Shown here: one piece after another, positions 1-64,000 of the stretch
How positions within the stretch are numbered: position 1 is the first letter of the stretch
Layout of the letters: each line of letters begins with the position of its first letter
DNA from: a virus
IMG/VR virus record: IMGVR_UViG_3300030002_000007
Span: 1 to 64,000 of that record
Length of the DNA: 64,000 nt
Strand: one strand, 5' to 3'
Notes under the pieces: generated by a model
The model's database searches: none
Told to the model about the DNA's origin: nothing
What the model saw: only the letters and a program-made list of their open reading frames with translations
Position numbers and translations under genes: made by a program

Positions 1-124
1 GATCGTGATGGTGGAACTCGCGGGAACCTAAGCCGGGGGAGCGAGAGTACCCTGCACCCAACGAGGCCGTCGTCAGGTGATGCACTTGTGCATTGACTTC
101 AGCGTCGAAATCGGAGTCTTCTTC
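1..124. other. Unassigned left edge downstream of portal gene
   Basis: No complete gene can be assigned here. On the minus strand the reading frame of the portal gene stays open after its TGA for about 41 codons to the window edge, beginning Glu-Glu-Asp-Ser-Asp-Phe-Asp. No ATG with a ribosome binding site is visible in that frame. It could be an untranslated gap, the start of another gene, or a C-terminal extension reached by readthrough. Confidence 0.3.
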
Positions 125-1621
125 TCACTCTTCGCCGTCGGGCCTCTGTTGCTCGGTCTCGCCCTTCAGCTTGTTCAATGCAAGAGTCAAATCTTTGTCC
201 GTACTGAGATCACGGAGCAACGTGTCCTTGTCGATGTTAGCAGCGGCCATCCACATCTTCATAGGGATCGGCACACCCTTGTCTGATGCCTTGTCCAACA
301 TGTCGAACATCGTGTCCTCTTGCTTGGCTTCCAACCCCTTGTGCCAGATCAGCTGAGGCATCTTCAGGTTGCCAGAGTTGTTGGCATTGAACAGGAAGTC
401 CAGTGGATTCTGCGTAGCCTTGGCTTTGGCTTTGTCTTTGAACAGGCCGTTGGTCACAGCGATCAGAGGGAACACGCGACGGTAGAACACCTGCGAAGTC
501 AGGTGCGACCGATAGCCGTTGCAAGTCTCGAGGAACGTTGAGTAGGCAGACTCGGCAGATGCGAACGATGCGTCACCAGACAGCAATGCCTCAGAGATGC
601 CCAAGGCTCGCAGCTTGTAGGCCACCATAATGTCGGCCATGTCTGTCCATTTGAAGAAGTCGCCAGCAGCACGAATGTCTTGCACTTGGACGGCGTTACG
701 AGTAGCAACCCAACCACCTAGAGGGTCGGCCTCTGATGCTTGGAACATCTGCACCAAGGACGTAAGCTCTTCCGAAGTCGGTGTCCATGTCTCGTCACCA
801 GCTTGCAAGTGGGTGGTCGCTCTTTGGCGTTTCGTGGCTTCAACCAACGTACCCCGGAACATCGTCTTCTCGATCAGATACATCGGGAGGACGCGATGGA
901 GGTACGAAGTGTACGCTCTGTCTGTCAGGCCGCGACGAGCAATGAACATCGTCGTGACTGGGTCGAGTGTGAAGCTTCCTTCCTTCAGAGTGCGAACGAA
1001 GTCTTGAGGCATCGACCTCATGTACTTCTTCGCGTAAGTAGAATGCGAAGCCATGAAGGCCTGCACCGTAGCAGCCACGTTGACCGTGATTGCCGGATCG
1101 ATGTTGTAGAACGGCGACGGAACAACTGAGCATTGCAGGGCGTCATGGATCAGTGTGTCAATGAATGCGCGAGCCTTGGCATCGTAGATCAGACTGCCGC
1201 AGAAGAAGCCGTCGACCAAGTAGGCGATGGAGAGCTCAGGCATCATCTGCCGAAGGTTCAGGCGCTCCAATGTAGAATTGAAGGGAATGAGTTCAGTCTC
1301 TTCCAAGCCCCGTAGTTCCCAGTCGGAGAACGGAAACACTGACTGGATATCAACCGAAGAGCCCGCTGTCGAATCAAGGAGGTAGCAATCCCGATAGAAC
1401 AGTGCGAGTGAGGAGCTGTCCGTGTTGCGCGGATCGGCCGGAAGGATCCCGGTCATGGTGTAGTTGTATTGCGACTGCATGGTCAGGTTCGTGCTGGTGG
1501 AGTGCATCCCACCCACGTCGGCAAACAGGCCATTGCGTTTGCCTGTGACCTGTGATTTTGGTGGAGGCGCTGTGCGCACTCCAGAAGAACTGACGCCGAG
1601 GATCTTGTTGCTCGTGAACAT
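125..1621 (-). CDS. Putative portal protein
   Basis: 498 aa. Portal proteins form the dodecameric ring at the unique capsid vertex through which DNA is packaged and to which the tail attaches. The central to C-terminal part (about residues 290-400) has the layout common in large-phage portals: an acidic 'SEADPLGGW' segment, a stretch that reads like the portal stem and clip (FKWTDMADIMVAYKLRALGI), then helices rich in aromatic residues. The length suits a myovirus portal. It lies downstream of the large terminase in the same leftward cluster, separated by a dozen small genes, which supports a head role. The C-terminus is acidic and Gln-rich. A different virion protein cannot be excluded without a structure or profile search. 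Confidence 0.6.
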   Translation of the reverse strand: MFTSNKILGVSSSGVRTAPPPKSQVTGKRNGLFADVGGMHSTSTNLTMQSQYNYTMTGILPADPRNTDSSSLALFYRDCYLLDSTAGSSVDIQSVFPFSDWELRGLEETELIPFNSTLERLNLRQMMPELSIAYLVDGFFCGSLIYDAKARAFIDTLIHDALQCSVVPSPFYNIDPAITVNVAATVQAFMASHSTYAKKYMRSMPQDFVRTLKEGSFTLDPVTTMFIARRGLTDRAYTSYLHRVLPMYLIEKTMFRGTLVEATKRQRATTHLQAGDETWTPTSEELTSLVQMFQASEADPLGGWVATRNAVQVQDIRAAGDFFKWTDMADIMVAYKLRALGISEALLSGDASFASAESAYSTFLETCNGYRSHLTSQVFYRRVFPLIAVTNGLFKDKAKAKATQNPLDFLFNANNSGNLKMPQLIWHKGLEAKQEDTMFDMLDKASDKGVPIPMKMWMAAANIDKDTLLRDLSTDKDLTLALNKLKGETEQQRPDGEE

Positions 1622-1634
1622 ACCTACACCTCAA

Positions 1635-2042
1635 TCAAAAAGGGGCTACACATAAACTGAACAGGCAACGCAGTACGTGAGTACCAGTGTGGGCCCTAGA
1701 AGCAAACTTGGATGGAACCCTACTCGACAACCGCCAGCATGAAAGGTGTCCATACCGATCAGGGTACTTTAGACACAGACGCTCTAGGTTCGACAACTCT
1801 TTGGAAAGTTCCATGTCGGCTTCAATACGGAAGCGTACTTCGGCCTCACGCAAAGTATTACCTTCAACCATGACTGAAAACTCCGGAGGATACACCACTT
1901 TTGAATCTTGGCGATAGGAGGGTATCGTATCACCCACCCAAGAACTTATCTGTACATGTGGATGCTTAGTCTTGAAATCACCGAGCACCTTCATGACTAC
2001 GGTCTCTTCGTCCTCAACAACCTCTGCGATAGCTAACGACAC
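1635..2042 (-). CDS. Hypothetical protein, 135 aa
   Basis: Not recognised. The N-terminal two thirds are acidic, with short beta-prone stretches (VVMKVLGDF, EFSVMVEG). The C-terminal 35 residues are basic and Cys-containing and unlike the rest, so the last part may be poorly conserved or translated past a degraded end. It starts 11 bp after the MmcB-like gene and ends 13 bp before the portal gene, so it is probably cotranscribed. A CGTAAATA sequence 20 nt upstream resembles the phage promoter-like 8-mer. Confidence 0.55.
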   Translation of the reverse strand: MSLAIAEVVEDEETVVMKVLGDFKTKHPHVQISSWVGDTIPSYRQDSKVVYPPEFSVMVEGNTLREAEVRFRIEADMELSKELSNLERLCLKYPDRYGHLSCWRLSSRVPSKFASRAHTGTHVLRCLFSLCVAPF

Positions 2043-2053
2043 TTTACTACTCC

Positions 2054-2515
2054 CTAACCTTTATTTACGTGAGAATACCGATTGTGATCTGCGCTGCGAA
2101 AGGCCATGCGGATGATCAAGTTCGAAGCTACGTCCTCGTCAAGATCGAACCGACGCGACGCCTGCACTGAATGTACTTTGCCCGTCAATAGGGCTCCTGA
2201 CTTTGAGAAGTTTTCGGTGACTAGAAGAACACCAATGCCTTTCGGAATCTGGTCTTGCACTTTCGCATACGTCACCTTCGACATAACGAAAGACATGCGA
2301 TGGCAGTAGTCCAGATAGTCTGCCCACTTAACGTCACTGAAAAAATCACGGGCAGAACTTTTGATTTCAAGGAGGTGAAGATCACCACGCATGGACAGAC
2401 ACAAGCAATCAGCTCGAAGCCTCCCTCTGCGATTCAACCCCACCTCACTATGTACGCACATTCTCTTCTTGACGAAGAACCGAACGGCTGCAGCTTTTAG
2501 GTATTGAGCATCCAT
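2054..2515 (-). CDS. MmcB-like PD-(D/E)XK nuclease family protein
   Basis: 153 aa. The core RADCLCL...LLEIKSS...DVKWADYLDYCHR (about residues 34-73) matches the MmcB family of putative DNA-repair nucleases, with the PD-(D/E)XK-type residues Asp36, Glu50 and Lys52 in place. MmcB is a Caulobacter damage-response protein of the restriction-endonuclease fold. The full family length is present. The gene sits among packaging and recombination genes (RuvC-like resolvase, recombinase), so a role in processing phage DNA before packaging or in degrading foreign DNA is plausible but inferred. The start is the ATG at 2515. Confidence 0.75.
   Translation of the reverse strand: MDAQYLKAAAVRFFVKKRMCVHSEVGLNRRGRLRADCLCLSMRGDLHLLEIKSSARDFFSDVKWADYLDYCHRMSFVMSKVTYAKVQDQIPKGIGVLLVTENFSKSGALLTGKVHSVQASRRFDLDEDVASNLIIRMAFRSADHNRYSHVNKG
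2062..2069 (-). promoter_or_regulatory. Promoter-like 8-mer, variant CGTAAATA
   Basis: Minus-strand sequence CGTAAATA, one base from the recurrent TGTAAATA motif, about 20 nt before the ATG at 2042. It overlaps the 3' end of the upstream gene. Weak candidate because of the mismatch and the short leader. Confidence 0.25.
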
Positions 2516-2521
2516 GCAGTG

Positions 2522-2529
2522 TATTTACA
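2522..2529 (-). promoter_or_regulatory. TGTAAATA motif overlapping a stop codon
   Basis: Minus-strand CTGTAAATACA, identical over 11 bases to the copy before the gene at 42428. It overlaps the TAA of the upstream gene and lies only 7 nt before the MmcB-like ATG, so a transcript from it would be nearly leaderless. Possibly coincidental. Confidence 0.3.
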
Positions 2530-2911
2530 GGGAGCGTCGAATCTTCAGGAAATCCCTGCGCGGCATCAGGATCAACAGCGTGTCCATGTCCACGGGCTTG
2601 AGCACGCAGGTCATGAGTTCGAAGACGCGGCTGTGCGGGGAATCGAGAGATTGTCCTTCGCCGGACACGATCGAGTATTCACCGATGTGCTCTTCGTGAC
2701 CCTTGTGGAGCAACTGGAGAAGTCGCTCAGTGAGGTCGGCGGCGTTGATGTTCAAGAGGCAACCGGGGAACGACGAGCCATGGAACGGAATGTCTTTGAC
2801 AGGACCCGTCTCGTGCAGCTTGGTCATCAGCTCCTTGACGACTTCCATAGGAGGCTTCGTCAGGTCCATGTAGTACGCGGCCCTAAGCCGATCAGCAGCT
2901 TCGATCTTCAT
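2525..2911 (-). CDS. Hypothetical protein with shared N-terminal tag
   Basis: 128 aa from the ATG at 2911, which has an AAGGA box 6 nt upstream. The N-terminus KIEAADRLRAA belongs to a motif also present at the start of the proteins at 3805, 4034 and 5859. The remainder is a mixed alpha/beta sequence of unknown function (segments DIPFHGSSFPGCLLNI and DTLLILMPRRDFLKI). The fact that only the first dozen residues are shared suggests a targeting or processing signal on an unrelated body. Confidence 0.6.
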   Translation of the reverse strand: MKIEAADRLRAAYYMDLTKPPMEVVKELMTKLHETGPVKDIPFHGSSFPGCLLNINAADLTERLLQLLHKGHEEHIGEYSIVSGEGQSLDSPHSRVFELMTCVLKPVDMDTLLILMPRRDFLKIRRSL

Positions 2912-2925
2912 AATCAATCCTTAAA

Positions 2926-3504
2926 TCAACGACCCAAGAAGGCTCTCGAGTCTTCCTTAACCTTACCGTATTCGCGTTGAATGAATTCCGAGATCGAACC
3001 TCGGCTCTTCGCCAACACTTGCTTGTACGCTTTCCAATCATCGGGTGCCATGAAGTTCTTCGCATCCGCAGCGACAGACGCATACTCCTGAACGATGTGC
3101 ATACCAACGTCCAAGAAGGATGGGCGAATAATCTTCTCCACTAGGGAGTCGCCGATGGCTCCGCGATCCTGCATGTTCTGCAGATCGATCATCACTTCAC
3201 GCATGGATGAGATGAGTGAATTGAGCTGATACACACCCCGGGCGCCCTTGGTACGACGGATGGTCGCTTCAGCGTAGGGAATAGAATCGATGATCGTCTG
3301 CAAGCTCTTCTTGTAGATCAGTGCTGTCGCCGAATCATTGTCGCCCACTTCGAGCAACTGTTGAATGGCTTCGGCGCTGTCACCAAGGATAGAACGCATC
3401 TTGCCGACGTTCTTCAGCTTGGAAATCTTGTCCCGCACCTCACGCTTGGCGGGAAGCGAAGAGGCAATAGTAGCGGGCAAGTGGCGAGGGAGATCTTTTT
3501 TCAT
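2926..3504 (-). CDS. Hypothetical helical protein, 192 aa
   Basis: Not recognised. The sequence is predicted by eye to be almost entirely helical, starting with a basic segment (MKKDLPRHLPATIASSLPAK) followed by heptad-like stretches. It lies between the terminase and portal genes, so a small head, scaffold or packaging accessory role is possible. It starts 6 bp after the zinc-ribbon gene with a weak ribosome binding site, suggesting translational coupling. Confidence 0.6.
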   Translation of the reverse strand: MKKDLPRHLPATIASSLPAKREVRDKISKLKNVGKMRSILGDSAEAIQQLLEVGDNDSATALIYKKSLQTIIDSIPYAEATIRRTKGARGVYQLNSLISSMREVMIDLQNMQDRGAIGDSLVEKIIRPSFLDVGMHIVQEYASVAADAKNFMAPDDWKAYKQVLAKSRGSISEFIQREYGKVKEDSRAFLGR

Positions 3505-3509
3505 TTTGA

Positions 3510-3794
3510 TTATATCGTGAGGCTCAGCGGAGGAAGCTTGGAGGCATCGCCGTCCGTTGCTTCGTCGACGGTCTCAGCGTCCTTGATCGGAAGGACGATA
3601 CGGCAAGGGATGCAGGAGATGACAGGATCTTCGTCGAGGAACACTTCTTCCATCGGCGACTGACAGTCAGGGCACAGGCCTTGACCTGCAACCTCTGCGC
3701 TCATGTCGATCTTTGCGGTCACTGTCTTCGATGTATCGCTTGATGCCTGTAGCTTGGACGGTGCGGCAAATGCTTGGGGGATTCGTACAGCCAT
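3510..3794 (-). CDS. Small zinc-ribbon protein
   Basis: 94 aa. Two Cys pairs, CPDCQSP and CIPC, about 20 residues apart form a probable zinc ribbon in the middle of the protein (residues about 41-64). The flanks are low in structure: an Ala/Ser/Thr-rich N-terminus and an acidic C-terminus. The ATG at 3794 has a good AGGAG box. Function unknown. Small zinc ribbons in phages often bind nucleic acid or RNA polymerase, which is only a general possibility here. Confidence 0.65.
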   Translation of the reverse strand: MAVRIPQAFAAPSKLQASSDTSKTVTAKIDMSAEVAGQGLCPDCQSPMEEVFLDEDPVISCIPCRIVLPIKDAETVDEATDGDASKLPPLSLTI

Positions 3795-3804
3795 TTCATT
3801 ACTC

Positions 3805-4041
3805 CTAAAGCATGTTGAGGTTGACGTTGTTGCCCTTCAATGCATCCCGGACAGCAACCAAAGCCTCGAGGGTTCCTTTGGCCGCCCAGTAGGAAGGAGC
3901 GACCGTGGGGTTGTGCTTTTCCTTCTCTAGCGAATGGAGAAGTCTTTCTTTGTCAGTGATCAGAGCATTGATCTTTGCGAGTACTGCCTTCGGAGAGCCT
4001 GCGGTCAATCGAGTAGCAGCGTTGATGCGCGTCTCAGTCAT
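3805..4041 (-). CDS. Small tagged protein, 78 aa
   Basis: The N-terminus TRINAATRLTA carries the shared tag. The rest is a helical hairpin-like sequence (KAVLAKINALITDKERLLHSLEK, split by prolines, then a second helix). The ATG at 4041 overlaps the stop of the upstream tagged gene by 8 bp, so translation is probably coupled. Function unknown. Confidence 0.6.
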   Translation of the reverse strand: MTETRINAATRLTAGSPKAVLAKINALITDKERLLHSLEKEKHNPTVAPSYWAAKGTLEALVAVRDALKGNNVNLNML

Positions 4042-5203
4042 GATCGAACTCGGTGTAGTAGACAGGCTTGCCCACCTTCTGCGTCAACTCTTTGGAAGCT
4101 GGCTTGTCGTAGGAGAAGCGACGAGTACTGAATCGATACCCGGTACCGAAACCTGACGGCGTGAGATCGAAGCTCCTACCCTGCTGGAGAATGCCTACAT
4201 ACTTCTCCATCTCTTGCGGGAGGACATTCCGAGCAGTAGGTCCGAAGTTGAATGTTGCACCATTGGCTTTGCGATGCGCCGTAGCTTCACGCGTCTTCTG
4301 TACTCGAGTGATGCAACCCTTGATCGTCGAACCGATGTGACCGTACGTCAAGCCAGATGAGCCGTCGTCGATACCGCTACGTTCGTAGGTGTACCACTGG
4401 GGATCAGAAGCGTCGAGCTTGAAGTACGGCTTGATGGATCCCCCAACTGAGATGAATCCCCCACCCGGATTGTAAACCAGTACGAGGTCGGGGCTTGCAG
4501 CCATCCAGCCTTTGTTCTTGTTCAGGTAGTAAGGATCAACGCCGAGGGGATCGCCTGACACTTCACTGAGTTTGAAGCCCTTGCTCTCCAGCTTCTTCAT
4601 CTCTGTCAGGACTGCGGCCTGCCCCGCTTTAGGGTCAGTCTCCCAGTCAACATTGAGATGGTGCCGGTCACTCATCTCGTCGTAGTCCTCTTTGAGCTTC
4701 TTGCAAATGTACGCCCACGAAGAGTTCAGCAGTGGCATGACTTTGAGCAGACCTTCCACGAAGACGTAGGTCCCGGGCACTGTGTGCTTGCCCGAGGGCT
4801 TCGACTTGAGTAGGATCGTGTAGGCCTTTATCAGAGTATCGAGGTTCTTTAGTCCCACTCCTCTACGCGCTCTTGGCCCGAAGAACTCCAAGAGGGTTGA
4901 AGCATATTCGTCTTCATCGTCTTTGCCTGAGTCAACGATGGCTTTGCAGATATAACGCAAGGTGTGACTCTGTCCGGAGACTACGTTATAAAGCTCGACA
5001 TTGCCGATCTTCTGATTCCAGAACGCGTGGGTCTTGCGATCCTGCTGATTGTCCCTGAAGTTGAAGATGAAGTTGTACGTGTCGAACTTCAGGTGCGACC
5101 ACAGCGCGAGAATCTTCTCAGCCTCTGCTACTTGAGGCGGTGTGAATTTCGCTACTAGCTGCGTAGCTTTAAGGCGTGAGGCTGCATTGATCTCGATCTT
5201 CAC
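4034..5203 (-). CDS. Tagged hypothetical protein, 389 aa
   Basis: The start chosen is the GTG at 5203, which overlaps the TGA of the RuvC-like gene (GTGA) and has AGGAGA upstream. The frame stays open further upstream but that part lies over the resolvase gene and looks non-coding. From this GTG the protein begins VKIEINAASRLKATQ, the shared N-terminal tag. The body contains helical segments and a Gly-rich beta-type region (VYNPGGGFISVGGSIKP). No family is recognised. Its position between terminase and portal suggests a virion or packaging role. Confidence 0.65.
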   Translation of the reverse strand: MKIEINAASRLKATQLVAKFTPPQVAEAEKILALWSHLKFDTYNFIFNFRDNQQDRKTHAFWNQKIGNVELYNVVSGQSHTLRYICKAIVDSGKDDEDEYASTLLEFFGPRARRGVGLKNLDTLIKAYTILLKSKPSGKHTVPGTYVFVEGLLKVMPLLNSSWAYICKKLKEDYDEMSDRHHLNVDWETDPKAGQAAVLTEMKKLESKGFKLSEVSGDPLGVDPYYLNKNKGWMAASPDLVLVYNPGGGFISVGGSIKPYFKLDASDPQWYTYERSGIDDGSSGLTYGHIGSTIKGCITRVQKTREATAHRKANGATFNFGPTARNVLPQEMEKYVGILQQGRSFDLTPSGFGTGYRFSTRRFSYDKPASKELTQKVGKPVYYTEFDHD

Positions 5204-5853
5204 TTTCTCTTCTCCTTGATGATGCGCAGAGGCAAGCATGATGTGTTCTCCACTTGCTTGATGATTTGTTTGGGAGTGTAGTGCAGCTGACGCTTCAGTC
5301 CAAACTCGAGGCCATACACCCCGATCAGCGAAGCATCGAACGGGTGTGGGGCGGTCTTGACGCAAGGATACACGAGCTTCAGGTCAAGCTTCTCTGCCTC
5401 GGGGTACATGTCGCCCAGCTCTTCTTGGAAGCGGCGATTGAACGCATTCTTCCAAGTCGATGCAGTGATAGCACGGATGGGCAAGTGAGAGTACATACCG
5501 CCTAGAAGGCCGATCATGGAGGACACTAGCTCGATCAACGGACCACCGTTGCCTCTTGTCTGGAACCTTTCAATCACGATAGCGTGAGGCTCGAAGTGAT
5601 TGATCCACCGCGAGATCTCTGCCAAGAACACATGCCTCAGACTGTTGAACTCAACCATGCTGTTCAAGGGAGCCGTGAGCACCGAGTTGGCAAGGACTAC
5701 AGGCTTGTTGTCCTTCATGCCGACGCACGCGATACCGAAATGCTTCGAGCCCGGATCGAGAGAAAGCACACGCAGTTTGGGCAGGGCTCCGAGCTTAGGG
5801 AGTGTGTACTCTGCGTTGGGTTTTGCTGCCTTCTTCTTTTTCCGGGCGACCAT
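5200..5853 (-). CDS. RuvC-like Holliday junction resolvase
   Basis: 217 aa. RNase H-fold resolvase: motif 1 SLDPGSKHFGIA with Asp33, motif 2 IVIERF with Glu95, and C-terminal motif HPFDASLIG with His170 and Asp173. These match the acidic catalytic residues of RuvC. A Lys-rich N-terminus (MVARKKKKAAK) may contact DNA. In phages such enzymes trim branched recombination and replication intermediates so that the packaging motor is not blocked, in line with its place between terminase and portal. It is coupled by GTGA overlap to the tagged gene downstream. Confidence 0.85.
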   Translation of the reverse strand: MVARKKKKAAKPNAEYTLPKLGALPKLRVLSLDPGSKHFGIACVGMKDNKPVVLANSVLTAPLNSMVEFNSLRHVFLAEISRWINHFEPHAIVIERFQTRGNGGPLIELVSSMIGLLGGMYSHLPIRAITASTWKNAFNRRFQEELGDMYPEAEKLDLKLVYPCVKTAPHPFDASLIGVYGLEFGLKRQLHYTPKQIIKQVENTSCLPLRIIKEKRK

Positions 5854-5858
5854 GAGGA

Positions 5859-6488
5859 TTACAGATCCGAGACGTTGTCGACAGTTGCGAGTTGCAGGAT
5901 GTTGGTGTCCGGCATGGAGAAGCTCGTTGAGGTGGAGATCATCAAAGGCCAGCTGCCGTCCTCACGCGCAAAGACAGTAGCCTTGCCGTTTTTCCCATGC
6001 TTGCGCCAACCGAGCTTCTTCAGGACACCGGGCATTGCAGCAGTATGACTGGAGCTCATTGCTATCGCGATGATCTTTCCCTTGCGCACCAAGCGAACAT
6101 CTTCTTTCGCCGGATCGCCGGTGCCGTCCTTAGTGAAGACGCGCTTGATCTCTTTGTATAGAGACCGCGTGCACTTCTCGTGGGTCTTGAAGTCGATGCC
6201 GGATTGCAACTGCTTGGAGGCTGACGCGTCGGAGATAGGATGCAGGTCCTTAGCTTCGTACCCACTCTTGGTGGTACCCTCTTCATCCTTAAAGCGGGCA
6301 GGTATTCCTGAGTGCTTCGGATTTGCATCCCACTTGACCGGATACACAGTAACCGGCTTTCCGCCTAGGGTGATAGAGATCCCACCGGAAGCTACAGTAC
6401 CTTTGAAGTCAGTGCCTTTGAAAGAGACACGGTCGCCCTTGTTAATGGATGCAGCACGCAACCGTGTCGCGGCATTGATTTGAACCAT
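5859..6488 (-). CDS. Tagged hypothetical protein, 209 aa
   Basis: N-terminus VQINAATRLRAA is the clearest copy of the shared tag. It is followed by a small beta-barrel-like segment (GDRVSFKGTDFKGTVASGG) resembling KOW/SH3-type 'functional context' loops, then a Lys/Asp-rich linker and a C-terminal alpha/beta part with HGKNGKATVFAREDGSW. AGGAGG lies 8 nt before the ATG at 6488. No family is recognised. A Gly-rich barrel after the tag hints at DNA or RNA binding, an inference only. Confidence 0.65.
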   Translation of the reverse strand: MVQINAATRLRAASINKGDRVSFKGTDFKGTVASGGISITLGGKPVTVYPVKWDANPKHSGIPARFKDEEGTTKSGYEAKDLHPISDASASKQLQSGIDFKTHEKCTRSLYKEIKRVFTKDGTGDPAKEDVRLVRKGKIIAIAMSSSHTAAMPGVLKKLGWRKHGKNGKATVFAREDGSWPLMISTSTSFSMPDTNILQLATVDNVSDL

Positions 6489-6532
6489 GACTCGTACCTC
6501 CTGTGTTTGTGTAGAATGAAATTAGCACTACA

Positions 6533-6796
6533 CTAGGTGCAACAGTTGCCACCCCGACTATGGAAACCAGATGGAGGCTTCACCTCATAGACGTCAAACT
6601 TACCACAGCGAGCGCATTCTCCGATAGCCTCAGTGGGCCAGTACTTCACACATCGCGGTGCATGCCTTACGTCGAAGCCTTCAGCGTAGCGAACGAAGCG
6701 GAAGAGGTGACCCTTCTTACGGCAAGCCTCGCGAATATGGATGTCCGCACCTTGCACGTTGAGCAGCCGACGTAATGGCGCCTTACTTCTTCCCAT
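6533..6796 (-). CDS. Cys-rich small protein, 87 aa
   Basis: Contains CARCGK and a C-terminal CC plus upstream single Cys residues, consistent with a partial zinc-binding knuckle. Basic N-terminus (MGRSKAPLRRLL). It overlaps the end of the GNAT gene by 14 bp. Function unknown. Confidence 0.5.
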   Translation of the reverse strand: MGRSKAPLRRLLNVQGADIHIREACRKKGHLFRFVRYAEGFDVRHAPRCVKYWPTEAIGECARCGKFDVYEVKPPSGFHSRGGNCCT

Positions 6797-7229
6797 GACT
6801 TTCCCCTTTCCCTTTCTTGGGCACAGCGTATTCGTAAAGAACCATCGTCTTCACTCGACCTTGCTTGGCCATGACCTTTTGCATAGCCTTGTTGGTGTGG
6901 TGCGTGCCGCCCTGTATCTTACCGAGTCCCGCAGCTTTGGCGATAGCAACAGCACGCTTCCACAGCTCAGAGTAGATGCCCTGCTTCCTGTAGCCTTTGG
7001 ACACGTACCCGAGTACGACCAAGAGGCTGTTACCCCACTCCTGAATATCGTACAAGAGCACACCAACAATGCGCCCCTTGTGTTCCGCGACTATGGCCTG
7101 CTGGTCGTAGCTGAAAGACACAGATTGATGATTGTGGCCTTTGTCAGTCAGCTCGATCATGGCTCGAAAGTAGTAGTCGACTACGGGCGTGTTGTTGCAG
7201 CGTGCAACCTTAGTGTATTGAATCTTCAT
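6783..7229 (-). CDS. GNAT-family N-acetyltransferase
   Basis: 148 aa, the usual single-domain GNAT length. The acetyl-CoA pyrophosphate-binding loop is seen as VSKGYRKQGIYSELWKRA (R/Q-x-x-G-x-G/A motif, here with a less usual final position), preceded by the beta-strand pair AIVAEHKGRIVGVLLY. GNATs transfer acetyl to amines. In phages they may modify host proteins, toxins or tRNA-linked substrates, so the substrate here is unknown. It overlaps the terminase stop by 4 bp and has a Lys-rich C-terminal tail. Confidence 0.75.
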   Translation of the reverse strand: MKIQYTKVARCNNTPVVDYYFRAMIELTDKGHNHQSVSFSYDQQAIVAEHKGRIVGVLLYDIQEWGNSLLVVLGYVSKGYRKQGIYSELWKRAVAIAKAAGLGKIQGGTHHTNKAMQKVMAKQGRVKTMVLYEYAVPKKGKGESHGKK

Positions 7230-9316
7230 CGCATACTCCTTCCGGCAAAAGCGGGCATCGGCATTTTTGGTCTTAGGGTGTCATCTACGAGCACAGCATT
7301 TTTGAGTCTCTCCATTATTTTTGGCTCGTGCACAAGGACCTGAAGAACCAGAGCCCTAAAGATATCATCGGTAAAGCCCTCGCCCTTGCCCGGACATTGA
7401 GTGGGCCCAAGCTCTCGCACCGTCAGCATCTGCAAGACCAAATGTTGGATAGGCTTGCCATTCAACAACCTGAAGTCAATGACTGAGCCATCAAGCACTG
7501 CCTCGAACTGTTCCTTGCTGATACGAGGGAAGTGCATGTTCATGCTTTCCATCATAGCGACAAGAACGTCGAAGTGTTTGCGTCTCGGAGAGAACTGCTT
7601 GGTCAGACATCTAGGCTTGCCATCTACTAGCTTGCCCATATCTTCCATAGCACGGTGCAGAATATCCAATGACTGCCATTGGTCTGCAAGAAGACATACT
7701 GCGTGGAGATCCTTGCAAACAGGGAGGATCACCTGCTGGTACATCTTGTTGAAGTCGATCTTCCGGCCTTCGTGAGGCATGCACTCCAGTACCGTTGACA
7801 CTTCGGTCTGGTGAGTATCGAAGTTGTAGTGCGCAGCTGTGAGGCAGAACGAGTTGTTCACCGAGCCTGCGTCTATCGTTACTACTGAGGGGAACGGACA
7901 GGCACGAAGCTTCTGCACCTTAGCGTAGAGCATGCCCGGTTGGTCGTAGCAGTACGTCATCTCGTGCGTAGGTATCTGATCGAACAACTCGAACTTGACC
8001 GTTGATCGTCCGATGAACGCAGAGTGCACCCTAGGTGGATTGGCCCCGAAGTCGCGCTCTGCCTTTTCCGGATTGGTCGCGTAGGCTAGAGCGATCAAAG
8101 GTGTATCTCTGTGAAGCGTTGGGTTGACCTTCCATGTCGGCAACTGAATACCGAGGATGTACTTCTCGCCTTCAGGCGTCTTGGCATCGCCCAATCGACG
8201 CATGACCTTATCGCGGATGCTGATCGGAGAGGACACACCTAGCATCAAGGCGGGAGGCGCATTGATCCCTTCCTTCAGCAGATCGATGTTAATCGACTGC
8301 ACCGTAGCAAGGCTGTTGGTCAAGGACTTGTGCGCTTCATCCGCATTGGCTCGTGACGACTGCTCGTCTTCCTCTTCGTTACCCTTCGGTAAGGGAAACA
8401 AACCCAACTCGTCGATCACCGCAAAGATTCGTGAGTCGCCGCGAAGGATCGGGCCATTCGGATGTGTCGGGTAGAACTTCAAGTTCTTGTGAAAGTACTT
8501 GATGAACAGATCCTTCTTCCGGAAAAGTTCTACGCCATACTTCTCACCGTAGTGCGTCAGGAGTTCATGGTAGTTCTTGAACCAGTCGCTCTCGTCGATG
8601 ATGTTCATGTAAGGCGTCCACAGCAACGCCTCTGCCTTACTGAACGTCAGGGACACGAACGTGCCAGTGAGCTCCGTGGACTTCTGCATCGAATTCGGAG
8701 CCAAGCTTGCAAGCTTTGGGAACTTCAAGTAGCGATGGGTGAGGTAGGAGCAGTACGAGGCAGCACTTGAGGACTTTCCGGAACGCTGACCTAGGCAATT
8801 CACCAGCTCCTGATAGTTGTGCAGGTAGTGATTCGTAATCAGGTCATGCTTGGTGCGTTTGCACTTCGGGCACTTGCCGTTCTCGAGAACTTGCATGTGC
8901 TCAGTGATGCCTATCGAGGGCATTGCCTTATCGACGTTCTCGACAATGTAGCCTAGGTCGAACCACCGCTTGTCTGAGCAGCACGGACAGACTTCACCCA
9001 TGAGCATCAGGCCCGTCCACATCTGAATGACCCACGGAGGGTTGGCATCTTTGCCGATGATGTTGTACGCGTAGTCGTAGTAGTTCTTCGCCGATGCAAG
9101 GTCGCGGTCGTCGATCTTGAGGTCGCGGATCATCCCAGTGTCAGGGTCTTCCGCGTCATCCATCAAAGCGACAATGTCGAAGTCATCGACATACTTCGGA
9201 GCGTCTTCGTACTCTACCTCAACCTCGGAGCCAAAGGCAGCTAGCTCGGGGAAGAAATGCGCTTCCATCTCCGCCCTTGAAGGCTTTGCCTTCTTCTTAC
9301 CCTTCAACTGGGCCAT
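7226..9316 (-). CDS. terL: Terminase large subunit
   Basis: 696 aa. Motor ATPase and headful or site-cutting nuclease of DNA packaging. The Walker A motif is GQRSGKSS (residues about 176-183), Walker B is FAVIDELGLF near residue 300, and the nuclease domain begins with VVTIDAGSVNNSF near residue 490. A zinc-finger-like insertion precedes the ATPase (Cys110, 112 and 113, then Cys149 and Cys152), a feature of some large-phage terminases. GGAGG lies 8 nt before the ATG. It overlaps the upstream gene of unknown function, which occupies the position where a small terminase subunit would be expected. Confidence 0.9.
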   Translation of the reverse strand: MAQLKGKKKAKPSRAEMEAHFFPELAAFGSEVEVEYEDAPKYVDDFDIVALMDDAEDPDTGMIRDLKIDDRDLASAKNYYDYAYNIIGKDANPPWVIQMWTGLMLMGEVCPCCSDKRWFDLGYIVENVDKAMPSIGITEHMQVLENGKCPKCKRTKHDLITNHYLHNYQELVNCLGQRSGKSSSAASYCSYLTHRYLKFPKLASLAPNSMQKSTELTGTFVSLTFSKAEALLWTPYMNIIDESDWFKNYHELLTHYGEKYGVELFRKKDLFIKYFHKNLKFYPTHPNGPILRGDSRIFAVIDELGLFPLPKGNEEEDEQSSRANADEAHKSLTNSLATVQSINIDLLKEGINAPPALMLGVSSPISIRDKVMRRLGDAKTPEGEKYILGIQLPTWKVNPTLHRDTPLIALAYATNPEKAERDFGANPPRVHSAFIGRSTVKFELFDQIPTHEMTYCYDQPGMLYAKVQKLRACPFPSVVTIDAGSVNNSFCLTAAHYNFDTHQTEVSTVLECMPHEGRKIDFNKMYQQVILPVCKDLHAVCLLADQWQSLDILHRAMEDMGKLVDGKPRCLTKQFSPRRKHFDVLVAMMESMNMHFPRISKEQFEAVLDGSVIDFRLLNGKPIQHLVLQMLTVRELGPTQCPGKGEGFTDDIFRALVLQVLVHEPKIMERLKNAVLVDDTLRPKMPMPAFAGRSMR

Positions 9317-9992
9317 TGTTCATGCCTCCATTCTGATCCAGCACCTGCTGCAGCTTACGCTTCAAGGCTCGCGTCTCTCTGCGATTGCCTGATTCACTCT
9401 CCGGCTCTTGCGGCACGTAAGGATCAGGGAACCTCTTCGGCTGTGAGGGGTTGGCCGCGGAAATGAGTTCACCAGTTGAATTCGCAGGGAGCTTGAGGAA
9501 CCGCTCGATGAAATGCGACATCTTGATGACTACAGCGTGGTGGGCCATCTTCTCAAACTTGACGAGGGTGGAAAGCTCCACCTCTGATCCAGTCACTGCC
9601 TTGATGGCCTCAGAGGCCTGAGACGCCCCAGCGCCAAGCGCCAACGTGAGTGGCGCGATTTCCTTGATAAAGAAATCGCGAACCGTTACTATGTTTTCCT
9701 TCAAGACAGGAGGCAAGGTTTTACCCAATGCCTCCGCGTACTGAATTGCTTCCTTGTTCTCAGGCTCCGGCTTGGTCGGGACTGCCTCCCGTTTCAAGCT
9801 GGCTATCTCGTCCTCAAACATGGAGAAGAAGAACCGCGAACGGTGCCGCTTCTTCAGGGTCGGGGCTACAGCCTTGACTGGAGCTATAGGAGTGGCAACG
9901 CGGCTCAACATATCGTCGATGCTCGCCTGCATTTCAGAAGGCTTCACGTCTTGAACTGCGACGCTCCTTCTCTTCATTGAACCGGTTGCCAT
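9297..9992 (-). CDS. Hypothetical protein upstream of terL
   Basis: 231 aa. Basic, low-complexity N-terminal third, a helical middle (residues about 85-180) and a charged C-terminal segment with an Arg/Lys-rich helix (TRALKRKLQQVLDQ). It overlaps the terL start by 20 bp and has GGAG before the ATG at 9992. Location suggests a possible small terminase subunit, but no recognisable DNA-binding motif supports that, so it remains hypothetical. Confidence 0.6.
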   Translation of the reverse strand: MATGSMKRRSVAVQDVKPSEMQASIDDMLSRVATPIAPVKAVAPTLKKRHRSRFFFSMFEDEIASLKREAVPTKPEPENKEAIQYAEALGKTLPPVLKENIVTVRDFFIKEIAPLTLALGAGASQASEAIKAVTGSEVELSTLVKFEKMAHHAVVIKMSHFIERFLKLPANSTGELISAANPSQPKRFPDPYVPQEPESESGNRRETRALKRKLQQVLDQNGGMNNGPVEG

Positions 9993-10004
9993 GTCGTCTC
10001 CTAA

Positions 10005-11489
10005 TTACTCGTCGTCACCGTCATCATCGTCCGACGGCACATCATCAGTCTCGCCCTTGCCAGCTTTCGCCTTCTGAGTAGACACATACAGAAGTTCACC
10101 GATGCCCTTCGCCATCTGCGAGAAGCAGAACTTGCGAATGCTCATGGGCTTGTACCCCAGCACTGTTGAGATCTTCGTCATTGCATCCTTGTCACCAAGC
10201 ACCCACTTCTTGAAGTAGCCCCAAGGGATCGGCTTCTTTGAGGCACCGAGACCGTCGAGGTTGAGCTTGAAGCCCGCACGCGTACCGGAGAGCTGCCCCG
10301 TCTGCTTGAGGTAGTAGATCGTATCGAACACTGGATCGATACCTCGCGCTTGACCGTCAGCATCTTCCGTCCACAGCCGGATTAAGCACTCACGTTGCGG
10401 CGTCCACAGCTTGTTCTTGTTGGCCTTCAAGTGGACATAGCGGTACGTGTCCAAGCCATCGAATTCAACTGAAGGCTCCTGCTCGTCAAAGGTCTTCTTA
10501 CCCTTCTTCGGACTGAACGGTGCAGCACTCAACGAACGGGACACCTGACGCATACGAACGTCGGAGAACTGCTGCAAGGCCTTGCCGCCCTTTTCAGAAT
10601 CCTTCGGCCCGAACATAGCCATCGGATTGGAACGCAGGTGATTGAGGCCATAGACGGTGACCATCTTCTGCACCATACGACCTTTGACCCGCTCGAGCTG
10701 TTTGGAGAACGCAGAAGCCTTCACCGACAACTGGTTACTGATTTCCTCCTTGTCCTTGGCTTCCGGATTCATCGCCGTGTAAGAATCAACGAAGATGATG
10801 CCCTGCAGCTTGTCGTCAGGAGCCGGCACCCACCAACCATTGCCGTACTTGCGAGTCATGACTGGATCGATGAACTCTTCGATCTCGGCCTTCTTCTTTT
10901 TGTCCTCGGCATCGAAGATCAACCACCACTTGCCCTCAACGTAACGTTTGTCCGGAAGGTCGCGCAAGACTTCGGCCAGCCAGTCGTAGAAGCGTTCAAG
11001 GATAACCTCGGAGCGATAACGGACGCGAGGTGGGATTATGTACTGGCCTGTCTTCGGATCCTGCTTACCGAACACTTGATCCATCGTCATCTTGATGCCC
11101 ATCCCCTTGAGGATGTTATGCACATACGGCTTGGAGTTCTTTGTCGAACCCTCGAAGTCAACAAAGGCAATGATCGGAATGTCAGCCACGATAGCGGCAC
11201 CCATTACGTTCAAGGCAACCGTCGTCTTCGCGCATTGCTCTTCACCAGCCCCGGTCATCATGCAGGGCCGTATGCCCCCACCCAAGACTAAGTCGAGGGC
11301 TAACAGCGCGGTACTCATTGGAGGACACACATCCAACGACGAGCACTCGAAGCCTTGCCGTTTCGCAATGACATTGAGCGTAGTGTTATACATGGCGCGC
11401 ACATCGAGCTTCGGGCGTCTATCGACCTTATCTTCAACAGGTGCCTTCGTTTTCGCCTTTGTTGCTGGCGGTGCTGCTTTTTTAACCAT
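10005..11489 (-). CDS. RecA/UvsX-like recombinase
   Basis: 494 aa. ATP-dependent strand-exchange protein of phage recombination and recombination-dependent replication. Walker A is GAGEEQCAKTT (residues 80-90), followed by an acidic FVDFEGS element like that of RecA, and a Walker B strand GIIFVDSYTAMNP. The DNA-binding loop region includes VYGLNHLRSNPMAMFG. It is longer than RecA or UvsX because of a Lys/Glu-rich insertion near residues 180-215 and an acidic C-terminal tail (DDVPSDDDDGDDE). Acidic tails of RecA and UvsX-type proteins modulate DNA binding. A TGTAAATA promoter candidate lies 58 nt upstream, giving it a transcription start separate from the SSB gene. Confidence 0.85.
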   Translation of the reverse strand: MVKKAAPPATKAKTKAPVEDKVDRRPKLDVRAMYNTTLNVIAKRQGFECSSLDVCPPMSTALLALDLVLGGGIRPCMMTGAGEEQCAKTTVALNVMGAAIVADIPIIAFVDFEGSTKNSKPYVHNILKGMGIKMTMDQVFGKQDPKTGQYIIPPRVRYRSEVILERFYDWLAEVLRDLPDKRYVEGKWWLIFDAEDKKKKAEIEEFIDPVMTRKYGNGWWVPAPDDKLQGIIFVDSYTAMNPEAKDKEEISNQLSVKASAFSKQLERVKGRMVQKMVTVYGLNHLRSNPMAMFGPKDSEKGGKALQQFSDVRMRQVSRSLSAAPFSPKKGKKTFDEQEPSVEFDGLDTYRYVHLKANKNKLWTPQRECLIRLWTEDADGQARGIDPVFDTIYYLKQTGQLSGTRAGFKLNLDGLGASKKPIPWGYFKKWVLGDKDAMTKISTVLGYKPMSIRKFCFSQMAKGIGELLYVSTQKAKAGKGETDDVPSDDDDGDDE

Positions 11490-11546
11490 ACGAAAATGCT
11501 CCCAAGAAATGAAGAGAGGGAGTGGGCTGAATGCACCACCCCCTCA

Positions 11547-11554
11547 TATTTACA
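11547..11554 (-). promoter_or_regulatory. T4-late-like promoter candidate (TGTAAATA)
   Basis: Minus-strand TGTAAATA in the gap between the SSB-like gene and the recombinase gene, 58 nt before the recombinase ATG. It differs from the T4 late -10 element TATAAATA at one base. Confidence 0.55.
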
Positions 11555-11568
11555 CGAGTTCGGAACGA

Positions 11569-12235
11569 TCAGTCGTCGTCATCATCGAAGTCATCATCTT
11601 CATCGACAACCTTTTTCTTCTTGGCCGGAGCCTTCTTCTTCGGAGCAGGTTCATCGTCGTCATCTTCGTCCGCATCGAAGTCATCGTCTTCATCAACGAC
11701 TTTCTTCTTTTTCGCGGGAGCCTTCTTCTTCGGTGCTGGCTCGTCGTCATCCTCGAAGTCGTCATCTTCATCGACGACCTTCTTGGACTTCTTCTTTGCC
11801 GGCGCGGGTTCATCATCCTCGTCGTCATCAAAGTCATCTTCGTCGACTACCTTCTTCTTTTTCGCAGGAGTCTTCTTCTTTGGAGCCGGTTCATCTTCGT
11901 CATCGTCGAAGTCATCCTCGTCAACGACTTTCTTTTTCTTCTTCGGCGCCGGTTCATCTTCTTCGTCGTCGCTGTCGAAGTCGTCTTCGTCTTCGTCGAC
12001 TACCTTCTTCTTTTTGGCCGCAACTTTCTTCTTGGGGGCCGGCTCGTCGTCATCCTCGCCGTCAAAGTCATCTTCGTCTTCATCAACGACCTTTTTCTTC
12101 TTGGCCGTAGCCTTCTTCTTCGGTGCTGGCTCGTCGTCATCCTCGTCTTCGTCGAAGTCCTCGTCAACTACCTTCTTCGACTTCTTCGGTGCGGGCTCGT
12201 CGTCCTCGTCAGCATCTTCGACCTTCTTCTTTTTC
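11569..12235 (-). repeat. Eight imperfect tandem repeats coding the charged tail
   Basis: In-frame tandem repeats of about 75-90 bp, each coding an acidic block, the peptide EPAPKK, a lysine run and VVDED. Units differ in length and in synonymous codons. They could still promote slippage or recombination that changes tail length. Confidence 0.75.
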
Positions 12236-13041
12236 TTGCCGGCGTTGACCTTGAAGCCCATGCTTAAGGCCCAACGCTCGAAGTTTGCACGAGTGCCTTC
12301 TTCGCTGTCTGCTGAGCTGAGGTCGGACAGATCCCACAGTAAGTAGGCCAATTCTTCTTCAGTAAGCGGAGTCTTGGCTTCACGCGGAACGACTTGATAT
12401 TGCTCAGACGGAGCCTTGTCGCTATCGTAGAGCACGCGAATGTCGCAACCATACTTCGGATGGCTAACCGGGAAGCACTTCACTTCACCCGAGCGGCTTT
12501 CGATAGTGTTGAGTTCTTTCAAGCCCTTGATCTTGCCGGCCAAACTTGTCGGAATGCGAACGGCAACGACTGGAGTCAGTGTATCGCTGTCCTTGTCCTT
12601 GAAGCCAGTGGTACGCTCGATCTTGGTGGGCTTGTTGTCTTCCGCATTGAACTTGCGCTGTAATGAACGGCTGATCATGCACACCCAATAGTTCTTGACG
12701 AACTGAATCGGGGAACGCCAGTTCTTCATGTCCTCGCCGTCACTCTCGGCTTTGGCACGCAGCTTGGCTTCGGCATCACGCCACGGATCATAGATCGTGG
12801 AATCGCGCTCTTGCGTTGCCGGGTCGAATGACGGACACTCGACATAGTACTTGATCGGCTTGCCTTCCTTGTTCTTGCCAGCGATCCAGTAGCCGGCATA
12901 AGCAAACACCTTGCCGAGGACTCGCATTTGGATCCACTTCTTTTCGGGGAAGTGATAGACGTCAACCTTATCCTCTGGCCGACTCTTCTTCTCTCTTCCG
13001 CCACCCTTTACGTCGTCAAAATCAGTACCTGCACGGCCCAT
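11569..13041 (-). CDS. Putative ssDNA-binding protein with repeated charged tail
   Basis: 490 aa. Residues 1 to about 265 form a globular domain with aromatic and basic patches (FPEKKWIQMRVLG, FVKNYWVCMISRSLQRKF). Residues about 270-490 are a polyampholyte tail made of eight imperfect units of the type DDEPAPKKK-x-AKKKKVVDEDDDFD. Position next to the recombinase and the acidic end (DDDFDDDDD) are typical of replication ssDNA-binding proteins such as T4 gp32, whose acidic tail binds partners. The fold itself is not certain from sequence. Codons vary between units, so the repeats are maintained at protein level rather than being a recent DNA duplication. Confidence 0.6.
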   Translation of the reverse strand: MGRAGTDFDDVKGGGREKKSRPEDKVDVYHFPEKKWIQMRVLGKVFAYAGYWIAGKNKEGKPIKYYVECPSFDPATQERDSTIYDPWRDAEAKLRAKAESDGEDMKNWRSPIQFVKNYWVCMISRSLQRKFNAEDNKPTKIERTTGFKDKDSDTLTPVVAVRIPTSLAGKIKGLKELNTIESRSGEVKCFPVSHPKYGCDIRVLYDSDKAPSEQYQVVPREAKTPLTEEELAYLLWDLSDLSSADSEEGTRANFERWALSMGFKVNAGKKKKKVEDADEDDEPAPKKSKKVVDEDFDEDEDDDEPAPKKKATAKKKKVVDEDEDDFDGEDDDEPAPKKKVAAKKKKVVDEDEDDFDSDDEEDEPAPKKKKKVVDEDDFDDDEDEPAPKKKTPAKKKKVVDEDDFDDDEDDEPAPAKKKSKKVVDEDDDFEDDDEPAPKKKAPAKKKKVVDEDDDFDADEDDDDEPAPKKKAPAKKKKVVDEDDDFDDDDD

Positions 13042-13044
13042 GGC

Positions 13045-13992
13045 TCATGTCTCCAATGTGAAAAGTTGCAAAACTGCGCGCTGCTTTGATGAAACAAACT
13101 CAGGGATACGCAATGTCGCTCGAACGTACCCCTCCCGATCATATTGCTTTGCTACCGATGCTACGTGCTCTAATGCTTCAAAATCCATGTCAGGCAATAC
13201 GTCACCCAACTGCGTTCCTTCTTCAACTAGTTCCTCATAACTAGTGTGGTAGTTATCTTTTGCCTGCCGGGCTGCCTCTGCCTTGGCGCTCTTCAACCAA
13301 GAGGAGATGAATGTCGTTAGCACGCCCTGTCTCGAATCGCACCTATCAATTGCCTTGGCAACATACGCCAGATAGATCTGAGCAATGTCGTCCAAAGGGA
13401 ATGAACAAGCCAACTCCTTGTACGTCGACTGCGCTTGCAGCAGAGCCATTCGCATGTACTTCTGAACGATCAGCTCTTTGAACCACCGCGCCTTCCCTTC
13501 CCAGTATTGCACTTCGCGGGAAATGGCAAACAGGTTGTACTTGTACTCCATGCCCAATGCGTCCTGAATGGAAGCTTGAACGCGAAGCTCTGTCTGCTTG
13601 GATACTCTGACAGCCCTTGCCTGAATTTTGTCGTATGTATTTACAAGATGGGCAAAGACAGACAGGATGCCAAACAGGATACCTCGGTTCAGGTGCATGT
13701 TCTCGAAATGCGCGAAGTCCTTTGTGATAATGAGGTTGTAGAAATGATGGGGCATCACGCCCTTCGTATTCATGGAGAACTTGGTCGACGGCTTGAGCGT
13801 CTGCGTAGCCACTACCTTAGCTGCGAAGTTTTCGATGAACGCGGGGGCTGTGCCGTACAGCAAATCCAGACCATGCTTGAGGAAGAACTGAAGAGTGCAG
13901 AGGTACTGGTGGGAGGTTAGATTCCCAACAATGCCTTCTGTGACTCCTTTCAGTGATCCGAACGTCGCGGAGTGTTTGTATGCCTGAGCCAT
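13045..13992 (-). CDS. Putative sigma-like transcription factor
   Basis: 315 aa. A segment near residues 195-240 (DDIAQIYLAYVAKAIDRCDS then TTFISSWLKSAKAEAAR) resembles sigma70 region 2: an amphipathic helix binding the polymerase clamp, an R-x-D-x-x-x-G-type turn and an aromatic-containing helix that would contact the -10 element. T4 gp55, which reads TATAAATA, contains only such minimal regions. The long N-terminal part is not recognised. If correct it could recognise the TGTAAATA sites of this genome. The match is by eye and moderate. Alternative: an unrelated helical virion protein. The gene is directly upstream of the SSB gene with a 3-bp gap. Confidence 0.45.
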   Translation of the reverse strand: MAQAYKHSATFGSLKGVTEGIVGNLTSHQYLCTLQFFLKHGLDLLYGTAPAFIENFAAKVVATQTLKPSTKFSMNTKGVMPHHFYNLIITKDFAHFENMHLNRGILFGILSVFAHLVNTYDKIQARAVRVSKQTELRVQASIQDALGMEYKYNLFAISREVQYWEGKARWFKELIVQKYMRMALLQAQSTYKELACSFPLDDIAQIYLAYVAKAIDRCDSRQGVLTTFISSWLKSAKAEAARQAKDNYHTSYEELVEEGTQLGDVLPDMDFEALEHVASVAKQYDREGYVRATLRIPEFVSSKQRAVLQLFTLET

Positions 13993-14001
13993 CGTCTATA
14001 C

Positions 14002-14421
14002 TCACAGCCCAGCGATTTGGTTTCTGAGCTTCAGGTACAGAGCAACGAGATGCTTGCACTGACCGACCACTTGAGTTGGGTTCGTCATGTCAGGTGGCTG
14101 ACCATTGGAGTACTCGAGATCAGCGGCCTTGCGTTTGTGTAATGCGTACTCATACCGGTACATGAAGTCAGGACAGGAGCAAGACACATTCACATGCAGC
14201 TTCTTGTCGATGAATTCGACGACTGTGACGTACCGTGTGCGATCTGGATTTACCCGCACCCGGCCATGCACATCGTAGTGATGCGTGGAGTACGACTTGC
14301 AGGCTGCGTAGCCGGTACCTCGTGGAGTGTAACCTGCCTTGAACTGCACAAGCCGAACAAACTTGGCATTGGATCTACGAACAGGATCAGTGCGGGTGAC
14401 AATAGTGCTGAGCTTTAACAT
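14002..14421 (-). CDS. SWIM zinc-finger-like protein
   Basis: 139 aa. Contains CSCPDF followed about 45 residues later by CKHLVALYL, which fits the SWIM pattern C-x-C-x(n)-C-x-H. SWIM domains bind DNA or proteins and occur in recombination factors and transposases. AGGAGC lies 8 nt before the ATG at 14421. No catalytic domain accompanies it, so it may be an adaptor. Function unknown. Confidence 0.65.
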   Translation of the reverse strand: MLKLSTIVTRTDPVRRSNAKFVRLVQFKAGYTPRGTGYAACKSYSTHHYDVHGRVRVNPDRTRYVTVVEFIDKKLHVNVSCSCPDFMYRYEYALHKRKAADLEYSNGQPPDMTNPTQVVGQCKHLVALYLKLRNQIAGL

Positions 14422-14433
14422 GAAATGTGCTCC

Positions 14434-14892
14434 TTAGAAATCCCCGAATGCCGTCTGGTAGCAAACAACGCCAAGAGACCGCCACATCGAGACAACACGG
14501 TTGCGATCCTCGAATACCAAGAAGACATCTTTCGGTAAAATGCCCTCCAGCTCAAGGAGGTACGGCTTGAGTATGTCGTCGTGCATGTGATCGCCTGTGA
14601 TCGCATCCGGGCGCATGAGCAACTGCGCAGAGATGATCGAAGGTGATACGTACTTCTTCAATTGCTGCAAGGTGAGCGCTCGCGCCATCTCCGGCCGGCC
14701 GGTCACGAAATAGAAGCGGTAATCAGAATCACTCAGGAACTTGCGATAGATCTCGACACCTTGCGGTATCGGCGTGTCCAAGTGATGATTGTCGTTCCAG
14801 CCCTTCAAGTCATTCGACAAGAAGAACGGGAGTCTTTCTTCTGAGCAAATGCAGCAGCCATCAATGTCTGCAACGATAACGTTCTTTGTCAC
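14434..14892 (-). CDS. HAD-superfamily phosphatase
   Basis: 152 aa. HAD motif I is VADIDGC (Asp9 nucleophile, Asp11 acid/base), motif II FVTGRPE, and motif IV FEDRNRVVSMWRSLG. The layout resembles the 3'-phosphatase domain of T4 polynucleotide kinase and related phage enzymes, but no kinase domain is attached. Substrate may be a nucleotide, nucleic-acid end or sugar phosphate. The start is GTG at 14892 overlapping the upstream TGA. It lies just downstream of the 7-deazaguanine genes and may be cotranscribed with them. Confidence 0.8.
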   Translation of the reverse strand: MTKNVIVADIDGCCICSEERLPFFLSNDLKGWNDNHHLDTPIPQGVEIYRKFLSDSDYRFYFVTGRPEMARALTLQQLKKYVSPSIISAQLLMRPDAITGDHMHDDILKPYLLELEGILPKDVFLVFEDRNRVVSMWRSLGVVCYQTAFGDF

Positions 14893-15113
14893 GTGTCCAC
14901 CTCGTCCATTTCAGTTTCCATGCAGTAATCGTCAACGCGACGAATACTCCCATCTGCTTCCACTACACCAACTGCGATCAGCCGAGCCATACCGTACCTA
15001 GGCTCTGTTGGAAGGATGACTTCAAACCCCTTTCCCAGTTGGTCAGGAACCAAAATGGAACCTACATGAACAACACGAACGTCTACGTTTGAGGAAAGGG
15101 ACTTGACCATCAC
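14889..15113 (-). CDS. Hypothetical protein, 73-74 aa
   Basis: Small, mostly beta-type sequence (VRVVHVGSILVP, GFEVILPTEPRYG, IAVGVVEADGSI) with an acidic end. Start may be GTG at 15113 or ATG at 15110. Both overlap the folE stop. Function unknown. Overlapping junctions on both sides place it firmly in the folE transcription unit. Confidence 0.5.
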   Translation of the reverse strand: MMVKSLSSNVDVRVVHVGSILVPDQLGKGFEVILPTEPRYGMARLIAVGVVEADGSIRRVDDYCMETEMDEVDT

Positions 15114-15877
15114 CTTGAAAGCTCCACGAGTTGGAAGAATTCAGCACGAGCCATAGCATTATTGCGCATGGCACCCCGCGTCACAGAATTCACCATCAAG
15201 GAGTCTGGATCTTTGACACCTCGATGGCTGCAACACAAATGCTTGGCACGAATCAGCACAGCCAGGCCTTCAGGCTGAGTACAGTCTTCCAAGAAGTCAG
15301 CTATGCGCATCGCCCATTCTTCCTGTATTTGAGGACGGGAAGAAATGTGATCGATTGACCTATGAAATTTGGACAGTCCGATCAGTGCATCTTTTGCGAT
15401 AACACCAACCCATGCGTGCCCGGTGATAGGAACCATGTGATGCGCACAGACACTGCGTATCGTGATGGGCCCGACTACGTACATCTCGTCGATCTGTGTA
15501 ACGTTGGGGAACTCGGTGATCGCGGGGGGCGGGAAATAACGACCCCGATACAATTCCGTAATCATCATCTTTGCCCAACGATTTGCGGTGTCTTTTGAGT
15601 TGTGGTCGTTCTCAGTGTCGATCAGCAAAGCGGCCAACACCGCTTGGAACTTGTCGGCCACTTCTTTCTGCAGGTCGACCAAAGCTCCTTCAGGTATGGC
15701 CTCATAAACTGTGTCTGTACCAAGGGCTGGTAAGCCAAGCTTCTTAATCTCCAGCCACAGGTACTCGCTGCAAGTAAGTGGCGGAACGTAGGGCCCGCTG
15801 TCTATGGCAACAGTAGCCATTACACTGTCGACGGTATTAGCATTGGCAATCTTTGTCAGGGCTTCAAGAGCATCCAT
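15110..15877 (-). CDS. folE: GTP cyclohydrolase I
   Basis: 255 aa. Converts GTP to 7,8-dihydroneopterin triphosphate, the first step of folate and of 7-deazaguanine synthesis. Zinc ligands are seen in SVCAHHMVP (Cys144, His146 or 147) and HLCCSHRGV (Cys215/216 with His218). The substrate loop GLSKFHRSIDHISSRPQIQE is conserved. Full FolE length. In this context the product feeds QueD, QueE and QueC, encoded upstream in the same leftward cluster. The ATG is at 15877, 13 bp after the queE stop. Confidence 0.93.
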   Translation of the reverse strand: MDALEALTKIANANTVDSVMATVAIDSGPYVPPLTCSEYLWLEIKKLGLPALGTDTVYEAIPEGALVDLQKEVADKFQAVLAALLIDTENDHNSKDTANRWAKMMITELYRGRYFPPPAITEFPNVTQIDEMYVVGPITIRSVCAHHMVPITGHAWVGVIAKDALIGLSKFHRSIDHISSRPQIQEEWAMRIADFLEDCTQPEGLAVLIRAKHLCCSHRGVKDPDSLMVNSVTRGAMRNNAMARAEFFQLVELSR

Positions 15878-15890
15878 TGAGTACTTGTCC

Positions 15891-16721
15891 TTATGCGAGA
15901 TTTACAAAGAGGTGTGTCTGGAGTGACAGCTTCAAGCCATCGTGCTGCAGCACGTACTGCGCTGCGTATTCGTAATTCTTCTTCGTCGCTTCATGATCGA
16001 CGAGCGTCGCATCCCACACGCTGGCCACTTCGCCTTCAGGCGCTCGGAGGTAACGGGCCATCGGCGATACGTAGACCGGGATCATAGAATTCGCCATGAG
16101 GTCGAATGCCCAATCCGGAAGCTCGTGATGTGGGCTGTCCTCGTCGGCGTCGATCACGAACTTCAGGAAGCCATTCATCTCGATCATGTTGAGTACGTCG
16201 AAAGGAATCTTCATGCACTCTTTGGTCTTGTAGTTGGCTTTGGGTGACACGCCGAAGCACACCTTGCCGAATATCTCTTCGGGCAACTGGCGAAGCTGTT
16301 GCGAGAACTGAGGATTGGTACCGTTGCTCTCGAACTGGAAGATCTCGAACGAGGGGCCGACATGCTCTAGGCGCACTAACACATCGAGGATCAGAGGCTG
16401 GAGAGTTGGCTCCCCGCCAGTGATAACGAGGATCACACTCTTGCGATTACCGCGCAAGGTAGTCAACAGGTTTGCAAGCTCTGAGGGTGTGATCTTGGTG
16501 GCGTTCTCCATCTTGAAGTTCGTATCGCAGAACTGACAGAAGTTTGTCTTGTCACCGAAGTTGCACCCAGCCAAACGAACGAACACCGCAGGGTGTCCCG
16601 CGTACGGGCCTTCGCCTTGGATCGTTAACCATGCACCACTAACGTAAAGGTGTGTGGCGTCTTTGAACTCATTTCGAGTCACTGAGCGATCAGTGTTGTG
16701 GGTGACGATAGGTATTACCAT
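15891..16721 (-). CDS. queE: 7-carboxy-7-deazaguanine synthase (radical SAM)
   Basis: 276 aa from the ATG at 16721 (GAGGCAACATT upstream). QueE rearranges 6-carboxytetrahydropterin to 7-carboxy-7-deazaguanine. Seen: TIQGEGPYAGHPAVFVRLAG, the cluster-binding cysteines Cys53, Cys62 and Cys65 in the spacing C-x8-C-x2-C rather than the classic C-x3-C-x2-C, FCDTNF, and the SAM-binding TGGEP. Widened first spacings are known in some QueE subtypes, but this exact spacing is worth noting. A truncated second copy of the gene's 5' end lies directly upstream. Confidence 0.9.
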   Translation of the reverse strand: MVIPIVTHNTDRSVTRNEFKDATHLYVSGAWLTIQGEGPYAGHPAVFVRLAGCNFGDKTNFCQFCDTNFKMENATKITPSELANLLTTLRGNRKSVILVITGGEPTLQPLILDVLVRLEHVGPSFEIFQFESNGTNPQFSQQLRQLPEEIFGKVCFGVSPKANYKTKECMKIPFDVLNMIEMNGFLKFVIDADEDSPHHELPDWAFDLMANSMIPVYVSPMARYLRAPEGEVASVWDATLVDHEATKKNYEYAAQYVLQHDGLKLSLQTHLFVNLA

Positions 16722-16858
16722 AATGTTGCCTCTTTCCCTCGTAAGAAATCGGACTCCCATATTGTCAGGAAGGTCGAAGAAACAAACAAATGCTTCTCGT
16801 CCTTGAAGTCCTGACGCAGAGCCACGTGGTCTGCATTATGAATCTTGATCGGTTGCAT
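16715..16858 (-). pseudogene. Truncated duplicate of the queE 5' end
   Basis: A 47-codon frame whose product parallels the QueE N-terminus: it reads 'PIKIHNADHVALRQDFKDEK' then HLFVSSTFLTIW where QueE reads 'PIVTHNTDRSVTRNEFKDAT' then HLYVSGAWLTIQ. The similarity stops where QueE continues with GEGPYAG, and the frame then runs across the queE ribosome binding site to end at 16715. It begins inside the 3' end of the preceding gene. It lacks all catalytic residues. Best explained as a remnant of a tandem duplication or of allele replacement. Translation as a leader peptide is possible. Confidence 0.7.
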
Positions 16859-17318
16859 AGACTGACGCCTTTCCATTTCCGTACACCCGATCGTGAACCT
16901 CTTGAGGCGTGAGGGCCAAGTACCGAGTGAACCGCTTGTTTTCAATAGTTGACACATCACCAGTTCGATAGAAGGCTTCGAGCTGATCACTGTCAGGGAA
17001 TTTGTACGACGGGCCATACACCTTGATCTTGTTGGGTGCGACCTTGCGAGGGAACGTTGTCTTCACAAGCATGCCCGAGGGCTGAACGGCGTACCCAAGC
17101 ATTGGAATCCCTGCTGACTGGAGGAACGCCAAGTTCGCAATCACCAAAACGTTCTTGTGACCCTTCCTATTTACAGGATTGGATAACGATGTGACCCCGA
17201 AAACAAGGAGTGCATCAATCACTTTTGCGTACGCATCGACGGTGGGATTGAAGAACGGAATACCGTAGATGTTCTCATGCTCTACTGAAAAGTATTTCTT
17301 GACTGGCGTCTTCTTCAC
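16836..17318 (-). CDS. Hypothetical protein in the 7-deazaguanine cluster
   Basis: 160 aa, not recognised. Mixed alpha/beta, with segments VIDALLVFGVTSLSN, NVLVIANLAFLQSAGIPMLG and KVYGPSYKFPDSDQLEAFY. Starts with GTG at 17318 overlapping the dpdA TGA (GTGA), so translation is coupled to dpdA. The coupling suggests a role with DpdA, for example as partner or in a later step on the modified base. This is inference from position only. Confidence 0.6.
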   Translation of the reverse strand: MKKTPVKKYFSVEHENIYGIPFFNPTVDAYAKVIDALLVFGVTSLSNPVNRKGHKNVLVIANLAFLQSAGIPMLGYAVQPSGMLVKTTFPRKVAPNKIKVYGPSYKFPDSDQLEAFYRTGDVSTIENKRFTRYLALTPQEVHDRVYGNGKASVYATDQDS

Positions 17319-18745
17319 TTCGCTCCCTTTGCCTTTCCTGCAATGCCATGAAACTCTTCGTAGCGTTCGATGGCTTTGGTTGTTATTGCGCCTGCCTTCA
17401 AATGGCGATCTGCGACCGTGGCAACTTTGAACAGGCCACTTGGAGCAGACGACTTGCGAAGGAAGCCTTCCAGCACTTCACGATGCTTTGCCCATGCGGG
17501 GTGGAAGCCATTACCCATGTCCATCGTGAAACGATACAGCGCCCGGCACATGTCGGTCAGTCCGGAGGGCGCGGTGATGTTCAAGAGTTCAGACATCTTG
17601 ATCTGACCCTTCAGCATCGCCACCGTAGCTTCGTTTACCACAGCATACATCTGGAACATGGTGTGCATACCGTGCAACGCATTCCCCATCGCCGCCAGCT
17701 TGAAGGCTAACGGGTTCCCGGCTACGTAGCAGATCGGGCAATTGCAAGGCAGCGCAAAGCTGAACGTCTGATTCGGAATTGCAAAGTTCGCGATCTTCGA
17801 TTCCATCGTGTGCCGGATACCCAAGCTGCTGTGCGAGATCGCAGCCTGTGCATACGTTGACGAATCCGAACTGATGAATGGCGCCATACCAAGTGCAGTA
17901 AGGATGATGTAGATCGAGATCATGAATGGGTTGGTGGTTCCCAAGACGTGATACCTTTCGTACTCACCCTTCGTCAAATCTAGGACTGCCGACAAATTCA
18001 CAACTGCCATGAGCTGTGAAGTGAATGCGGTGTCGTAGTTGGCCTGACCGATACCGCCCAACGCTAACCCTACCCCGGCCTTGTGCTTCATGATGTACTC
18101 GGTGAACCTCAACCGATTCGCCAACGTGAGGCCGTGACTCACATCATAGATCGCGGCTTCACTGTTCAGGCTCTTCAGATGACCAGCAATGTACTTGTCG
18201 TTCAAAGCTGTCACTCGGGCCATCCTCATAAACCACTCCGTGTCTTGCAAGTGGCGAGAAAGCGGAATGTCCAAGCCGATGCCGTAGTCAACGTGGCGGT
18301 GATAATGATTGACCAGCTTGTCGGGTTCAATGAACGTCTCAACGCCCTTCGACAACTGGAAGCCACCTGAGTCAGAAAAGATCTTCACCAAGCCGTTACG
18401 CTTGTGGTACGCATCCGGATGCTCGGGCAGCACCATCATGTGGTTGTATCCGATCGACTTCAGCATCTCCGGGTTACTTAACGGAGACAAAGGGAAGCAC
18501 ACATCGAACGCTTCGGACGCAATGCCTGCTGACGAAACGGAACCCATGCCGTAATACACAGTGCGATCGGGTAGGTACATCGTATCCAACCCGAGCTTGC
18601 GCTCTACGGTGTAGGGAGGCTTTTTTGGCTTACCAAACTTCGCCGCGAAGTAACTGTTCCGCGAGATCGAACAGACTGAGGCCGGCATGATCTCGACCTT
18701 AGCTGTACGACGGATTTCAACCGATGGCTTCTTTTGGGTATTCAT
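17315..18745 (-). CDS. dpdA: DpdA-like DNA 7-deazaguanine transglycosylase
   Basis: 476 aa from the ATG at 18745. Related to tRNA-guanine transglycosylase. DpdA proteins exchange guanine in DNA for a 7-deazaguanine base. Seen: SDSGGFQLS (residues about 124-132, with Asp125), a second acidic strand SSDSSTY (Asp294, candidate nucleophile), GLALGG with HVLGT, and the zinc site CNCPIC (Cys334, Cys336, Cys339) with His358 or His361 nearby. The companion queC, queD, queE and folE supply preQ0. Target sequence preference cannot be read from the sequence. Confidence 0.87.
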   Translation of the reverse strand: MNTQKKPSVEIRRTAKVEIMPASVCSISRNSYFAAKFGKPKKPPYTVERKLGLDTMYLPDRTVYYGMGSVSSAGIASEAFDVCFPLSPLSNPEMLKSIGYNHMMVLPEHPDAYHKRNGLVKIFSDSGGFQLSKGVETFIEPDKLVNHYHRHVDYGIGLDIPLSRHLQDTEWFMRMARVTALNDKYIAGHLKSLNSEAAIYDVSHGLTLANRLRFTEYIMKHKAGVGLALGGIGQANYDTAFTSQLMAVVNLSAVLDLTKGEYERYHVLGTTNPFMISIYIILTALGMAPFISSDSSTYAQAAISHSSLGIRHTMESKIANFAIPNQTFSFALPCNCPICYVAGNPLAFKLAAMGNALHGMHTMFQMYAVVNEATVAMLKGQIKMSELLNITAPSGLTDMCRALYRFTMDMGNGFHPAWAKHREVLEGFLRKSSAPSGLFKVATVADRHLKAGAITTKAIERYEEFHGIAGKAKGAK

Positions 18746-19472
18746 AATCAATCATCTCGAGGGCCGGAAGGATTTCCTGTTTTCTGTGATCGTCGTAGTA
18801 CGTGCCATAGAGCATCTCGTAAATGATGCGCTGGTTCTCTTCGACGTTCAAGGGATAGATGTTGTACTTCTCAGTCAGTCCCAACTGCGTGAAAATTCCC
18901 CAACGCCTGAAACAGACGACACACGCCCCACATTTGCCAGCCTCGCCAGAAAGACACGAAGAGGAATCAATGATCTCCTGAGCAGGGAGGCCGGCATCCA
19001 ACGCCCACTTGGTAGCTGTGAACTTGTTGAAGCCCGCATCAGCAAGAGGAAAGCGCACTTGGATCTTCGTCTTGAACGGAGACAGTACATAATTCAAGGT
19101 GCGATTTGCATGCTCGAGGAACTCGTAGTTCTTGTCGGTGCCATGCGCGACTGTCTCACCGAGAAGGGCACCCATCCAGATTTCGTCAGGCAGGTCAGCG
19201 CAAGCAACCAGAGTAGCAAGCACCAAGTTGCGACCGGGGATGTAAATGTTACCCGACGTGCTGCCTTCCTTCGCTGCGGCAGCCTTGCCACCGAGCCAAT
19301 CGAGCTTGCGACGAATCACGTAGTCGGGGAGGGCGGCCATTTCCTTCTCAAGGTACTCTTGGCCTATATCGTAGAACACGCAAACAACTTCGGCTTCAGG
19401 GAAATAGAACTCGGCGTACTTCTTCATAATGAGCGAATCAAGTCCGCCAGAAAACAGGATGACGATTTTCAT
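18717..19472 (-). CDS. queC: 7-cyano-7-deazaguanine synthase
   Basis: 251 aa. ATP-dependent conversion of 7-carboxy-7-deazaguanine plus ammonia to preQ0. PP-loop SGGLDS at residues 8-13 and the zinc motif with Cys173, Cys181, Cys184 and Cys187 (CLSGEAGKCGACVVC) are complete. NIYIPGRN matches the conserved substrate-binding loop. AAGGA lies 6 nt before the ATG. It overlaps the dpdA start by 29 bp, so the two are coupled. Confidence 0.92.
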   Translation of the reverse strand: MKIVILFSGGLDSLIMKKYAEFYFPEAEVVCVFYDIGQEYLEKEMAALPDYVIRRKLDWLGGKAAAAKEGSTSGNIYIPGRNLVLATLVACADLPDEIWMGALLGETVAHGTDKNYEFLEHANRTLNYVLSPFKTKIQVRFPLADAGFNKFTATKWALDAGLPAQEIIDSSSCLSGEAGKCGACVVCFRRWGIFTQLGLTEKYNIYPLNVEENQRIIYEMLYGTYYDDHRKQEILPALEMIDYEYPKEAIG

Positions 19473-19474
19473 GA

Positions 19475-19714
19475 CTAGTCCTTCTTCATGAGATCAACGA
19501 TGGGGAGGTCAACCATAGCACGGACGACTCGGACTTCAGCACCTTCGGACACTTCAACGATCCGGGCAACAACGCCGGAACGAGTCGTGATAACAGCGCC
19601 GTCAGGGCTCGCTACTGCTTCCTGAAACATCGCAGTCAGCCGACTCAGATCCTCTGCCGAGGGGTTCCAGTCAGGCCCACCCGCTTCGATATGCAAAATT
19701 TGACGTAAGCTCAT
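19475..19714 (-). CDS. Hypothetical protein, 79 aa
   Basis: Start chosen at the ATG at 19714 because AAGGAG precedes it by 7 nt. Short protein with a helical N-terminal half (SAEDLSRLTAMFQEAVA) and a small beta part (AVITTRSGVVARIVEV, EVRVVRAMV). Lies 2 bp upstream of queC in the same operon. Function unknown. Confidence 0.55.
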   Translation of the reverse strand: MSLRQILHIEAGGPDWNPSAEDLSRLTAMFQEAVASPDGAVITTRSGVVARIVEVSEGAEVRVVRAMVDLPIVDLMKKD

Positions 19715-19718
19715 TGCT

Positions 19719-20225
19719 CTACTCCTTCTGTGAATTGGTTGAAGTACCGTCGCGGAACAATCCGTGGTCACCTTCGACCACTCGATCCATTTCTTCGTAA
19801 GGGAACACTACCCAGTTGGGAGTGATCAACGCAGTCGACTGTGCAATGTGCGCGAAGTCTCCACCGTCGTACCGAGAGTCGATCACCGCTGGATAGATTT
19901 CGTAATTGAGAGTATCCGGTGCCCACTTCATGTGCGCGTGAATGCACTGAACGGTTCTGCCTGTAGCTATCACGTCTTCGAGATAGACGTAAGTAGCATC
20001 GCGCTCCACAGGCTCCGCGTAGTTCCGCGAGGGATGTAACGACTGACCCGACGCCGGGTAGTAAGTGCCAACAGGCATTGCCAACTTGTAGCCAACCAGC
20101 TGGGCCAAGGTCATGCCGCCGCGTACCACAGCAAACAAGTAGGGGTTGGTGATCCGCGCCTTGATGTCTTCTGCAATGGCATAGGCAATCTTCTGCAGCT
20201 CAGCATACGTCATCTGGTGTTTCAT
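19719..20225 (-). CDS. Phosphoribosyltransferase-family protein
   Basis: 168 aa. The PRPP-binding signature VYLEDVIATGRT (residues 80-91) and the upstream loop AVVRGGMTLAQLVG mark a type I phosphoribosyltransferase of the hypoxanthine/xanthine type. Such enzymes join a nucleobase to PRPP or run the reverse reaction. Start at 20225 with AGGAG before it. In a 7-deazaguanine cluster it could salvage the displaced guanine or act on a deazapurine base. That is inference, and an ordinary purine-salvage role is the simpler alternative. Confidence 0.78.
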   Translation of the reverse strand: MKHQMTYAELQKIAYAIAEDIKARITNPYLFAVVRGGMTLAQLVGYKLAMPVGTYYPASGQSLHPSRNYAEPVERDATYVYLEDVIATGRTVQCIHAHMKWAPDTLNYEIYPAVIDSRYDGGDFAHIAQSTALITPNWVVFPYEEMDRVVEGDHGLFRDGTSTNSQKE

Positions 20226-20227
20226 GT

Positions 20228-21394
20228 TTACTCCTTTACTGGTGAGGGCCAAGGTTTACGATTTCTGAATTTCTGATCTTCGAGTGCCCAATCGATACCA
20301 ATGTGATCTTGGGCGAATGGGTGCCACGCTCTCCGACCTGTCCACGAGGTATCTGGATCACTCCAGAACTCATTCAACGGACTCAAGCCAAGAGGGAGTA
20401 GGAAGAACGCTGTGGCATACAAGCTGCCGGTGCTGATGTAAGAATCTGCGAGGGCTTCATCCACGGACACTAGTCCCGGTGTCAAGAAGCCTTCTGAGAA
20501 CATGTGAGGCAGCATCAACTTCAGCGAGGCAGTCAGCGCACATCGAACTGCTGCGGGCCTTATGCCTGTATTTACAATGTCACCATGGAGGGCGCCGTAG
20601 GCAAGTGCGTAGAAGGCACCGAGCCGATAAACGATTGAACGTCCGATTGCCGGGAAGCTTCCCGTCTCTGAGAACTGGCGCTCTTGGATTTCGAGGAAGC
20701 GCAAATAGCGAGCAACAAACACATCCCCCGTAGCTAAGGCGAAGGCACCCGGTATGGCTTTCATCAAATCTTGGATCGCCGGATGTACCACGATACTGTT
20801 GTAGTAGTTGGAGCTGTACAGTGGGCCATCACCATAGATACCATCTCCAACATAGAAGCCATTGAAGGTGTGGATGGCTCGACGCACTGCACTCGAATAT
20901 TGACTGGCGTACGTAATGTCCGTCTCTTGCACGTACAGGAATGCGGTGACCAATGCCTTCTGCAGAATCCAGTTGTTGTCGTAGACGGGCATCATGTTGA
21001 CAGACTGCAGCCAATGAACGAACGAGTGCCGTCCGTAAGAGTCCATCGCCTTCCAAAGCTTGGGACTCCGAGTGAACGCCTGACACAAGTATCCAGCCTC
21101 AATCACGCTCTGCTGCTCCAGCGCAGGTCCTCCGCTGTTGAACAGCGCGCGGAGGCATTCAACAGCCGAGTCATAGAGCTGATGACGCCTACGCAATTCG
21201 GTCTCAGTACACACTGGCATCGACAAGTCCGCTTGGAACCAAGGAGCAAGACCGCAGGTGGTTCTCGCAATAGCCTCGAGCTCAGAGCTTACAGGATTGC
21301 CAGTATGCAGCTCCGGCATCTTCGCACCAGAGTAGACTGGGGTTGCCAGCTGGACAGCAAAATTCACCCACAGCTTACGTGCTTCATTTCGCAT
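20228..21394 (-). CDS. DUF2264-family protein
   Basis: 388 aa from the ATG at 21394. Family signatures recognised by eye: YGDGPLYSSNYYNSIVVHP, then FPAIGRSIVYRLGAFYALA, RCALTASLKLMLP and SYISTGSLYATAFFLLPLG, followed by FWSDPDTSWTGRRAW. DUF2264 proteins of bacteria are uncharacterised, with an alpha/alpha-toroid look shared with glycoside hydrolases and lyases. No signal peptide is present, so it should act in the cytoplasm. It overlaps the glycosyltransferase gene by 11 bp, which implies a linked function, perhaps in handling a sugar on the modified base or on a host polymer. The link is inferred. Confidence 0.8.
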   Translation of the reverse strand: MRNEARKLWVNFAVQLATPVYSGAKMPELHTGNPVSSELEAIARTTCGLAPWFQADLSMPVCTETELRRRHQLYDSAVECLRALFNSGGPALEQQSVIEAGYLCQAFTRSPKLWKAMDSYGRHSFVHWLQSVNMMPVYDNNWILQKALVTAFLYVQETDITYASQYSSAVRRAIHTFNGFYVGDGIYGDGPLYSSNYYNSIVVHPAIQDLMKAIPGAFALATGDVFVARYLRFLEIQERQFSETGSFPAIGRSIVYRLGAFYALAYGALHGDIVNTGIRPAAVRCALTASLKLMLPHMFSEGFLTPGLVSVDEALADSYISTGSLYATAFFLLPLGLSPLNEFWSDPDTSWTGRRAWHPFAQDHIGIDWALEDQKFRNRKPWPSPVKE

Positions 21395-22175
21395 AGTGAT
21401 CACCTGTCCATGAACCGCCAATGAACGCATGCTCCATACCCATGTGGATTGCTTCACATCCAGTCACTAGCGTGATCTCGATCTTGTTCTCGTTGAGCAG
21501 CTCTTCAAGGCGAACATCGTAACCGCGAACACCCTTCACTTTGAACTTCTCGAGTATGTCGTCCCATAGCTCTGGAGCCTTCCACAACGCCTTGGGCAAA
21601 CAATAGAGCTGTGTGATCGCCGGGTACTTGTGGTGGTAGGCCACTTGCTCGAAGCGATGGTGCTTTGCCTTGTCCATTTCCATGCCGGGCGTGCGAAGGT
21701 ATGCGAACATCGAAGGAAAGATCTCGGTCGTGTAGTCAGCGTAACCCCGACTATCGTTTGCATCTACCACGCCCAAAGTCGCAACGCGATGAGTCTTAGC
21801 ACGATGGACGCATTGCTTCAGGCGATACCACGCATGTCTAGGAACAAGAAGGTCGTCATCAAGGTTGATGAAGAAGTCAAACTCAATCAGCGGATCGACG
21901 TTGCGCTTAGTGTGGGCAACCGACATATCAGCTGGAACGGCCTTGACGATCAGTGCGTTACCTGTGAACTCAGCGAGCAGCTTAAGGTACGGGAACGGAG
22001 AGCATTCAGGCACTTCCCCGTAATGCTGGATGTTGAAGATAGCACCACTGACTGAAGTCATGACGGCTGCGAGTGTCATCGGCAGCAGGTGGTAACGCGA
22101 CGGGCTTGTTGTTGTGAGGAACAGAAAACCATCTAGTGATGTTTGACTAGAGGTCGTTGCTCTGGGGTGTGACAT
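21384..22175 (-). CDS. Glycosyltransferase-like protein (GT-A type)
   Basis: 263 aa. The N-terminus reads like a GT-A fold (FLFLTTTSPSRYHLLPMTLA), and FFINLDDDLLVP (Asp106-108) provides the metal- and nucleotide-sugar-binding D-x-D. Downstream segments AYLRTPGMEMDK and a final DVRLEELLNENKIEITLV fit the acceptor half. Known GTs in phages glucosylate hydroxymethylcytosine or modify capsid or host surface. Here the neighbours are 7-deazaguanine genes, so transfer to a 7-deazaguanine derivative is an attractive, untested reading. Start at 22175 with GGGAG, overlapping the kinase gene. Confidence 0.75.
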   Translation of the reverse strand: MSHPRATTSSQTSLDGFLFLTTTSPSRYHLLPMTLAAVMTSVSGAIFNIQHYGEVPECSPFPYLKLLAEFTGNALIVKAVPADMSVAHTKRNVDPLIEFDFFINLDDDLLVPRHAWYRLKQCVHRAKTHRVATLGVVDANDSRGYADYTTEIFPSMFAYLRTPGMEMDKAKHHRFEQVAYHHKYPAITQLYCLPKALWKAPELWDDILEKFKVKGVRGYDVRLEELLNENKIEITLVTGCEAIHMGMEHAFIGGSWTGDHYAK

Positions 22176-22630
22176 GAATACTCCCTGACAAATGAAAGGA
22201 CTGACTTGCGTAGTACGATAACAGCACTAGGAATATCCTCTACAGACGAGACCTCTAGGAAGGTCGTTGCTTCGACTGGAGAGGGAGGAACAAACAAGAC
22301 TGCAGTGTCAGGATAAGGGCACGGCTGACCGGTGTTCATGTAGACGAGAATGTCCGGCTGCACTATGTGGCGATACTCGACGCACAGGCAGGCGAAGTCC
22401 AAGATGGCCACCGCATTCAGTGAGCCACAGTTGAGCCTCGCCAGTCTTGCCATGCGTACAGCTTGATGCCAACGACCTGTATCGGAGAAGTCCCAGTCGT
22501 CGTACATCGCGTGGATGTCATCTTCATTCAGCCAAGTGGCATTCACGGTGTCGATCAACGCCGCGTGCAGGGCCTTAGCTAGTAGGGACTTGCCCGAATT
22601 AGGCAGTCCCATAACAAGGACCTTAATCAC
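22133..22630 (-). CDS. P-loop kinase, adenylylsulfate-kinase-like
   Basis: 165 aa from the GTG at 22630, 3 bp after the queD stop with AGGAA upstream. Walker A is GLPNSGKS (residues 8-15), then TWLNEDDIHAMYDDWDFS and RWHQAVRMARLARLN, which parallel the acceptor-binding and helical lid parts of APS kinases (D-G-D-x-x-R region). APS kinase relatives in phages phosphorylate diverse small molecules or modified bases. The substrate is unknown. The C-terminal 20 residues lie over the glycosyltransferase start. Confidence 0.72.
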   Translation of the reverse strand: MIKVLVMGLPNSGKSLLAKALHAALIDTVNATWLNEDDIHAMYDDWDFSDTGRWHQAVRMARLARLNCGSLNAVAILDFACLCVEYRHIVQPDILVYMNTGQPCPYPDTAVLFVPPSPVEATTFLEVSSVEDIPSAVIVLRKSVLSFVREYSCHTPEQRPLVKHH

Positions 22631-22632
22631 GA

Positions 22633-23235
22633 CTATTCCTGAACGTAAAGCGAATGGCTCTTCGGAGTCTCCCACCAGTCTACAGACGCCACGCGACACA
22701 GGCGCTGCATCTTCCACGCGACAATATCGAACATCCACTTACTGAGGTTCTCACTCGTCGGCACGAAGTCGACGATGAAGAAGCTTTCCAGATACTCGCG
22801 CATATGGATCGGAAGCTCCGGAGGAAGCATGATGCGACGACCCACGACCATCTGCGAATACATGCCGCCGCTATTCGGAGAGTTGGCAACGTCCGTGCGT
22901 TCGATCTTCCACGGATACAGAATTGCGTCCGGGTGGCCGGGCATATTGAGCAACGACTGCATGAGAGGATCATTAACGTCGATGATGAAGTGGTGATCGA
23001 TGATCTGGTTCAGGAACGTCTTGAGCCATTCGAGGTGACGGAAATCCGTGACCATGCCATTGCGGAGTTCGATGCCACCGAGCAGCGAAGTGAGCGTAAC
23101 GTCTACCTTGCCTTCGTGGCCGTGCAGATGTCGGCAAGCACACAGAAGATCGCTGGCGAACTCAGAGTCAAGAGTCTGACTCCACACGCGGTGACCATAA
23201 CAGAATTCGACGGCCTTCGTTATAAAGTGGGGCAT
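22633..23235 (-). CDS. queD: 6-carboxytetrahydropterin synthase
   Basis: 200 aa from the ATG at 23235 (AAAGGAA upstream). QueD makes 6-carboxy-5,6,7,8-tetrahydropterin from the FolE product. Zinc and catalytic residues: His15 in FCYGHRV, and CRHLHGHEGK with Cys34, His38 and His40, plus VTDFRHLEWLK and the substrate-related NDHH-type segment IIDHHF. Longer than typical QueD (about 120-150 aa) because of a C-terminal extension containing ESFFIVDFVPTSENLS, which holds the conserved P-T-x-E-N element. Confidence 0.9.
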   Translation of the reverse strand: MPHFITKAVEFCYGHRVWSQTLDSEFASDLLCACRHLHGHEGKVDVTLTSLLGGIELRNGMVTDFRHLEWLKTFLNQIIDHHFIIDVNDPLMQSLLNMPGHPDAILYPWKIERTDVANSPNSGGMYSQMVVGRRIMLPPELPIHMREYLESFFIVDFVPTSENLSKWMFDIVAWKMQRLCRVASVDWWETPKSHSLYVQE

Positions 23236-23237
23236 TG

Positions 23238-23546
23238 CTATTCCTTTCGGGGTGTGATGATTGAAATATCGACCTTGCGGGTATCGGATAGCTTGAAGCT
23301 CATTACTTTGGCACAAGCTACGTTGGAGATCTCGGTAACATCGCCACCGAGCAGTTTGGGGAGGACGGTGATTATGAGCTTCATGTGGTTGCTGTCTTCA
23401 GTCCTAGGCACAGCAACCAGATCAAGATCGTTGTCGCTATAGCCGTTGTTCAACACCCCACCAGCCAAGGCTAGGTAGTAGCCTGCCGCCATGACCTCAG
23501 GTTGCATAACGCGAATTAACCGAAGGGCTTCATCAGTCGTCCACAT
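23238..23546 (-). CDS. Nucleotidyltransferase-fold protein
   Basis: 102 aa from the ATG at 23546, which overlaps the upstream stop (TGATG). AGGVLNN followed by YSDNDLDLVAVP gives the G-G/S...D-x-D pattern of minimal nucleotidyltransferases (Gly29-Gly30, Asp40, Asp42), with a later strand KVDISII that could supply the third carboxylate. Such enzymes transfer NMP to proteins, RNA or small molecules. It lies 2 bp upstream of queD, so it is in the same transcription unit. Substrate unknown. Confidence 0.68.
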   Translation of the reverse strand: MWTTDEALRLIRVMQPEVMAAGYYLALAGGVLNNGYSDNDLDLVAVPRTEDSNHMKLIITVLPKLLGGDVTEISNVACAKVMSFKLSDTRKVDISIITPRKE

Positions 23547-23752
23547 CACAGACCCATCCATTTTGTTACGGCAGAGAATCCCGGAGCCTTTTCCCACAAC
23601 CAGTGTTCAATAGGAAAGCCCAATGTAGTGCCTATCCAGAACGAGGAGTCCATCAACACTGATTTACAGGAATGGTAACAGGAAACCAGAAGCCCAGTGC
23701 GGTCATAGTGATAGTGGCGCTTGCCGGCCTCAGTCTTTGGAAACTTTATCAT
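23546..23752 (-). CDS. Hypothetical protein, 68 aa
   Basis: Small aromatic-rich protein (HYHYDRTG, SSFWIGTTLGF, IEHWLWEK). GAGG precedes the ATG at 23752. Overlaps the metalloprotease gene by 23 bp and the nucleotidyltransferase gene by one base. Function unknown. Confidence 0.5.
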   Translation of the reverse strand: MIKFPKTEAGKRHYHYDRTGLLVSCYHSCKSVLMDSSFWIGTTLGFPIEHWLWEKAPGFSAVTKWMGL

Positions 23753-24746
23753 GCGTCATCCTCGCGTATGAAAGCGTTTTGTCGACGAGATCCTGAACGC
23801 GCTTCGGGAGCTTCTTGCCCATAAGGAAGAAGGCAACTGACTCGGCGATCAGCTCATACACCGATTTTGTCGCGTATTCGGAAACGATAGGAGCCAAATC
23901 CTTCTTGTGCAAAGTACGGATAGGCCACAGTGCTTTGATCTCGTCAAGGTCGCCAGACTCGAACAGCATGTCGAGCTCTTTGATCCCTACTGCGTGATCG
24001 GCCTTGATAAGGCGAATGATCTGCCGGTAGGCCAACGCATCTTCTTCCTCGAGATCAGACACGAAGCCTGATGGGAAAGTCTGCCCACCGACCAAGTTGT
24101 CGAGAAGCTTCTGGCTCAATGCTTTCGGCACAGTAGCCAGCTTGATGGACGTATTGAACTCGATCACCCACCTGGCCATCAGCTTGGGATGGTTGGCATA
24201 CAGGCGATTGAGTTGGTGCGCCAGCTCGTGATAGATGACGTAGGGGAATTCGGTCGGCACCATCTTCTCAGGGCGAATGAGGAAGCGATGCGGGTTCTTT
24301 TCTGGCTTGGTGGAATGTTTGTACATCCCTGCATACTTGCCGCCACCCTTGGCACTACGGATTTCCCACACGCCGTCGCCCATGAGAAAATCAAGGCGAT
24401 TCTTCTTCAGGGTCTTCGCTGCAATGTTGAAGGCTGACATGACTGAAGTGCCGACGTCCTTCTTGACGCGATACAGGAACGAGATCTGACCGAAGTCGTC
24501 ATGCTGCTTCGTGACTACGTGATAGGTAATGTCCACGCCGTAGATAGAACCATGCCGAGGCTCTTGCCCAAGGTTGAGCACTATGTCGGCAGGTACAACT
24601 TCGATGGGTGTGCGGCGAACCGTAACGTGATAGTCTTTGGCGAGAAACCCGTGAATGGTTCCTTTCGACAAAGACATGACCTGCATCAGGAACGTCTGCT
24701 TCTGCTGCTCACACAGCAGGTAGTCTTTTACTTGAACTGTACTCAT
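23730..24746 (-). CDS. Zincin metalloprotease-like protein
   Basis: 338 aa. HELAH at residues 173-177 is the zinc-binding helix (Glu174 catalytic), preceded by FPYVIYHE as in many gluzincins. A downstream YELIAESVAFFLMG could supply the third ligand (Glu), as in the anthrax-lethal-factor-like and other phage-associated zincins. An N-terminal 140-residue domain with a Gly-rich loop (SAKGGGKYAG) precedes the protease. No signal peptide, so it would act inside the cell or be packaged. Target unknown. Confidence 0.68.
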   Translation of the reverse strand: MSTVQVKDYLLCEQQKQTFLMQVMSLSKGTIHGFLAKDYHVTVRRTPIEVVPADIVLNLGQEPRHGSIYGVDITYHVVTKQHDDFGQISFLYRVKKDVGTSVMSAFNIAAKTLKKNRLDFLMGDGVWEIRSAKGGGKYAGMYKHSTKPEKNPHRFLIRPEKMVPTEFPYVIYHELAHQLNRLYANHPKLMARWVIEFNTSIKLATVPKALSQKLLDNLVGGQTFPSGFVSDLEEEDALAYRQIIRLIKADHAVGIKELDMLFESGDLDEIKALWPIRTLHKKDLAPIVSEYATKSVYELIAESVAFFLMGKKLPKRVQDLVDKTLSYARMTHDKVSKD

Positions 24747-24767
24747 GATTAGTGCCCAAAGTAGAGT

Positions 24768-24798
24768 AGGGGTGCCCTCTAGTTACAAGAGCACCCCT
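24768..24798. terminator. Intergenic hairpin, possible terminator
   Basis: AGGGGTGC and GCACCCCT form an 8-bp stem around a 15-nt loop in the gap between the acidic protein gene and the metalloprotease gene. No clear T-tract follows in the leftward direction, so intrinsic termination is uncertain. It could instead slow exonucleases at an mRNA end. Confidence 0.45.
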
Positions 24799-24818
24799 GA
24801 CTTGTGGAGGAAGCGGAA

Positions 24819-25703
24819 TTACGAAACTGCGACGACGGGGGCTGCGGGCGCCACAGCTGCATCCGGACCTGCGACAACTGCAGCGGGGGCGACTGCCGCT
24901 TCAACTGCCACCGGGACGGTACCGAGTTCTTGTTGCAGCTTTTGATCGACAGCTTCAGGCGAATCGGAACCCAAGTGCAGACAGACGACGCTGTGCTTCT
25001 TCGACATCTTCGGGAAGACACCGAGATACGTCGACCAGTTCACCGTGAATGAATCTGTGACGACAAATGACGGGATCACGCCGGACACGCTGTCTGGATC
25101 GAACAGTGACTCGAGGCCTTCGATTGTGACGCCGGCTTGCTCAAGGACTTTGCGGTCGAATTCGATGATGTGGTCGGTAAGGCCTTCGTTGAGCAACGGG
25201 TTCTGTGAATACGCGACGACTGCGGAGTTGAGGGTCAGCGCTGCGAGATGATGAACTGGCAAGGCTTCTTGCGTGAATGACACCAAGGAAGGCTCCAGTA
25301 CTGCTGTCAAGTCAACGCCTTCACGGCCGTCATCGACGACTTCATCATCGGCGTCAGGGGCTTCGTCGGTGATCTCGAGTTCGAGGCCATCGTCTTCAGG
25401 AACTTCTTCTGCATCCGTCTCGCCAGCTTCTTCCATATCGCTGAGATCGCGGTAGGCGAGAAGCTGATCGACCATGCTTTCGACCTCAGGGGCAACATTG
25501 AAGAACGTGCGCTCTTCCATGAACAGATCGAGGGGCTTCGTGAGGACTTGCCCGTCTTCGCTCAGGAACACAGCTTGCGGAGGGAACCGCTCTTGAACCC
25601 GAGGCTTGAGCTCCAAGTTGCTGATGAACAGGAGCGTTGATTTCTTGCCGGCTTCGTTGATCCAGACTGCACCGGGCGTCATGAACGTAATATCGTTGGA
25701 CAT
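24819..25703 (-). CDS. Hypothetical acidic protein, 294 aa
   Basis: Start taken at the ATG at 25703 with AAAGGAAAG upstream. A TGTAAATA promoter candidate 58 nt upstream agrees with this start. An N-terminal beta-type part (residues 1-95), an acidic low-complexity linker (about 100-140, rich in Asp/Glu) and a globular segment to residue 260 are followed by an Ala/Pro/Val-rich tail. Having its own promoter and a downstream hairpin suggests a strongly expressed single gene, perhaps structural or regulatory. No family is recognised. Confidence 0.62.
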   Translation of the reverse strand: MSNDITFMTPGAVWINEAGKKSTLLFISNLELKPRVQERFPPQAVFLSEDGQVLTKPLDLFMEERTFFNVAPEVESMVDQLLAYRDLSDMEEAGETDAEEVPEDDGLELEITDEAPDADDEVVDDGREGVDLTAVLEPSLVSFTQEALPVHHLAALTLNSAVVAYSQNPLLNEGLTDHIIEFDRKVLEQAGVTIEGLESLFDPDSVSGVIPSFVVTDSFTVNWSTYLGVFPKMSKKHSVVCLHLGSDSPEAVDQKLQQELGTVPVAVEAAVAPAAVVAGPDAAVAPAAPVVAVS

Positions 25704-25761
25704 CTTTTTTCTTTCCTTTGCTTTGTTGTAGTTGAACATCACCATGGTTTGCTACATCGAG

Positions 25762-25769
25762 TATTTACA
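25762..25769 (-). promoter_or_regulatory. T4-late-like promoter candidate (TGTAAATA)
   Basis: Minus-strand ACTGTAAATACT in the gap upstream of the gene starting at 25703. Flanks are A+T-rich, as for other copies. Confidence 0.6.
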
Positions 25770-25780
25770 GTATTGAGTTT

Positions 25781-26086
25781 TCACTTGTCGGCAATCTTCT
25801 TTCCGGCGGCGCCCTTGATCGTGTTGATAAGGACCAGCTTGCCGGAAGCACAGGACTCGTGCGACGTGACCCAAGTGTTAAGGACTTGGATCAACTCGTT
25901 CTCAGTGTAGGGTCGAAGCTCGAGCATTGGCAACGGAGCACAGGGGAGCAACTGCTCAGCGGGGATGTGCACGGACTTCACTGACGCTGCAACGTCCAAG
26001 GTGCCGTCATCCTTGGGAGGATTGGGAGCACATGCCGAAAGGAGAAATGCTAGGCTAAGAACGAGGAACAAAGAAATGCGTTTCAT
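25781..26086 (-). CDS. Putative o-spanin lipoprotein (Rz1-like)
   Basis: 101 aa from the ATG at 26086. MKRISLFLVLSLAFLLSAC is a lipoprotein signal peptide with lipobox LLSAC, so Cys19 would be lipidated in the outer membrane. A Pro-containing segment follows (APNPPKDD). Outer-membrane spanins pair with an inner-membrane i-spanin to fuse membranes at lysis. The gene overlaps the upstream coiled-coil membrane-protein gene by 32 bp in another frame, the usual Rz/Rz1 arrangement. The frame is open upstream, but that part is only the shadow of the partner gene. Confidence 0.72.
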   Translation of the reverse strand: MKRISLFLVLSLAFLLSACAPNPPKDDGTLDVAASVKSVHIPAEQLLPCAPLPMLELRPYTENELIQVLNTWVTSHESCASGKLVLINTIKGAAGKKIADK

Positions 26087-26615
26087 CAGATGCCTCCAGA
26101 AGTTGATTGACAATTTGCGCGTTGATAACTGACAGGCCACAAGCAAGCCCAGTACTTGGATCAGGGGACTGCATAGGTTCTTCACTTGCAGGTGGTGAAC
26201 TTGTACCTGGAACAGTAGAAGGCTTCACAGGAATCTTGACCGGAGGTTTCGACTTTGGATCGCCACCAACAACTTGAGGCTGAGGCTTCAATGCTTCATT
26301 CAGGATCTTGTCGCGGGCCGTTGCCGATGTGTCGCCCTGTACTTTCGTGTTGGACAGTGTATCAGTCATGGCATCCTGCCCACCCTTGGCAGAGGTAACA
26401 TCAGCTACGACCTGAGTGTTGACCTTGAGCTGCAATGCTGTGATCTTTGCATTCAGATCTTTGATCTCTTTCTGATCGGCTGAGGTCTGAAACACCACGC
26501 CGGCTTTGTAGCCACCGGCAGCCCCGATACCCATCAGGACAATGGCGGCTAGAACATAAAACGCGATCTTGACTAACAGGCTGTTACCACCTGTCCCTAC
26601 GTCGAGCAGACTCAT
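26055..26615 (-). CDS. Putative i-spanin (Rz-like)
   Basis: 186 aa. One N-terminal transmembrane helix (about residues 17-38, FYVLAAIVLMGIGAAGGYKAG) is followed by a coiled-coil-prone segment (residues 45-75) and a Pro/Lys/Ser-rich periplasmic tail. This topology and the overlap with the lipoprotein gene fit the inner-membrane partner of a spanin pair. The ATG at 26615 overlaps the dNMP kinase stop by 4 bp. No holin or endolysin gene is recognised next to it. Confidence 0.7.
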   Translation of the reverse strand: MSLLDVGTGGNSLLVKIAFYVLAAIVLMGIGAAGGYKAGVVFQTSADQKEIKDLNAKITALQLKVNTQVVADVTSAKGGQDAMTDTLSNTKVQGDTSATARDKILNEALKPQPQVVGGDPKSKPPVKIPVKPSTVPGTSSPPASEEPMQSPDPSTGLACGLSVINAQIVNQLLEASDETHFFVPRS

Positions 26616-27211
26616 TTCGTTACCCCTTTGTGAAAGAATGTCCTGAGTATTTCGGCTTCGTACGCGGGACTGCTAGAGACTGCCGTGTTTTTGAAATGCG
26701 GGAACTTTTTCTTGAAGTCCATGCAATGCAGCTCAGAGATGTGGGCTTTTCCTGCCTTCGCGTTAGCCTGAAGCTGAAGCTCCGCAGTCAAGCTGTACAC
26801 GTAATAGAACTCAGCACCAACAGCTTCAAGTGCCTGAACCTCGATAGGAAAACGCATGTCGGTCACGATCTGAATGTCGATCCGATCCTGTGGCCTTACG
26901 GCTGCCGCTGCGAGTATCTCCCGGATAATAGGCTTCACCCAAATGGCGGGATCGAACTCCTTCGGCGTCTCCCCGATGAACTCCAAGAAATTTCGAGGGG
27001 TCTTTCCGTCGGGCAAGCCGGGATGGGGAATGTTCTTTAACTCAGGATCGCTGAAGAACTCGATCGGGATTCCGTAGATCAAAGATGCGACCTCACGCAT
27101 CTTGTCGGCAAAGGCCAACCGCTGAGCGTGATAATGCGTGAGGATGTAATTTGCGACTGTGTCCTTGCCTGAGCCCTTAGGGCCACAGAGGGCAATGATA
27201 CGAACGGCCAT
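26612..27211 (-). CDS. Deoxynucleoside monophosphate kinase
   Basis: 199 aa. Resembles T4 gp1-type dNMP kinases, which phosphorylate dNMPs for phage DNA synthesis. P-loop ALCGPKGSGKDTVA (residues about 7-20). RLAFADKMREVAS and PRNFLEFIGET match the substrate region, and IQIVTDMRFPIEVQAL is the conserved D-x-R-F-P/xE element. GGAGG lies close to the ATG at 27211. Such kinases can accept modified nucleotides, but here modification is expected after replication by DpdA. Confidence 0.82.
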   Translation of the reverse strand: MAVRIIALCGPKGSGKDTVANYILTHYHAQRLAFADKMREVASLIYGIPIEFFSDPELKNIPHPGLPDGKTPRNFLEFIGETPKEFDPAIWVKPIIREILAAAAVRPQDRIDIQIVTDMRFPIEVQALEAVGAEFYYVYSLTAELQLQANAKAGKAHISELHCMDFKKKFPHFKNTAVSSSPAYEAEILRTFFHKGVTK

Positions 27212-27223
27212 GATGCCTCCTTC

Positions 27224-28192
27224 TTAACTGATCTTGAGTCGACGTTTCAAATCGTGGATGACTTCCACGGGGCAATTGCCCGGATCCCAATCCTCCTCCC
27301 CTTCCGGCGATTCTGGTATCTTGAATACTTTTGTGTTGAGCATCATGTTGACTGCACCCTTTATCATCTGCGTGGCCTTCTTGCCAGCCGCGTCTGCGTC
27401 AAACACCAGAACTACCGTTTCTACACCTGACAGTTCGAGCATCTTCGTCTTCGTCTCGCTCCACGACTGAGTACCCAAGATGGCAACGGCAGGGATACCG
27501 AACTTCAACAAGCGCAGGGCATCCCGAGGCCCTTCCACTAGCACCATAGTGGTCAAGCCCAACTTCTGCATAAGGGCTATCGCGTAGTCCAAGGGGAACA
27601 GGCCGTACTTGTGTCCCCACTTGCCAGCAGAGTTCAAATACGAGGGTTTGTCTTTCACCTTCTTCATGCGGGCCCGAATGTAACCCCGGAGCCTCTTGCG
27701 AACGACGACGGGCAAGTAGATGAAGTGCTCTGTAGTGTAGTCCGACTCGGAGTAATACACGTTGCACATCTTGCCGCCCAAATCGATAAGCAGACTGGTC
27801 GGAATGTTACGCCACACCTTCTTGGGAGGGATGTCTCCGATAATCTGAAGCTCCCCTTTGCCGTCATCCTCTTCACTGTCCTCGCTCAGGGGTTTGAGGT
27901 TTAGGTCACGAGTGTATTCGTCCTGCGGCTTTGGGGCTTTGAACGGCTGCAGGCCAAGGAGGGGAGCGACTTCATCCCACTTGGCGTGCTTCCCGCAACC
28001 GTAACAACGAAAGTAGCCCGGGGACTTAGATGCGTCGCTGTGCCATATTCGAGCAGAGGGGTCTGTATCAGCGTGATAGGGACATACAACTAGCACGCTG
28101 TCACTGAGCTGCTTCTTTGGACCTGAGTACGCGTTCAACTGACTCCGCACGAACGAGAGTTTAGTCCCGAGCGAAGTAGCATCTATGGCCAT
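27224..28192 (-). CDS. DNA primase (CHC2 zinc finger plus Toprim)
   Basis: 322 aa. The N-terminal CHC2-type zinc finger has Cys37 and His40 in VCPYH and Cys63 and Cys66 in CYGCGK. The Toprim domain shows LVEGPRDALRL and later LVFDADAAGKKA (E and DxD metal sites). No helicase domain is fused, so a separate replicative helicase is expected elsewhere. Compact compared with DnaG (about 580 aa). Sits in the leftward replication block next to polymerase genes. Confidence 0.85.
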   Translation of the reverse strand: MAIDATSLGTKLSFVRSQLNAYSGPKKQLSDSVLVVCPYHADTDPSARIWHSDASKSPGYFRCYGCGKHAKWDEVAPLLGLQPFKAPKPQDEYTRDLNLKPLSEDSEEDDGKGELQIIGDIPPKKVWRNIPTSLLIDLGGKMCNVYYSESDYTTEHFIYLPVVVRKRLRGYIRARMKKVKDKPSYLNSAGKWGHKYGLFPLDYAIALMQKLGLTTMVLVEGPRDALRLLKFGIPAVAILGTQSWSETKTKMLELSGVETVVLVFDADAAGKKATQMIKGAVNMMLNTKVFKIPESPEGEEDWDPGNCPVEVIHDLKRRLKIS

Positions 28193-28194
28193 GG

Positions 28195-28689
28195 CTAGGT
28201 ACCGGAAACAGACCCTGCTGCTTTGGTGGAGCCGTCAGTAGTAAGAACAAACGTACCGTGATCTTCGGCAGCATCGACAGACAGAACGGAGTTAGCAGAC
28301 AACGCCATCTTTATTGTGGCATCGAAGTCACCAGCGTCATGATCGCCGCAATGACAACCTTCGCAACCCGCGCACCCATCAGCTGCTTCGGCTTCACCAC
28401 ACAGATACTGTAGCGCGGCCATAACGCTCTGGATGTCACGACCACGAACCGGCAAGCGAATAGTCTGACCAGCAGCGAAGTTATCCATGGCCCGACGCTT
28501 GCCTTCCTTCTTGTTGTAGCTGTCCCGGATGTTGCACAGGGCCGTCGCCACCAGCACTGTGGAGTCAGGCTTGTTATAGCGATTGAATTCATACAGGTAG
28601 GCGACAGTCAAGCCGCCTTTGGTGTCGACATTGCCGTCTGCCTTGATTCGGCGAATGTGTTGGATACGAATCTTGTTTTGCGCGCTCAT
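28195..28689 (-). CDS. Hypothetical protein with Cys/His cluster
   Basis: 164 aa from the ATG at 28689, with AAGGAG upstream. A central Cys/His/Asp-rich cluster (GCAGCEGCHCGDHD) may bind metal. The N-terminal half has DNA-binding-like basic segments (KIRIQHIRRIKAD) and the segment RLPVRGRDIQSVMAALQYL. Ends 3 bp before the primase gene. Function unknown. Confidence 0.6.
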   Translation of the reverse strand: MSAQNKIRIQHIRRIKADGNVDTKGGLTVAYLYEFNRYNKPDSTVLVATALCNIRDSYNKKEGKRRAMDNFAAGQTIRLPVRGRDIQSVMAALQYLCGEAEAADGCAGCEGCHCGDHDAGDFDATIKMALSANSVLSVDAAEDHGTFVLTTDGSTKAAGSVSGT

Positions 28690-29114
28690 GCGGGTACTCC
28701 TTCTTCGATGGTTACTGGGGTTGTATAAACGACTAAATCGGGTTCTGTGCCGTTCTTGAAAAAGCATTTCGCTAGGGCTGCGTGCTTCGTGTCAAAGTCG
28801 TCTGACGAAAGCCTTCCAGCCTGTTGCAGTTTGGTACATGAGTCAAATGCCATCTCGTTGGCCTTAACGAAACCAAGGTCGACGAAATACCGCTGCCCGT
28901 CCTTCATCCGTATGTGCTTGAGTCTTCGATCCTGATGCCAATTAACATGACTCATGACTCCGGTGCATTGGTAGCCATTTTTCTTCTTGCAACAAGGAAT
29001 GCTGAAGGGTGATACACCATCCCTTGAGTTCCACACTACCTCAATCATCTTGCAGGTCTCACACTGATACTGCATCAGACAAAACGCTTCTTTGTGCTTA
29101 TAGGTTACCACCAC
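28686..29114 (-). CDS. Hypothetical Cys-containing protein, 142 aa
   Basis: Begins with GTG at 29114 (GGAGG 7 nt upstream). CETCKM and IPCCKKK near the N-terminus suggest a zinc knuckle. The C-terminus is mostly beta (EPDLVVYTTPVTIEEG). Overlaps the downstream gene by 4 bp and the upstream gene by 10 bp, so it is part of the polymerase-primase transcription unit. Function unknown. Confidence 0.55.
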   Translation of the reverse strand: MVVTYKHKEAFCLMQYQCETCKMIEVVWNSRDGVSPFSIPCCKKKNGYQCTGVMSHVNWHQDRRLKHIRMKDGQRYFVDLGFVKANEMAFDSCTKLQQAGRLSSDDFDTKHAALAKCFFKNGTEPDLVVYTTPVTIEEGVPA

Positions 29115-29761
29115 GCTGTCACCTCCCTGAAAATTTTCAACTCGAGTGCATTGAATGCAAACAGTGTATTGTTATTTTTACAGTATTGGTACATGTTCGC
29201 ACAAGCAATCTGCACGGGGATGAACACCGCACGATCTTGCACCACGGGGAAGCGATAGAAGTACAGCTGCAGAGGGAAAGCGGCACGCAGCTTGTGGATT
29301 AAGTCAGCGTCGGTACTCCACACCAGATGGAGGCTATCCAACTGTGGATCAACTACACCCCACACATAGATGGGATCACCGTGAGAGATCAAGGAAAAGC
29401 TGCCGTGCTTAGAAGTAGAGGCCACCAGCAGAGCATGGGGTACTCCCTCGCGTCTACGAATACGTTCCAGCTTAGACAACCATGACTCGCCCACGTACTC
29501 TGAGTCCAACGTGGCCAGCCTGTTAGGGTAGTGAGCTTCAAGAGACTTGATCGAGTCGTCTGCTGAGCTGCTGAGGTACAGATCTAGGTGCTTGTCTCTG
29601 GAAGGAATCGAGACCTCTTGATGGTTGAGACCTTCCACATCAAGTTCATAGCCGCCGATGTATCGACCGATGTAGTGGTCACCACGAACAAGGTTAGGAC
29701 AAACAGGGGCTAACGAAAATGACGGAGCTTGTTGGGCACACAAGACTAATGAGCCATACAT
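29105..29761 (-). CDS. Hypothetical protein, 218 aa
   Basis: Not recognised. Mixed alpha/beta with many aromatic residues (HYIGRYIGGYELDVEG, FPLQLYFYRFP, MYQYCKNNNTLF). GAGGG precedes the ATG at 29761. It is transcribed between the polymerase and primase genes, so a replication or nucleotide-related role is possible but not supported by motifs. Confidence 0.58.
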   Translation of the reverse strand: MYGSLVLCAQQAPSFSLAPVCPNLVRGDHYIGRYIGGYELDVEGLNHQEVSIPSRDKHLDLYLSSSADDSIKSLEAHYPNRLATLDSEYVGESWLSKLERIRRREGVPHALLVASTSKHGSFSLISHGDPIYVWGVVDPQLDSLHLVWSTDADLIHKLRAAFPLQLYFYRFPVVQDRAVFIPVQIACANMYQYCKNNNTLFAFNALELKIFREVTAWW

Positions 29762-29770
29762 GGGATACCC

Positions 29771-30142
29771 TCAATGTAGGTTTGGTTTTGGAATTGGAGA
29801 GAAGGCAGTTGACGAATCAGTAGCAAGCTTGCCACCATAGTGAGAGAGCATGTGACGAGGGTTTGAGATGTCGCCCGCAGTCAAGTGCTCTAGTAGATCA
29901 AGTGCGAACGAGGGAACCTGAGCGTCCGTCAGGTACGCGTCAGTGCTGTACAGCTCAGTGCTAAATACGGGGAAGGGAAACTCGACGAGCTCTCCATGCA
30001 CGGCAACGACCAACTTCGCATACGTTATATGGTAGAAGTTTTGGCGCCAGCTGTGCATGAATAGCATATACGAATCGTCTCGGCCATCGATGATCCATGT
30101 CAAGAGCGACACGGCCTCTAGCGAGAAGTAAGGAGGGCTCAC
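29771..30142 (-). CDS. Hypothetical protein, 123 aa
   Basis: Starts with GTG at 30142 overlapping the polymerase stop (GTGA), with GGAGG 4 nt upstream, so translation is coupled to the polymerase. Aromatic-rich, no motif recognised. Segments LLTWIIDGRDDSYMLF and YAKLVVAVHGELVEF suggest a small alpha/beta protein. Confidence 0.52.
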   Translation of the reverse strand: MSPPYFSLEAVSLLTWIIDGRDDSYMLFMHSWRQNFYHITYAKLVVAVHGELVEFPFPVFSTELYSTDAYLTDAQVPSFALDLLEHLTAGDISNPRHMLSHYGGKLATDSSTAFSPIPKPNLH

Positions 30143-33100
30143 GCCGCCTCCATCTCAGGTTCAGGTTTACGGACATACACCGGTTTCACAGCGGTGAGGA
30201 TCTGTTCGTCTAGGTCTGTGACATTCAACAACGGGAAATGCTCTTGCAGGTATGCCCGGACTTGCGCGCTACGCCACGGCTTGAAGATGCGCTTCATCAC
30301 CTCAGCTTTCGGCATGTCCAGCTTCTTCATGTCTTCCATATCGGTGAGAGCCTTTTCGATATTGACGACTAGGTTGGGTATGGACCAATCCCACTTGTAG
30401 CTCTTGTCATCACGCGAGGACACTTCGATTTCGATTTCAGGTTCGATAGTGAAATGCACACCGAACTCATCTGCGTAGGCCTTAGTGATTCCATAGGTCG
30501 CCTCCCACTGCAAGATATGAATGAACGGGATCACCATCTCGTAAGGCACACAGAAGTACGAAGCGTCATGCACAATACGATTGAAGAAGATGCGGAACCT
30601 CGACGGCTTCCAGTCATCAAGCTTCATCATCTTTCGGAGAGTGGCACATTGATCGTAGTACGTCTCCATGATCCGACGAGATGCCTTCGTGCCGATCTCC
30701 GACGCGAAGCCTTGGATAGGTGCATTTGCACCACGTCGGGTCTGCTTGGCAGTAATGCCTTGATCGCCCATCAACCCAGCTAGCATCAAACGCCGACGGC
30801 CAATCGGGGAGTAGACATAGAACTCTTCCTCCGCCATCTTCACCATCTTGTCGATCCAAGCCTTGCCCTTACTGAATTCGGCAAACAGCTTGTCCATGAT
30901 GTCTTGAGCGTACGGGCTACGATCTTCTTCAAGCAAGGCTAGGAGTTGCTCTTCGACCACATCTATCTCTCCCTGCACTTTCCGATCACCATCGCGTAGC
31001 CGCTTGTACATCCCATTAAGCTTTGCTCGTAGCTCTTTGATCTCTGCCTCTTTCGTGTCATGCCCCAACGTCCGAGCACCCTTCAAGTAGATGACTCCGA
31101 AAATAACCTTCTTCACAGCGTCACGCAATGGGCTGCTCTTGTCCACGATCTTGTTGAAGAATCGCTTGACGTTCAGAAGGTGGAAGTCTCCATCTCGTTT
31201 GATCTCTGCTGCCATCTCGGGCGTCGGAGATTTGATCCAACGCTGCCGCAGCTTCTGACCAATCGCAAACACCGCAGCTAGAAGCTTGTCACCCGACACG
31301 ATCGACCACACTCGAACTTCGTGGGCTGAATAATCGAACCGAATGAGCAAGTGACCGATAGGTGCTCGGAACATCGCCTTGATGATCTTCGACAGTTTAC
31401 CTCGCGCCGGAATGTTTTGCAGGTTCGGATTCTTCGAGGCTAGGCGTCCCGTGTCCACATCGAAGAACGAATAGTCCGGGCGCAAATACGAATCAAGGGA
31501 GGAGTCAAGGTCTGATCTGATTCTTCGATACCAACCCTTGACGTAGGTGCTCAACAGCTTGGCGGCTTCTTGGTAGTCGCCGAACATTGAAACGATCAGG
31601 CTCTTGTCTTTGTAGTATGCGATGTAGTTCTTATCGATTGCATCGGCACCGGCCTTCGTCTTGGAGATTGCTGGCAGATTCAATATGTCGAAGAAGAGCT
31701 TACGCTTATGCTCCGTCTTGCCGAGGGACAGTATCCAACGTGCTGCCGCACCTGCCTTAGCAAACAAGCCCTTCGACTTGAAGCCCGATTCTCCGAGCAA
31801 CTCAGTATTAGCTTTCTGCACGTCAGGATGCAAATACAGCTCGTCGAGCAAGCGCTTGATTTCAATATCTAGCACTGACCCTTCAGCCATCAACGACCGG
31901 AGGTATGTACGACTCACCAAGGAGCCATCTTGCTTCAAGTGCGAGAGCTGGTGGGCTGTGTCCGACATCTGGTAGCGCATGTGGTTGTCGAAGTACGGCA
32001 ACCAATCTTTGCCAGCGATCTTGATCCTTGACGCCCGCTCCCTCTGCATCTTCCGCATGTGCAATAAGCACACCGCATCCATCGATGCATACTCAAGGAA
32101 GTCTGGATTGTTCGGCTCGACGTTCCCGCATGTGGCGCGTTCGCCCTTGGAGAACTTGGCTGTGTAGTAGTGATCGTTGCCGTAGCGACACAGGGCGGCA
32201 GCTAGGCCACCTGCTCGGAAGCCATAGGAAGGCAGGCTCGATATGTTCTCATCTAGCAAGTGCTCACCGGCAGTTATCTCCCACACCGGTGCTTTGATGA
32301 TAAGCATGTTCAAGCACGTGCGAAGGACTCGCAGGTCGAACATGCCATTGTAGGTGAGGAAGATGTTGGTCTTCAGGCGTAGACGCGCTCGCAAGGTCGC
32401 CTTGATCTCTTTCCGTTCTTCCTGAGTGAATGGAGACTTGGGGTGGTCGACTGGAATGACAAAGCCCAGCTCGGGATTAGAGTCGAAGCACAGCTGCACG
32501 GTGTAGATCTTGTTGTGATAGACCGACAGATTCTTCGTCTCCGTGTCCAAGCCGATGTACTCAGACTTGTCGAACAGCTTGGTCATCTTCCTGAACAACT
32601 CGATCGTACCGACGTACTTGGGCTTGTTGATCAACTCCTTCAAAGAGCAGGGGTCTTTGCCGAGCAGCAAGTGTGAGAGATCCCGGCAGAAGAAGCCGAG
32701 CAGGTTGGCTAGGGCACCATTCTTCTCAGTGAGCCGTGCAAGATCGAGCGTAGAGGTGACCTTGCGCTTGTCGATAGTATGAACCCAGCCATTCTTCTCG
32801 ACGGGGTGGGTAACAGGATAGATCAGGGATAGATTCCCTGAGAACAAAATGTGCGTGGGGTTGAGCTTCTCGATCAGATCGAGGGTACGCTCTTTGAAGG
32901 AACGCTCAACGTCGAGTCGAGCGGAGTCTCGCATGTGGAAGCTTTTGGCGTCGTTAAAGTTTATAACGGCGTAGGAGAACTCAGGGATGTCGCCCCAAGT
33001 GCGGGCGAACTTGCGCGCGTACTTGATGCAGTTGGAGAGAGTGGGGGTGCTGGCTAATCTCCCACTCTTCAGATCTGCAGTGTCGACGGTCTGCAGGATG

Positions 33101-33195
33101 ACCAGTAAGCGATGCTTGGACTGTTCCCATGACTGGTCACGGCCAAGGGTCAGGTTGTAATCTACGGTGTCAGCTTTGAATCCACGATCAAACAT
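30139..33195 (-). CDS. DNA polymerase, family A, with extra N-terminal domain
   Basis: 1018 aa, longer than Pol I (about 930). An N-terminal domain (residues 1 to about 180) with HRLLVILQTVDTAD and PTHILFSGNLSLIYPVTHP resembles the uracil-DNA-glycosylase-fold domain found on some phage family A polymerases such as that of SPO1. Then a 3'-5' exonuclease (GLDTET at 215-220), and the polymerase core with NPNLQNIPARG, RFDYSAHEVRVWS, KKVIFGVIYLKGA, GANAPIQGFASEIGT and FNRIVHDASYF. It is the likely replicative polymerase. Transcription probably starts at TGTAAATA just upstream, and the ribosome binding site lies in a hairpin. Confidence 0.92.
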   Translation of the reverse strand: MFDRGFKADTVDYNLTLGRDQSWEQSKHRLLVILQTVDTADLKSGRLASTPTLSNCIKYARKFARTWGDIPEFSYAVINFNDAKSFHMRDSARLDVERSFKERTLDLIEKLNPTHILFSGNLSLIYPVTHPVEKNGWVHTIDKRKVTSTLDLARLTEKNGALANLLGFFCRDLSHLLLGKDPCSLKELINKPKYVGTIELFRKMTKLFDKSEYIGLDTETKNLSVYHNKIYTVQLCFDSNPELGFVIPVDHPKSPFTQEERKEIKATLRARLRLKTNIFLTYNGMFDLRVLRTCLNMLIIKAPVWEITAGEHLLDENISSLPSYGFRAGGLAAALCRYGNDHYYTAKFSKGERATCGNVEPNNPDFLEYASMDAVCLLHMRKMQRERASRIKIAGKDWLPYFDNHMRYQMSDTAHQLSHLKQDGSLVSRTYLRSLMAEGSVLDIEIKRLLDELYLHPDVQKANTELLGESGFKSKGLFAKAGAAARWILSLGKTEHKRKLFFDILNLPAISKTKAGADAIDKNYIAYYKDKSLIVSMFGDYQEAAKLLSTYVKGWYRRIRSDLDSSLDSYLRPDYSFFDVDTGRLASKNPNLQNIPARGKLSKIIKAMFRAPIGHLLIRFDYSAHEVRVWSIVSGDKLLAAVFAIGQKLRQRWIKSPTPEMAAEIKRDGDFHLLNVKRFFNKIVDKSSPLRDAVKKVIFGVIYLKGARTLGHDTKEAEIKELRAKLNGMYKRLRDGDRKVQGEIDVVEEQLLALLEEDRSPYAQDIMDKLFAEFSKGKAWIDKMVKMAEEEFYVYSPIGRRRLMLAGLMGDQGITAKQTRRGANAPIQGFASEIGTKASRRIMETYYDQCATLRKMMKLDDWKPSRFRIFFNRIVHDASYFCVPYEMVIPFIHILQWEATYGITKAYADEFGVHFTIEPEIEIEVSSRDDKSYKWDWSIPNLVVNIEKALTDMEDMKKLDMPKAEVMKRIFKPWRSAQVRAYLQEHFPLLNVTDLDEQILTAVKPVYVRKPEPEMEAA

Positions 33196-33197
33196 TT

Positions 33198-33224
33198 AGG
33201 GAACCTCGATGGGTTGTGTTCCCT
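33198..33224 (-). promoter_or_regulatory. Hairpin overlapping polymerase ribosome binding site
   Basis: Minus-strand AGGGAAC and GTTCCCT form a perfect 7-bp stem enclosing a 13-nt loop, ending 2 nt before the polymerase ATG. The GAGG ribosome binding site spans the loop-stem border. The geometry resembles the translational operators of T4 and RB69 polymerase mRNAs, where the polymerase represses its own synthesis. Confidence 0.55.
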
Positions 33225-33226
33225 AG

Positions 33227-33234
33227 TATTTACA
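33227..33234 (-). promoter_or_regulatory. T4-late-like promoter candidate (TGTAAATA)
   Basis: Minus-strand AATGTAAATACTAG, 31 nt before the polymerase ATG. Transcription would start within or at the edge of the leader hairpin. Confidence 0.58.
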
Positions 33235-33238
33235 TTTT

Positions 33239-33469
33239 TCAATCCTGCGTCTTCTTCAGAGCATCCAGGATGGTGTTGCGGATCTCTTGCACCTCCGTAC
33301 TGTGGGGAGTGTTAAGTCCAACGCGCCTACAGAAGTCGTCGATGTTAAGTTCGTCAGGGGTGTAGACACACACGCCTGTCGCCCGGTGCTTCCACAAGCA
33401 CACGCCCCGGCTGAGAGGGCAAGAAGTCACAGCCAATTGTTTGTTGATGATTCCACAGTACGCACCCAC
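33239..33469 (-). CDS. Small Cys-rich protein, 76 aa
   Basis: Start chosen at the GTG at 33469, because CGGAG lies 7 nt upstream. An ATG at 33499 in the same frame lies over the upstream gene. Five cysteines in residues 4-48 (AYCG, SCPLSRGVCLW, GVCVY, FCRR) could bind zinc or an iron-sulfur cluster. The C-terminus is helical. Function unknown. Confidence 0.5.
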   Translation of the reverse strand: MGAYCGIINKQLAVTSCPLSRGVCLWKHRATGVCVYTPDELNIDDFCRRVGLNTPHSTEVQEIRNTILDALKKTQD

Positions 33470-33473
33470 TTTG

Positions 33474-33725
33474 TCACTCCGTCGTTGTTGATGTTGCAAC
33501 TGATACCGAATCTGTTGGCTCCACAGTTTCTAGAGCCTTCTGTGCCAGCGCCTGATCGGTAAAGTCTTGCAGCTTGGCGATAACAAACACGCCCAACTGA
33601 AAGCCCAACCACAACGTCTCCGTCTTAGTGCTGACGTAACCGTTGGGTCCTCGTGATACACTGTACTTCAAGCCATGTGCTTGCACTTCAAACAGTCGGC
33701 GCAGCTGCGCCTCACTCATAGCCAT
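33474..33725 (-). CDS. Hypothetical protein, 83 aa
   Basis: AGGAA precedes the ATG at 33725. Central segment TLWLGFQLGVFVIAKLQDF is hydrophobic and could be buried or membrane-associated. Thr/Ser-rich C-terminus. Function unknown. Confidence 0.5.
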   Translation of the reverse strand: MAMSEAQLRRLFEVQAHGLKYSVSRGPNGYVSTKTETLWLGFQLGVFVIAKLQDFTDQALAQKALETVEPTDSVSVATSTTTE

Positions 33726-33729
33726 ATTT

Positions 33730-34230
33730 TCAGTTCCTCATTTGATTGTAAGTCACCAGCGCTTTGGTCAGATATTGCTTGGCCAGAGCGATGTGGTGAT
33801 CGTTCTGCATGTTCTCCGGACACGCTTCAAGATTGGCGACACCCAACTGCGCGGAGTCTTTCATCACAGTAAGCAGCTGACTGTTCTTGCTGATCGCTGC
33901 TACGATCCCTTCTGTCTGTTGGAGAACTTTGCGTAGGGACGCATCCAGTACCTGAACTTTATTGTCCAGCTTGTGCAATGTATCCTTTACAGCAAGTACA
34001 TCGACGGCAAAATCCTGCATTGTTGAGGAAGGAGCAGTAAGGGTTTCCACTTGTCGCTCGAGCAACGCGATCCGCTCAATGGCAGAGAGGCGTCCGCGCT
34101 CTTCTGCCTCTGCGAACAGTGCGTTAAAGTCCTCGCCACTCAAGACTACATCTGCCACCGCAGGAGGAGTCTTCGCAGGTTCTTCACTTGGTATGGATGT
34201 ATCACCGGTGTTGTCAATGTTAGAGGTCAT
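33730..34230 (-). CDS. Hypothetical coiled-coil protein, 166 aa
   Basis: AAGGAA precedes the ATG at 34230. The first 30 residues are disordered (Ser/Thr/Pro/Glu). Residues about 40-125 have heptad hydrophobic spacing (ERIALLERQVETL, VLAVKDTLHKLDNKVQVLDASLRKVL) indicating a coiled coil. Probably a structural or scaffolding partner. Function unknown. Confidence 0.55.
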   Translation of the reverse strand: MTSNIDNTGDTSIPSEEPAKTPPAVADVVLSGEDFNALFAEAEERGRLSAIERIALLERQVETLTAPSSTMQDFAVDVLAVKDTLHKLDNKVQVLDASLRKVLQQTEGIVAAISKNSQLLTVMKDSAQLGVANLEACPENMQNDHHIALAKQYLTKALVTYNQMRN

Positions 34231-34255
34231 GATGATTCCTTACTTCTTATTGATG

Positions 34256-35272
34256 TTACCTGAGGGAGGATAAAATACGCTTACGCGTAGCTTGGACAGA
34301 AGCCTTCAACTTGTCGGGGACATCCAAACCAGAGACCCACGAATTGAAAAACTCCTTGGTGGAAATTCTGTGATCGATACCGTCTGATGGTAAGTCCTCA
34401 GTAAGGACGGAGGCTAGCTGAGCTTTAGACTGGAAGTTGCGAACGACACAAACATTCAGATGCTTGTAGTCATCTGCAGTGACCTGTGCCCCGTCTTGCA
34501 GAACCAGCTTGACCAGATCGGTGCTCTTCAGATCGTGCGGGATGTCAGAAGCAGTTTGCACCGTGATCGTATGCAGCCGGTACTTCGGCTTGAACGGAAC
34601 ACTGGTGATCTCGAAATCCTGAGGGCCATTGAATTCGATGGAATGGAAAAACTTCTTGGGCTTCTCACCGAAGCACGTCTGGTACAGAGTACCTGAGTAG
34701 TAAGTGTTCCGTACAACTTGGTTCGTATGGATGTGACCCGCGACGGCAACACAGTCACTCTGGTCTCGCTCTTCATTCAATATCTGCCGACCGTTGTCTG
34801 TAGTGGCACCGTAGACGTCGAGGTGACAGACGTTCAAAGCTTTCGGATGGAACTTGTCCCGAGGGAACGGAAGGAAGCGCACAAGAGCGCCGTCGATCTT
34901 AACGTCAGCTCCAGCGAGGTAGATGTGAATGTTCGATCGCTTGGCAACTTCAAACTCACTCACGACTTCCAGCGAGTGTCCGACCTCGGGCGTACGCCCG
35001 ATCGTGTCGTGATTACCGGGGATGATGAAAAATTCAAACTCTTTGTTGCTCAACACCTTTGAAAGCTCGAGCATGCCTGAGTAAGACATGCGTGGGTTCT
35101 CACAGATGTCACCGTAGAAGATAATGTTGCGTACGTTCTGTTGCTCAGCGTATCTGAGAACTCTCTGAACTTCACCACACACCATAGCGTCGTGGTTATC
35201 AATGTACTTGGAGAGGCCACCCAATCCTAGGTGGTCGGTCAAATGAAGGTCGCCAATTCCGAGTGCGCGCAT
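34256..35272 (-). CDS. SbcD/Mre11-like metallophosphoesterase (T4 gp47-like)
   Basis: 338 aa. Nuclease subunit of SbcCD/gp46-gp47 complexes that resects DNA ends for recombination-dependent replication. Metal-binding motifs are GDLHLTD (Asp8, His10), FYGDICEN (Asp55), PGNHDT (Asn87, His88) and a later AGHIHTNQ. Length matches gp47. The expected ATPase partner (SbcC/gp46) is not in this window. It is the first leftward gene after the divergent region, with a TGTAAATT motif 52 nt upstream and TAGGAG before the ATG. Confidence 0.87.
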   Translation of the reverse strand: MRALGIGDLHLTDHLGLGGLSKYIDNHDAMVCGEVQRVLRYAEQQNVRNIIFYGDICENPRMSYSGMLELSKVLSNKEFEFFIIPGNHDTIGRTPEVGHSLEVVSEFEVAKRSNIHIYLAGADVKIDGALVRFLPFPRDKFHPKALNVCHLDVYGATTDNGRQILNEERDQSDCVAVAGHIHTNQVVRNTYYSGTLYQTCFGEKPKKFFHSIEFNGPQDFEITSVPFKPKYRLHTITVQTASDIPHDLKSTDLVKLVLQDGAQVTADDYKHLNVCVVRNFQSKAQLASVLTEDLPSDGIDHRISTKEFFNSWVSGLDVPDKLKASVQATRKRILSSLR

Positions 35273-35323
35273 ATACTGAACTCCTAAATCTTTCTTTGTA
35301 TGAAATTAGAACTGCTCCCTCAG

Positions 35324-35331
35324 AATTTACA
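35324..35331 (-). promoter_or_regulatory. Promoter candidate TGTAAATT
   Basis: Minus-strand TACTGTAAATTCTG, 52 nt before the SbcD-like ATG. One base from TGTAAATA. Its mirror partner at 35816 points rightward. Confidence 0.45.
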
Positions 35332-35520
35332 GTATGAAAGGTTGCGAGAATTCAGTGAGTCTCTGTAATGATGAAGTCCTCTCTTCTATAAAACAAGCCA
35401 GACTGAAAGTGGGTCCGCGCTTGTCCTGACTTGCAGTTGATCCATCGTGTCCGTAGGACATGGACGGATCCGTTCCTCAAACGTAAGGTAGGCTCCATGA
35501 CTCAACTGTTCTTGAACCTA

Positions 35521-35769
35521 GGAAGGGTTTGAGGCTTTAGCCTTCGCTCACCCACACGCTACCTCGAAGGGCGGAGCCCGAAGAGGGTGGGGGAATATCC
35601 GGTGCATTGCTGACTAGAAGGATCCGAACCTAAGAGAGATCCGATCCCTACCGCATCCTCAACCTTTACTGAGAAGCAAGAGCGATCCCTTCCTTACTGA
35701 ACCGACAATTCCCCCCGAGGGCTCCGCCCTCTGTCGGGGTGATCAAAGGCTAAAGCCTCAAACCCTTCC
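35521..35769. repeat. Long inverted-repeat element
   Basis: The outer arms are 35521-35544 and 35746-35769, 24 bp and perfectly complementary, each containing the near-palindrome GGCTTTAGCC. Nested arms are GGGCGGAGCCC (35569-35579) and GGGCTCCGCCC (35719-35729), each also able to form its own hairpin. The right inner arm is extended by CCCCGA and TCGGGG. No target-site duplication flanks the element, so a transposon remnant is less likely than an origin or structured RNA. Confidence 0.85.
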
Positions 35770-35815
35770 ATTATTCTTTTGCGATAGCACTGTGAATGTC
35801 CTAGGATTCAAATAC

Positions 35816-35823
35816 TGTAAATT
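35816..35823 (+). promoter_or_regulatory. Promoter candidate TGTAAATT
   Basis: ACTGTAAATTAG upstream of the rightward helicase genes, a variant of the recurrent 8-mer. Confidence 0.4.
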
Positions 35824-35854
35824 AGGGGAAATGAATTGTTATCCATCCACGTTC

Positions 35855-35860
35855 TATAAT
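35855..35860 (+). promoter_or_regulatory. Perfect sigma70 -10 box TATAAT
   Basis: TATAAT with no convincing -35 box at the right distance (TGAATT 17 bp upstream is poor). About 83 nt before the helicase ATG at 35943. Likely contributes to early rightward transcription. Confidence 0.4.
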
Positions 35861-35942
35861 AAGCAATGACAATTCATTTCATTCATTGATCTCAGTACGA
35901 TTTTGGGGCACAGAACAACACATTTCACAGAGGCGAATAAGC

Positions 35943-38033
35943 ATGAAAAGCACGACTCGTAAACCCCTAGAGAGTAAGGCCAATCCTATCTACTTCGCAG
36001 ACGTGCTTCCAGGTGCAGGGAAGACTCTCTGGGCTATAGAGAAGATGCGAGACTGCATAGACAAGAAGAAGGGCATCATCCTCTACGTGGCACCGACTCA
36101 TGATCTCTTGGACGAAGTCGAGCGGAAGCTAGTCATCAACACTCGTGCTAGTTGTGTCCACCACATTCGCGCTACCAACGATGGCGAGTCAACCTCTGTT
36201 GCTCTCCGCCTGAAGATCGACGGTGGTGTCTCGCGCTACGGTGCTACTATAAAGCCGTGCAGTCCCGGCACTGTATTACTCTGCACTCACGAGACCTTTC
36301 TGTATCTCACCACCGATGTGAACTCTTCCATGTATATCAAACGTAGAGCGGAAGTGAATGTCATCTTCGACGAAGCGCGCAAGTGCGTGCTGTCCGAAAC
36401 GAAATTCTCCTTACCGAGAGATGCCACTTCAGCCTTTCTGGAAACGTTCATCCACAGAGAGGACGCACCTGCGGGTCATGAGTTTGGTCGCGTCCATCTG
36501 AAGAAGGACGTGCTAGACACTGAGGCCTTCGACGCCATCTTCTCTAGGAGCAGCAAGCTCCGGCGTTTCCGTAGTCGCGTGCTTCAGCAGCTAACTGCAA
36601 TCCGTGGAGACTCTAACATTGAGATGTACGCTAGCATCAAGCGCATGGAGGACGCAGAGGACACCGAGTTCCTATTCCAGACTATGCTCGTGCCTCGCCA
36701 CGCCTTCCATGGTTGGAAGAAGGCTGTCCTGCTTGCTGCCTTCTTCAAGAACTCTCAGATGTACCACCTGCTGGCGCAGTACGACGTGTCCTCTTTGCTA
36801 GGGACGACAGACAAGAGTAGTGCTGCTAAGTACGACCAATTGATCCTGTCTGCTGGTGGTGAAGATAAGCTGTGCAAGCTGATCGACATATCCACTAAGG
36901 TGGTTAGGGCTGCAAGGGTCAACGCCATCCTCAAACGCTATAAAGCACTGACCGTCACTTACATCAGCCCCAACACTTCGTTCACTATGTTTCATCTGCG
37001 GAACAGTGTGTTGGTTGGAAATATTGAGCCAGATACTCTAGCCGAGTTCACCTTGGCATACAGAGCGTGGAGTAGGAAGAGAGGGCACGCTCACATCCCT
37101 CTGGCTGCGTCGCTACCTGAGGTCTTCTCAGCCAGCCCTGATCCTGAACTAGTACGCATGTTCAAGCTGCTCAAGATCCACACGGAGTACTCTAGGCTGA
37201 CACCTCTTCGTTACTATGTACGTGCAGCCTTTGGGTTATGTCGACGCTGGTTGTCCCAGCATCGGATGAAAAAAGAAACTATCCCTATGCTGGTGAACAT
37301 CGGCACTACGGAAGGATCTAGCTCCCGCAATCGCCACTGGGTGCAGGACGTGATGAAAGTTGTACCTGATCCTGCAGACAATTTGTTGGAGGTGCCGTTT
37401 GTCAATCATGGCTTGAATAGGTTCAAAGAGTTGAACACTCTTGCCTTCCTCGCTACCCTGAATCCTACACCGACCACGGCTCGATTGTTTCGTCAGCTAT
37501 GCCCGAGTTACAATCCCAAGCTAGACCACACTGTCGATCAGGCGATCCAGACGGCGATGCGCATTTCGATACGCGACACATCCTCACGCACCAAGCCCCT
37601 AGTAGTGGTAACGGACCGTCCGTTGGCCGAAGCAATCGTCGAGCACCTACAGGGTGTGCCGTCCTTAGTTGAACCGCAGTCGATTTTTTCTGAGTTCCCA
37701 AACTTAGATCCATTTTTCTTACCTAGGGAGACGCACGCAGAGAAGAAAGTGAGACTCAAAGCCAATCCCGAGCTCGCAACTAAGATGCGTGCCAAACAAG
37801 CCAATGCTATGGCCCGGTCCCGTGAGCGCAACGCAGAGCAGATAAAGTACATAAAAGAAAACAGTAAATATGTTAGTGCAGTAAACACGTTATCAATAAA
37901 GGTGACTCGCCTGAAGAAAGACGGAAAGCCGTTTGAGAAGCAGAAACTGGAGCTAACTGCCTTGCGTGAGAAAGCTAAAATGGAGAGGAAAGAGTTGATA
38001 GCGGAATTCAAGAAGGGACAGAGCAATGGTTGA
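35943..38033 (+). CDS. Superfamily 2 helicase-like ATPase
   Basis: 696 aa from the ATG at 35943 (GAGG upstream). Walker A PGAGKT (residues 23-28), motif Ia VAPTHDLLDEVE, Walker B FDEA and, much later, motif-V/VI-like segments are less clear. The C-terminal 100 residues are Lys/Glu/Arg-rich and helical. It is the first rightward gene beside the candidate origin, so an origin-binding or unwinding role is conceivable. That role is inferred from position only. A different nucleic-acid ATPase is possible. Confidence 0.6.
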   Translation: MKSTTRKPLESKANPIYFADVLPGAGKTLWAIEKMRDCIDKKKGIILYVAPTHDLLDEVERKLVINTRASCVHHIRATNDGESTSVALRLKIDGGVSRYGATIKPCSPGTVLLCTHETFLYLTTDVNSSMYIKRRAEVNVIFDEARKCVLSETKFSLPRDATSAFLETFIHREDAPAGHEFGRVHLKKDVLDTEAFDAIFSRSSKLRRFRSRVLQQLTAIRGDSNIEMYASIKRMEDAEDTEFLFQTMLVPRHAFHGWKKAVLLAAFFKNSQMYHLLAQYDVSSLLGTTDKSSAAKYDQLILSAGGEDKLCKLIDISTKVVRAARVNAILKRYKALTVTYISPNTSFTMFHLRNSVLVGNIEPDTLAEFTLAYRAWSRKRGHAHIPLAASLPEVFSASPDPELVRMFKLLKIHTEYSRLTPLRYYVRAAFGLCRRWLSQHRMKKETIPMLVNIGTTEGSSSRNRHWVQDVMKVVPDPADNLLEVPFVNHGLNRFKELNTLAFLATLNPTPTTARLFRQLCPSYNPKLDHTVDQAIQTAMRISIRDTSSRTKPLVVVTDRPLAEAIVEHLQGVPSLVEPQSIFSEFPNLDPFFLPRETHAEKKVRLKANPELATKMRAKQANAMARSRERNAEQIKYIKENSKYVSAVNTLSIKVTRLKKDGKPFEKQKLELTALREKAKMERKELIAEFKKGQSNG

Positions 38034-39549
38034 GAAAAAGAAGAGACCCAAGGAAGACCTAGACTTCTGGATCGACTACGAAGCCGCGGTCTCTGCGCTT
38101 AACGAGGCGGGCGTTCCAGACACCGTTGGATTCGTGCGTCTGTCTCTGTGGGACAGGATTGCATACTACGGCGCCTTGCAAGTGGCCAAAGCTCAAGGGA
38201 GGATTCCTTCTCCTCCCTCTCCAATACTCCACGCGAAGCCGATGGATCTTCAAGTCCTTCCCGCCGACGTGCCTGAAGAGAAGAAAGCATTTGAGCTGAC
38301 TGACGGGCAAGCCACAGCGTGGAAGAAGCTGAAGCGTTTCGTTGCCTCGAAAGAAGACAAGGATGACTTCTTTGTTCTCCGTGGGTTCGCTGGTACAGGC
38401 AAGACGTTCCTCCTCCAGATGCTGAAGGACCTCAACCTCTACAACATTCTCTACACCGCACCGACGAACAAGGCAGCGAAGGTGCTGTCGTCTATGCTCG
38501 AAGTGCAAGCGAAGACGATCTACTCCGCGTTGGGCATTCGCATGGAGTCTGAGGATGATACGGTCGTCCTGAAGTATCCTGATCGACTGCCAGCGAATCT
38601 TCGCAACTGTGTCTTGGTCATTGACGAAGCCTCGATGGTCGGCCAGCAGCTATTGGACTTCATCAAGCGTGCCCAGTACGAACTCAACCTGAAGGTGATC
38701 TTCGTCGGTGATCCAGCACAGCTAAGGCCAGTAGGCGAAGATCGTTCATACGCTTGGGCTGTGACGGACAGGAAAGAGAATCGTGCCTTGCTCACGGAGG
38801 TCAAGCGAAACGACGCACAGCTCTTGGTTCTAGCAACCGCTCTGCGTCAGTGCTTGCGTACTCGACAGTACGACTTCGACGTTGCCGACTACGTGGATGG
38901 CGAGCAGGTGAAGCAAGTGTCACAGAAGGAACTCGAACGGATGATGGACGGTGATCCGGACACTCGAGTCTTGGCATGGCGCAACAAGACAGTCACTCGG
39001 TACAATCGAATCATCCGTAAGCGGTTAGGGTTCACCGAAGAGTTCTGCATCGGCGACCTACTGTTGCTCGCGGGTCCGATGAATGAGTACGATGCTCAGG
39101 GAGAGCCTGTATTGATTGGCAACACAGACGACGAGCTGACAGTGACGCAAGCCATACTCGACTACGTCACAGTGCAGGAAGTGCAGATCGAGATATGGAA
39201 GCTGACATGCAACCTAGACGGATTGACCAAGACGTTGAGGATTGCAACCGACAAGGGGCACGCAGCTCTAGCACCTCTGCTCTCTCGCATGGCAGCGAAG
39301 GCCCGGAAATTCGACAAGACCAAATCATCTATCGGTCAAGTTACGTGGAAGGACTTCTGGCGAGTGAAGAACACCTTCCATCGTGTTCGGTATGGCTGGG
39401 CATTGACCGCACACCGTGCCCAAGGTTCAACGATGAAGCGCGTGCTAGTTGATCAGGCAGACATCCTCGCTAACAGGGAGACAGCAGAAGCCTTCCAGTG
39501 CCTCTATGTCACCAGTACTCGACCCTCTCACGAAATCGTTTTCAACTAA
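38026..39549 (+). CDS. Dda/RecD2-like superfamily 1 helicase
   Basis: 507 aa. 5'-3' DNA helicase of the SF1B type. Walker A GFAGTGKT (residues 120-127), motif Ia TAPTNKAAKVL, Walker B LVIDEASMV, motif III VGDPAQLRPV, and the C-terminal GWALTAHRAQGSTMKRVLV (motifs V/VI region). T4 Dda helps origin initiation and branch migration. The N-terminal 110 residues are an unrecognised extension. Overlaps the preceding helicase by 8 bp and is clearly cotranscribed with it. Confidence 0.87.
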   Translation: MVEKKKRPKEDLDFWIDYEAAVSALNEAGVPDTVGFVRLSLWDRIAYYGALQVAKAQGRIPSPPSPILHAKPMDLQVLPADVPEEKKAFELTDGQATAWKKLKRFVASKEDKDDFFVLRGFAGTGKTFLLQMLKDLNLYNILYTAPTNKAAKVLSSMLEVQAKTIYSALGIRMESEDDTVVLKYPDRLPANLRNCVLVIDEASMVGQQLLDFIKRAQYELNLKVIFVGDPAQLRPVGEDRSYAWAVTDRKENRALLTEVKRNDAQLLVLATALRQCLRTRQYDFDVADYVDGEQVKQVSQKELERMMDGDPDTRVLAWRNKTVTRYNRIIRKRLGFTEEFCIGDLLLLAGPMNEYDAQGEPVLIGNTDDELTVTQAILDYVTVQEVQIEIWKLTCNLDGLTKTLRIATDKGHAALAPLLSRMAAKARKFDKTKSSIGQVTWKDFWRVKNTFHRVRYGWALTAHRAQGSTMKRVLVDQADILANRETAEAFQCLYVTSTRPSHEIVFN

Positions 39550-39562
39550 AGAAGGGATGCAT

Positions 39563-39964
39563 ATGTTTTCAGCAATATGGAATGGGATACTCGATCATGT
39601 CTATCGTAACAGATTCACAGCTGCAGTGCAGGCAGCAGAGCACGAACTCATGGAGCTTCAGGCTGAACTGAGAGAGGTCAAGGAAAGACACAAGCTGCTG
39701 TCTGCTGCGATCCAAAGTCTAGAGCAGGCTGATGCGAATTTCGCCATTGCCTTCTCTGCGATGAATGCCTTCTCTATTGAACGCATCCCTCGCTGTACTA
39801 TAGAGGGGGCGACTGCCGAAAGCTACGGAGTCCCCTGCAAGTCTGTCGTCGGTTATTTCTTCAAAGACGAAGTGCGCGAGTGGATGTTCACTTGCAGCCT
39901 CGCCACCCATCAACGACTCGTTCTCGAATTCAAGGAGTATCAAGCAGCTAAAACCAAGAACTAA
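39563..39964 (+). CDS. Hypothetical coiled-coil protein, 133 aa
   Basis: Start taken at the ATG at 39563, 6 nt after GAAGGG. An ATG at 39557 is too close to it. Residues about 15-55 form a coiled coil (AAEHELMELQAELREVKERH). The C-terminal half is alpha/beta with two Cys residues. Function unknown. Confidence 0.55.
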   Translation: MFSAIWNGILDHVYRNRFTAAVQAAEHELMELQAELREVKERHKLLSAAIQSLEQADANFAIAFSAMNAFSIERIPRCTIEGATAESYGVPCKSVVGYFFKDEVREWMFTCSLATHQRLVLEFKEYQAAKTKN

Positions 39965-39969
39965 CCTGT

Positions 39970-39977
39970 TGTAAATA
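39970..39977 (+). promoter_or_regulatory. T4-late-like promoter candidate (TGTAAATA)
   Basis: GTTGTAAATATC in a 74-bp intergenic gap, about 62 nt before the ATG at 40039. Confidence 0.58.
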
Positions 39978-40038
39978 TCGCATGGAATGGTTAGCGCGAC
40001 CATTCATCACTTACAAACCTCATGAGGAGCACAAAAGC

Positions 40039-40722
40039 ATGGCAATAAAATACCTTGGCATTGAAGAGCTAGAAACCGGAGCGGCCACCGATCCGATTTG
40101 GGCAATCAACACAGCCTCCAGTTCGGAGATCGGAGTGTCCGGTGAAGTGCATATCGGCATCCCGAAGATCAACGGCTCGAAGATCGATCCCCTGCACATT
40201 CCGCAAACCTGGTTGGCAATCGAACTGACGCGCACCATTCCGCGTAGCCAACTTCTGCATGCGTCCGAATTCCGGACGGCCATCGACAACCAGCTCATTC
40301 AGTGCGTGAGCGCGAAGAGCGCAGCGTCGATCAATTCGCAAGAAGGTGCAGACGAAGAGCGTAGTCGATTGGCCGAGTTCCGTCGGCATGTTCGCGCAGC
40401 GGGTGCCGCTCGTACGCTGGGCAAAGGCATTGGCGAGATCAAGATGGTGACGGTCGGCAATGGGGCAGATGACGATGCAGACGGCGAGACGCAAGTCATC
40501 GGCGGTGGCGAGGATGACGAAGAGGACAGCCCGAAGAAAGGTTTGACGGCCGGCTTCCTCACGTTCGCGGAACGCCTCCCGTCCAAGAGCGACATCGTGG
40601 TGTTGAACGAGATCAAGAGCCGTCGCACCTTCTCACGTAAGGAGATGGTCTACCTGCAGACGCTTCTGAAGGACAAGCCGAAAACGCACGCGGCGATCTC
40701 GAAGCAGCTCAAGAGCAAGTAA
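40039..40722 (+). CDS. Hypothetical protein with acidic insert, 227 aa
   Basis: ATG at 40039 with GAGGAG upstream. An open frame upstream of this ATG overlaps the promoter-like motif and is not expected to be translated. The N-terminal 100 residues are mostly beta with a conserved-looking TWLAIELTRTIPRS. An acidic Gly/Asp linker (GADDDADGETQVIGGGEDDE) precedes a helical basic C-terminus. Its own promoter and a strong terminator make it a single-gene, probably abundant, product. Function unknown. Confidence 0.62.
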   Translation: MAIKYLGIEELETGAATDPIWAINTASSSEIGVSGEVHIGIPKINGSKIDPLHIPQTWLAIELTRTIPRSQLLHASEFRTAIDNQLIQCVSAKSAASINSQEGADEERSRLAEFRRHVRAAGAARTLGKGIGEIKMVTVGNGADDDADGETQVIGGGEDDEEDSPKKGLTAGFLTFAERLPSKSDIVVLNEIKSRRTFSRKEMVYLQTLLKDKPKTHAAISKQLKSK

Positions 40723-40743
40723 AGTTTACTGGCACGCGTAGTC

Positions 40744-40783
40744 ATGGGGAGTCTTCCTTTTCATCGGGAGATTCCCCATTTTT
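40744..40783 (+). terminator. Rho-independent terminator
   Basis: ATGGGGAGTCT pairs with AGATTCCCCAT (11 positions, one G-T wobble) around a 14-nt loop, followed by TTTTT. It ends the transcript of the gene at 40039. Confidence 0.85.
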
Positions 40784-41064
40784 CGTTTGTGCTCTCGTTT
40801 GTAGCACGGCCCAGTTGCGTATAGTTCAGCACTGCAAAAACGACCCGCAACCCCTGCATTTCCAAGGGTTACGTCACTTTGCCTGTTAGTCGCCTTTTCC
40901 CTCGAAAACAGCCCAAAAAGAGGCGAAAAAGAGCAGTAAACCCCTGTAACTCATTGATTTTGTAGGGAAAAACAGGCTAAAAACCCTTGATTTTGGGGCA
41001 TTTTTCCTGTAAAATGGAGTTGTAGCAAATCCGTTCATCAATCCATAAGGAAGGAAAAATCAAA
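40784..41064. other. Intergenic leader region with promoter, no gene seen
   Basis: 281 bp after the terminator. A+T-rich runs and the sequence AAACCCTTGATTTTGGG, which recurs at 46215. It carries the sigma70-like promoter at 40987 and the leader of the next gene. I see no coding frame with a ribosome binding site here. Confidence 0.6.
40987..41015 (+). promoter_or_regulatory. Sigma70-like promoter, conserved family member 1
   Basis: TTGATT, 17 bp, TAAAAT, embedded in TTTTTCCTGTAAAATGGAGTT. The block from TTTTTCC onward is nearly identical in the copies at 46303 and 61076. Confidence 0.75.
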
Positions 41065-41316
41065 ATGAGTAACTCGAAAAAGAACAAAGTCACCAAAGGC
41101 CAAATGCTTGACCTGTTGGCATTCATAGTTGTTACCAAGCCAACTACGCTCAAGATGGTGCCGAAGTGCATTAGCAAGCTGGCACTCAAAGACGACTTGA
41201 TCGTCAAGCACACCGTCGGCAAGCGTAGCTACGCGATCCGTCCAAACGGGCGTCGCCTTCTGACCGAGCAGTTTGCCCGCTGCACCCAAGTCATGGCATT
41301 GCTCGCAAATTGGTAA
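41065..41316 (+). CDS. Small winged-helix-like protein, 83 aa
   Basis: Pattern of a winged helix: helices LDLLAFIVV and MVPKCISKLALKDDLIV followed by a wing-like hairpin VGKRSYAIRPNGRRLL. Such small proteins often bind DNA as phage regulators. Preceded by AAGGAAGG and transcribed from a strong sigma70-like promoter with a terminator after it, so it is likely an abundant early product. Function inferred. Confidence 0.6.
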   Translation: MSNSKKNKVTKGQMLDLLAFIVVTKPTTLKMVPKCISKLALKDDLIVKHTVGKRSYAIRPNGRRLLTEQFARCTQVMALLANW

Positions 41317-41333
41317 TCGTTTTTTGTCACACC

Positions 41334-41365
41334 GGGAACTCGGAAGGGTTCCCTCTCCTGTTTTT
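41334..41365 (+). terminator. Probable terminator
   Basis: GGGAAC and GTTCCC form a 6-bp stem with an 8-nt loop. A TTTTT run lies 8 nt after the stem, at 41361-41365. Weaker than the hairpin at 40744. Confidence 0.5.
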
Positions 41366-41397
41366 CCAACCCGTAGTTCATTTCTGGAGTTTCAACA

Positions 41398-41940
41398 ATG
41401 TCTTCTGCAAAATCCACCAAAGCCATCATCCCCTCCGTCAATCGTCATGGTGTTGCGCTGATCGCGTTGCAGCCGGGTACGCTTGTCAACGTTCGCAAGG
41501 TTGAAGTTTCTGATTGCGTCGAAGGTAATCCCAATGTCGTTCCTGCTCTAATCATGAGCAGCATGATCGGCGTCGGCGATGTTCGCGGCACTACGATGAC
41601 TTCGAGCAAGCAAATGAAAGAGCTGAATCGGCGTCGGCTCGTGGTGATGGTGCGTACTCTGCCCGAGGTGTATGAGCTGTTCACGGTTAGCGTCAAGCAT
41701 ATCTGCTGGAGCTTCGGTCCGTTGGATTTGGAACAGAGCGCATCACTTACCACGAAGATGACACCTGCAGTCAGTGACGCTCCGAAAATTGACACGCCTG
41801 CAGTCACAGTGGCGGCAGTTAAGGAAGTCAAGCCTAACACGATCACGCAACCGAAAGTGACAAAGCCGCGCAGTCGTAGCAAGACAGCAACAGGCGTGGT
41901 GCAGACGCCGGGCCTTCGTGACAAGCCCGCATTTGCGTAA
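41398..41940 (+). CDS. Hypothetical protein with basic tail, 180 aa
   Basis: GGAG precedes the ATG at 41398. Residues 1-110 are a mixed alpha/beta domain. Residues 125-180 are a disordered Lys/Pro/Thr/Val tail (KPNTITQPKVTKPRSRSK). Followed by a strong hairpin, so probably a distinct unit. Function unknown. Basic Pro-rich tails occur on several proteins of this region. Confidence 0.58.
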   Translation: MSSAKSTKAIIPSVNRHGVALIALQPGTLVNVRKVEVSDCVEGNPNVVPALIMSSMIGVGDVRGTTMTSSKQMKELNRRRLVVMVRTLPEVYELFTVSVKHICWSFGPLDLEQSASLTTKMTPAVSDAPKIDTPAVTVAAVKEVKPNTITQPKVTKPRSRSKTATGVVQTPGLRDKPAFA

Positions 41941-41957
41941 TTGATCCACTGAAGCAC

Positions 41958-41983
41958 GGGGTTGGGTGCGTTCTCCCAACCCC
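41958..41983 (+). terminator. Strong GC-rich hairpin, possible terminator
   Basis: GGGGTTGGG and CCCAACCCC form a perfect 9-bp stem with an 8-nt loop after the preceding stop. The T-tract is weak, so it may serve as an mRNA-stabilising end. Confidence 0.6.
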
Positions 41984-42012
41984 CATTGAGTTTATGAATG
42001 GGAGATTTCATC

Positions 42013-42351
42013 ATGGCATCACGCGACTTGTGGTTCACGGAAAAAGCACCGACGATCAAATGTATTCATTGTGGTCAGCCGAAGATGAGCCACTTGGCCG
42101 TCACGCATCATTGCCCCTTGGGTGCCAAGAATCGCACCCTTGGATATACCCAGTACAGCAACACGAAGCGCTTCGCACCCAAGCCCCTGACCTTGCGTAA
42201 GGTGTGGCTGGACAATCGTGCAGCCCTTGAAGTGTATTTGCAGTCGCACGGTTTCGTTGGCGTGTATCCAAAGAGCCTGCGCCTCCTTCAAGCCTTGGTG
42301 CAGGATACCAACGACACCTACCTGTCTCGCCCGAAGTCCTGCAAGCCCTGA
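42013..42351 (+). CDS. Hypothetical Cys-motif protein, 112 aa
   Basis: ATG at 42013 with GGGAGA upstream. An N-terminal CIHCG followed by HHCPLG suggests a zinc knuckle (Cys/His). The rest is basic and Arg/Lys-rich. A TGTAAATA motif follows the gene and begins the next unit. Function unknown. Confidence 0.52.
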   Translation: MASRDLWFTEKAPTIKCIHCGQPKMSHLAVTHHCPLGAKNRTLGYTQYSNTKRFAPKPLTLRKVWLDNRAALEVYLQSHGFVGVYPKSLRLLQALVQDTNDTYLSRPKSCKP

Positions 42352-42364
42352 TTTTTCAAGTCGC

Positions 42365-42372
42365 TGTAAATA
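42365..42372 (+). promoter_or_regulatory. T4-late-like promoter candidate (TGTAAATA)
   Basis: GCTGTAAATACACAGTGAC, 56 nt before the GTG at 42428. The 11-mer CTGTAAATACA also occurs on the minus strand before the MmcB-like gene. Confidence 0.58.
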
Positions 42373-42427
42373 CACAGTGACGGTATTTCGTTTTAATCAT
42401 CCGCCGTTTCATCATTAGGAGATTCCA

Positions 42428-42850
42428 GTGAAAGCAGTTATCTATCAGTTGTTCGCTACCTCAGACATGTTCAGTATCCCCGAAGCTGAAGCCTACCACG
42501 CATTGCAGCACGGGCACTATGTCGTCAAGGCGTTGTACGACGACGAAGCACGCCAAGGCGCCGCCGTGCAGGTGTTCAATCGGAAATTCCCGAACCTGCA
42601 TTACAACGCTGTGGCCTCCATGCAGTTCGATCCGGAGAACAAGATGACGTTTCTCCAAGCCCTCAATCTGGTCTTCGACAAGACGAACAACATCGACGAG
42701 CCGTGGACGGGTAATGCGGAGATTACTCACAAGCTGAGTTCATCATTGCCGTCTCTGCGCGTCGGTGATCTGATCAAGTTCAACAAACAGGGCTACTTCT
42801 TGGTCGACCCCGTCGGCTTTTCCAAACTCAAAATCGAAAGCGCAAAATGA
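42428..42850 (+). CDS. YodL-like hypothetical protein, 140 aa
   Basis: Begins with GTG at 42428, 4 nt after an AGGAGATTCC leader. Features resemble the small YodL-type domain of phage proteins: an N-terminal VIYQLFATSD strand and a C-terminal VGDLIKFNKQGYFLVDPVGF. YodL-domain function is not established. Overlaps the ligase ATG by 4 bp, so the two are translationally coupled. Confidence 0.5.
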   Translation: MKAVIYQLFATSDMFSIPEAEAYHALQHGHYVVKALYDDEARQGAAVQVFNRKFPNLHYNAVASMQFDPENKMTFLQALNLVFDKTNNIDEPWTGNAEITHKLSSSLPSLRVGDLIKFNKQGYFLVDPVGFSKLKIESAK

Positions 42851-44724
42851 AAACGGCTATGACACTCAAAGAAATGCAAGCCCAGTACCTTGCGGCCAAA
42901 GAGGCTTACTACAACGAAGAACCGATCATGACCGACAAGGCTTTCGACAAGTTGGAAAACGACATTCGTGCCTTAGCTCCCAAGTGGAAAGAGCTGGCGA
43001 AGACGGGCGTTGAAGCCGACAAGAAGATGAAGGCTGAGCTGCCGAATTACATGCCGTCGTTGAACAAGTGCTACCCTGAGCAGTTCCCAAAATGGCTCAC
43101 CAAGCGGAACGCTGATTCCCACCTGCTCATGGACAAGCTGGACGGGTCGGCGTTGCATGTGTCGTACTTGAACGGCAAGCCCTTCACTGTCATGACTCGC
43201 GGCGACGGCACCATCGGCGGTGACATTAGCTTCATGGCGAAGAAGCTCAACCTTCCGACGATTAAGGACAAGGCCCCACGTAGCATGCGTTGCGAAGCGG
43301 TCATCTCGAAGAAGAACTTCAAGAAGTGGGCGAAGGATTTTGACAATCCCCGCAACATGGTCAATGGGCTGCTGAATAGAAAGGCCACCGAGCGGGCCCA
43401 CCCTGCATTGAAGGATGTGGACATAGTGGTGTTGGGTGTGTATGGTTCGATCATGACTTCGTCACCAGCAGACGACGTACCGCGAGGTCTTGAGTGGGCC
43501 AAAGCCCAGGGCTTCAAGACTGTGGCTCACATCATCACAGACAACGTGCTCGATAACGTCAGCGTCGCTCTAGCCCATCGCAAAGAGAAATCGCCCTACG
43601 AGATTGACGGCTTGGTCGTCACATCACCGGGTACTCTGTTCCAGTACTCGAATGCCGAGAAGCCCGGTTGGGTCACAGCGTACAAAGAGAATCTTGATTC
43701 GACAGCGGCAGAGGCCGTAGTCGAGCAGATCATCTATCAGGTATCGAATCGTCGTCGGATCATTCCGAAGATCCAAATCGAGCCGGTGAAGCTTGACGGA
43801 GCGATGGTGCGTTTTGCCACTTGCCATAACGCGAAGTGGATGCGTGATCGTAAGATCGGACCGGGAGCTGTCATTCGTATTCTGCGGTCGGGTGGTGTGA
43901 TCCCGAAGATCATTGCGGTCACGAAGCCGGGTGTGTTTCAAGAGCCTGATATTAAGTACCGTTTGCTTGGAGTGCATTTCGTTGTCGATGGTAACGATGA
44001 TGAAAAAGCAAATCGCACTATCGGCATTCAGTCGGCCAACAAGTTCTTGGGTACGTTGGGTGTCGAGTTCATTGCCGTCAAGACGATCGAAACTCTGTAC
44101 GATGCAGGCTGCACAACGCCTTTCCATTACATGAGCTTGGCAAGCAAGGGCAACGTTGCTCCTATGCTCAAGGCCGGCATCGGTGATGCTAATGCCAAGA
44201 AGATCATGGGCGAATTGAAGCGTGCGTTCTCCCCGTGCAGTCTGTTGAAGTTGATGGTTGCCTCAAACCTGTTTGGCGTTGGCGTTGGTGAACGGCGTTT
44301 GACGGCAATCCAAGCAGCGGGAATATCAATGACGAAATTGATGGCCATGGATGAAGACACCGCCCTCAACGCAATCGTCAAGATCCCCGGCTTCCAAAGC
44401 ACTACGGCAGGGTTGGTCGTTGCAGGGTTGCCACGGTTCAAGAAGTTCTTGGCGACGGCTAAGAAGTACATCACGGTGAAAGACCTGAAGCCTGTAGCGA
44501 AGAAAGTGGTGCAGGGTAAGCTGACAGGTCAGAAGGTGTCGTGGACGGGCTATCGTGACAGCACCGAAGAAGCGGCAGTTGAAGCGGCAGGTGGCGAGGT
44601 CGTGAGTTTCGGATCGAAGACGACGGTGCTTCTGTATAAGCCCACAGGTAAGCCGTCGGCAAAAGTTGCGAAGGCAAAAGCCTCAGGCATCAAGGTTGTT
44701 CAATTCAAGGACCTCAAGGTCTAA
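42847..44724 (+). CDS. ligA: NAD-dependent DNA ligase (LigA-like)
   Basis: 625 aa. Seals nicks using NAD+. An N-terminal Ia-type segment (AAKEAYYNEEPIMTDKAFDK) is followed by the active-site KLDG with Lys97, the nucleotidyl motifs and OB-fold region with PGAVIRILRSGGVIPKI, helix-hairpin-helix segments (KAGIGDANAKKIMGELK), and a C-terminal BRCT domain (KLTGQKVSWTGYRDSTEEAA). The Cys4 zinc finger of bacterial LigA appears absent: no CxxC pair was found in the expected place. Size matches LigA (about 670 aa). Confidence 0.85.
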   Translation: MKTAMTLKEMQAQYLAAKEAYYNEEPIMTDKAFDKLENDIRALAPKWKELAKTGVEADKKMKAELPNYMPSLNKCYPEQFPKWLTKRNADSHLLMDKLDGSALHVSYLNGKPFTVMTRGDGTIGGDISFMAKKLNLPTIKDKAPRSMRCEAVISKKNFKKWAKDFDNPRNMVNGLLNRKATERAHPALKDVDIVVLGVYGSIMTSSPADDVPRGLEWAKAQGFKTVAHIITDNVLDNVSVALAHRKEKSPYEIDGLVVTSPGTLFQYSNAEKPGWVTAYKENLDSTAAEAVVEQIIYQVSNRRRIIPKIQIEPVKLDGAMVRFATCHNAKWMRDRKIGPGAVIRILRSGGVIPKIIAVTKPGVFQEPDIKYRLLGVHFVVDGNDDEKANRTIGIQSANKFLGTLGVEFIAVKTIETLYDAGCTTPFHYMSLASKGNVAPMLKAGIGDANAKKIMGELKRAFSPCSLLKLMVASNLFGVGVGERRLTAIQAAGISMTKLMAMDEDTALNAIVKIPGFQSTTAGLVVAGLPRFKKFLATAKKYITVKDLKPVAKKVVQGKLTGQKVSWTGYRDSTEEAAVEAAGGEVVSFGSKTTVLLYKPTGKPSAKVAKAKASGIKVVQFKDLKV

Positions 44725-44737
44725 GGAAGGAATCGTC

Positions 44738-44953
44738 ATGGGAATTTTCGGTACTATACTTAAAGTTGGGGTAAACATCGCAGTCGGTTTTGCGGATAGC
44801 GCCTTGCTCGGAGCTGCGGCTAATCGGTTGCCTAAGTCAGGGCGTCAAGGACTTATTGGCTACGGCCTGCAGAAGAAAGACGGCAGTCACGATCACCGCT
44901 ACAACAAGGGATCGGATCGCACCCCCGCGCAGCAAGCTGGCGACAAGAAGTAA
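44738..44953 (+). CDS. Small hypothetical protein, 71 aa
   Basis: ATG at 44738 with AAGGAAGG upstream. An N-terminal amphipathic or membrane-seeking segment (GIFGTILKVGVNIAVGFADS) is followed by a basic, disordered tail with His-Asp-His. Could be membrane-associated. Function unknown. Confidence 0.5.
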   Translation: MGIFGTILKVGVNIAVGFADSALLGAAANRLPKSGRQGLIGYGLQKKDGSHDHRYNKGSDRTPAQQAGDKK

Positions 44954-44973
44954 TCAACTAGAGGGAGATTGTG

Positions 44974-45528
44974 ATGTGTTCTATTCTTGAACGAGTAAGT
45001 GTCATGTCTGCACCTGACGAGACTCCTAGGCACTCGCCGTATGGTTACGTGATCCAGCCAGACGGCACGGCGTACGCACTTTTGCAAGAGTTCTGTCATG
45101 GCTTCGTGTTGGCCTGTTTGTACCCTGAAGCCTTGGCAGAGTACAGAGAGGAAGATCCGCGGTACGAGACAGTCGGCGATGAATCGGTCGAGGTTTACAC
45201 TTTGTCGATTCCCGAGAGCGTCGATGACATAAACGTGTTTGCTTTCCAGCGCTTTGAGGGTGCCCAAGAAGGAAAGCTTCCGGCAATTCGTATCTGCACA
45301 TCTCGCATGTTCGGAGATACCACCGTGGATCTTCCGAAGGAGCCCTGCCCTGATAGGCAAATCCTGACGCTTGAGCGCACCCTCTACAAGAGCCTTGAGC
45401 ATTCTCCTGAGGACGATGTGCAGATGGACTTCGCACAGACCACGATGAAAAAGTGCTTGATGCTCGCCGTCAAGGATAGCGATGAGCGCTTCAAGCTGAT
45501 CTACGACAAGCGAGGCCAAGAATGGTAA
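44974..45528 (+). CDS. Hypothetical protein, 184 aa
   Basis: ATG at 44974 (a GTG at 44971 is in frame), GGGAG upstream. Mixed sequence with several acidic stretches and an alpha/beta layout, no recognised motif. The end overlaps the next gene by 7 bp. Function unknown. Confidence 0.52.
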   Translation: MCSILERVSVMSAPDETPRHSPYGYVIQPDGTAYALLQEFCHGFVLACLYPEALAEYREEDPRYETVGDESVEVYTLSIPESVDDINVFAFQRFEGAQEGKLPAIRICTSRMFGDTTVDLPKEPCPDRQILTLERTLYKSLEHSPEDDVQMDFAQTTMKKCLMLAVKDSDERFKLIYDKRGQEW

Positions 45529-46019
45529 CGCTTCCCTCGCACGTGTTCTTCACACCCAAGCGTTATTTTTGGGCATTGATGCAAGAGCTATACAGCTGTG
45601 CAGTGACAGTTACTGATTGCGGCTGCGGCATGGGGATTCTTTTGGGCATGGCTGATTACTTCAAGCTCCCAATGCGCGGGGTCGACATTTGCCATCGCGA
45701 GGCTTTATCGAACAAGATCGAGTTCATTGATGCTACTACACTGAGCTGGAGTTCGTCAGAGTGGCCTATGCTGTGTAGGCCCTCGCATGGTCAGTGGATC
45801 GGGACAATGATCGATCGAGTTCGAGCTGACGGGTCGTGCATGATCTACATTGGCTTACCCCGCAACGTGAAGCGTGATCTTGCAGGTGCTCGTTTCGTCA
45901 AGATCACCACCAAGCCCGTTGGTATTGATGGAGAACATTTCTACGTAGTCCCATCCAACGGATTTCCTTACTGGCCCACCATACGCGATGCTTTGAAGCG
46001 CGTGCCTTATTTGGAGTAG
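45522..46019 (+). CDS. Possible methyltransferase-like protein, 165 aa
   Basis: An early segment VTVTDCGCGMGILLGMADYF reads like SAM-methyltransferase motif I (D/E-x-G-x-G-x-G), with a following strand and a second acidic residue in RGVDIC (motif II). The catalytic (D/N)PPY-type motif of DNA methyltransferases was not found, so the acceptor is unknown and the fold call is tentative. Overlaps the preceding gene by 7 bp. Confidence 0.45.
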   Translation: MVTLPSHVFFTPKRYFWALMQELYSCAVTVTDCGCGMGILLGMADYFKLPMRGVDICHREALSNKIEFIDATTLSWSSSEWPMLCRPSHGQWIGTMIDRVRADGSCMIYIGLPRNVKRDLAGARFVKITTKPVGIDGEHFYVVPSNGFPYWPTIRDALKRVPYLE

Positions 46020-46022
46020 CGC

Positions 46023-46214
46023 ATGACTTTGAAAACTCAATTCACTTTGGGTGACGTAACTCCCGACTCTATCGGAGAGAATCCCCAGTGGCGTTACATC
46101 CACATGGTAACCCCTCGACCCAACCGAGATCCTGCACGGCAGACGATCGTGCTTCCTGAGAAGGATGCGTACTTGCTGTTCGGTGCGGCTGAATTGGTCG
46201 ATAAAGTCGGTTAA
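46023..46214 (+). CDS. Small hypothetical protein, 63 aa
   Basis: Follows the previous stop by 3 bp without a strong ribosome binding site, implying coupling. Contains Trp and many prolines and a helical end (KDAYLLFGAAELVDKV). Function unknown. A strong hairpin follows. Confidence 0.45.
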   Translation: MTLKTQFTLGDVTPDSIGENPQWRYIHMVTPRPNRDPARQTIVLPEKDAYLLFGAAELVDKVG

Positions 46215-46222
46215 ACCCTTGA

Positions 46223-46267
46223 TTTTGGGCAGTTTCGGCAGTTTTTTCATGCTGATTCTGCCCAAAA
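46223..46267 (+). terminator. Hairpin, possible terminator
   Basis: TTTTGGGCAG and CTGCCCAAAA form a perfect 10-bp stem around a 25-nt loop containing a T-run. It sits just after a gene and before a new sigma70-like promoter. Includes part of the repeated AAACCCTTGATTTTGGG. Confidence 0.55.
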
Positions 46268-46302
46268 GTGCGTCCTAACCCCGGTTTTCATGCTGATATT
46301 GC

Positions 46303-46331
46303 TTGTTTTAACGTACTTTTTCCTGTAAAAT
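46303..46331 (+). promoter_or_regulatory. Sigma70-like promoter, conserved family member 2
   Basis: TTGTTT, 17 bp, TAAAAT within CTTTTTCCTGTAAAATGGGG. The best-conserved copy. Leads the block of small genes from 46374. Confidence 0.78.
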
Positions 46332-46373
46332 GGGGTTGTAGGCAATCCGTTTATCACTTATCAGGAGATCACC

Positions 46374-46931
46374 ATGAGCACATTGAATATCGTCAAACAA
46401 TTGTTGAAGTCCCGCTCCCCAGTAATGAACAAGCTCGAGTCGTTGGCTGACCGTTGGTCGGAAGAGAAGCAGTACGAAGACATCAACGAGTACGCAGCTG
46501 CGATCAAAGCCGTGTTGCCGAAGAACATTAAGTTCATCAGCATCTCGAGTTCCCCGTTCGGGTTTACGTTTGCCGTCGAAGGTGACGTGTGGCGCGTGAA
46601 GTTCAATGCGTCGTCAGTCAGCGTCAAGTGCCTCAAGCAGGCAACTAGTGCCCAGCGTCGTACATCAGCATCGACCGCTACCAAGCCGGTGCGCTCGTCG
46701 CATAAGCAATTCACGCAGAAACAGTTGCACGAAGCGTTCGAGATGGTTCAGAACAAAAAGAACTGGAAAGGCGTCGTGCGTTGCACATTGCCAAACCCGG
46801 GTGAGTTGAACATTGAATGTGCTCGGCAGGCAATCGTTCACTTCACCGGCTCACTTCCAGAAGTTATCCTGCTCGGTGGTGACCGAGTTCGTTTTCGCGC
46901 AGCAGGCTACTACGCAACAATCGGTAGCTGA
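46374..46931 (+). CDS. Hypothetical early protein, 185 aa
   Basis: First gene after a strong sigma70-like promoter, with AGGAGA before the ATG at 46374. Residues 1-80 are alpha/beta. A Ser/Thr/Arg linker joins a second helical part with FEMVQNKKNWKG. No recognised family. Promoter class suggests early expression and possible host take-over activity. Confidence 0.58.
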   Translation: MSTLNIVKQLLKSRSPVMNKLESLADRWSEEKQYEDINEYAAAIKAVLPKNIKFISISSSPFGFTFAVEGDVWRVKFNASSVSVKCLKQATSAQRRTSASTATKPVRSSHKQFTQKQLHEAFEMVQNKKNWKGVVRCTLPNPGELNIECARQAIVHFTGSLPEVILLGGDRVRFRAAGYYATIGS

Positions 46932-46999
46932 GTTTTTCTTGTAGTTCATTTTCGTTTCAATCGTTCATTTTCCGTTCATCACTTTATCAGGAGTTCCAA

Positions 47000-47293
47000 A
47001 TGAAAACCATCTCTATCAAATTCGCTCAAGCCAACCAACTCGTGACTGAGTCCTCCATCCTCAAGGCTTTCCAAGCCCAGCGTCGTGCCTACATGCAAGC
47101 CCTTGGTACGAAAGAGTTGCCGGTTGAAGACAAGCCGCTCACCAAGTACGCCATCCAGTGCTTCAAGGCGTTCAAAGCGAACCACAAGCTCTGTCAGTCG
47201 GCGCACGATCACAAGCGCCTTGCCAAGTTCTTCGCCGTGAAGACTGCCACCAAGGGCATCGAGTTCCTAAAGGCGCGCAAACTCGCAAAGTAA
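47000..47293 (+). CDS. Lys-rich hypothetical protein, 97 aa
   Basis: AGGAG precedes the ATG at 47000. Largely helical and basic, with aromatic residues (YAIQCFKAFKANHKL). Its start (IKFAQANQL) only faintly resembles the shared tag and is not counted as a copy. Function unknown. A GC hairpin follows. Confidence 0.52.
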   Translation: MKTISIKFAQANQLVTESSILKAFQAQRRAYMQALGTKELPVEDKPLTKYAIQCFKAFKANHKLCQSAHDHKRLAKFFAVKTATKGIEFLKARKLAK

Positions 47294-47310
47294 AACTGCC
47301 GTAACAAGGA

Positions 47311-47328
47311 AGGGGGCGAAAGCCCCCT
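47311..47328 (+). terminator. Short GC hairpin
   Basis: AGGGGGC and GCCCCCT with a GAAA tetraloop, after the stop of the preceding gene. No T-tract, so more likely an mRNA end-protecting or weak terminator. Confidence 0.5.
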
Positions 47329-47356
47329 GATCCCACGTTCTGAATTGGAGTTCGTC

Positions 47357-47650
47357 ATGTCTGAAAAAGTCGGCAAAGGTAATCCCGTCTCTATTCCCGT
47401 CGGCAGCATAGTTGAGGTTTTGCGCACCCCTCACACTGAGAAGGTCGTACCGAAGAGCATCTTTTCTTCTGTGTATGTCGTCAAGGCTGAAGCCATCAAC
47501 AATCTTCACGATCCCGAGCATCACATCGCATACACCATTCACACTGATCTCACCGTGCGGTTGTTCTCCGGCGACCTGAAAGTGATGGAGCTGTGCACTA
47601 GTGCCGACCAGTTGTTGGCAGCCGCTGAAACAGACGGCTTCTCTTTTTAG
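47357..47650 (+). CDS. Hypothetical protein, 97 aa
   Basis: ATG at 47357 with GGAG upstream. Mostly beta (SIPVGSIVEVLRTP, VYVVKAEAINN). Function unknown. Part of the run of small genes 46-53 kb. Confidence 0.48.
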   Translation: MSEKVGKGNPVSIPVGSIVEVLRTPHTEKVVPKSIFSSVYVVKAEAINNLHDPEHHIAYTIHTDLTVRLFSGDLKVMELCTSADQLLAAAETDGFSF

Positions 47651-47663
47651 GGAGTTGTTCATC

Positions 47664-47891
47664 ATGGCACTCACACTCAAAGCAGTCAACGCAGAGATCA
47701 CGAAGCGTGGCCTCAACCTTGAACTCTTCAAGGGGCAGGGTTACTTCTACTTCAGTGGCGATGCGTGTAACTTGCGGCAGAGTACGAGCGTCATGGTCAA
47801 TAGCCTGAACCAGTTGACGCTTGAGCAGTGGGTTGAAGAAGCCGTCGAGATGGCCAAGCCCTCCAGCAGTTACATCCCAGTTAATGATTGA
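47664..47891 (+). CDS. Hypothetical protein, 75 aa
   Basis: ATG at 47664 with GGGAG upstream. Alternating beta/alpha (LKAVNAEITKRGLNLELF, YFYFSGDACNL), which is reminiscent of a small two-layer fold. Function unknown. Confidence 0.48.
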   Translation: MALTLKAVNAEITKRGLNLELFKGQGYFYFSGDACNLRQSTSVMVNSLNQLTLEQWVEEAVEMAKPSSSYIPVND

Positions 47892-47901
47892 GGAGTTTCT
47901 C

Positions 47902-48135
47902 ATGGAAGATACAACGCAAAGACCGCTTATCACCGCGAGTCAAGTCGAAGAAGTTGAAGCTCACAGGTTCATAGCTGATGCGTCAGATCTGCAGTGGCCA
48001 CCGGGGTACTTCCCCGAAGTATTGGACACCAGCCTCGGAAACAAGCTGCCGTTTTATCGTGTGTCGTTGACTGCGCAGGCTGCCAAGTACGAGCAGCACT
48101 CTGGTTGCATTTCGCTCACTGTATTGAACGACTAG
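47902..48135 (+). CDS. Hypothetical protein, 77 aa
   Basis: GGAG lies 8 nt before the ATG at 47902. Acidic N-terminal half, aromatic middle (WPPGYFPEVLD). Function unknown. Confidence 0.45.
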   Translation: MEDTTQRPLITASQVEEVEAHRFIADASDLQWPPGYFPEVLDTSLGNKLPFYRVSLTAQAAKYEQHSGCISLTVLND

Positions 48136-48144
48136 GAGTCGATC

Positions 48145-48465
48145 ATGTCAAAAACCAAACCCAAGTACTTGCAGGCTCTTCAAGAGCGGCAGCAAGCGAT
48201 GATGTTGCACGTAGCCGACATTGTTGATCTGAAAAAGAAGAACCATCCCCAGCTGCGAGACGGTATCAAGAACAAGCCCGTCGAGTATTGGATGGGGTTG
48301 GCTGACGGAGTGAACGCCCTCTTTGAAGATGCTCTGCATAAGGCGAAGTGCTACAAGGGCTTCTCGTATGTCTACTTCGAGCATGGCGAGATGCATCGCG
48401 TGGCCACCGAAGATGTTCAACAGAACAAAGGGCGGTACCAAGAGTGGTGCCGTGAATATCACTGA
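48145..48465 (+). CDS. Hypothetical protein, 106 aa
   Basis: AGGAG precedes the ATG at 48145. Basic helical N-terminus, then a segment GFSYVYFEHGEMHRVA. Function unknown. Frequent spacing of 8-12 bp between genes here suggests one polycistronic unit. Confidence 0.5.
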   Translation: MSKTKPKYLQALQERQQAMMLHVADIVDLKKKNHPQLRDGIKNKPVEYWMGLADGVNALFEDALHKAKCYKGFSYVYFEHGEMHRVATEDVQQNKGRYQEWCREYH

Positions 48466-48479
48466 CAAGGAGTTTGACA

Positions 48480-48788
48480 ATGAGCAAAGAATACCTTTTG
48501 GCACTGTGGCAGCGTGCTGATCGTTCCACTTGGTGGGCAGTTGCTTGCGGCATCGTGATGTGCTTCTACGGCATCTACAACGAAAGCTTGGGTCTCATCT
48601 TCGTTCATGCCTTCGGGCTCTTCGGTTGGTTCTGTGTGCTCAACAGGGAAGCCCAAGTGTCCTTTCAGGAAGAGACCATTGCTTTCCACCTGAAGTACAT
48701 AGAGACCATACTCCCGCTGCTTCCGGAGTCAGTCAAAACCCAAACAGAAGAATTCTTCTTCGGAGAAGATCATGACGCATCAAACTAA
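48480..48788 (+). CDS. Small membrane protein, 102 aa
   Basis: ATG at 48480 with AGGAG upstream. Two hydrophobic stretches (WWAVACGIVMCFYGIY and LIFVHAFGLFGWFCVL) make a probable transmembrane hairpin, followed by an acidic cytoplasmic tail. No holin-specific features (no charge-rich C-terminus of the usual kind). Function unknown. Confidence 0.55.
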   Translation: MSKEYLLALWQRADRSTWWAVACGIVMCFYGIYNESLGLIFVHAFGLFGWFCVLNREAQVSFQEETIAFHLKYIETILPLLPESVKTQTEEFFFGEDHDASN

Positions 48789-49251
48789 AGAGGACAGGGT
48801 CCGGGCCGTCTGCCTGACGTTCATCAATCGCGTGAAGTTCACGTGGAATGAAGTCGAAGCTGCTGTGCGTGCAGCCCATCTAGGTGACGCTGGTGTCGAT
48901 ATTGCTAGCCGGGTCATTTTGTCATTTGCAGACGACCATGTGATCCTGCGTATTGGCGACGTGGTGCCGGGTGCCTATGGTCCTCATCCCGCAGCGGTTT
49001 CCCCGTTGTTCATTGCATTGTGTTTTCGTCGTCAGCTCAAAGCGTACAACGAGCGCAAGAAGCTGCTCGAGTACATCGACATTCCGCAAGCACGACTCGA
49101 GCTGTTTGCCCAGCGCAGATACGAGTCGTATCGGGCACACCTTGCTAAATGCACTACGCCCAGAGACGTCCACAAGCTGGTAGCCGCGCTTGCTGATCGG
49201 CTGGACCCGAATGGAGAAGACTTCCTTTCCATTCTCCACGACGCAGTTTAA
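48772..49251 (+). CDS. Hypothetical protein, 159 aa
   Basis: Overlaps the membrane-protein gene by 17 bp. A largely helical sequence with an Arg-rich helix (CFRRQLKAYNERKKLLEY). Function unknown. Confidence 0.5.
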   Translation: MTHQTKEDRVRAVCLTFINRVKFTWNEVEAAVRAAHLGDAGVDIASRVILSFADDHVILRIGDVVPGAYGPHPAAVSPLFIALCFRRQLKAYNERKKLLEYIDIPQARLELFAQRRYESYRAHLAKCTTPRDVHKLVAALADRLDPNGEDFLSILHDAV

Positions 49252-49263
49252 CTGGAGATCATC

Positions 49264-49692
49264 ATGTTACGTACTTTGTATCAGTTGTACAATCGGCTTC
49301 CCTTGATCACTCGGTTCGCCTTGCTCTTCCATGTAGTGCTGCCTATGGTTCTGGTTTGGCGTTACTTAGCGAGTGGCAGTACCGGTTTCTCATACTTCGA
49401 CTTCGAGTTCTTTTGGGCAATCAGTTTTACGGGGTGGCTTGCACATGCGCGCAGTTACATCAAGCTGCAAGTTGAGCGTGCTGGCTTTGACCCACTGGTC
49501 AAGTGTATTGAGTCGAGGATCTCTATCAATGGCGAAGCGGCTATCGTCGTGTGCTATGCTGATCCTGAGAACCCGTCAATCAAGAACTTGAGGTTTGGAT
49601 ACCTCAACACTATCGACGAGGCCGAGGCGAAGGTAGTGCCAGAGGGCAGTGTCTCGAAAAAAGAGTTCCTGCGTTCTGTATATACCGACTAA
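49264..49692 (+). CDS. Membrane-associated hypothetical protein, 142 aa
   Basis: An N-terminal hydrophobic stretch (FALLFHVVLPMVLVWRYL) and a second (FEFFWAISFTGWL) suggest two transmembrane helices, followed by a soluble C-terminal part. The GGAG box precedes the ATG at 49264. Function unknown. Confidence 0.52.
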   Translation: MLRTLYQLYNRLPLITRFALLFHVVLPMVLVWRYLASGSTGFSYFDFEFFWAISFTGWLAHARSYIKLQVERAGFDPLVKCIESRISINGEAAIVVCYADPENPSIKNLRFGYLNTIDEAEAKVVPEGSVSKKEFLRSVYTD

Positions 49693-49710
49693 GAGAAGGA
49701 AGAGAACATC

Positions 49711-50139
49711 ATGTCGATCCGACTTTCTGATTTGCGTGCCGTCGCCGATAACAACAACACCAATTGCATGACCTTTAATCCTGCGAAGTTTGAAAAGGCA
49801 TTCCGTCAACCCGATGAAGGCACCAAGGGTTTTGAGCGTCGGGTCGCCACTGAGCTCGAGCCTTACAACCTGTGCGTGTGTTTCGGCAATAATGCAACCC
49901 TCGTCGTTGCCGATTCTGATTTCCACCCCGTGAGCTTGGAACGCAGGCTTGAAGTGCCTTTGGTCTTCGAAGACGAGCTGATTCGTATCGTGGAACAAGA
50001 TGGCGTCAGGTTCAAAGAAGACGATGCCGGTTGGTTCTGGTTGTATAAGGGCCGCACCTACAGTAGTGAACCTGCCAATACGAAAGCTGCTGCAGCTCGA
50101 GCAGCCCACGATTACTTGATCGCTAATCACTACCTATGA
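49711..50139 (+). CDS. Hypothetical protein, 142 aa
   Basis: AAGGAAGAG precedes the ATG at 49711. Alpha/beta sequence with a Trp-containing strand (DDAGWFWLYKG) and an Ala-rich helix at the end. Function unknown. A tiny hydrophobic reading frame starts in the overlap at its stop. Confidence 0.5.
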   Translation: MSIRLSDLRAVADNNNTNCMTFNPAKFEKAFRQPDEGTKGFERRVATELEPYNLCVCFGNNATLVVADSDFHPVSLERRLEVPLVFEDELIRIVEQDGVRFKEDDAGWFWLYKGRTYSSEPANTKAAAARAAHDYLIANHYL

Positions 50140-50189
50140 CCTACCATATCGTGCTAGTCGCAATGGCATTGATAGTGCTGTGGGTCTGA
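50136..50189 (+). CDS. Possible 17-residue hydrophobic peptide
   Basis: An ATG overlapping the preceding stop by 4 bp (ATGA) opens a 17-codon frame of nearly all hydrophobic residues (MTYHIVLVAMALIVLWV). It could be a single-pass membrane micropeptide. No independent ribosome binding site, and frames this short occur by chance. Confidence 0.3.
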   Translation: MTYHIVLVAMALIVLWV

Positions 50190-50191
50190 AA

Positions 50192-50362
50192 ATGATCTCG
50201 CAATATCTGCCTGAAGACCTGCTCGAGTTGGAGCGTCAGTTCAGCCCTTCGTTTTATCAAGCCGCCCTTGAAGAGCTCAAGCCGTTTTACGCTCAGCAGG
50301 ATTGTGAATACGTGGCGTGGATAGATTTCCTCGACGCCTTCCCTATGTACCTGAACCTATAG
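50192..50362 (+). CDS. Small acidic protein, 56 aa
   Basis: ATG at 50192 (GTG at 50180 also in frame), 2 nt after the micropeptide stop. Helical, acidic, aromatic (LPEDLLELERQF, YVAWIDFLDAFPMYL). Anti-host inhibitors of this size and charge are common in phages, but nothing specific is seen. Confidence 0.42.
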   Translation: MISQYLPEDLLELERQFSPSFYQAALEELKPFYAQQDCEYVAWIDFLDAFPMYLNL

Positions 50363-50371
50363 GAGTGAGTC

Positions 50372-50623
50372 ATGTTAGATCAGAAGACGGCACGAACATT
50401 CGTGTTTTGGGCAATCGTAATCTTCAGCACGCTCAGTTGGTTGCATTACGTAGCGACGCGCAGGTTCCTTCCTGCCGGTCATCCATGGAAGGATCGCCGG
50501 CGTACTCTGGTGGAATGGGCTACGCATTCAACACCCCTAATGCACCAAATCAATTTGTGTTTCTGGCTATGTACCAGCATCGCGGTTGAGTTGATTGTAG
50601 TTGTGGTGAGGCACGTACCGTGA
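50372..50623 (+). CDS. Small membrane protein, 83 aa
   Basis: AGGAGTGAGTC precedes the ATG at 50372. Two hydrophobic segments (TFVFWAIVIFSTLSWL and LCFWLCTSIAVELIVVVV) with a basic, polar loop between. Function unknown. Confidence 0.52.
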   Translation: MLDQKTARTFVFWAIVIFSTLSWLHYVATRRFLPAGHPWKDRRRTLVEWATHSTPLMHQINLCFWLCTSIAVELIVVVVRHVP

Positions 50624-50958
50624 ACGCCGGCAAGCCAAAGGGCGACGTAAGAGTCACCGGAATTATCGCCACTGGGGATCCCAACAAGATCAGTGTGACC
50701 GCAACGATAGAGTGTATGGATTCTGAAGGCACGAAGTTCTCTTTCAGCGCGTGTTACTTCGTCAATGAACTCAGTCCGTACAATCCCAAGCAGGTGATGC
50801 CGTTTGGCGATTGGCGGACGGCACGAGAGGAGTTCATCAAAAACCATCCCAAGCGTTGGTACGTAAAGGACGATGCGTATAGACGAGAGTTTCTCATTCA
50901 CGCGTACATGAAGGGCACCCCGTTCGATCAGGTGCCCGGATTGGAGAAAGGAAAATAG
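50620..50958 (+). CDS. Hypothetical protein, 112 aa
   Basis: Starts with GTG at 50620 overlapping the preceding TGA (GTGA). Beta-type N-terminal half (RVTGIIATGDPNKISVTAT) and a helical basic C-terminal half. Function unknown. Confidence 0.48.
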   Translation: MNAGKPKGDVRVTGIIATGDPNKISVTATIECMDSEGTKFSFSACYFVNELSPYNPKQVMPFGDWRTAREEFIKNHPKRWYVKDDAYRREFLIHAYMKGTPFDQVPGLEKGK

Positions 50959-50959
50959 C

Positions 50960-51220
50960 ATGGCTCGCACTAAGACCAAAGATCAACTGATCCTAGCCCT
51001 GATCCGTAAGCTCAACGCGGACTCAAGGTATGACAAGTACGCAGATGGTAAGCACTGCTATCGAAATCTTACTCGAGCTTCTGTTCAAAAGGATTTCGGT
51101 GTTGACCTTAACGAACTGTGGAAGATGCCTTCTGCTGATCGCGCTTGGATTGACAAGTCTGTATCGTCCTCTCCCGCTCACTATCAGATCGGCTACCGTT
51201 TCGGCCGAGTCATACACTAA
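50960..51220 (+). CDS. Hypothetical protein, 86 aa
   Basis: GGAAAAT precedes the ATG at 50960. Basic N-terminus (ARTKTKDQLILALIRKL) with a short helix and several Tyr residues. Function unknown. Confidence 0.46.
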   Translation: MARTKTKDQLILALIRKLNADSRYDKYADGKHCYRNLTRASVQKDFGVDLNELWKMPSADRAWIDKSVSSSPAHYQIGYRFGRVIH

Positions 51221-51230
51221 GGAGAATAGC

Positions 51231-51482
51231 ATGGCAACAGTAACGTATCACATCAAGACTGTTTATTACGCCCACAACAAATCAGTTGTGAAGATTAACC
51301 ATGCGGGGCATGCAAATAGTGCCGTCCCTCGTTGCGTGTACCACATGCAGTTGAACAGGTATGAGGCAACAGTGGCGGAAGTGTTTGATGACGCCTCTGG
51401 CGTTCTTCATGCGGTCATCACCCGCTCGGTAAACGGTGACATAAAGATCATATTCAAACGTACTGTCGAAGAAGGGATGTGA
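51231..51482 (+). CDS. Hypothetical protein, 83 aa
   Basis: ATG at 51231 with GGAG upstream. Beta-rich (TVTYHIKTVYYAHNK, NGDIKIIFKRTV). Function unknown. Confidence 0.46.
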   Translation: MATVTYHIKTVYYAHNKSVVKINHAGHANSAVPRCVYHMQLNRYEATVAEVFDDASGVLHAVITRSVNGDIKIIFKRTVEEGM

Positions 51483-51483
51483 C

Positions 51484-51930
51484 ATGAGAACCACAGCAAG
51501 CAGAGAAGAACAATTAGTTCGTGCGTCTAAGTTGCGCGCGTTGATTATTGGCTACCTCAATACCAATGCACAGACCATGGCGGTGACTCGTAGTGACATG
51601 GTTGCTGATTTATCAGATCAACTGAAAGAGCTCGGTTACAAAGAGTCGGCCGTAGACAATTTCTTGTACGTCATGTCCAAGGACCTGCTTATCGGCAAGG
51701 CTGCCAAGCAGGGGACTAAGGTTACCTACTGTTCAAAAGACAGTAGCCTAGCCACAAACATCCCATATCGCAAGAAGGCAAAAGACCGAGACGCCAGCAC
51801 TGCAGTCGTAGTAACAAAGAAGTCCAAGTCTTCAAGGGTTCCGGAAATCTCTCTTGACTACGTGAAAAGTTCCAATCGTGTCCGCTTGACGATCAACGGT
51901 CTTGTTATCGAGATCGGCGTTGTTGATTAG
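51484..51930 (+). CDS. Helix-turn-helix-like protein, 148 aa
   Basis: The N-terminal half (LRALIIGYLNTNAQTMAVTR, then MVADLSDQLKEL and a wing-like KQGTKVTYCSKD) resembles a winged-helix domain. A Lys-rich linker leads to a small beta C-terminal part. Could be a regulator or DNA-interacting protein. Function inferred only. Confidence 0.5.
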   Translation: MRTTASREEQLVRASKLRALIIGYLNTNAQTMAVTRSDMVADLSDQLKELGYKESAVDNFLYVMSKDLLIGKAAKQGTKVTYCSKDSSLATNIPYRKKAKDRDASTAVVVTKKSKSSRVPEISLDYVKSSNRVRLTINGLVIEIGVVD

Positions 51931-51952
51931 TTGTGACTATAAGGAGATTAGC

Positions 51953-52324
51953 ATGGCCTACGTTACTGGACCGATAAGCACTTTGCCCGGTCACCACTCG
52001 AAGTCCCCAGACGGTGAAGTTTGCGATCACCATCCTGATCGACCTGCCATCCATAGGGTGCAGGGAGAGACCGACTCGTTCGGCTGCGAGGGTGCTGATT
52101 ACTGCCAAGAGTGCTACGACAAACAAGAGGCGGAAGTTGCCAAGCACAAAGCTGAGGCTGCCACTGGTATGTGCGAGTGGTGCAAGAACCACGCGACCGA
52201 CCTGAAGAAGCACCGGGACTTTGAAGAAGGTGCATCCGGCCGAGTTTACGATGTGTGCTTAGCTTGCCGCAGACGCGAGTCCGAGGCGCTTGCAGCCGAG
52301 CACGACGATAACGATTACTACTGA
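51953..52324 (+). CDS. Cys-rich phage protein of a recognised phage-type family
   Basis: ATG at 51953 with AGGAGA upstream. 123 aa with Cys pairs CDHHPDRP, FGCEGADYCQECYDK and CEWCKNH...CLACRRRE. The pattern G-x-x-C-D-x-H-P-x-R-P-A followed by QGETDSFGCE is one I recall from small uncharacterised proteins of other phages. Zinc binding is likely. No known function. Confidence 0.55.
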   Translation: MAYVTGPISTLPGHHSKSPDGEVCDHHPDRPAIHRVQGETDSFGCEGADYCQECYDKQEAEVAKHKAEAATGMCEWCKNHATDLKKHRDFEEGASGRVYDVCLACRRRESEALAAEHDDNDYY

Positions 52325-52335
52325 AAGGAAGTGAA

Positions 52336-52785
52336 ATGAGAAAGACGATCATCCTGAATATCAAAAACGACCAAGCCATACTCAAGCCTGTGTGCTATGG
52401 CTGCGGTTACTTGGTTGCCGGATCAACGGCCTTCTACAAGTGCCATGTCGCAGGTAGCTGTCCTGCAGTTGCTGCACCCAAAGCCAAAGCACCACTAGGG
52501 AAGGTTTCCTTGGTCGACGCCAAAAGCAAAAGCAAACCTGCAATCTCGTACCCGATCGGTGCTGTAGTCATCATCACCAAGAAGGGTCGGGATGCAAACG
52601 ACGGGAAGCCTGAAGTGATAACGGGTGTGACGTTCAACACCAACGGAAACTATTTGATGTATTCCGTTGGATGTTGCTCATGGTTCACCCATAAAGATTT
52701 TGAGTACCAATGTGGGCCCACCAAGAAGAGCCTGAAGCGCGTCGCCCAACTCCTGCACGAAGAAGAGGACACTGACGAAGAATAG
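52336..52785 (+). CDS. Hypothetical Cys-containing protein, 149 aa
   Basis: AGGAAGTGAA precedes the ATG at 52336. A zinc-knuckle-like CYGCGY...KCHV...CPA precedes a linker and a globular part with VGCCSWFTHKDFEYQCG. Acidic C-terminus. Function unknown. Confidence 0.5.
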   Translation: MRKTIILNIKNDQAILKPVCYGCGYLVAGSTAFYKCHVAGSCPAVAAPKAKAPLGKVSLVDAKSKSKPAISYPIGAVVIITKKGRDANDGKPEVITGVTFNTNGNYLMYSVGCCSWFTHKDFEYQCGPTKKSLKRVAQLLHEEEDTDEE

Positions 52786-52848
52786 TAGCAAGTCGCTAAT
52801 CAACAAACCCTACCATTCACCATTCACCACTCAAACAAAGGAATAGCC

Positions 52849-53472
52849 ATGAACGCCAAGAAGTTTCGTAAAGCCGTACTGAGTATCCTCACCTCCGACT
52901 CTGATCGTTGTGCTTTGTTCAACGGGAATGATACCAAGTTCAAAAACACAACGGACAAGCAGATACTCGAGATGATGGATAACGGACTATCAACACTGTT
53001 CTCTTTCACGCCGGCTCGGTTACCTATCCCGAAGAATGAAGGCTTCCGCACCGGGATGGTTTCTCCCAAAGCAGACAAAGACCCGGTCATCAACTGCGCC
53101 GGCCCTGATCGCACGTTGCTGTTTCAGGCATTACCTAATGCCGTGATCCACCAGCACGCAGACTTCTTCATCCGGTGCCTTCCTCCTCGCGAACTTAAAG
53201 AACTTGAGCTTGAAGGCATCGCGGTCTTCAGCAAGAATAAGCCGGAGCAGCGTGCGAAGATGGTCGGTCGCGTCGTAGTCATGCCGCTTCAGGTCGGCTA
53301 TGTGCAACCTCTTCTATCCTCCCTCTCGCCTAAAGGAATCCTGCTCGGCAAGTACCTTGAAGAGTGCTCTCGTAACCGCCCAGCCTTGCAGGCTATGTGG
53401 CAGGCTGCATACACCGAGATCCTCAATGCATACTACGCTAGCCTTAGTGGGCGTCACGATGACGAAGAATGA
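52849..53472 (+). CDS. Hypothetical protein, 207 aa
   Basis: AAGGAATAGCC precedes the ATG at 52849. Mixed alpha/beta with FFIRCLPPRELKELELEG and a basic stretch after. The 63-bp gap before it has repeated CACCATTCACCA-like text but no hairpin. Overlaps the ParB-like gene by 14 bp. Function unknown. Confidence 0.55.
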   Translation: MNAKKFRKAVLSILTSDSDRCALFNGNDTKFKNTTDKQILEMMDNGLSTLFSFTPARLPIPKNEGFRTGMVSPKADKDPVINCAGPDRTLLFQALPNAVIHQHADFFIRCLPPRELKELELEGIAVFSKNKPEQRAKMVGRVVVMPLQVGYVQPLLSSLSPKGILLGKYLEECSRNRPALQAMWQAAYTEILNAYYASLSGRHDDEE

Positions 53473-53914
53473 AGTGTTCTTCAACTTGGTATCAAACGGG
53501 TTGGCGCGTGAGACATTCACATCCATCGATTTTGAATTCGTGATCGACATCTCCTCTATTCGGGAGATCGTGGTTGCCAATCCTAAGCGCTGGCCCGTAA
53601 CTCGCGTGCTTCTCAATCCGCAGGTGGTTGACTTCGTCAGCTCGAAGCGCGAGATCGATGCAGACAGGATGAAGACCCTGACTCGGGCGCAGCTGGAAGA
53701 CTTTGGATTCGTCGCTACGTTTCCAGACGGCAAGGACGGCGTGTGCCCGATTGATGGTCACCACCGAATGATGCGCAGGTACGAGATAGGGCTTCCGTTC
53801 ATGGATGTGTATTTGATTCCGTGGATGGATCTGCCACAAGCCGATCCAAATCGCCCCACTGTCTCATGGGGCAACAAGCAGGTAAATCGCGAAACTGGTG
53901 ACTGGGACGACTAG
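53459..53914 (+). CDS. ParB/sulfiredoxin-fold-like protein, 151 aa
   Basis: ATG at 53459. A C-terminal segment CPIDGHHRMMRRYEIGL matches the G-x-H-R-x-x-A core of ParB N-terminal and sulfiredoxin-like domains (nucleotide-binding). Upstream LLNPQVVDFVSSKREIDADR fits the preceding helix. ParB-fold proteins in phages range from partition proteins to nucleases and modifiers. No DNA-binding domain follows, so the role is open. Confidence 0.55.
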   Translation: MTKNEVFFNLVSNGLARETFTSIDFEFVIDISSIREIVVANPKRWPVTRVLLNPQVVDFVSSKREIDADRMKTLTRAQLEDFGFVATFPDGKDGVCPIDGHHRMMRRYEIGLPFMDVYLIPWMDLPQADPNRPTVSWGNKQVNRETGDWDD

Positions 53915-53924
53915 AACACGAAAC

Positions 53925-53953
53925 TAGACAGAAACGGCCAGTTGTGATATACT
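53925..53953 (+). promoter_or_regulatory. Sigma70-like promoter with extended -10
   Basis: TAGACA, 17 bp, TATACT preceded by TGa (TGaTATACT, an extended -10). About 32 nt before the ATG at 53985. Not part of the TAAAAT family. Confidence 0.6.
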
Positions 53954-53984
53954 GTAGTTGTGAAACAATCAAATGGAGGCAAAA

Positions 53985-54323
53985 ATGAAGCGATTAACCC
54001 CCAAAATACAGACATCTACAACTGAGCTGTTTTCGGTTCAGAGAAACCTTGCAAGACTTCGCGCACAGGTTCGAGTATTGGAAGGGATTGAAACGGAGTT
54101 GGTTGAAAAGCTTACTCCAGTGTATGCCGCCACGAAAGCCCCACAAGGCATGGCTGAGATCGACGTTCTGATTGCCGGTATGAACTATACTGTAAAATAC
54201 AGACATGCAGAACGACGAATCGCAGACATGGTTAAAGTCGGTAAAGTGTTCGCATCCCTAGGTAAACGAGTGCCGACGAAAAACATCAGTATCGACACTC
54301 TGAAAGTCGTCAAGAGCGCGTAG
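53985..54323 (+). CDS. Hypothetical protein, 112 aa
   Basis: GGAGG precedes the ATG at 53985. An N-terminal coiled-coil helix (FSVQRNLARLRAQVRVLEGI) is followed by a beta segment MAEIDVLIAGMNYTVKY and a basic end. Function unknown. Confidence 0.52.
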   Translation: MKRLTPKIQTSTTELFSVQRNLARLRAQVRVLEGIETELVEKLTPVYAATKAPQGMAEIDVLIAGMNYTVKYRHAERRIADMVKVGKVFASLGKRVPTKNISIDTLKVVKSA

Positions 54324-54397
54324 TCGTACAAATCACAATTTGACCGCAGTTAGGTCGTTCCTGTTTTTAACGTAGTTCACTCTCAAGGAGTTTCACC

Positions 54398-55138
54398 ATG
54401 GTAGTCAAAAAGCCCCTCGCAAAGAAGCCGCTGATCGATCAGGCCAAGAAGGCCGTCGCGAAGATCGGCACGAAGACAGCAGCAGCCCCAGTCAAGAAAG
54501 GTGCGTTCGGTCGTCCGGTAGTTGCAGGTGCTGCAAAGAAGGCTCCAGTGCGGAAGGCCGCTCCCGCAAAGCGCAAGCCAGTTCTGTTTGCAGCGCCGGC
54601 TGACTTCAAGCCCCACTTCCTGTTGATCGAAGTCCATTCGGAAAAAGACGGACTGATCGGCGGCAACGTTGGTGCCGTTCGCTACATGGGTCGTTTCGAC
54701 CCTGCTGCAGACGACAAGAAAAAGTCGAACATGGCCGAATACGACCAAGACACGTTGCGCGGCATTGCAGCACGGCTCGCAGCTATCACGTTCAAGACCA
54801 ACGCTGATCGCGTCTTCTCAGCAGATCCGTCCGAACGTGAAGGTGTGCGCGGTGCACATCGCCTTCCGCGTTCGACAGTGTTTCACGTCCTGGTTCGTGT
54901 TGGCAGTCGCAAGGCCGACGGCAGCATCATGTGTCCCGTTCGTGCAATCTATCAACGCGTGCAGAAGAAATCGACCAAGACCGGCAAGGTCGTCAGCAAG
55001 TCCGTGGCTTTGACGAAGACCGATCCAGTTTCACGTATGTTGCGTCGCGTCGGCCGTATTCTTCCGGCGGCGTTCAAGAATGTCCTCATGCCTCCGAAGA
55101 AGACCCGTGGCAGTCGTAAGGAAGAAGCCGAAGAATGA
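54398..55138 (+). CDS. Basic protein with histone-H1-like N-terminus, 246 aa
   Basis: AGGAG precedes the ATG at 54398. Residues 1-68 are Lys/Ala/Pro-rich (KKPLIDQAKKAVAKIG, KKAPVRKAAPAKRKP), like the tail of histone H1 and of bacterial H1-like proteins. A globular domain follows (residues 70-245) with PHFLLIEVHSEKDG, ending Lys-rich with Glu. It could coat or compact DNA, or bind RNA. The globular domain is not recognised. Confidence 0.55.
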   Translation: MVVKKPLAKKPLIDQAKKAVAKIGTKTAAAPVKKGAFGRPVVAGAAKKAPVRKAAPAKRKPVLFAAPADFKPHFLLIEVHSEKDGLIGGNVGAVRYMGRFDPAADDKKKSNMAEYDQDTLRGIAARLAAITFKTNADRVFSADPSEREGVRGAHRLPRSTVFHVLVRVGSRKADGSIMCPVRAIYQRVQKKSTKTGKVVSKSVALTKTDPVSRMLRRVGRILPAAFKNVLMPPKKTRGSRKEEAEE

Positions 55139-55162
55139 GTTTTCGGTAGTTCGTAGTACAGC

Positions 55163-55219
55163 AGCGACCCAACTTGTAAATAGCCCGTAGTTGTGAGCTA
55201 TTCTGCTAGACGGGTCGCT
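55163..55219 (+). terminator. Nested inverted repeat containing a TGTAAATA site
   Basis: Outer 8-bp arms AGCGACCC (55163-55170) and GGGTCGCT (55212-55219) enclose inner 6-bp arms AATAGC and GCTATT. The sequence after it (TATCTTTT) is T-rich, fitting a rightward terminator. The promoter-like 8-mer lies in the left half, so the element may combine termination and initiation. Confidence 0.5.
55175..55182 (+). promoter_or_regulatory. T4-late-like promoter candidate (TGTAAATA)
   Basis: ACTTGTAAATAGC, 76 nt before the ATG at 55259, inside the hairpin element. Confidence 0.52.
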
Positions 55220-55258
55220 TATCTTTTAGTGTCCCAATCACAGAAGATGGAGTAGAAC

Positions 55259-55564
55259 ATGGCCGTGAAGAAAGCAACTGTTGTAAATACGAAGCGTAAC
55301 AACAAGGCAGTAGAAGAGCAGCTGGAGATTCCCTCGGTCGTAGCACGACTCGAAGCCGCTGTTTTGCAGTTGAAGAGAACGTTAGCTGAACTGTCTTCTC
55401 GCTTGACTCCAGTCACAGCAAGTGATTTCGAGTTCGGAAGTGAGGAAGTCCCTGAGGGGGATAGCTGCGAGACACCACTCGGCCAGCAGTTGGAAGATGT
55501 TGTTGCAGACATAACCGCACAGGAGGAATTCATCAGGGCGCAGATCGAAGCATTGCGCATCTGA
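55259..55564 (+). CDS. Hypothetical helical protein, 101 aa
   Basis: Start at ATG 55259. Coiled-coil-like N-terminal helix (VVARLEAAVLQLKRTLAEL) and acidic middle. Its early codons contain a further TGTAAATA in sense. Function unknown. Confidence 0.52.
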   Translation: MAVKKATVVNTKRNNKAVEEQLEIPSVVARLEAAVLQLKRTLAELSSRLTPVTASDFEFGSEEVPEGDSCETPLGQQLEDVVADITAQEEFIRAQIEALRI

Positions 55565-55575
55565 AGAAACAAAAC

Positions 55576-55583
55576 TGTAAATA
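55576..55583 (+). promoter_or_regulatory. T4-late-like promoter candidate (TGTAAATA)
   Basis: AACTGTAAATATTTG, about 108 nt before the ATG at 55692, a longer leader than for the other copies. Confidence 0.52.
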
Positions 55584-55691
55584 TTTGTTGTAGCAGCAAA
55601 ATGTTTCACCACGTAGTACTGCAGTAGTACGAGTTAATGATTGCGCTCGCCATAAAGACAATCTGTTATCTATCACAAGGAATCAAGCAAA

Positions 55692-56363
55692 ATGATCGCA
55701 AAGAAAAAAGCCCCAGCCAACAAGCCCGCCGCCAAGAAGCCTGTTGCTCGCGTTGTTGCCAAAGCGCCGGGCAAGACCAAGCGTCGCGTGGTTGAAGTTG
55801 AAGAGGACGAGGATGAAGTCGAAGCCGAAGAGTCCTCCAGCCAATGCGTCCTTCTGAACTACGTTGCTCAAATCACCGGCAAGAAGATCATCCCCTCCGA
55901 CGTCGGCTACACGGTTGACGGCGAACTGATCCTCAAGGCCCAAGTCGTTGCAGTCGTCGGCAAGACGATCTTCTATCGCACTTCCGTCAACCTTGGCGAG
56001 ATGGGCGAAGTCCAGTTGATCAAGGGCATGACCTGCATCGATACGGAAGAAGGCAAGCTGGTGGTGTTTGATCCGTCGGCCATCACGATCGTGACCCTCA
56101 ATGCCGGCGCCGGTGCCGAAGAAGAAGCCGAGGACGAAGATGAAGTCCCCGACGAGGACGAAGATGAAGATGAAGCTCCTGCTCCGAAGAAGAAAAAGGG
56201 CAAGAAGGTAGTCGAGGAAGAAGATGACGACGAAGTCCCGGAAGATGACGACGAAGTCCCGGATGACGACGAGGACGACGAAGTCGAAGTCCCGAAGAAG
56301 AAAAAGGGCAAGAAGGTTGTTGAAGAAGATGACGACGAAGGTGACGACGACTTCTCCTTCTGA
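55692..56363 (+). CDS. Charged-tail protein with SSB-like acidic tip, 223 aa
   Basis: Lys/Ala/Pro-rich N-terminus (residues 1-35), a central globular part (residues about 50-135, CVLLNYVAQITGKKIIP, IFYRTSVNLGEMGEV), and a polyampholyte tail with PAPKKKKGKKVVEEEDD repeated in part, ending GDDDFSF. That tail resembles the repeats of the SSB-like protein at 11569, and the acidic hydrophobic tip resembles the partner-binding tip of bacterial SSBs. No SSB OB-fold match was confirmed. A promoter candidate lies upstream and a strong hairpin downstream. Confidence 0.55.
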   Translation: MIAKKKAPANKPAAKKPVARVVAKAPGKTKRRVVEVEEDEDEVEAEESSSQCVLLNYVAQITGKKIIPSDVGYTVDGELILKAQVVAVVGKTIFYRTSVNLGEMGEVQLIKGMTCIDTEEGKLVVFDPSAITIVTLNAGAGAEEEAEDEDEVPDEDEDEDEAPAPKKKKGKKVVEEEDDDEVPEDDDEVPDDDEDDEVEVPKKKKGKKVVEEDDDEGDDDFSF

Positions 56364-56395
56364 GCGTCAAGGTTGACAGGTAATTGATACTGAAC

Positions 56396-56418
56396 GGGAG
56401 GGGCATTTTGCCCTTCCC
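56396..56418 (+). terminator. Terminator-like hairpin
   Basis: GGGAGGGGC and GCCCTTCCC form a 9-position stem (one G-T wobble) with an ATTTT loop, just after the charged-tail gene. Confidence 0.65.
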
Positions 56419-56448
56419 ATTCTAGCATCAGAAATAGGAGAATGTGTT

Positions 56449-56757
56449 ATGCCGGCGATAGAGTATCTTGCCCTGTATTCAACGAACTGCAAGCGTTGCC
56501 ACTACCTTGATCCACAGGAGCCGAAGAAGTTCACCCGGTGCCATTTCTCCAAAGGCAATACCGACTGCCCCGCAACTGAAATACGAATCGTGATTGCAGG
56601 GAAAGCGACGCGCATGGCTCACAAAGTAGTGGAAGCACGAAAGAACAGAGACAGCGTTGCCGAGGCTGCGATCTTTGCAGCACTAGTGAGTGAGAGTGCC
56701 GCATTTCAATCTCGTTTTTACGACGATCTGGAGAGCATATGCCCCAAAAAGTCATAA
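56449..56757 (+). CDS. Small Cys-rich protein, 102 aa
   Basis: CKRCHY near residue 14, then CHFSKGNTDCP, and a final CPKK suggest a zinc-binding N-terminal part. The C-terminal 50 residues are helical (SVAEAAIFAALVSESAAF). Function unknown. Overlaps the next gene by 19 bp. Confidence 0.52.
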   Translation: MPAIEYLALYSTNCKRCHYLDPQEPKKFTRCHFSKGNTDCPATEIRIVIAGKATRMAHKVVEARKNRDSVAEAAIFAALVSESAAFQSRFYDDLESICPKKS

Positions 56758-57203
56758 CGTTAGTCAAGCTGAAACAGTGGCTCATCCCCGCTGACATTGA
56801 TAGTTACCGAATTCTGCACCAACTCAAAGTCCCGAACGTTCGCTTCCATGAAGAGTTCCTTCCGACCTTGATGTTGCTCCTGAAGAAAAAGAAAGTTGAA
56901 GTTCAAGGCCTACCGTTTGCCGACGTCTTGAACGAGTTCATGGATCGCTTCGTTTCGGAATGGGAAAAGAACCCGAAGCGCACCATCTACATGTCGAAGG
57001 GAGTACTCAAGCTCGAATCGAAAGACCTGCGGAATGTGAAGCGTACTTTCCCCGAGGCTGAGACCTGCCTTCGCCGATTCTTCCGTCGTTGGGGTTTCGA
57101 CAACACGGCGACCTTCTCCGAATCACCAACTCGAGCAAAGCTTGTAGTGACGTTCGAGATCTCAAAGACCAAACAACCGATCATCGAGTTCCTGAAGGAC
57201 TGA
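56739..57203 (+). CDS. Hypothetical protein, 154 aa
   Basis: Helical with a Lys run (LLLKKKKVEVQ) and an Arg-rich segment (CLRRFFRRWGFDN), which could bind nucleic acid. Function unknown. Overlaps the previous gene and is followed after 2 bp by the winged-helix-like gene. Confidence 0.52.
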   Translation: MPQKVITLVKLKQWLIPADIDSYRILHQLKVPNVRFHEEFLPTLMLLLKKKKVEVQGLPFADVLNEFMDRFVSEWEKNPKRTIYMSKGVLKLESKDLRNVKRTFPEAETCLRRFFRRWGFDNTATFSESPTRAKLVVTFEISKTKQPIIEFLKD

Positions 57204-57205
57204 GC

Positions 57206-57532
57206 ATGGAAGCGCGAAAGCGAAAACCAGCCGAGCCGTACATCTCGCAATTTGAATGCAAGGCGATCGACCTTCTGTTGAAGTTGGGTCCGTGCATTGG
57301 TCGAGTGTTCGCTGTAAAGTATTGGGGTGTAGTCAAGCACAGTAGCAGTAAGTACTCGGACTATGCGCTGAAAGGTGCTGTAGGTCTGAACCGGATGCGT
57401 CGGCATGGCCTAGTATATAGCACTGTTCCGAGCAGCGGGTTTAAGTCCCCAGCGTATCACCTGTGGCACGTAACTGAATTGGGTATCCTCTTGCAACACA
57501 ACTACCTCGCACGATATGGCGAACCAAAATGA
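57206..57532 (+). CDS. Winged-helix-like protein, 108 aa
   Basis: ATG at 57206. A helix-turn-helix-like arrangement (IDLLLKLGPCIG, then KGAVGLNRMRRHGLVYS and the wing YHLWHVTELGILLQ) suggests a small DNA-binding protein. The ATGA overlap couples it to the topoisomerase gene. A regulator role is inferred. Confidence 0.52.
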   Translation: MEARKRKPAEPYISQFECKAIDLLLKLGPCIGRVFAVKYWGVVKHSSSKYSDYALKGAVGLNRMRRHGLVYSTVPSSGFKSPAYHLWHVTELGILLQHNYLARYGEPK

Positions 57533-59448
57533 CGACAACGACAACAAAGAGTGCAGTACCTCGTAAATATGATTCGGATAGTATTGAAACACTTCAGTTC
57601 CCTCTCAACGTTAGAGCTAATGCGTCGCAGTACATCGGCGGTGTGGACGAGCAAGGTCTGTTCAACGTGTGGCGGGAGTTGGGAGACAATGCAGTTGATG
57701 AAGCATTAGCTGGACGCAACACCGGAGTCCTGTTCTACTTCGACAAGGACGGCAGCTACTGGGTGCAGGATAAGGGTCATGGCATCCCGCAAGGCATGAA
57801 GACGCAGATCATCAATGTGTCCGGCAAGCCGGTCAAGAGCCAGATGCCAACGATGCAAGCTGTGTTCGGCGCTCTGCATACCTCCGGCAAGTATCGCGAC
57901 GACGCGTACAAAGTGTCGATCGGGTCACACGGCATTGGCGCAAAGGGTACGAATGCGACGGCTGAGTTCTTCGAAGTGTGGACGAAGTACGAAAATCAGT
58001 GGTACAACATCGCATTCAAGAAAGGCCACTTGATCACCGGCGTGCGCAAATGCAACAGACCCAAAGCGCCAGTCGGCACGATCACTGAAGGCACGCTGAT
58101 CCACTACAAGCCGGACAGCACGATCTTCTCAGCCAAGCGCTTCCCAGTATCAATGGCCGTCGAGTGGGCACAGATCATGGCCTACATGAACCCCGGCTTC
58201 AAGATCATCCTTGCTGCTCATACCGGCAAGACGAAGAGCTTCTACTCCAAGCTGGGTGCAAAGGACTATATCACTGAGCGTTTGACGGTCATGAAGTGTG
58301 ATGCAGAGCCCTCCGTGTTCGAGCATCATTCGTCGTTGGCAGACGTCGTAATTGCCTTTTCATCCTACGATGGATCAGACCTCCGGGGTTTCACAAACGG
58401 CCTCTTCAACATACAGGGCGGGTATCATGTCGACGCTGTGTCGAAAGCCCTGTACCGAGCCATCGAGCCGTACAAGAACAAGAAGCACACGTTCACTCGC
58501 CGTGAGTTCGATGATGGGCTTCTCGGTATCGTGAATGCGAAGTTGCATAAGGCATCTTTCAGTTCGCAGGACAAGGCAAAGCTCACGGACACTCGCATGG
58601 GTGCCGAGTTCGAGGAAACGTTGTTCGCTGATGCTACTGCGTTCTTCAAGGGCAACAAAGCCTTGGCCCTTCGGCTGTGCGACAAGGCCAACAAGATCGC
58701 TGAATTGCGCACGAAGTTCAAGGCGTCCAAAGCTGTGGTGTCTGCGATCAACGGCATGAGGCGTGGTGGGTTGCCGTCGAATTACGCACCAGCAGGCCGA
58801 GACGTGAAGATCAAGGATCGCGAGTTGTTCATTGTCGAAGGGGAGTCAGCAGCAGGGGGCTTCCGCAAAGTACGCGCAAGGCACCAAGCATTGCTCCCCA
58901 TGCGTGGCAAGGTGTTGAACCTCCTGAAGAAGGGGCAGCAAGCCCTAGTGTCAAAGGCGATCATTGCCATCTTGGTGGCAGTCGGTTATGATGCAAAGGC
59001 TGAAGATCCTATCGGCAAGTTCCAGTTCGGACGGATCGTACTCCTTGCAGATGCTGATGCAGACGGCGGTCACATCAACAGCCTGTTGCTCACTCTGTTC
59101 TACAAGCTGATGCCTGAAGTGTTTGATCGAGGTTTGGTCTATGTGGCAGACATGCCGGAGTTCATGGCTCAGCCGAAGGGGTTGCTAGTCACAGGCAACT
59201 CGAACAGTGAAGTGCAAGCGAAGCTCAAGACGTTGGGATTGAAAGCGCCAGTGAAGCACTTCAAGGGATGGGGTGAAGTTGATCCACCTGTGCTGAAAAT
59301 CCTTGCTGTAAATGATTCACGTAAGCTGATCAAGATCCAACCGATCTCCAAAGAGTCGGGGGTTAGGTTTGAGGCCATCATGGCGAAGGACGTTGAGGCG
59401 AGGCGCGAGGCGCTTGGCATTACCGAGGAAAAGCACCATGCAGAGTAG
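57529..59448 (+). CDS. Type IIA topoisomerase, ATPase/Toprim subunit
   Basis: 639 aa. GyrB/ParE/T4 gp39-like. GHKL ATPase motifs: ELGDNAVDEALAG (residues about 51-63, Asn54), VQDKGHGIPQGM, and GSHGIGAKGTNA. The Toprim domain shows FIVEGESAAGGF and LLADADADGGHI. Relaxes or manages supercoils during phage replication. Length matches ParE/GyrB rather than the split T4 form. It forms the A2B2 enzyme with the next gene product, and the downstream start lies within its 3' end. Confidence 0.92.
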   Translation: MTTTTTKSAVPRKYDSDSIETLQFPLNVRANASQYIGGVDEQGLFNVWRELGDNAVDEALAGRNTGVLFYFDKDGSYWVQDKGHGIPQGMKTQIINVSGKPVKSQMPTMQAVFGALHTSGKYRDDAYKVSIGSHGIGAKGTNATAEFFEVWTKYENQWYNIAFKKGHLITGVRKCNRPKAPVGTITEGTLIHYKPDSTIFSAKRFPVSMAVEWAQIMAYMNPGFKIILAAHTGKTKSFYSKLGAKDYITERLTVMKCDAEPSVFEHHSSLADVVIAFSSYDGSDLRGFTNGLFNIQGGYHVDAVSKALYRAIEPYKNKKHTFTRREFDDGLLGIVNAKLHKASFSSQDKAKLTDTRMGAEFEETLFADATAFFKGNKALALRLCDKANKIAELRTKFKASKAVVSAINGMRRGGLPSNYAPAGRDVKIKDRELFIVEGESAAGGFRKVRARHQALLPMRGKVLNLLKKGQQALVSKAIIAILVAVGYDAKAEDPIGKFQFGRIVLLADADADGGHINSLLLTLFYKLMPEVFDRGLVYVADMPEFMAQPKGLLVTGNSNSEVQAKLKTLGLKAPVKHFKGWGEVDPPVLKILAVNDSRKLIKIQPISKESGVRFEAIMAKDVEARREALGITEEKHHAE

Positions 59449-61012
59449 GCCAGCAACACCTACGGTTAAGAAAGCAGTAACGAAGCGTGCATCACCCAAA
59501 GCAAAGGGCTTGGCAACACTGGGTGGTGGCATCGTGCGTGAAGGTTCGATTGACGACTACGCGCAGGAGACAATGAGTGAGTACGCTGAAGAAGTGAACC
59601 TAGCGCGCTCAGTGCCTGATTTGATGGATGGGCTGAAGCCTGTGCAACGACGCATCATGTGGTCAGCGCACAAGATGCCCGGTTCCGGTTTCCGCAAGAC
59701 AGCCCGCATAGTTGGTGATTGCATCGGTAAGTATCACCCACACGGTGACGGGTCAGTGGATGGGGCGATCGAGACGTTGGTGCAGCATCCAACGCCAACG
59801 ATGCTGGGTAGCGGCAATTGGGGCGGCTTGTTGGATAGCGCGGCAGCAATGCGATACACCAACTGCAAACTGTCCAGTTACGGCGAGTCCTTCTTCCTTC
59901 CTGACTACATCAACAGTTCGGTGACGTCGTTTGTTCCCAACTACGACGGCGAAGACGACGAGCCTGTGAGCTTGCCTTCAATGCTTCCGAACGTGCTGCT
60001 CAATGGTGGTGAAGGTATCGGCGTTGGCGTCACGACGTTGATCCCGACATTCAGCCCCGAGTCGATCATTATCATGCTGAAGCGCGTGCTTGCTGGCGAG
60101 ACACTGACTCCAGTCGACTACGCGAAGACCTTGAAGTTCCAGTCGAAGTGGGGTGGGCATGTATTGAACACCAAAGAGAATAGGGCGGCGTGGTTGCAAC
60201 TGTTCAAGACCGGATCGGCATCAGTGCAGTTCAAGGCTGCGTTGCACATTGATCGGAACGGCAAGGCGATCGAGATTGACGATTGGCCACCCGGCCTCAA
60301 TCCTGTGGCTTTGGTCGACAAGATCAGACCCAAGGAAATGAAGAACGGCAAGGTACGTGCAGGGCTTGCCGAGGTCGATCAGGTGTTCAATCACAACGGG
60401 GACACCGGCTTCCGCATCGAAATGAAGAAGGACCGGAACTACACGCAATTCGATGAACTGGTCAAGAAGATCGAACGCCTGACTACGTCGCGCAAGAGCT
60501 TCAAGATCAACGTTACTTATCGGAAAGCGACAGTGGAAGATGGCAAGGTGATCTTCAACACGCGGTTCCTGTCAGTGTCCATTCCGAAGTTGCTGTCCCT
60601 GTGGCTCAAGGAAAGGCTGCAGATCGAAAAGCGCAGTCTCGAGTATCGGCTGAAGAACCAAGCGGCTATGATCGCCTACTCGAAGCTCCTGATTTACGCA
60701 TCGACGAAACTCGAGGTCGTGTTTGCTGCATTGAAGTCTCAGGACTCCAAGGCTTACTTGGTGACGAACCTCAAGCTAACACCTGAGCAAGCCGACACGA
60801 TCCTTGAGTTGCGCGTTCGTCAGTTGTCGAAACTTGACAAGGCTGCAATGGAGTCGAAGCTCAAGGAACAGGTTGCCTTCGAGGCCCAGCTGCAGAAGTG
60901 GTACAAAGCCCCACGGGCCAAGGTGTCTGCTGATATGGACACTTGCCTACTGGCGATCCAGAAGGATCGGACCTATGAAAACGTGAAGGAAGAAGAGCTC
61001 ACGATTGCCTAA
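59438..61012 (+). CDS. Type IIA topoisomerase, DNA-cleavage subunit
   Basis: 524 aa from the ATG at 59438, overlapping the ATPase-subunit gene by 11 bp. ParC/GyrA/T4 gp52-like. The winged-helix active site has Tyr140 preceded by Arg139 (AMRYTNCKLSSYGES), and PDLMDGLKPVQRRIMWSA, GKYHPHGDGSVDGAI and LNGGEGIGVGVTT are conserved. The C-terminal beta-pinwheel of GyrA seems absent, as in gp52, so it should decatenate or relax without wrapping. A coiled-coil region follows near residues 390-490. Confidence 0.92.
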   Translation: MQSRPATPTVKKAVTKRASPKAKGLATLGGGIVREGSIDDYAQETMSEYAEEVNLARSVPDLMDGLKPVQRRIMWSAHKMPGSGFRKTARIVGDCIGKYHPHGDGSVDGAIETLVQHPTPTMLGSGNWGGLLDSAAAMRYTNCKLSSYGESFFLPDYINSSVTSFVPNYDGEDDEPVSLPSMLPNVLLNGGEGIGVGVTTLIPTFSPESIIIMLKRVLAGETLTPVDYAKTLKFQSKWGGHVLNTKENRAAWLQLFKTGSASVQFKAALHIDRNGKAIEIDDWPPGLNPVALVDKIRPKEMKNGKVRAGLAEVDQVFNHNGDTGFRIEMKKDRNYTQFDELVKKIERLTTSRKSFKINVTYRKATVEDGKVIFNTRFLSVSIPKLLSLWLKERLQIEKRSLEYRLKNQAAMIAYSKLLIYASTKLEVVFAALKSQDSKAYLVTNLKLTPEQADTILELRVRQLSKLDKAAMESKLKEQVAFEAQLQKWYKAPRAKVSADMDTCLLAIQKDRTYENVKEEELTIA

Positions 61013-61075
61013 TTTTTAAGCACGGATTTGCGAGGAGAACCAGCAGATATCTTGGTTTTCTTTGCGATGTAGTAC

Positions 61076-61104
61076 TTGTTTTCTCCTGCTTTTTCCTGTA
61101 AAAT
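61076..61104 (+). promoter_or_regulatory. Sigma70-like promoter, conserved family member 3
   Basis: TTGTTT, 17 bp, TAAAAT within CTTTTTCCTGTAAAATGAGGTT. It follows the topoisomerase genes and precedes the H1-like gene. Confidence 0.75.
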
Positions 61105-61190
61105 GAGGTTGTAGGGGCAACAAGGATGTTGTAAATCAAATGCAGGGATCCTCCCTGTATCATTTTCTAACTCGATAGAAGGAAAAAATC

Positions 61191-61514
61191 ATGTTGAAAG
61201 AACTCGCTCAAATCACCAAAGGCGTTCGTGTCCTGACCCGTGAAAATGGTTCACTGCAACGCAAGCTGACCGCCGCCGAAAACAAGATCGCGCGTTTGAC
61301 GGGCAAAGCCGTTCCGGTCAAGGCCGCGAAAGCCGCCAAAGCGCCGGTCGCCAAAACCGTCAAGGGTAAAGTCGCCAAGGCAGCGCCGGCGAAGGCAGTC
61401 AAGGCAGCGCCGGCAAAAGCCGCCAAGGTCGTCAAGGGTGCCGCCAAGAAGGCAGCTCCGGCGAAAGCAGTCAAGGGCGGTGGCAAGAAGGCAGCCTCCG
61501 AGTTCCTGCTGTAA
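61191..61514 (+). CDS. Histone-H1-like Lys/Ala-rich protein, 107 aa
   Basis: AGAAGG precedes the ATG at 61191. An N-terminal coiled-coil (residues about 1-38, with VLTRENGSLQRKLTAAENK) is followed by a tail of repeated KAAPAK/KAVKAAPAK units and ends with SEFLL. H1-like tails bind DNA non-specifically. The coiled coil could multimerise it. Strong promoter and terminator suggest high expression, perhaps to compact or shield DNA or to interfere with host chromatin. Confidence 0.7.
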   Translation: MLKELAQITKGVRVLTRENGSLQRKLTAAENKIARLTGKAVPVKAAKAAKAPVAKTVKGKVAKAAPAKAVKAAPAKAAKVVKGAAKKAAPAKAVKGGGKKAASEFLL

Positions 61515-61547
61515 TCGAAGCTGACGAGCAAGGCTGAAGTTGGAAGG

Positions 61548-61580
61548 AAGGGGAGAAAGCGTAAAGGCTATCTCCCCTTT
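61548..61580 (+). terminator. Rho-independent-like terminator
   Basis: AAGGGGAGA and TCTCCCCTT form a perfect 9-bp stem (14-nt loop) followed by T-C-T-rich sequence, after the H1-like gene. Confidence 0.7.
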
Positions 61581-61629
61581 CTCGCATTGTGCATCTGAAG
61601 TTCAACATCACTGATCGGGAGTAGCAACC

Positions 61630-62061
61630 ATGAGCAAATCGACGAAATCACCAACCAAGACGAAAAGCACGAAAGCCCCTGAGGCCAAGCCTGCATCCAT
61701 CCAAGACAAAGTCAAGGAAGCACGCACTGCAAACCCCTCACTGCATCTTCTATACACTGGCTGGGCAGTCAAGCACATCCTGTTACTCAACGACTGCATG
61801 GCTAAGCTGGCAGAGACTTCCAATAGCAACCTGCTTGCCGCACAATCTGCACTCGCTAACGCACGCGAGGATCTGATCCAGACCGATCCTGCATTCTTTG
61901 AAGCAGACGCCATCCTCGCTGGCATACAAGAGTATCTGCCGAAGCGATTGCGCTATGATCGTGAGCGGGGCACTGGTCGCCTAGTCGACACAGAGGGCAG
62001 CAAGATCGATCTTGCGACTCTGCAACCCATAGCGAGTAGTGACGCCGGGTTCGACGAGTAA
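61630..62061 (+). CDS. Hypothetical protein, 143 aa
   Basis: Basic disordered N-terminus (KSTKSPTKTKSTKAPEAK) followed by a helical bundle-like domain (AVKHILLLNDCMAKLAE, SALANAREDLIQTD). Function unknown. A GGGAG box lies upstream. Confidence 0.55.
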   Translation: MSKSTKSPTKTKSTKAPEAKPASIQDKVKEARTANPSLHLLYTGWAVKHILLLNDCMAKLAETSNSNLLAAQSALANAREDLIQTDPAFFEADAILAGIQEYLPKRLRYDRERGTGRLVDTEGSKIDLATLQPIASSDAGFDE

Positions 62062-62138
62062 CTGATTGCAACACGGCTGGTCAGTACGCCGGTATCTGAC
62101 CCACCGAACTTATCCGGCACTATAGGAGTAACAGTATC

Positions 62139-62468
62139 ATGAATGCATCTGATGAAAAATCCGTCGTTGCTTTTTTCCGCGAACTGCTCGAAGAGGGGCA
62201 TAGCAATACCCCAGTCGTAGCCTTCGACTCTTCCCACATTACCGGGAAGGTTCGGAACACTCGACGCAATCGCGCGATGGAAGACATCAATGACATCTTG
62301 TCAGGTTCAGACACTTGCGTCGAGCTAGGCGGCATTTACACCGTCTGCGAATACGAAAGCAACGTCTGGTTCTTGATTAAGGCGGAGTTGGCCACGTCTG
62401 CGACGAGTCTGTTCGATCCCGCGAAAAAGACGATAGCCGCAGCTCTCTGCGAAGAAGACGACGAGTAA
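62139..62468 (+). CDS. Hypothetical protein, 109 aa
   Basis: TAGGAG precedes the ATG at 62139. Alpha/beta with a short basic stretch (KVRNTRRNRAMEDIN). Acidic C-terminal end. Function unknown. Confidence 0.52.
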   Translation: MNASDEKSVVAFFRELLEEGHSNTPVVAFDSSHITGKVRNTRRNRAMEDINDILSGSDTCVELGGIYTVCEYESNVWFLIKAELATSATSLFDPAKKTIAAALCEEDDE

Positions 62469-62557
62469 CTGATGTAGTGTAGCAAAGAGAGGGAGCTCCG
62501 ACAGTGACGTCTCCCTCTCGTCGAATTTCATACATTCACCAACCGAGACGTGTTAGT

Positions 62558-62707
62558 GGAGGTGCAGCCATAGGTGTGACCACAACGGAGGCGTAGCCGC
62601 GAGTCTACGTAAGGCAGGACGGATTGGGAAAGCAGCGTTCACGTTGCGCACCCCCTAGCGGAGCCGTTGCATCTTGCCGAGTGCTGGTTCGAATCCAGCC
62701 ACCTCCA
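62558..62707 (+). ncRNA. tRNA-like element, about 150 nt
   Basis: The 5' GGAGGTG (62558-62564) pairs perfectly with CACCTCC (62700-62706), next to a T-arm of exact form GCTGG-TTCGAAT-CCAGC (62683-62699). The ends therefore look like a tRNA acceptor and T domain with discriminator A62707. The span is about twice the normal length, and I could not place an ordinary D arm or a 7-nt anticodon loop (CGTAG and CTACG flank an 8-nt loop without U33). No CCA is encoded. Possible readings: a tRNA with a short intron, a tRNA-like RNA such as a tmRNA-type fragment, or a decayed tRNA. Confidence 0.45.
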
Positions 62708-62736
62708 CTAACATTTTTCCAGAAGGAGAGCACAGC

Positions 62737-63699
62737 ATGTCTGATACAAAATCTGCAGTCGAACAACGCATTGTCAAACTCGATCGACTCGTCGCACGGA
62801 CCAAGGCGATCGCACTGGGGTTGGCTGATCTGTACGTGTGTAACAAGCCCAACCGTCTCAAATCGCTAACGGCGGCGATGAAGACTGTCGACGCCCTGCG
62901 TGCTGAAAAGGTAGTCGGGACCCGCCTCGTGATCGATACGTGCATGAATGAGCTGACCAGTTTGCGCGAAGGCATCTTCACAGGTGCTGCCCTCGACAAA
63001 TCTGACCTCCAGATTCAAACGTGTGCTGCAGCCGTTGGGAAGTTCCAAGAGCTTATGGCATCTGCCCGTCGCCGGCTGGACAGCATGAAGCGCGACAATG
63101 CCGAAGAGCAAGGCATCGAAGTCGAGGCTGACGTTGATTACTCGGAACTGGCAATCATCAAGAACCTGAAAGAGAAAGCGAAGCTGCCAGAGATCAAGGG
63201 CAAGGCCTTCGTCGTCGGTCGGGCGCCTGTGGTCATCGTCACTACGCCGGGTGGTGGTTCGTCCTCTGGTGTTCCGGGTGCGAAGAAGGTCACCTTCCAG
63301 CAAAAGGACAACCCATCGAACTTCGTCAACCGCACCGTTCTGGAGAAGGGTGGCTTCAGCGTCGACAACATCGACGGCTATGCGATCATTCACGACCAGT
63401 TAGTGATTGGCGTCAACAAGTCGATGATCGAACTCGACAAGCGTGGCCGTCCGGCGGAGACGATTCAGGAAGTGGCGCAGCGGGTCATGACTTCATTGTC
63501 CAAGGCCTCCAAGAAGCAAATGACGCTGGTCACTGACGGCGTGTATGGCTACGGCGGCGGCTCGTGGTTCTGGATCATGCCTGAGAAAGAGATGAGCCTC
63601 TTCTCAAAAGCGTTCCCCGGTGGTCACCCCAAGTTGAAGGTTTGGGGGTTGGCCTTTGCGAATCACTCACAGACCATGGTTCGTCGCACCAAGGTCTAA
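62737..63699 (+). CDS. Hypothetical protein, 320 aa
   Basis: AAGGAG precedes the ATG at 62737. The first 130 residues are helical (DRLVARTKAIALGLADLY, VGKFQELMASARRRLDSM). Residues about 185-205 contain a Gly/Ser loop (TTPGGGSSSGVPG), and the C-terminal part has WFWIMPEKEMSLFSK. No recognised family. The size and location next to the tagged gene at the right edge suggest a structural or DNA-associated role, unproven. Confidence 0.58.
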   Translation: MSDTKSAVEQRIVKLDRLVARTKAIALGLADLYVCNKPNRLKSLTAAMKTVDALRAEKVVGTRLVIDTCMNELTSLREGIFTGAALDKSDLQIQTCAAAVGKFQELMASARRRLDSMKRDNAEEQGIEVEADVDYSELAIIKNLKEKAKLPEIKGKAFVVGRAPVVIVTTPGGGSSSGVPGAKKVTFQQKDNPSNFVNRTVLEKGGFSVDNIDGYAIIHDQLVIGVNKSMIELDKRGRPAETIQEVAQRVMTSLSKASKKQMTLVTDGVYGYGGGSWFWIMPEKEMSLFSKAFPGGHPKLKVWGLAFANHSQTMVRRTKV

Positions 63700-63709
63700 G
63701 GAGACATCT

Positions 63710-64000
63710 ATGAAGCTCAAGGCCGTGGAAAGGTTGACAGCTGTACCTCAGCTAATCTCGTTGAACGACGTCGAGGTCAAGGACGCCATACTTGACTGCA
63801 AGAAGAACTTCGATGCGGCTAAAGATGTAGAATCGATCGGCTCAGGTGCAAAGCTGTTTCAGTTGGACACACCTAGTGGTGGATACTTCTTCGTTATGGA
63901 AACTTCCTCCCGTGAGATTCACTACTTGGTGCGCTACAAGCAAGTGGAGCTTAGTTCCAAGCTTAATCTTCCATCTGGAAGTTCCGCCTGCCGTCAAGTC
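63710..64000 (+). CDS. Partial gene at window edge with tag-like N-terminus
   Basis: ATG at 63710 with AAGGAGACATCT upstream. 97 codons are visible with no stop before the edge. The start KLKAVERLTAV resembles the shared tag (A-x-x-R-L-x-A), though less exactly. The remaining sequence is an alpha/beta mixture (FQLDTPSGGYFFVMETSS). Function unknown. Confidence 0.6.
   Translation, partial: MKLKAVERLTAVPQLISLNDVEVKDAILDCKKNFDAAKDVESIGSGAKLFQLDTPSGGYFFVMETSSREIHYLVRYKQVELSSKLNLPSGSSACRQV

What the first reader, a model, noticed from the sequence alone, without database searches (positions are those of the whole stretch)
20228..22175. DUF2264 protein fused by overlap to a glycosyltransferase gene in a phage
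DUF2264 is known mainly from bacterial chromosomes and is uncharacterised, with a glycosidase/lyase-like alpha-toroid look. Here it overlaps a GT-A gene by 11 bp within the deazaguanine cluster. A matched build-and-trim pair of sugar enzymes in a phage operon is unusual and offers a functional clue for the domain.
Basis: partly seen in the sequence, partly recalled or inferred. Interest (0 to 1): 0.75.

Follow-up and report, generated by a model that had tools for sequence, protein, structure and literature searches.

The report
Phage glucuronate enzyme pair, DNA-modification cluster
Some large phages carry an overlapping gene pair, a probable sugar-adding enzyme and a relative of glucuronic-acid-dehydrating enzymes, together with genes for rebuilding guanine in their DNA, which suggests an unknown DNA decoration bearing an unsaturated sugar acid.

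Summary
Window 20228-21394(-) is a DUF2264 protein (PF10022, 3.5e-58). It overlaps a 263-aa gene (21384-22175) by 11 bp inside a FolE/QueD/QueE/QueC/DpdA-like deazaguanine cluster. The genes overlap but are not fused, and overlap is common here (10 of 16 neighbours). DUF2264 is no longer uncharacterised: it is GH154, which a 2025 paper proposes to reclassify as beta-D-glucuronate dehydratases. The window protein models onto that fold (TM about 0.8) and keeps 9 of 10 mutagenised active-site residues. The neighbour has no profile match itself, but a homologue just passes the GT2 cut-off. Two further IMG/VR phages carry the same overlapping pair: in one again in the deazaguanine cluster; in the other elsewhere, followed directly by a UDP-glucose dehydrogenase-like gene, which would make UDP-glucuronate. 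All three records encode DpdA-like and QueD proteins. No GH88 partner was found in any, and the GT family was absent beside 80 bacterial DUF2264 genes. My reading: the GT adds glucuronate to a product of this pathway, probably deazaguanine DNA, and DUF2264 dehydrates it to an unsaturated cap: 'build and cap' rather than 'build and trim'. Chemistry and acceptor are inferred and untested.

The parts
20228..21394 (-). DUF2264 / 'GH154' protein, predicted cytoplasmic uronate 4,5-dehydratase (388 aa, ATG at 21394)
   Evidence: PF10022 3.5e-58; PDB 9o4u 8.9e-47, 9nwf, 8oi4; AlphaFold2 model pLDDT 80.1, pTM 0.84, Foldseek 8oi4/9o4u TM about 0.8; 9 of 10 BcGDH active-site residues identical
21384..22175 (-). 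Predicted GT-A / GT2-like glycosyltransferase (263 aa) with NLDDDL motif
   Evidence: Conserved in L104 and L106 (about 40% identity); the L104 homologue passes PF00535 at 23.7 vs 23.3 bits; the window protein itself has no Pfam, PHROG, NCBIfam or PDB match
21384..21394 (-). 11-bp overlap of the GT stop region and the DUF2264 start
   Evidence: 14 bp in L104, 8 bp in L106
22133..22738 (-). APS-kinase-like P-loop kinase (longest-ORF start)
   Evidence: PF01583 8.2e-5, phrog_10255 2.6e-9; related to two kinases upstream of the pair in L106 (5.6e-19, 4.9e-14)
22633..23316 (-). QueD (6-carboxytetrahydropterin synthase-like)
   Evidence: PF01242 2e-21, phrog_2389 2.2e-30
19719..20252 (-). Phosphoribosyltransferase-like protein
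   Evidence: PF00156 4.9e-5, just below its cut-off
18717..19472 (-). QueC-like 7-cyano-7-deazaguanine synthase
   Evidence: phrog_1550 2.9e-20; PF06508 over cut-off
17315..18751 (-). DpdA-like tRNA-guanine-transglycosylase homologue
   Evidence: Achromobacter phage Motura gene annotated tRNA guanine transglycosylase, 31% over 97%, 3e-56; TIGR00432 only 3.8e-4, far under its cut-off
16836..17318 (-). 160-aa protein of unknown function next to the DpdA-like gene
   Evidence: Related to the protein in the same place in Motura, 3.5e-9
15891..16760 (-). QueE-like radical SAM protein
   Evidence: phrog_2076 1.9e-33
15110..15877 (-). FolE, GTP cyclohydrolase I
   Evidence: PF01227 1.5e-42

Best explanation
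A two-enzyme glucuronate cassette of a large phage's deazaguanine pathway. (1) Shown: the phage encodes FolE, QueD, QueE, QueC and a DpdA-like transglycosylase, the set known to make a 7-deazaguanine base and place it in phage DNA. (2) Inferred: the GT-A/GT2-like enzyme transfers a uronic acid, most likely glucuronate from UDP-glucuronate (host-made, or made by the phage's own dehydrogenase in the third phage), onto a product of that pathway, probably the base in DNA or a sugar on it. (3) Shown as family, predicted fold and catalytic residues, inferred as activity here: DUF2264 then removes water across C4-C5 of the terminal uronate, leaving a 4,5-unsaturated uronic acid. (4) Inferred: with no GH88 enzyme found to remove it, the unsaturated sugar stays as the final cap, presumably a shield against host nucleases.
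For: DUF2264 is GH154. BcGDH and BT_3677 act as glucuronate dehydratases, and the authors propose this for the whole family (PMC12269599, abstract, passages and section 9). The window protein matches these structures by sequence and by modelled fold and keeps the proposed catalytic Y229, R285 and Y289 and 9 of 10 mutagenised residues. Pair conservation: L104 (GT 38%, DUF2264 35% identity) and L106, overlapping by 11, 14 and 8 bp. In L104 the pair again lies between QueD and the DpdA-like gene. In L106 it has moved between a gene for an acidic protein and RecA, yet stays together and is followed at once by a UDP-glucose dehydrogenase-like gene (PF03721 7.4e-10; phrog_9148 1.4e-17; PDB UDP-glucose 6-dehydrogenase 4.1e-7). 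DpdA-like and QueD proteins occur in 3 of 3 records; the window's DpdA is nearer Motura's (6.4e-66) than those of L104 and L110 (3.3e-26, 1.8e-27). No GH88 match in 3 of 3 records, whereas 36 of 80 bacterial DUF2264 loci have a GH88/105-like gene within the fetched flanks. The window and L106 proteins start close to the domain, without the N-terminal extension that most bacterial rows show. Precedent: phage SP-15 DNA carries a glucuronate moiety and its cluster has a UDP-glucose dehydrogenase (PMC5977210, passages).
Against: BcGDH F181, whose alanine mutant was inactive, is F in 82 of 83 other rows but Q, M and L in the three phage proteins, so sugar or acceptor may differ. No UDP-glucose dehydrogenase match in the window's record or in L104's record, though both may be fragments and a host could supply the donor. 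The L106 pair is not beside its DpdA gene (about 90 kb apart). GT2 support is marginal and only through one homologue. Only three phages, which share a related terminase, so they are not independent. A GT needs an acceptor hydroxyl or amine, and no gene that would make one from preQ0 was identified in the window. The three phage DUF2264 proteins sit on long branches.
Confidence: 0.45

Rival explanations
1. The pair alters host surface glycans (for example a capsule or O-antigen precursor) to block superinfection, and its place near the Que genes is coincidence.
For: Bacterial DUF2264 genes lie in carbohydrate operons. In L106 the pair is not inside the Que/DpdA block.
Against: The GT family was not found in the flanks of any of 80 bacterial DUF2264 loci. 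The pair is inside the deazaguanine block in 2 of 3 phages, and DpdA-like and QueD occur in 3 of 3 records. The phage DUF2264 proteins lack the N-terminal extension seen in most bacterial rows.
Confidence: 0.15
2. The pair acts on tRNA or nucleotides rather than phage DNA: the DpdA-like protein works as a tRNA transglycosylase and the GT glycosylates a queuosine-like tRNA base, as eukaryotic queuosine mannosyl- and galactosyltransferases do (recalled).
For: Q-derivative glycosylation is known in tRNA (recalled). The DpdA-like proteins match only TGT-type models, weakly (phrog_887 5.1e-4 for L110).
Against: Phage DpdA clusters with FolE/QueD/QueE/QueC are established DNA-modification systems (PMC6884629, passages).
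Confidence: 0.12
3. DUF2264 trims: it hydrolyses or primes removal of a sugar from the phage's own or host molecules, perhaps with a host GH88 enzyme.
For: GH154 members were reported earlier as beta-glucuronidase and beta-galactosidase (passages in PMC12269599; PDB 8oi4 title). Bacterial homologues serve catabolism with GH88 and KduI.
Against: PMC12269599 found no hydrolase activity in BcGDH and no glycosidase-like site in the family. No GH88 match in three phage records. A catabolic role does not explain an overlapping GT.
Confidence: 0.12
4. DUF2264 acts on a different substrate altogether, because the phage proteins have lost the Phe of the active site; the uronate link is misleading.
For: F181 replaced by Q, M and L in 3 of 3 phage proteins, F in 82 of 83 other rows; long branches.
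Against: The proposed catalytic base, acid and Arg are invariant; a UDP-glucose dehydrogenase-like gene is the next gene in L106.
Confidence: 0.12

Closest known systems
BcGDH, beta-D-glucuronate dehydratase of Bacteroides caccae (former GH154; PDB 9o4u, 9nwf)
   Same: Sequence family, modelled fold (TM about 0.8), proposed catalytic Tyr/Arg/Tyr and 9 of 10 tested active-site residues
   Different: Phage protein has Q instead of F181, no N-terminal extension like most bacterial rows, no GH88 partner found, and a glycosyltransferase partner instead of a lyase/hydrolase set
DpdA-type 7-deazaguanine DNA modification of phages (PMC6884629)
   Same: FolE, QueD, QueE, QueC and DpdA-like genes in one cluster
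   Different: A sugar-adding and sugar-dehydrating pair lies within it; the passages found in that paper for sugar terms describe no glycosylated deazaguanine
Phage SP-15 glucuronate-bearing DNA (PMC5977210)
   Same: Glucuronate on phage DNA; UDP-glucose dehydrogenase in the modification cluster
   Different: SP-15 modifies a thymine derivative through phosphoglucuronate; here the base is predicted to be deazaguanine and a dehydratase is present
Achromobacter phage Motura deazaguanine cluster (L004)
   Same: Related DpdA-like, QueE, FolE and neighbouring genes
   Different: Has an asparagine-synthetase-like gene and no GT/DUF2264 pair in the 31-kb stretch examined

Membership tests
DUF2264 / GH154 uronate dehydratase | PF10022 profile over its cut-off | tested here: met
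   3.5e-58, 197.8 vs 25 bits; L104 1.5e-65 and L106 2.3e-49
DUF2264 / GH154 uronate dehydratase | Helical barrel fold of BcGDH and 8oi4 | tested here: met
   Model pLDDT 80.1; Foldseek TM about 0.8, 30% identity. Model only, built with relatives in the alignment
DUF2264 / GH154 uronate dehydratase | Proposed catalytic Y229, R285, Y289 | tested here: met
   Y198, R252, Y256; invariant in 83 other rows and in all three phage proteins
DUF2264 / GH154 uronate dehydratase | All ten mutagenised active-site residues | tested here: not met
   9 of 10; F181 is Q145. One of the ten (N176) varies in the family anyway
DUF2264 / GH154 uronate dehydratase | 4,5-dehydration of a terminal beta-glucuronate | not testable with these tools
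   Needs an enzyme assay
Catabolic dehydratase plus GH88/GH105 pathway | GH88/105 partner gene | tested here: not met
   No PF07470 match in the records of the window, L104 and L106; records may be fragments; GH88/105-like genes were also looked for with four tblastn queries on the window, L088, L104, L106 and L107, 0 of 5
GT2 / GT-A glycosyltransferase | Family profile over cut-off | tested here: inconclusive
   Window protein and L106 protein: none; L104 homologue 23.7 vs 23.3 bits
GT2 / GT-A glycosyltransferase | Acidic DxD-type motif after a strand (motif recalled) | tested here: met
   NLDDDL invariant in 3 of 3
GT2 / GT-A glycosyltransferase | GT-A fold | tested here: inconclusive
   Single-sequence model unusable, pLDDT 30
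Phage 7-deazaguanine DNA modification | FolE, QueD, QueE, QueC and a DpdA-like gene together | tested here: met
Phage 7-deazaguanine DNA modification | Modified base present in virion DNA | not testable with these tools
   Needs nucleoside mass spectrometry
SP-15-like glucuronate DNA modification | Phage UDP-glucose dehydrogenase in the cluster | tested here: inconclusive
   Next to the pair in L106; no PF03721 match in the records of the window and L104

The most novel reading that the evidence does not exclude
A phage DNA hypermodification in which a deazaguanine base carries a glucuronate that is then dehydrated to a 4,5-unsaturated uronic acid: a glycosylated deazaguanine, and a catabolic dehydratase recruited as a DNA-decorating enzyme.
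Probability: 0.35. Interest if true: 0.9.

Novelty: new variant of a known kind. Interest (0 to 1): 0.74.

Why it matters
If true, it joins two phage DNA-modification chemistries that are known separately, deazaguanine insertion and sugar decoration. It gives a polysaccharide-degrading enzyme family a biosynthetic role, and it predicts a specific, mass-measurable product: a uronate attached to a deazaguanine that has lost one water. It also gives a testable use for the GT-DUF2264 pair as a marker for phages with unknown DNA bases.

Tried and rejected
Close-relative scans with single window proteins found no relative of DUF2264, the GT or the DpdA-like protein. The first alignment scan of IMG/VR (A1) also found nothing, yet L104 turned up with a better alignment (A3), so negatives from these pattern scans are weak and more relatives may exist.

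Three DUF2264 hits in the phage collection (3 of 50,697 records) were set aside as bacterial. L003 and L005 have carbohydrate-degradation neighbours and group with Bacteroides rows; L006 is labelled a Salmonella genome contig, with GH88 and PL8 neighbours. These three stay in the 83 comparison rows; L006 was left out of the tree, which used 36 chosen rows.

A pattern scan built on the GT's DDD motif gave 11 stretches, none related. The single-sequence GT model was useless. A GT profile search of PDB gave nothing. BFVD fold search gave no match at E 0.001 or better. PMC11739564 turned out to be about another family. A careful tree did not finish in its time and only quick trees were used. I considered and rejected the overlap itself as evidence of linkage, because overlaps are common here. 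I considered gene fusion and rejected it (separate frames with a stop).

Searches behind 'not in print': DUF2264 (0 papers); 7-deazaguanine with phage and glycosyltransferase (22 papers, 15 listed); 7-deazaguanine with phage DNA and glycosylated (7); PF10022/GH154 with viral terms (0); UDP-glucose dehydrogenase with phage and DNA-modification terms (10). These cover open PMC papers only, and only the listings of the hits were seen, apart from passages of PMC12269599 (with its section 9), PMC11739564, PMC5977210 and PMC6884629.

Full report
WHAT IS THERE. The window is bases 1-64000 of an 81,478-bp IMG/VR virus record. Its minus strand carries a run of phage replication and modification genes. 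Named relatives are the large phages Achromobacter phage Motura and Burkholderia phages BcepSauron and BcepSaruman. The DUF2264 gene is 20228-21394, 388 aa, PF10022 3.5e-58. The gene before it, 21384-22175, 263 aa, overlaps it by 11 bp. Around them lie FolE, QueE, a 160-aa protein, a DpdA-like transglycosylase, QueC, a 98-aa protein, a phosphoribosyltransferase-like protein, the pair, an APS-kinase-like protein and QueD. With longest-ORF starts, 10 of 16 neighbouring genes here overlap, so the overlap alone means little, and the pair is not a fusion.

WHAT DUF2264 IS. The family is no longer uncharacterised. PDB holds three related sequences: 9o4u and 9nwf (beta-D-glucuronate dehydratase, one an inactive mutant with substrate) and 8oi4 (called beta-galactosidase). 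PMC12269599 (J Biol Chem 2025; abstract, passages and section 9 read) shows that BcGDH and BT_3677 dehydrate a terminal glucuronate to a 4,5-unsaturated one, finds no hydrolase activity in BcGDH, and proposes that GH154 be reclassified. The unsaturated residue is then removed by a GH88 enzyme. The window protein was modelled with 20 bacterial relatives (pLDDT 80.1, pTM 0.84). Foldseek puts 8oi4, 9o4u and 9nwf first with TM about 0.8. I mapped the ten BcGDH active-site residues through the PDB alignment; the numbering offset comes from the R285A difference between the two chains, and all ten named residues fall on the right letters. Nine of ten are identical in the window protein, including the proposed base Y229, acid Y289 and R285. 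F181 is Q145.

THE PAIR IN OTHER PHAGES. A scan of IMG/VR with an alignment (A3) found two DUF2264 loci. L104, in a 192,170-bp record, carries the GT homologue (38%) overlapping DUF2264 (35%) by 14 bp, in the order peptidase, QueD, a 128-aa protein, GT, DUF2264, a PAPS-reductase-like protein, a PIG-L-like protein, a 146-aa protein, a GT-B-like protein, the DpdA-like protein, a 145-aa protein, FolE, PNKP-like, QueE. The PAPS-reductase, PIG-L and group-1 GT matches are below their cut-offs. L105 looks like a giant-virus contig with only a 171-aa piece of the gene. A scan with the two GTs found L106, in a 222,078-bp record: GT overlapping DUF2264 by 8 bp, followed directly by a UDP-glucose dehydrogenase-like gene and then RecA. 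Upstream lie carbamoyltransferase, sulfotransferase and two APS-kinase-like genes; the window's kinase is related to the latter.

All three records have a DpdA-like protein and a QueD. The window's DpdA is nearer Motura's than those of the other two, so the pair occurs with two DpdA types. Terminase is related in all three (60% and 43%/34%), so the phages are distant kin and not independent cases. In L106 the pair is about 90 kb from the DpdA gene. That weakens the argument from position but strengthens the argument that the two genes move together.

BACTERIAL CONTEXT AS CONTROL. The genome scan found 414 relatives in bacteria, 80 kept. A profile of the three phage GTs found no relative in any of these 80 loci, searched in six frames with the fetched flanks of up to 6 kb. 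A GH88/105-like gene was found in 36 of 80 by tblastn with four queries; several flanks are cut short, so this is a lower bound. Annotated plasmid loci show GH88 in two of the three that carry annotation, one also with KduI (a fourth has no annotation). No PF07470 match was found in any of the three phage records. The phage proteins form one side of a branch (support 97) in a 36-row quick tree, but all three are long branches and the tool warns of this.

THE GT. The window protein has no match in Pfam, PHROGs, NCBIfam or PDB (only chance-level PDB rows). The L104 homologue passes PF00535 (GT2) by 0.4 bits; the L106 homologue does not match. The three share an invariant NLDDDL motif, which I recognise from memory as GT-A-like. 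No usable fold model was obtained. GT2/GT-A is therefore likely but not proven.

MECHANISM. Shown: gene content, conservation of the pair, modelled fold and catalytic residues of DUF2264, and a UDP-glucose dehydrogenase-like gene beside one copy. Inferred: the GT adds glucuronate to a product of the deazaguanine pathway; DUF2264 dehydrates it; the product stays as a cap. The phage-specific loss of F181 (Q, M, L; F in 82 of 83 other rows) argues that sugar or acceptor differs from BcGDH's. The acceptor is the weakest point: preQ0 itself offers no obvious hydroxyl, and no gene that would make one was identified in the window. SP-15 is a precedent for glucuronate on phage DNA with a UDP-glucose dehydrogenase in the cluster (PMC5977210, passages).

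VERDICT. The finding is real, and its core idea, a functional pair tied to DNA modification, is supported. 'Build and trim' should read 'build and cap'. I put the full model at 0.45 and the bolder chemistry at 0.35. Searches named in Tried and rejected found no paper describing such a pair or a glycosylated deazaguanine in phage DNA.

Noticed in passing
window 19475-19771 (-): A 98-aa protein between the phosphoribosyltransferase-like gene and QueC resembles part of the phage's own portal (40% over 45 aa, E 1e-10; phrog_16240 1.2e-9). A Motura reading frame of 214 codons is related to both.
   Followed up: partly
L105:8049-8564 (+): A giant-virus-like contig carries a 171-aa DUF2264 piece next to resolvase- and TnpB-like genes and other possible glycosyltransferases (named by eye).
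   Followed up: no
L104:9743-12025 (+) and L110:383-1498 (+): A GT-B-like gene sits directly before the DpdA-like gene in both other phages (62% identical), with a PIG-L-like deacetylase gene nearby in both (42% identical); neither was found in the window's record. This hints at an added and deacetylated amino sugar.
   Followed up: partly
Records of L104 and L106: No PF06508 QueC was found, although QueD and QueE are present; L104 has a PAPS-reductase-like protein in the cluster.
   Followed up: partly
L106:46-3469 (+): Carbamoyltransferase C-terminal, sulfotransferase and two APS-kinase-like genes lie together upstream of DNA polymerase, which suggests further modification chemistry.
   Followed up: partly
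Phage collection records MT836317.1, MT839554.1, AGRM01000005.1: Records held in the phage collection that look bacterial by their neighbouring genes or label.
   Followed up: yes
window 14434-14892 (-): A PNKP-type phosphatase domain protein is conserved in the same cluster in L104 (1.8e-36).
   Followed up: no

What the first reader, a model, noticed from the sequence alone, without database searches (positions are those of the whole stretch)
35521..35769. Nested perfect inverted repeats in the divergent region
A 24-bp perfect inverted repeat separated by about 200 bp, with a second GC-rich 11-bp inverted repeat nested inside, each arm also a local hairpin. It marks the switch point of transcription and is flanked by a helicase gene and the SbcD-like gene. 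It could be a replication origin that extrudes a cruciform or a long structured RNA.
Basis: seen in the sequence. Interest (0 to 1): 0.72.

Follow-up and report, generated by a model that had tools for sequence, protein, structure and literature searches.

The report
Hairpin-packed control region beside phage helicase
A 670-base gene-free stretch of a giant bacterial virus is packed with short DNA hairpins; relatives carry the same very stable kind of hairpin next to the same helicase gene with different surrounding sequence, so the hairpin itself seems to be what evolution keeps, most likely as part of the start site for copying the virus DNA.

Summary
The repeats are real: 24-bp perfect arms (35521-35544/35746-35769) and 12-bp inner arms (35568-35579/35719-35730) in a 670-bp non-coding divergent region. 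The 24-bp pair is the longest perfect inverted repeat (spacer up to 300) in the 81-kb record. The arms themselves are not conserved. What recurs in relatives is the setting. An SF2 helicase gene begins at a divergent, 376-1078-bp non-coding switch. That DNA is enriched in one hairpin type: stems closed by C-G with a three-base GNA loop (24 seen, 0.77 expected, 13 of 15 genomes); other three-base loops are not enriched (10 against 16). Many also carry a 7-15-bp dyad around an AT-rich core, and outward GTAAATA promoters. BcepSauron's second helicase paralog has the same hairpins upstream. GNA loops are very stable DNA mini-hairpins, like those extruded by supercoiling at phage N4 promoters. Best reading: an origin/control region acting through extruded DNA hairpins, perhaps with the neighbouring helicase as initiator (0.45). 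Coding-corrected GC skew puts BcepSauron's origin within 2 kb; two more relatives fit, several do not. Autoregulatory region and structured RNA remain open.

The parts
35273..35942 (.). Non-coding divergent region between the SbcD-like gene and the helicase gene
   Evidence: No credible ORF; second largest gap in the 81-kb record by a crude ORF mask
35521..35553 (+). Left outer arm (24 bp perfect to 35544; 33 nt at 94%); contains local palindrome AGGCTTTAGCCT
35737..35769 (-). Right outer arm
35568..35579 (+). Left inner arm AGGGCGGAGCCC, itself a GNA-loop hairpin (GGGC-GGA-GCCC)
35717..35731 (-). Right inner arm inside GAGGGC-TCC-GCCCTC, a GNA-loop hairpin on the - strand
35448..35460 (+). 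Third GNA-loop hairpin TGTCC-GTA-GGACA
35828..35842 (+). Left arm of the dyad around an AT-rich core (12 bp perfect, 15 nt at 93%)
   Evidence: the only perfect inverted repeat of 11 bp or more with spacer 18-62 in the 81-kb record
35866..35880 (-). Right arm of the same dyad
35855..35860 (+). TATAAT in the loop of the dyad
   Evidence: similar TATA-like cores in many relatives
35324..35335 (-). ATACTGTAAATT, leftward phage-promoter-like motif
35812..35823 (+). ATACTGTAAATT, rightward phage-promoter-like motif
35943..38033 (+). SF2 helicase gene (696 aa); homologue begins at the same kind of switch in the relatives
34256..35272 (-). SbcD/Mre11-like nuclease gene (338 aa)
   Evidence: PHROG 100, E 2.3e-22

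Best explanation
The region is most likely the replication origin and master control region of this jumbo-phage lineage, working at the DNA level. Divergent transcription from the two outward GTAAATA promoters, together with topoisomerase, would leave the DNA between them negatively supercoiled. That would extrude the C-GNA-G mini-hairpins and the dyad with the AT-rich core, exposing single-stranded DNA. The SF2 helicase encoded directly beside it (the usual place for an initiator gene) would load on or unwind these hairpins, and the phage replisome (PolA and a Toprim primase, encoded nearby) would follow. The window's 24-bp and 12-bp nested arms are this phage's own elaboration. Shown: the arms, the specific enrichment of GNA hairpins, the helicase linkage, the dyad, the promoter motifs, and the skew fit in some relatives. 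Inferred: extrusion, helicase binding, origin activity.
For: The helicase homologue begins at a divergent non-coding switch in nearly all relatives examined. C-GNA-G hairpins with stems of 4 or more: 24 seen, 0.77 expected from the rest of the same genomes, in 13 of 15; other triloops not enriched (control with other non-coding DNA). GAGCGNAGCGA 6 seen, 0.04 expected; absent from three PolA relatives in which no helicase was found. BcepSauron's second helicase paralog has the same hairpins upstream; 4 of the 5 GAGCGNAGCGA in that genome lie in the two helicase-upstream regions. The BcepSauron/BcepSaruman hairpin shows a compensatory change and a loop change that keeps GNA. Dyad 10 seen, 1.6 expected. 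Coding-corrected skew origin: BcepSauron 114.0 kb, region 112.0 kb; G009 1.6% and G002 5.7% of the genome away. Precedent: N4 promoter hairpins with a sheared G:A loop extrude at superhelical density -0.035 and need gyrase in vivo (PMC4496689).
Against: Skew does not fit in PhiXhv-12, G003, G008 or G005 and is uninformative in Motura, G011 and G014. The window's own record is a fragment with no usable skew. The dyad is not detectable in several relatives (G001, PhiXhv-16, only a 111-base-spaced form in G009, weak in L098). The second BcepSauron hairpin locus sits at the skew terminus, not an origin. Fold stability alone is not exceptional in Motura, BcepSauron and G008 (ranks 48/1702, 64/2019, 73/1707). 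No binding, read-depth or nascent-strand data. Poisson p-values ignore the shared ancestry of the genomes.
Confidence: 0.45

Rival explanations
1. It is not an origin but an autoregulatory region of the helicase operon: DNA hairpins extruded by supercoiling (as at N4 early promoters) or bound by a phage protein gate transcription of the helicase and the divergent SbcD operon.
For: Hairpins travel with the helicase gene even at a second, non-divergent locus in BcepSauron. Outward GTAAATA promoters at both edges. The dyad frames a TATA-like core. N4 precedent.
Against: No sigma-70 promoter of consistent strand or spacing in the dyad. Hairpin number, order and distance to the start codon vary. 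The skew fit in BcepSauron is not explained by this alone.
Confidence: 0.27
2. A long structured non-coding RNA (about 250 nt, better on the - strand) transcribed from inside the region.
For: Fold z-scores -7.9 on the - strand and -7.3 on the + strand; one outer-arm mismatch is G-U on the - strand and A-C on the + strand (sequence). Inner arms at similar spacing (134-139) in Motura and G008.
Against: No Rfam match. Recognised promoter motifs face away from it. Only GNA triloops, known for DNA stability, are strongly enriched; TTCG is absent and GNNA rises only weakly, though power is low. No arm sequence is conserved.
Confidence: 0.15
3. A packaging, recombination or programmed-break site: cruciforms cut by the adjacent SbcD-like palindrome nuclease seed recombination-dependent replication.
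For: An SbcD-like gene flanks the window region, and an ORF of about the same length (325-385 aa) lies close on the left in most relatives, though those ORFs were not tested by a family search.
Against: SbcCD genes are nearly universal in jumbo phages (PMC7824862), so adjacency is weak evidence; nothing tested points to cleavage.
Confidence: 0.08
4. A MITE-like insertion with 33-nt terminal repeats.
For: 249-bp length and terminal inverted repeats.
Against: No target-site duplication (CCTA|GGAAGG...CCTTCC|ATTA), single copy in the record, no copy in phage records; an arm 17-mer hit only two unrelated viral contigs, and an arm 20-mer hit none of the prokaryote genomes.
Confidence: 0.03

Closest known systems
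Phage N4 early (virion RNA polymerase) promoter hairpins
   Same: Short GC-rich stem closed by a three-base loop with a sheared G:A pair; shown to extrude under physiological supercoiling (PMC4496689).
   Different: Several hairpins per region, in both orientations, no fixed distance to a start site; no single-subunit RNA polymerase found, but the control search failed too.
Herpes simplex oriS/oriL with the SF2 helicase UL9 (from general knowledge)
   Same: Dyad around an AT-rich core between divergent genes; an SF2 helicase as candidate initiator.
   Different: No homology tested or claimed; arm sequences are not conserved among the phages, so there is no fixed binding box; helicase binding untested.
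d(GCGNAGC) extraordinarily stable DNA mini-hairpins (PMC10527192; occurrence at ssDNA phage origins from general knowledge)
   Same: The hairpins here belong to this structural class by sequence.
   Different: Here they cluster as a lineage-wide feature upstream of one helicase family in dsDNA jumbo phages.

Membership tests
Bidirectional replication origin | Strand-composition switch (- to +) at the site, independent of gene direction | tested here: inconclusive
   Strong fit in BcepSauron (2 kb), fair in G009 and G002; no fit in PhiXhv-12, G003, G008, G005
Bidirectional replication origin | Initiator binding and copy-number peak or nascent strands | not testable with these tools
   Needs infection data
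Bidirectional replication origin | Adjacent replication-type gene and AT-rich segment that could unwind | tested here: met
   SF2 helicase directly adjacent; dyad with TATA-like core in many relatives
N4-type hairpin promoter | Short stem (5-7 bp in N4) with a three-base GNA-type loop | tested here: met
   stems 4, 5 and 6 bp in the window
N4-type hairpin promoter | Fixed spacing from hairpin to start site, cognate virion RNA polymerase | tested here: inconclusive
   No constant spacing seen; the PF00940 search had no working control
HSV-type origin with SF2 origin-binding helicase | Conserved initiator-binding boxes in the arms | tested here: not met
   Dyad arms differ completely between phages
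Rfam structured RNA | Match to a curated covariance model | tested here: not met
MITE | Target-site duplication and further copies | tested here: not met

The most novel reading that the evidence does not exclude
A new kind of dsDNA-phage origin in which clustered, supercoil-extruded GNA mini-hairpins (not a conserved binding sequence) are the signal, read by a cis-encoded SF2 helicase that serves as initiator; the hairpin shape is conserved while the sequence turns over.
Probability: 0.3. Interest if true: 0.82.

Novelty: new variant of a known kind. Interest (0 to 1): 0.62.

Why it matters
No origin was found described for these jumbo phages in the papers searched. A shape-specific signature (GNA-loop hairpins, 31-fold over background, linked to one helicase family) gives a concrete, testable candidate. 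It would extend supercoil-extruded hairpins from the N4-type promoter system to a lineage of giant phages, and it suggests a ligand for a helicase family of unknown function (PHROG 2467).

Tried and rejected
Rfam at gathering and relaxed thresholds: nothing real. Same arms in phages, viral contigs and prokaryote genomes: none relevant. Direct search for close relatives of the helicase or SbcD gene: none. Idea that + GNA hairpins always precede - hairpins: rejected, 5 pairs for, 9 against. Sigma-70 promoter inside the dyad: no consistent strand or spacing. Dyad as a 5' UTR element: rejected for most relatives, because the GTAAATA motif lies between dyad and start codon. Whole-genome fold-energy scan: window region rank 4 of 1250, but relatives only rank 48-73, so raw stability is not the conserved property. 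Raw GC skew: in several relatives it only tracks gene direction, hence the coding-corrected fit. Structure of the helicase: SF2 fold, best hits DinG/XPD, but TM about 0.35, so no subfamily is claimed.

Full report
Observation. The window lies in an 81,478-base virus record. At 35521-35769 there are 24-bp perfect arms (33 nt at 94%) around 12-bp perfect inner arms. No shuffle of the region gives a 24-bp arm, and it is the longest perfect inverted repeat with spacer up to 300 in the record. The region 35273-35942 is non-coding and is the strand switch: an SbcD-like gene runs left and an SF2 helicase gene runs right. Two further features lie in it: a dyad (35828-35842/35866-35880) around TATAAT, and the same 12-mer ATACTGTAAATT facing outward at both edges.

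Relatives. DNA searches find no close relative. By protein, PolA is 46-48% identical to Burkholderia phages BcepSauron/BcepSaruman and Achromobacter phage Motura, and IMG/VR holds about ten more relatives. The window is therefore probably a fragment of a jumbo-phage genome. The helicase homologue was located in BcepSauron, BcepSaruman, Motura, Xanthomonas phages PhiXhv-12/-16, Erwinia phage Ep032 and about a dozen IMG/VR contigs. It is the first gene of a rightward operon that starts at a divergent switch with 376-1078 bp of non-coding DNA in nearly all of those examined; G002 was less clear from ORFs alone.

What is conserved. Arm sequences are not. Three things recur. (i) Hairpins with a C-G closed three-base GNA loop. 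In 15 genomes, stems of 4 bp or more: 24 in the helicase-upstream regions, 0.77 expected from the rest of the same genomes, in 13 genomes; other three-base loops 10 against about 16. Against the larger of two controls (other non-coding DNA or whole genome) the expectation is 0.79. GAGCGNAGCGA occurs 6 times, 0.04 expected. The genomes share ancestry, so the p-values are too small, but the hairpins differ in stem sequence and in loop base. BcepSauron GCATGGA-GAGCGCAGCGA-TCCATGC against BcepSaruman GCAGGGA-GAGCGTAGCGA-GCCCTGC keeps pairing and GNA through a compensatory change and a loop change. (ii) A dyad with arms of 7-15 bp and a loop of about 21-55 nt holding a TATA-like core: p at or below 0.03 in 10 of 19 regions, 10 seen against 1.6; arms differ completely between phages. 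(iii) Outward GTAAATA motifs. These are genome-wide, often lie just upstream of genes in their direction, and resemble the T4 late promoter TATAAATA (general knowledge).

Link to the helicase. BcepSauron has a second paralog (233869-235908, -). Its upstream 411 bp hold GGGGCGCAGCCCC, GAGCGAAGCGA twice, GAGCGCAGCGA and GGGGCTGCGCCCC. Four of the five GAGCGNAGCGA in BcepSauron lie in the two helicase-upstream regions; three PolA relatives in which no helicase was found have none. The hairpins therefore seem to travel with the helicase gene.

Origin test. GC skew at four-fold degenerate sites was fitted with a coding-strand term and two circular changepoints (ORF calls are crude). BcepSauron: origin 114.0 kb (set 96-114), region 112.0 kb, strong signal; terminus 235.5 kb, which is where the second paralog lies. 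G009: 3 kb away (1.6%). G002: 12 kb away (5.7%, assuming a circular map). G001: 12.6% away. PhiXhv-12, G003, G008 and G005 do not fit; Motura, G011 and G014 carry too little signal. This is suggestive, not proof.

Mechanism. GNA mini-hairpins are known for exceptional stability as DNA (PMC10527192). N4 promoters, whose hairpin has a three-base loop with a sheared G:A pair, extrude at superhelical density -0.035 with Mg2+ and depend on gyrase in vivo (PMC4496689). The selective enrichment of this loop, while other triloops are not enriched, favours a DNA-level role. I infer supercoil-driven extrusion between divergent promoters, and propose the neighbouring SF2 helicase (SF2-type fold, best hits DinG/XPD at low TM) as reader of the hairpins and possible initiator. 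Extrusion, binding and origin firing are not shown. An autoregulatory region is the main rival, a structured RNA the next.

Verdict. Observation confirmed and extended; the origin-with-cruciform idea is partly supported; the long-RNA idea is not supported but not excluded. The stronger finding is the lineage-wide, loop-specific hairpin cluster tied to one helicase family.

Noticed in passing
window, e.g. 35324-35335 -, 35812-35823 +, 25768 -, 33233 -, 42366 +, 11553 -: GTAAATA (often TGTAAATA) lies just upstream of many genes in their direction, here and in relatives: a phage-wide promoter motif resembling the T4 late promoter.
   Followed up: partly
L060 4880-5330 (BcepSauron 235909-236319): Second helicase paralog with five GNA hairpins upstream, located at the skew terminus changepoint.
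   Followed up: partly
74526-75238 of G000 (L033 10526-11238): Largest non-coding gap of the record (712 bp by crude ORFs), with only weak GNA hairpins nearby; function unknown.
   Followed up: no
72569-72858 of G000 (L033 8569-8858): 17-bp perfect inverted repeat with a 256-base spacer, second longest in the record, just after a tRNA-Ile gene.
   Followed up: no
window 57529-61012: Adjacent gyrase B-like and gyrase A/topoisomerase IV-like genes; the phage carries its own type II topoisomerase.
   Followed up: no
L005 2452-2500: Unrelated 35-kb viral contig with GGTTTGAGGCTTTAGCCTC followed by GGGCGATAGCCCC, tandem GC hairpins of similar type.
   Followed up: no
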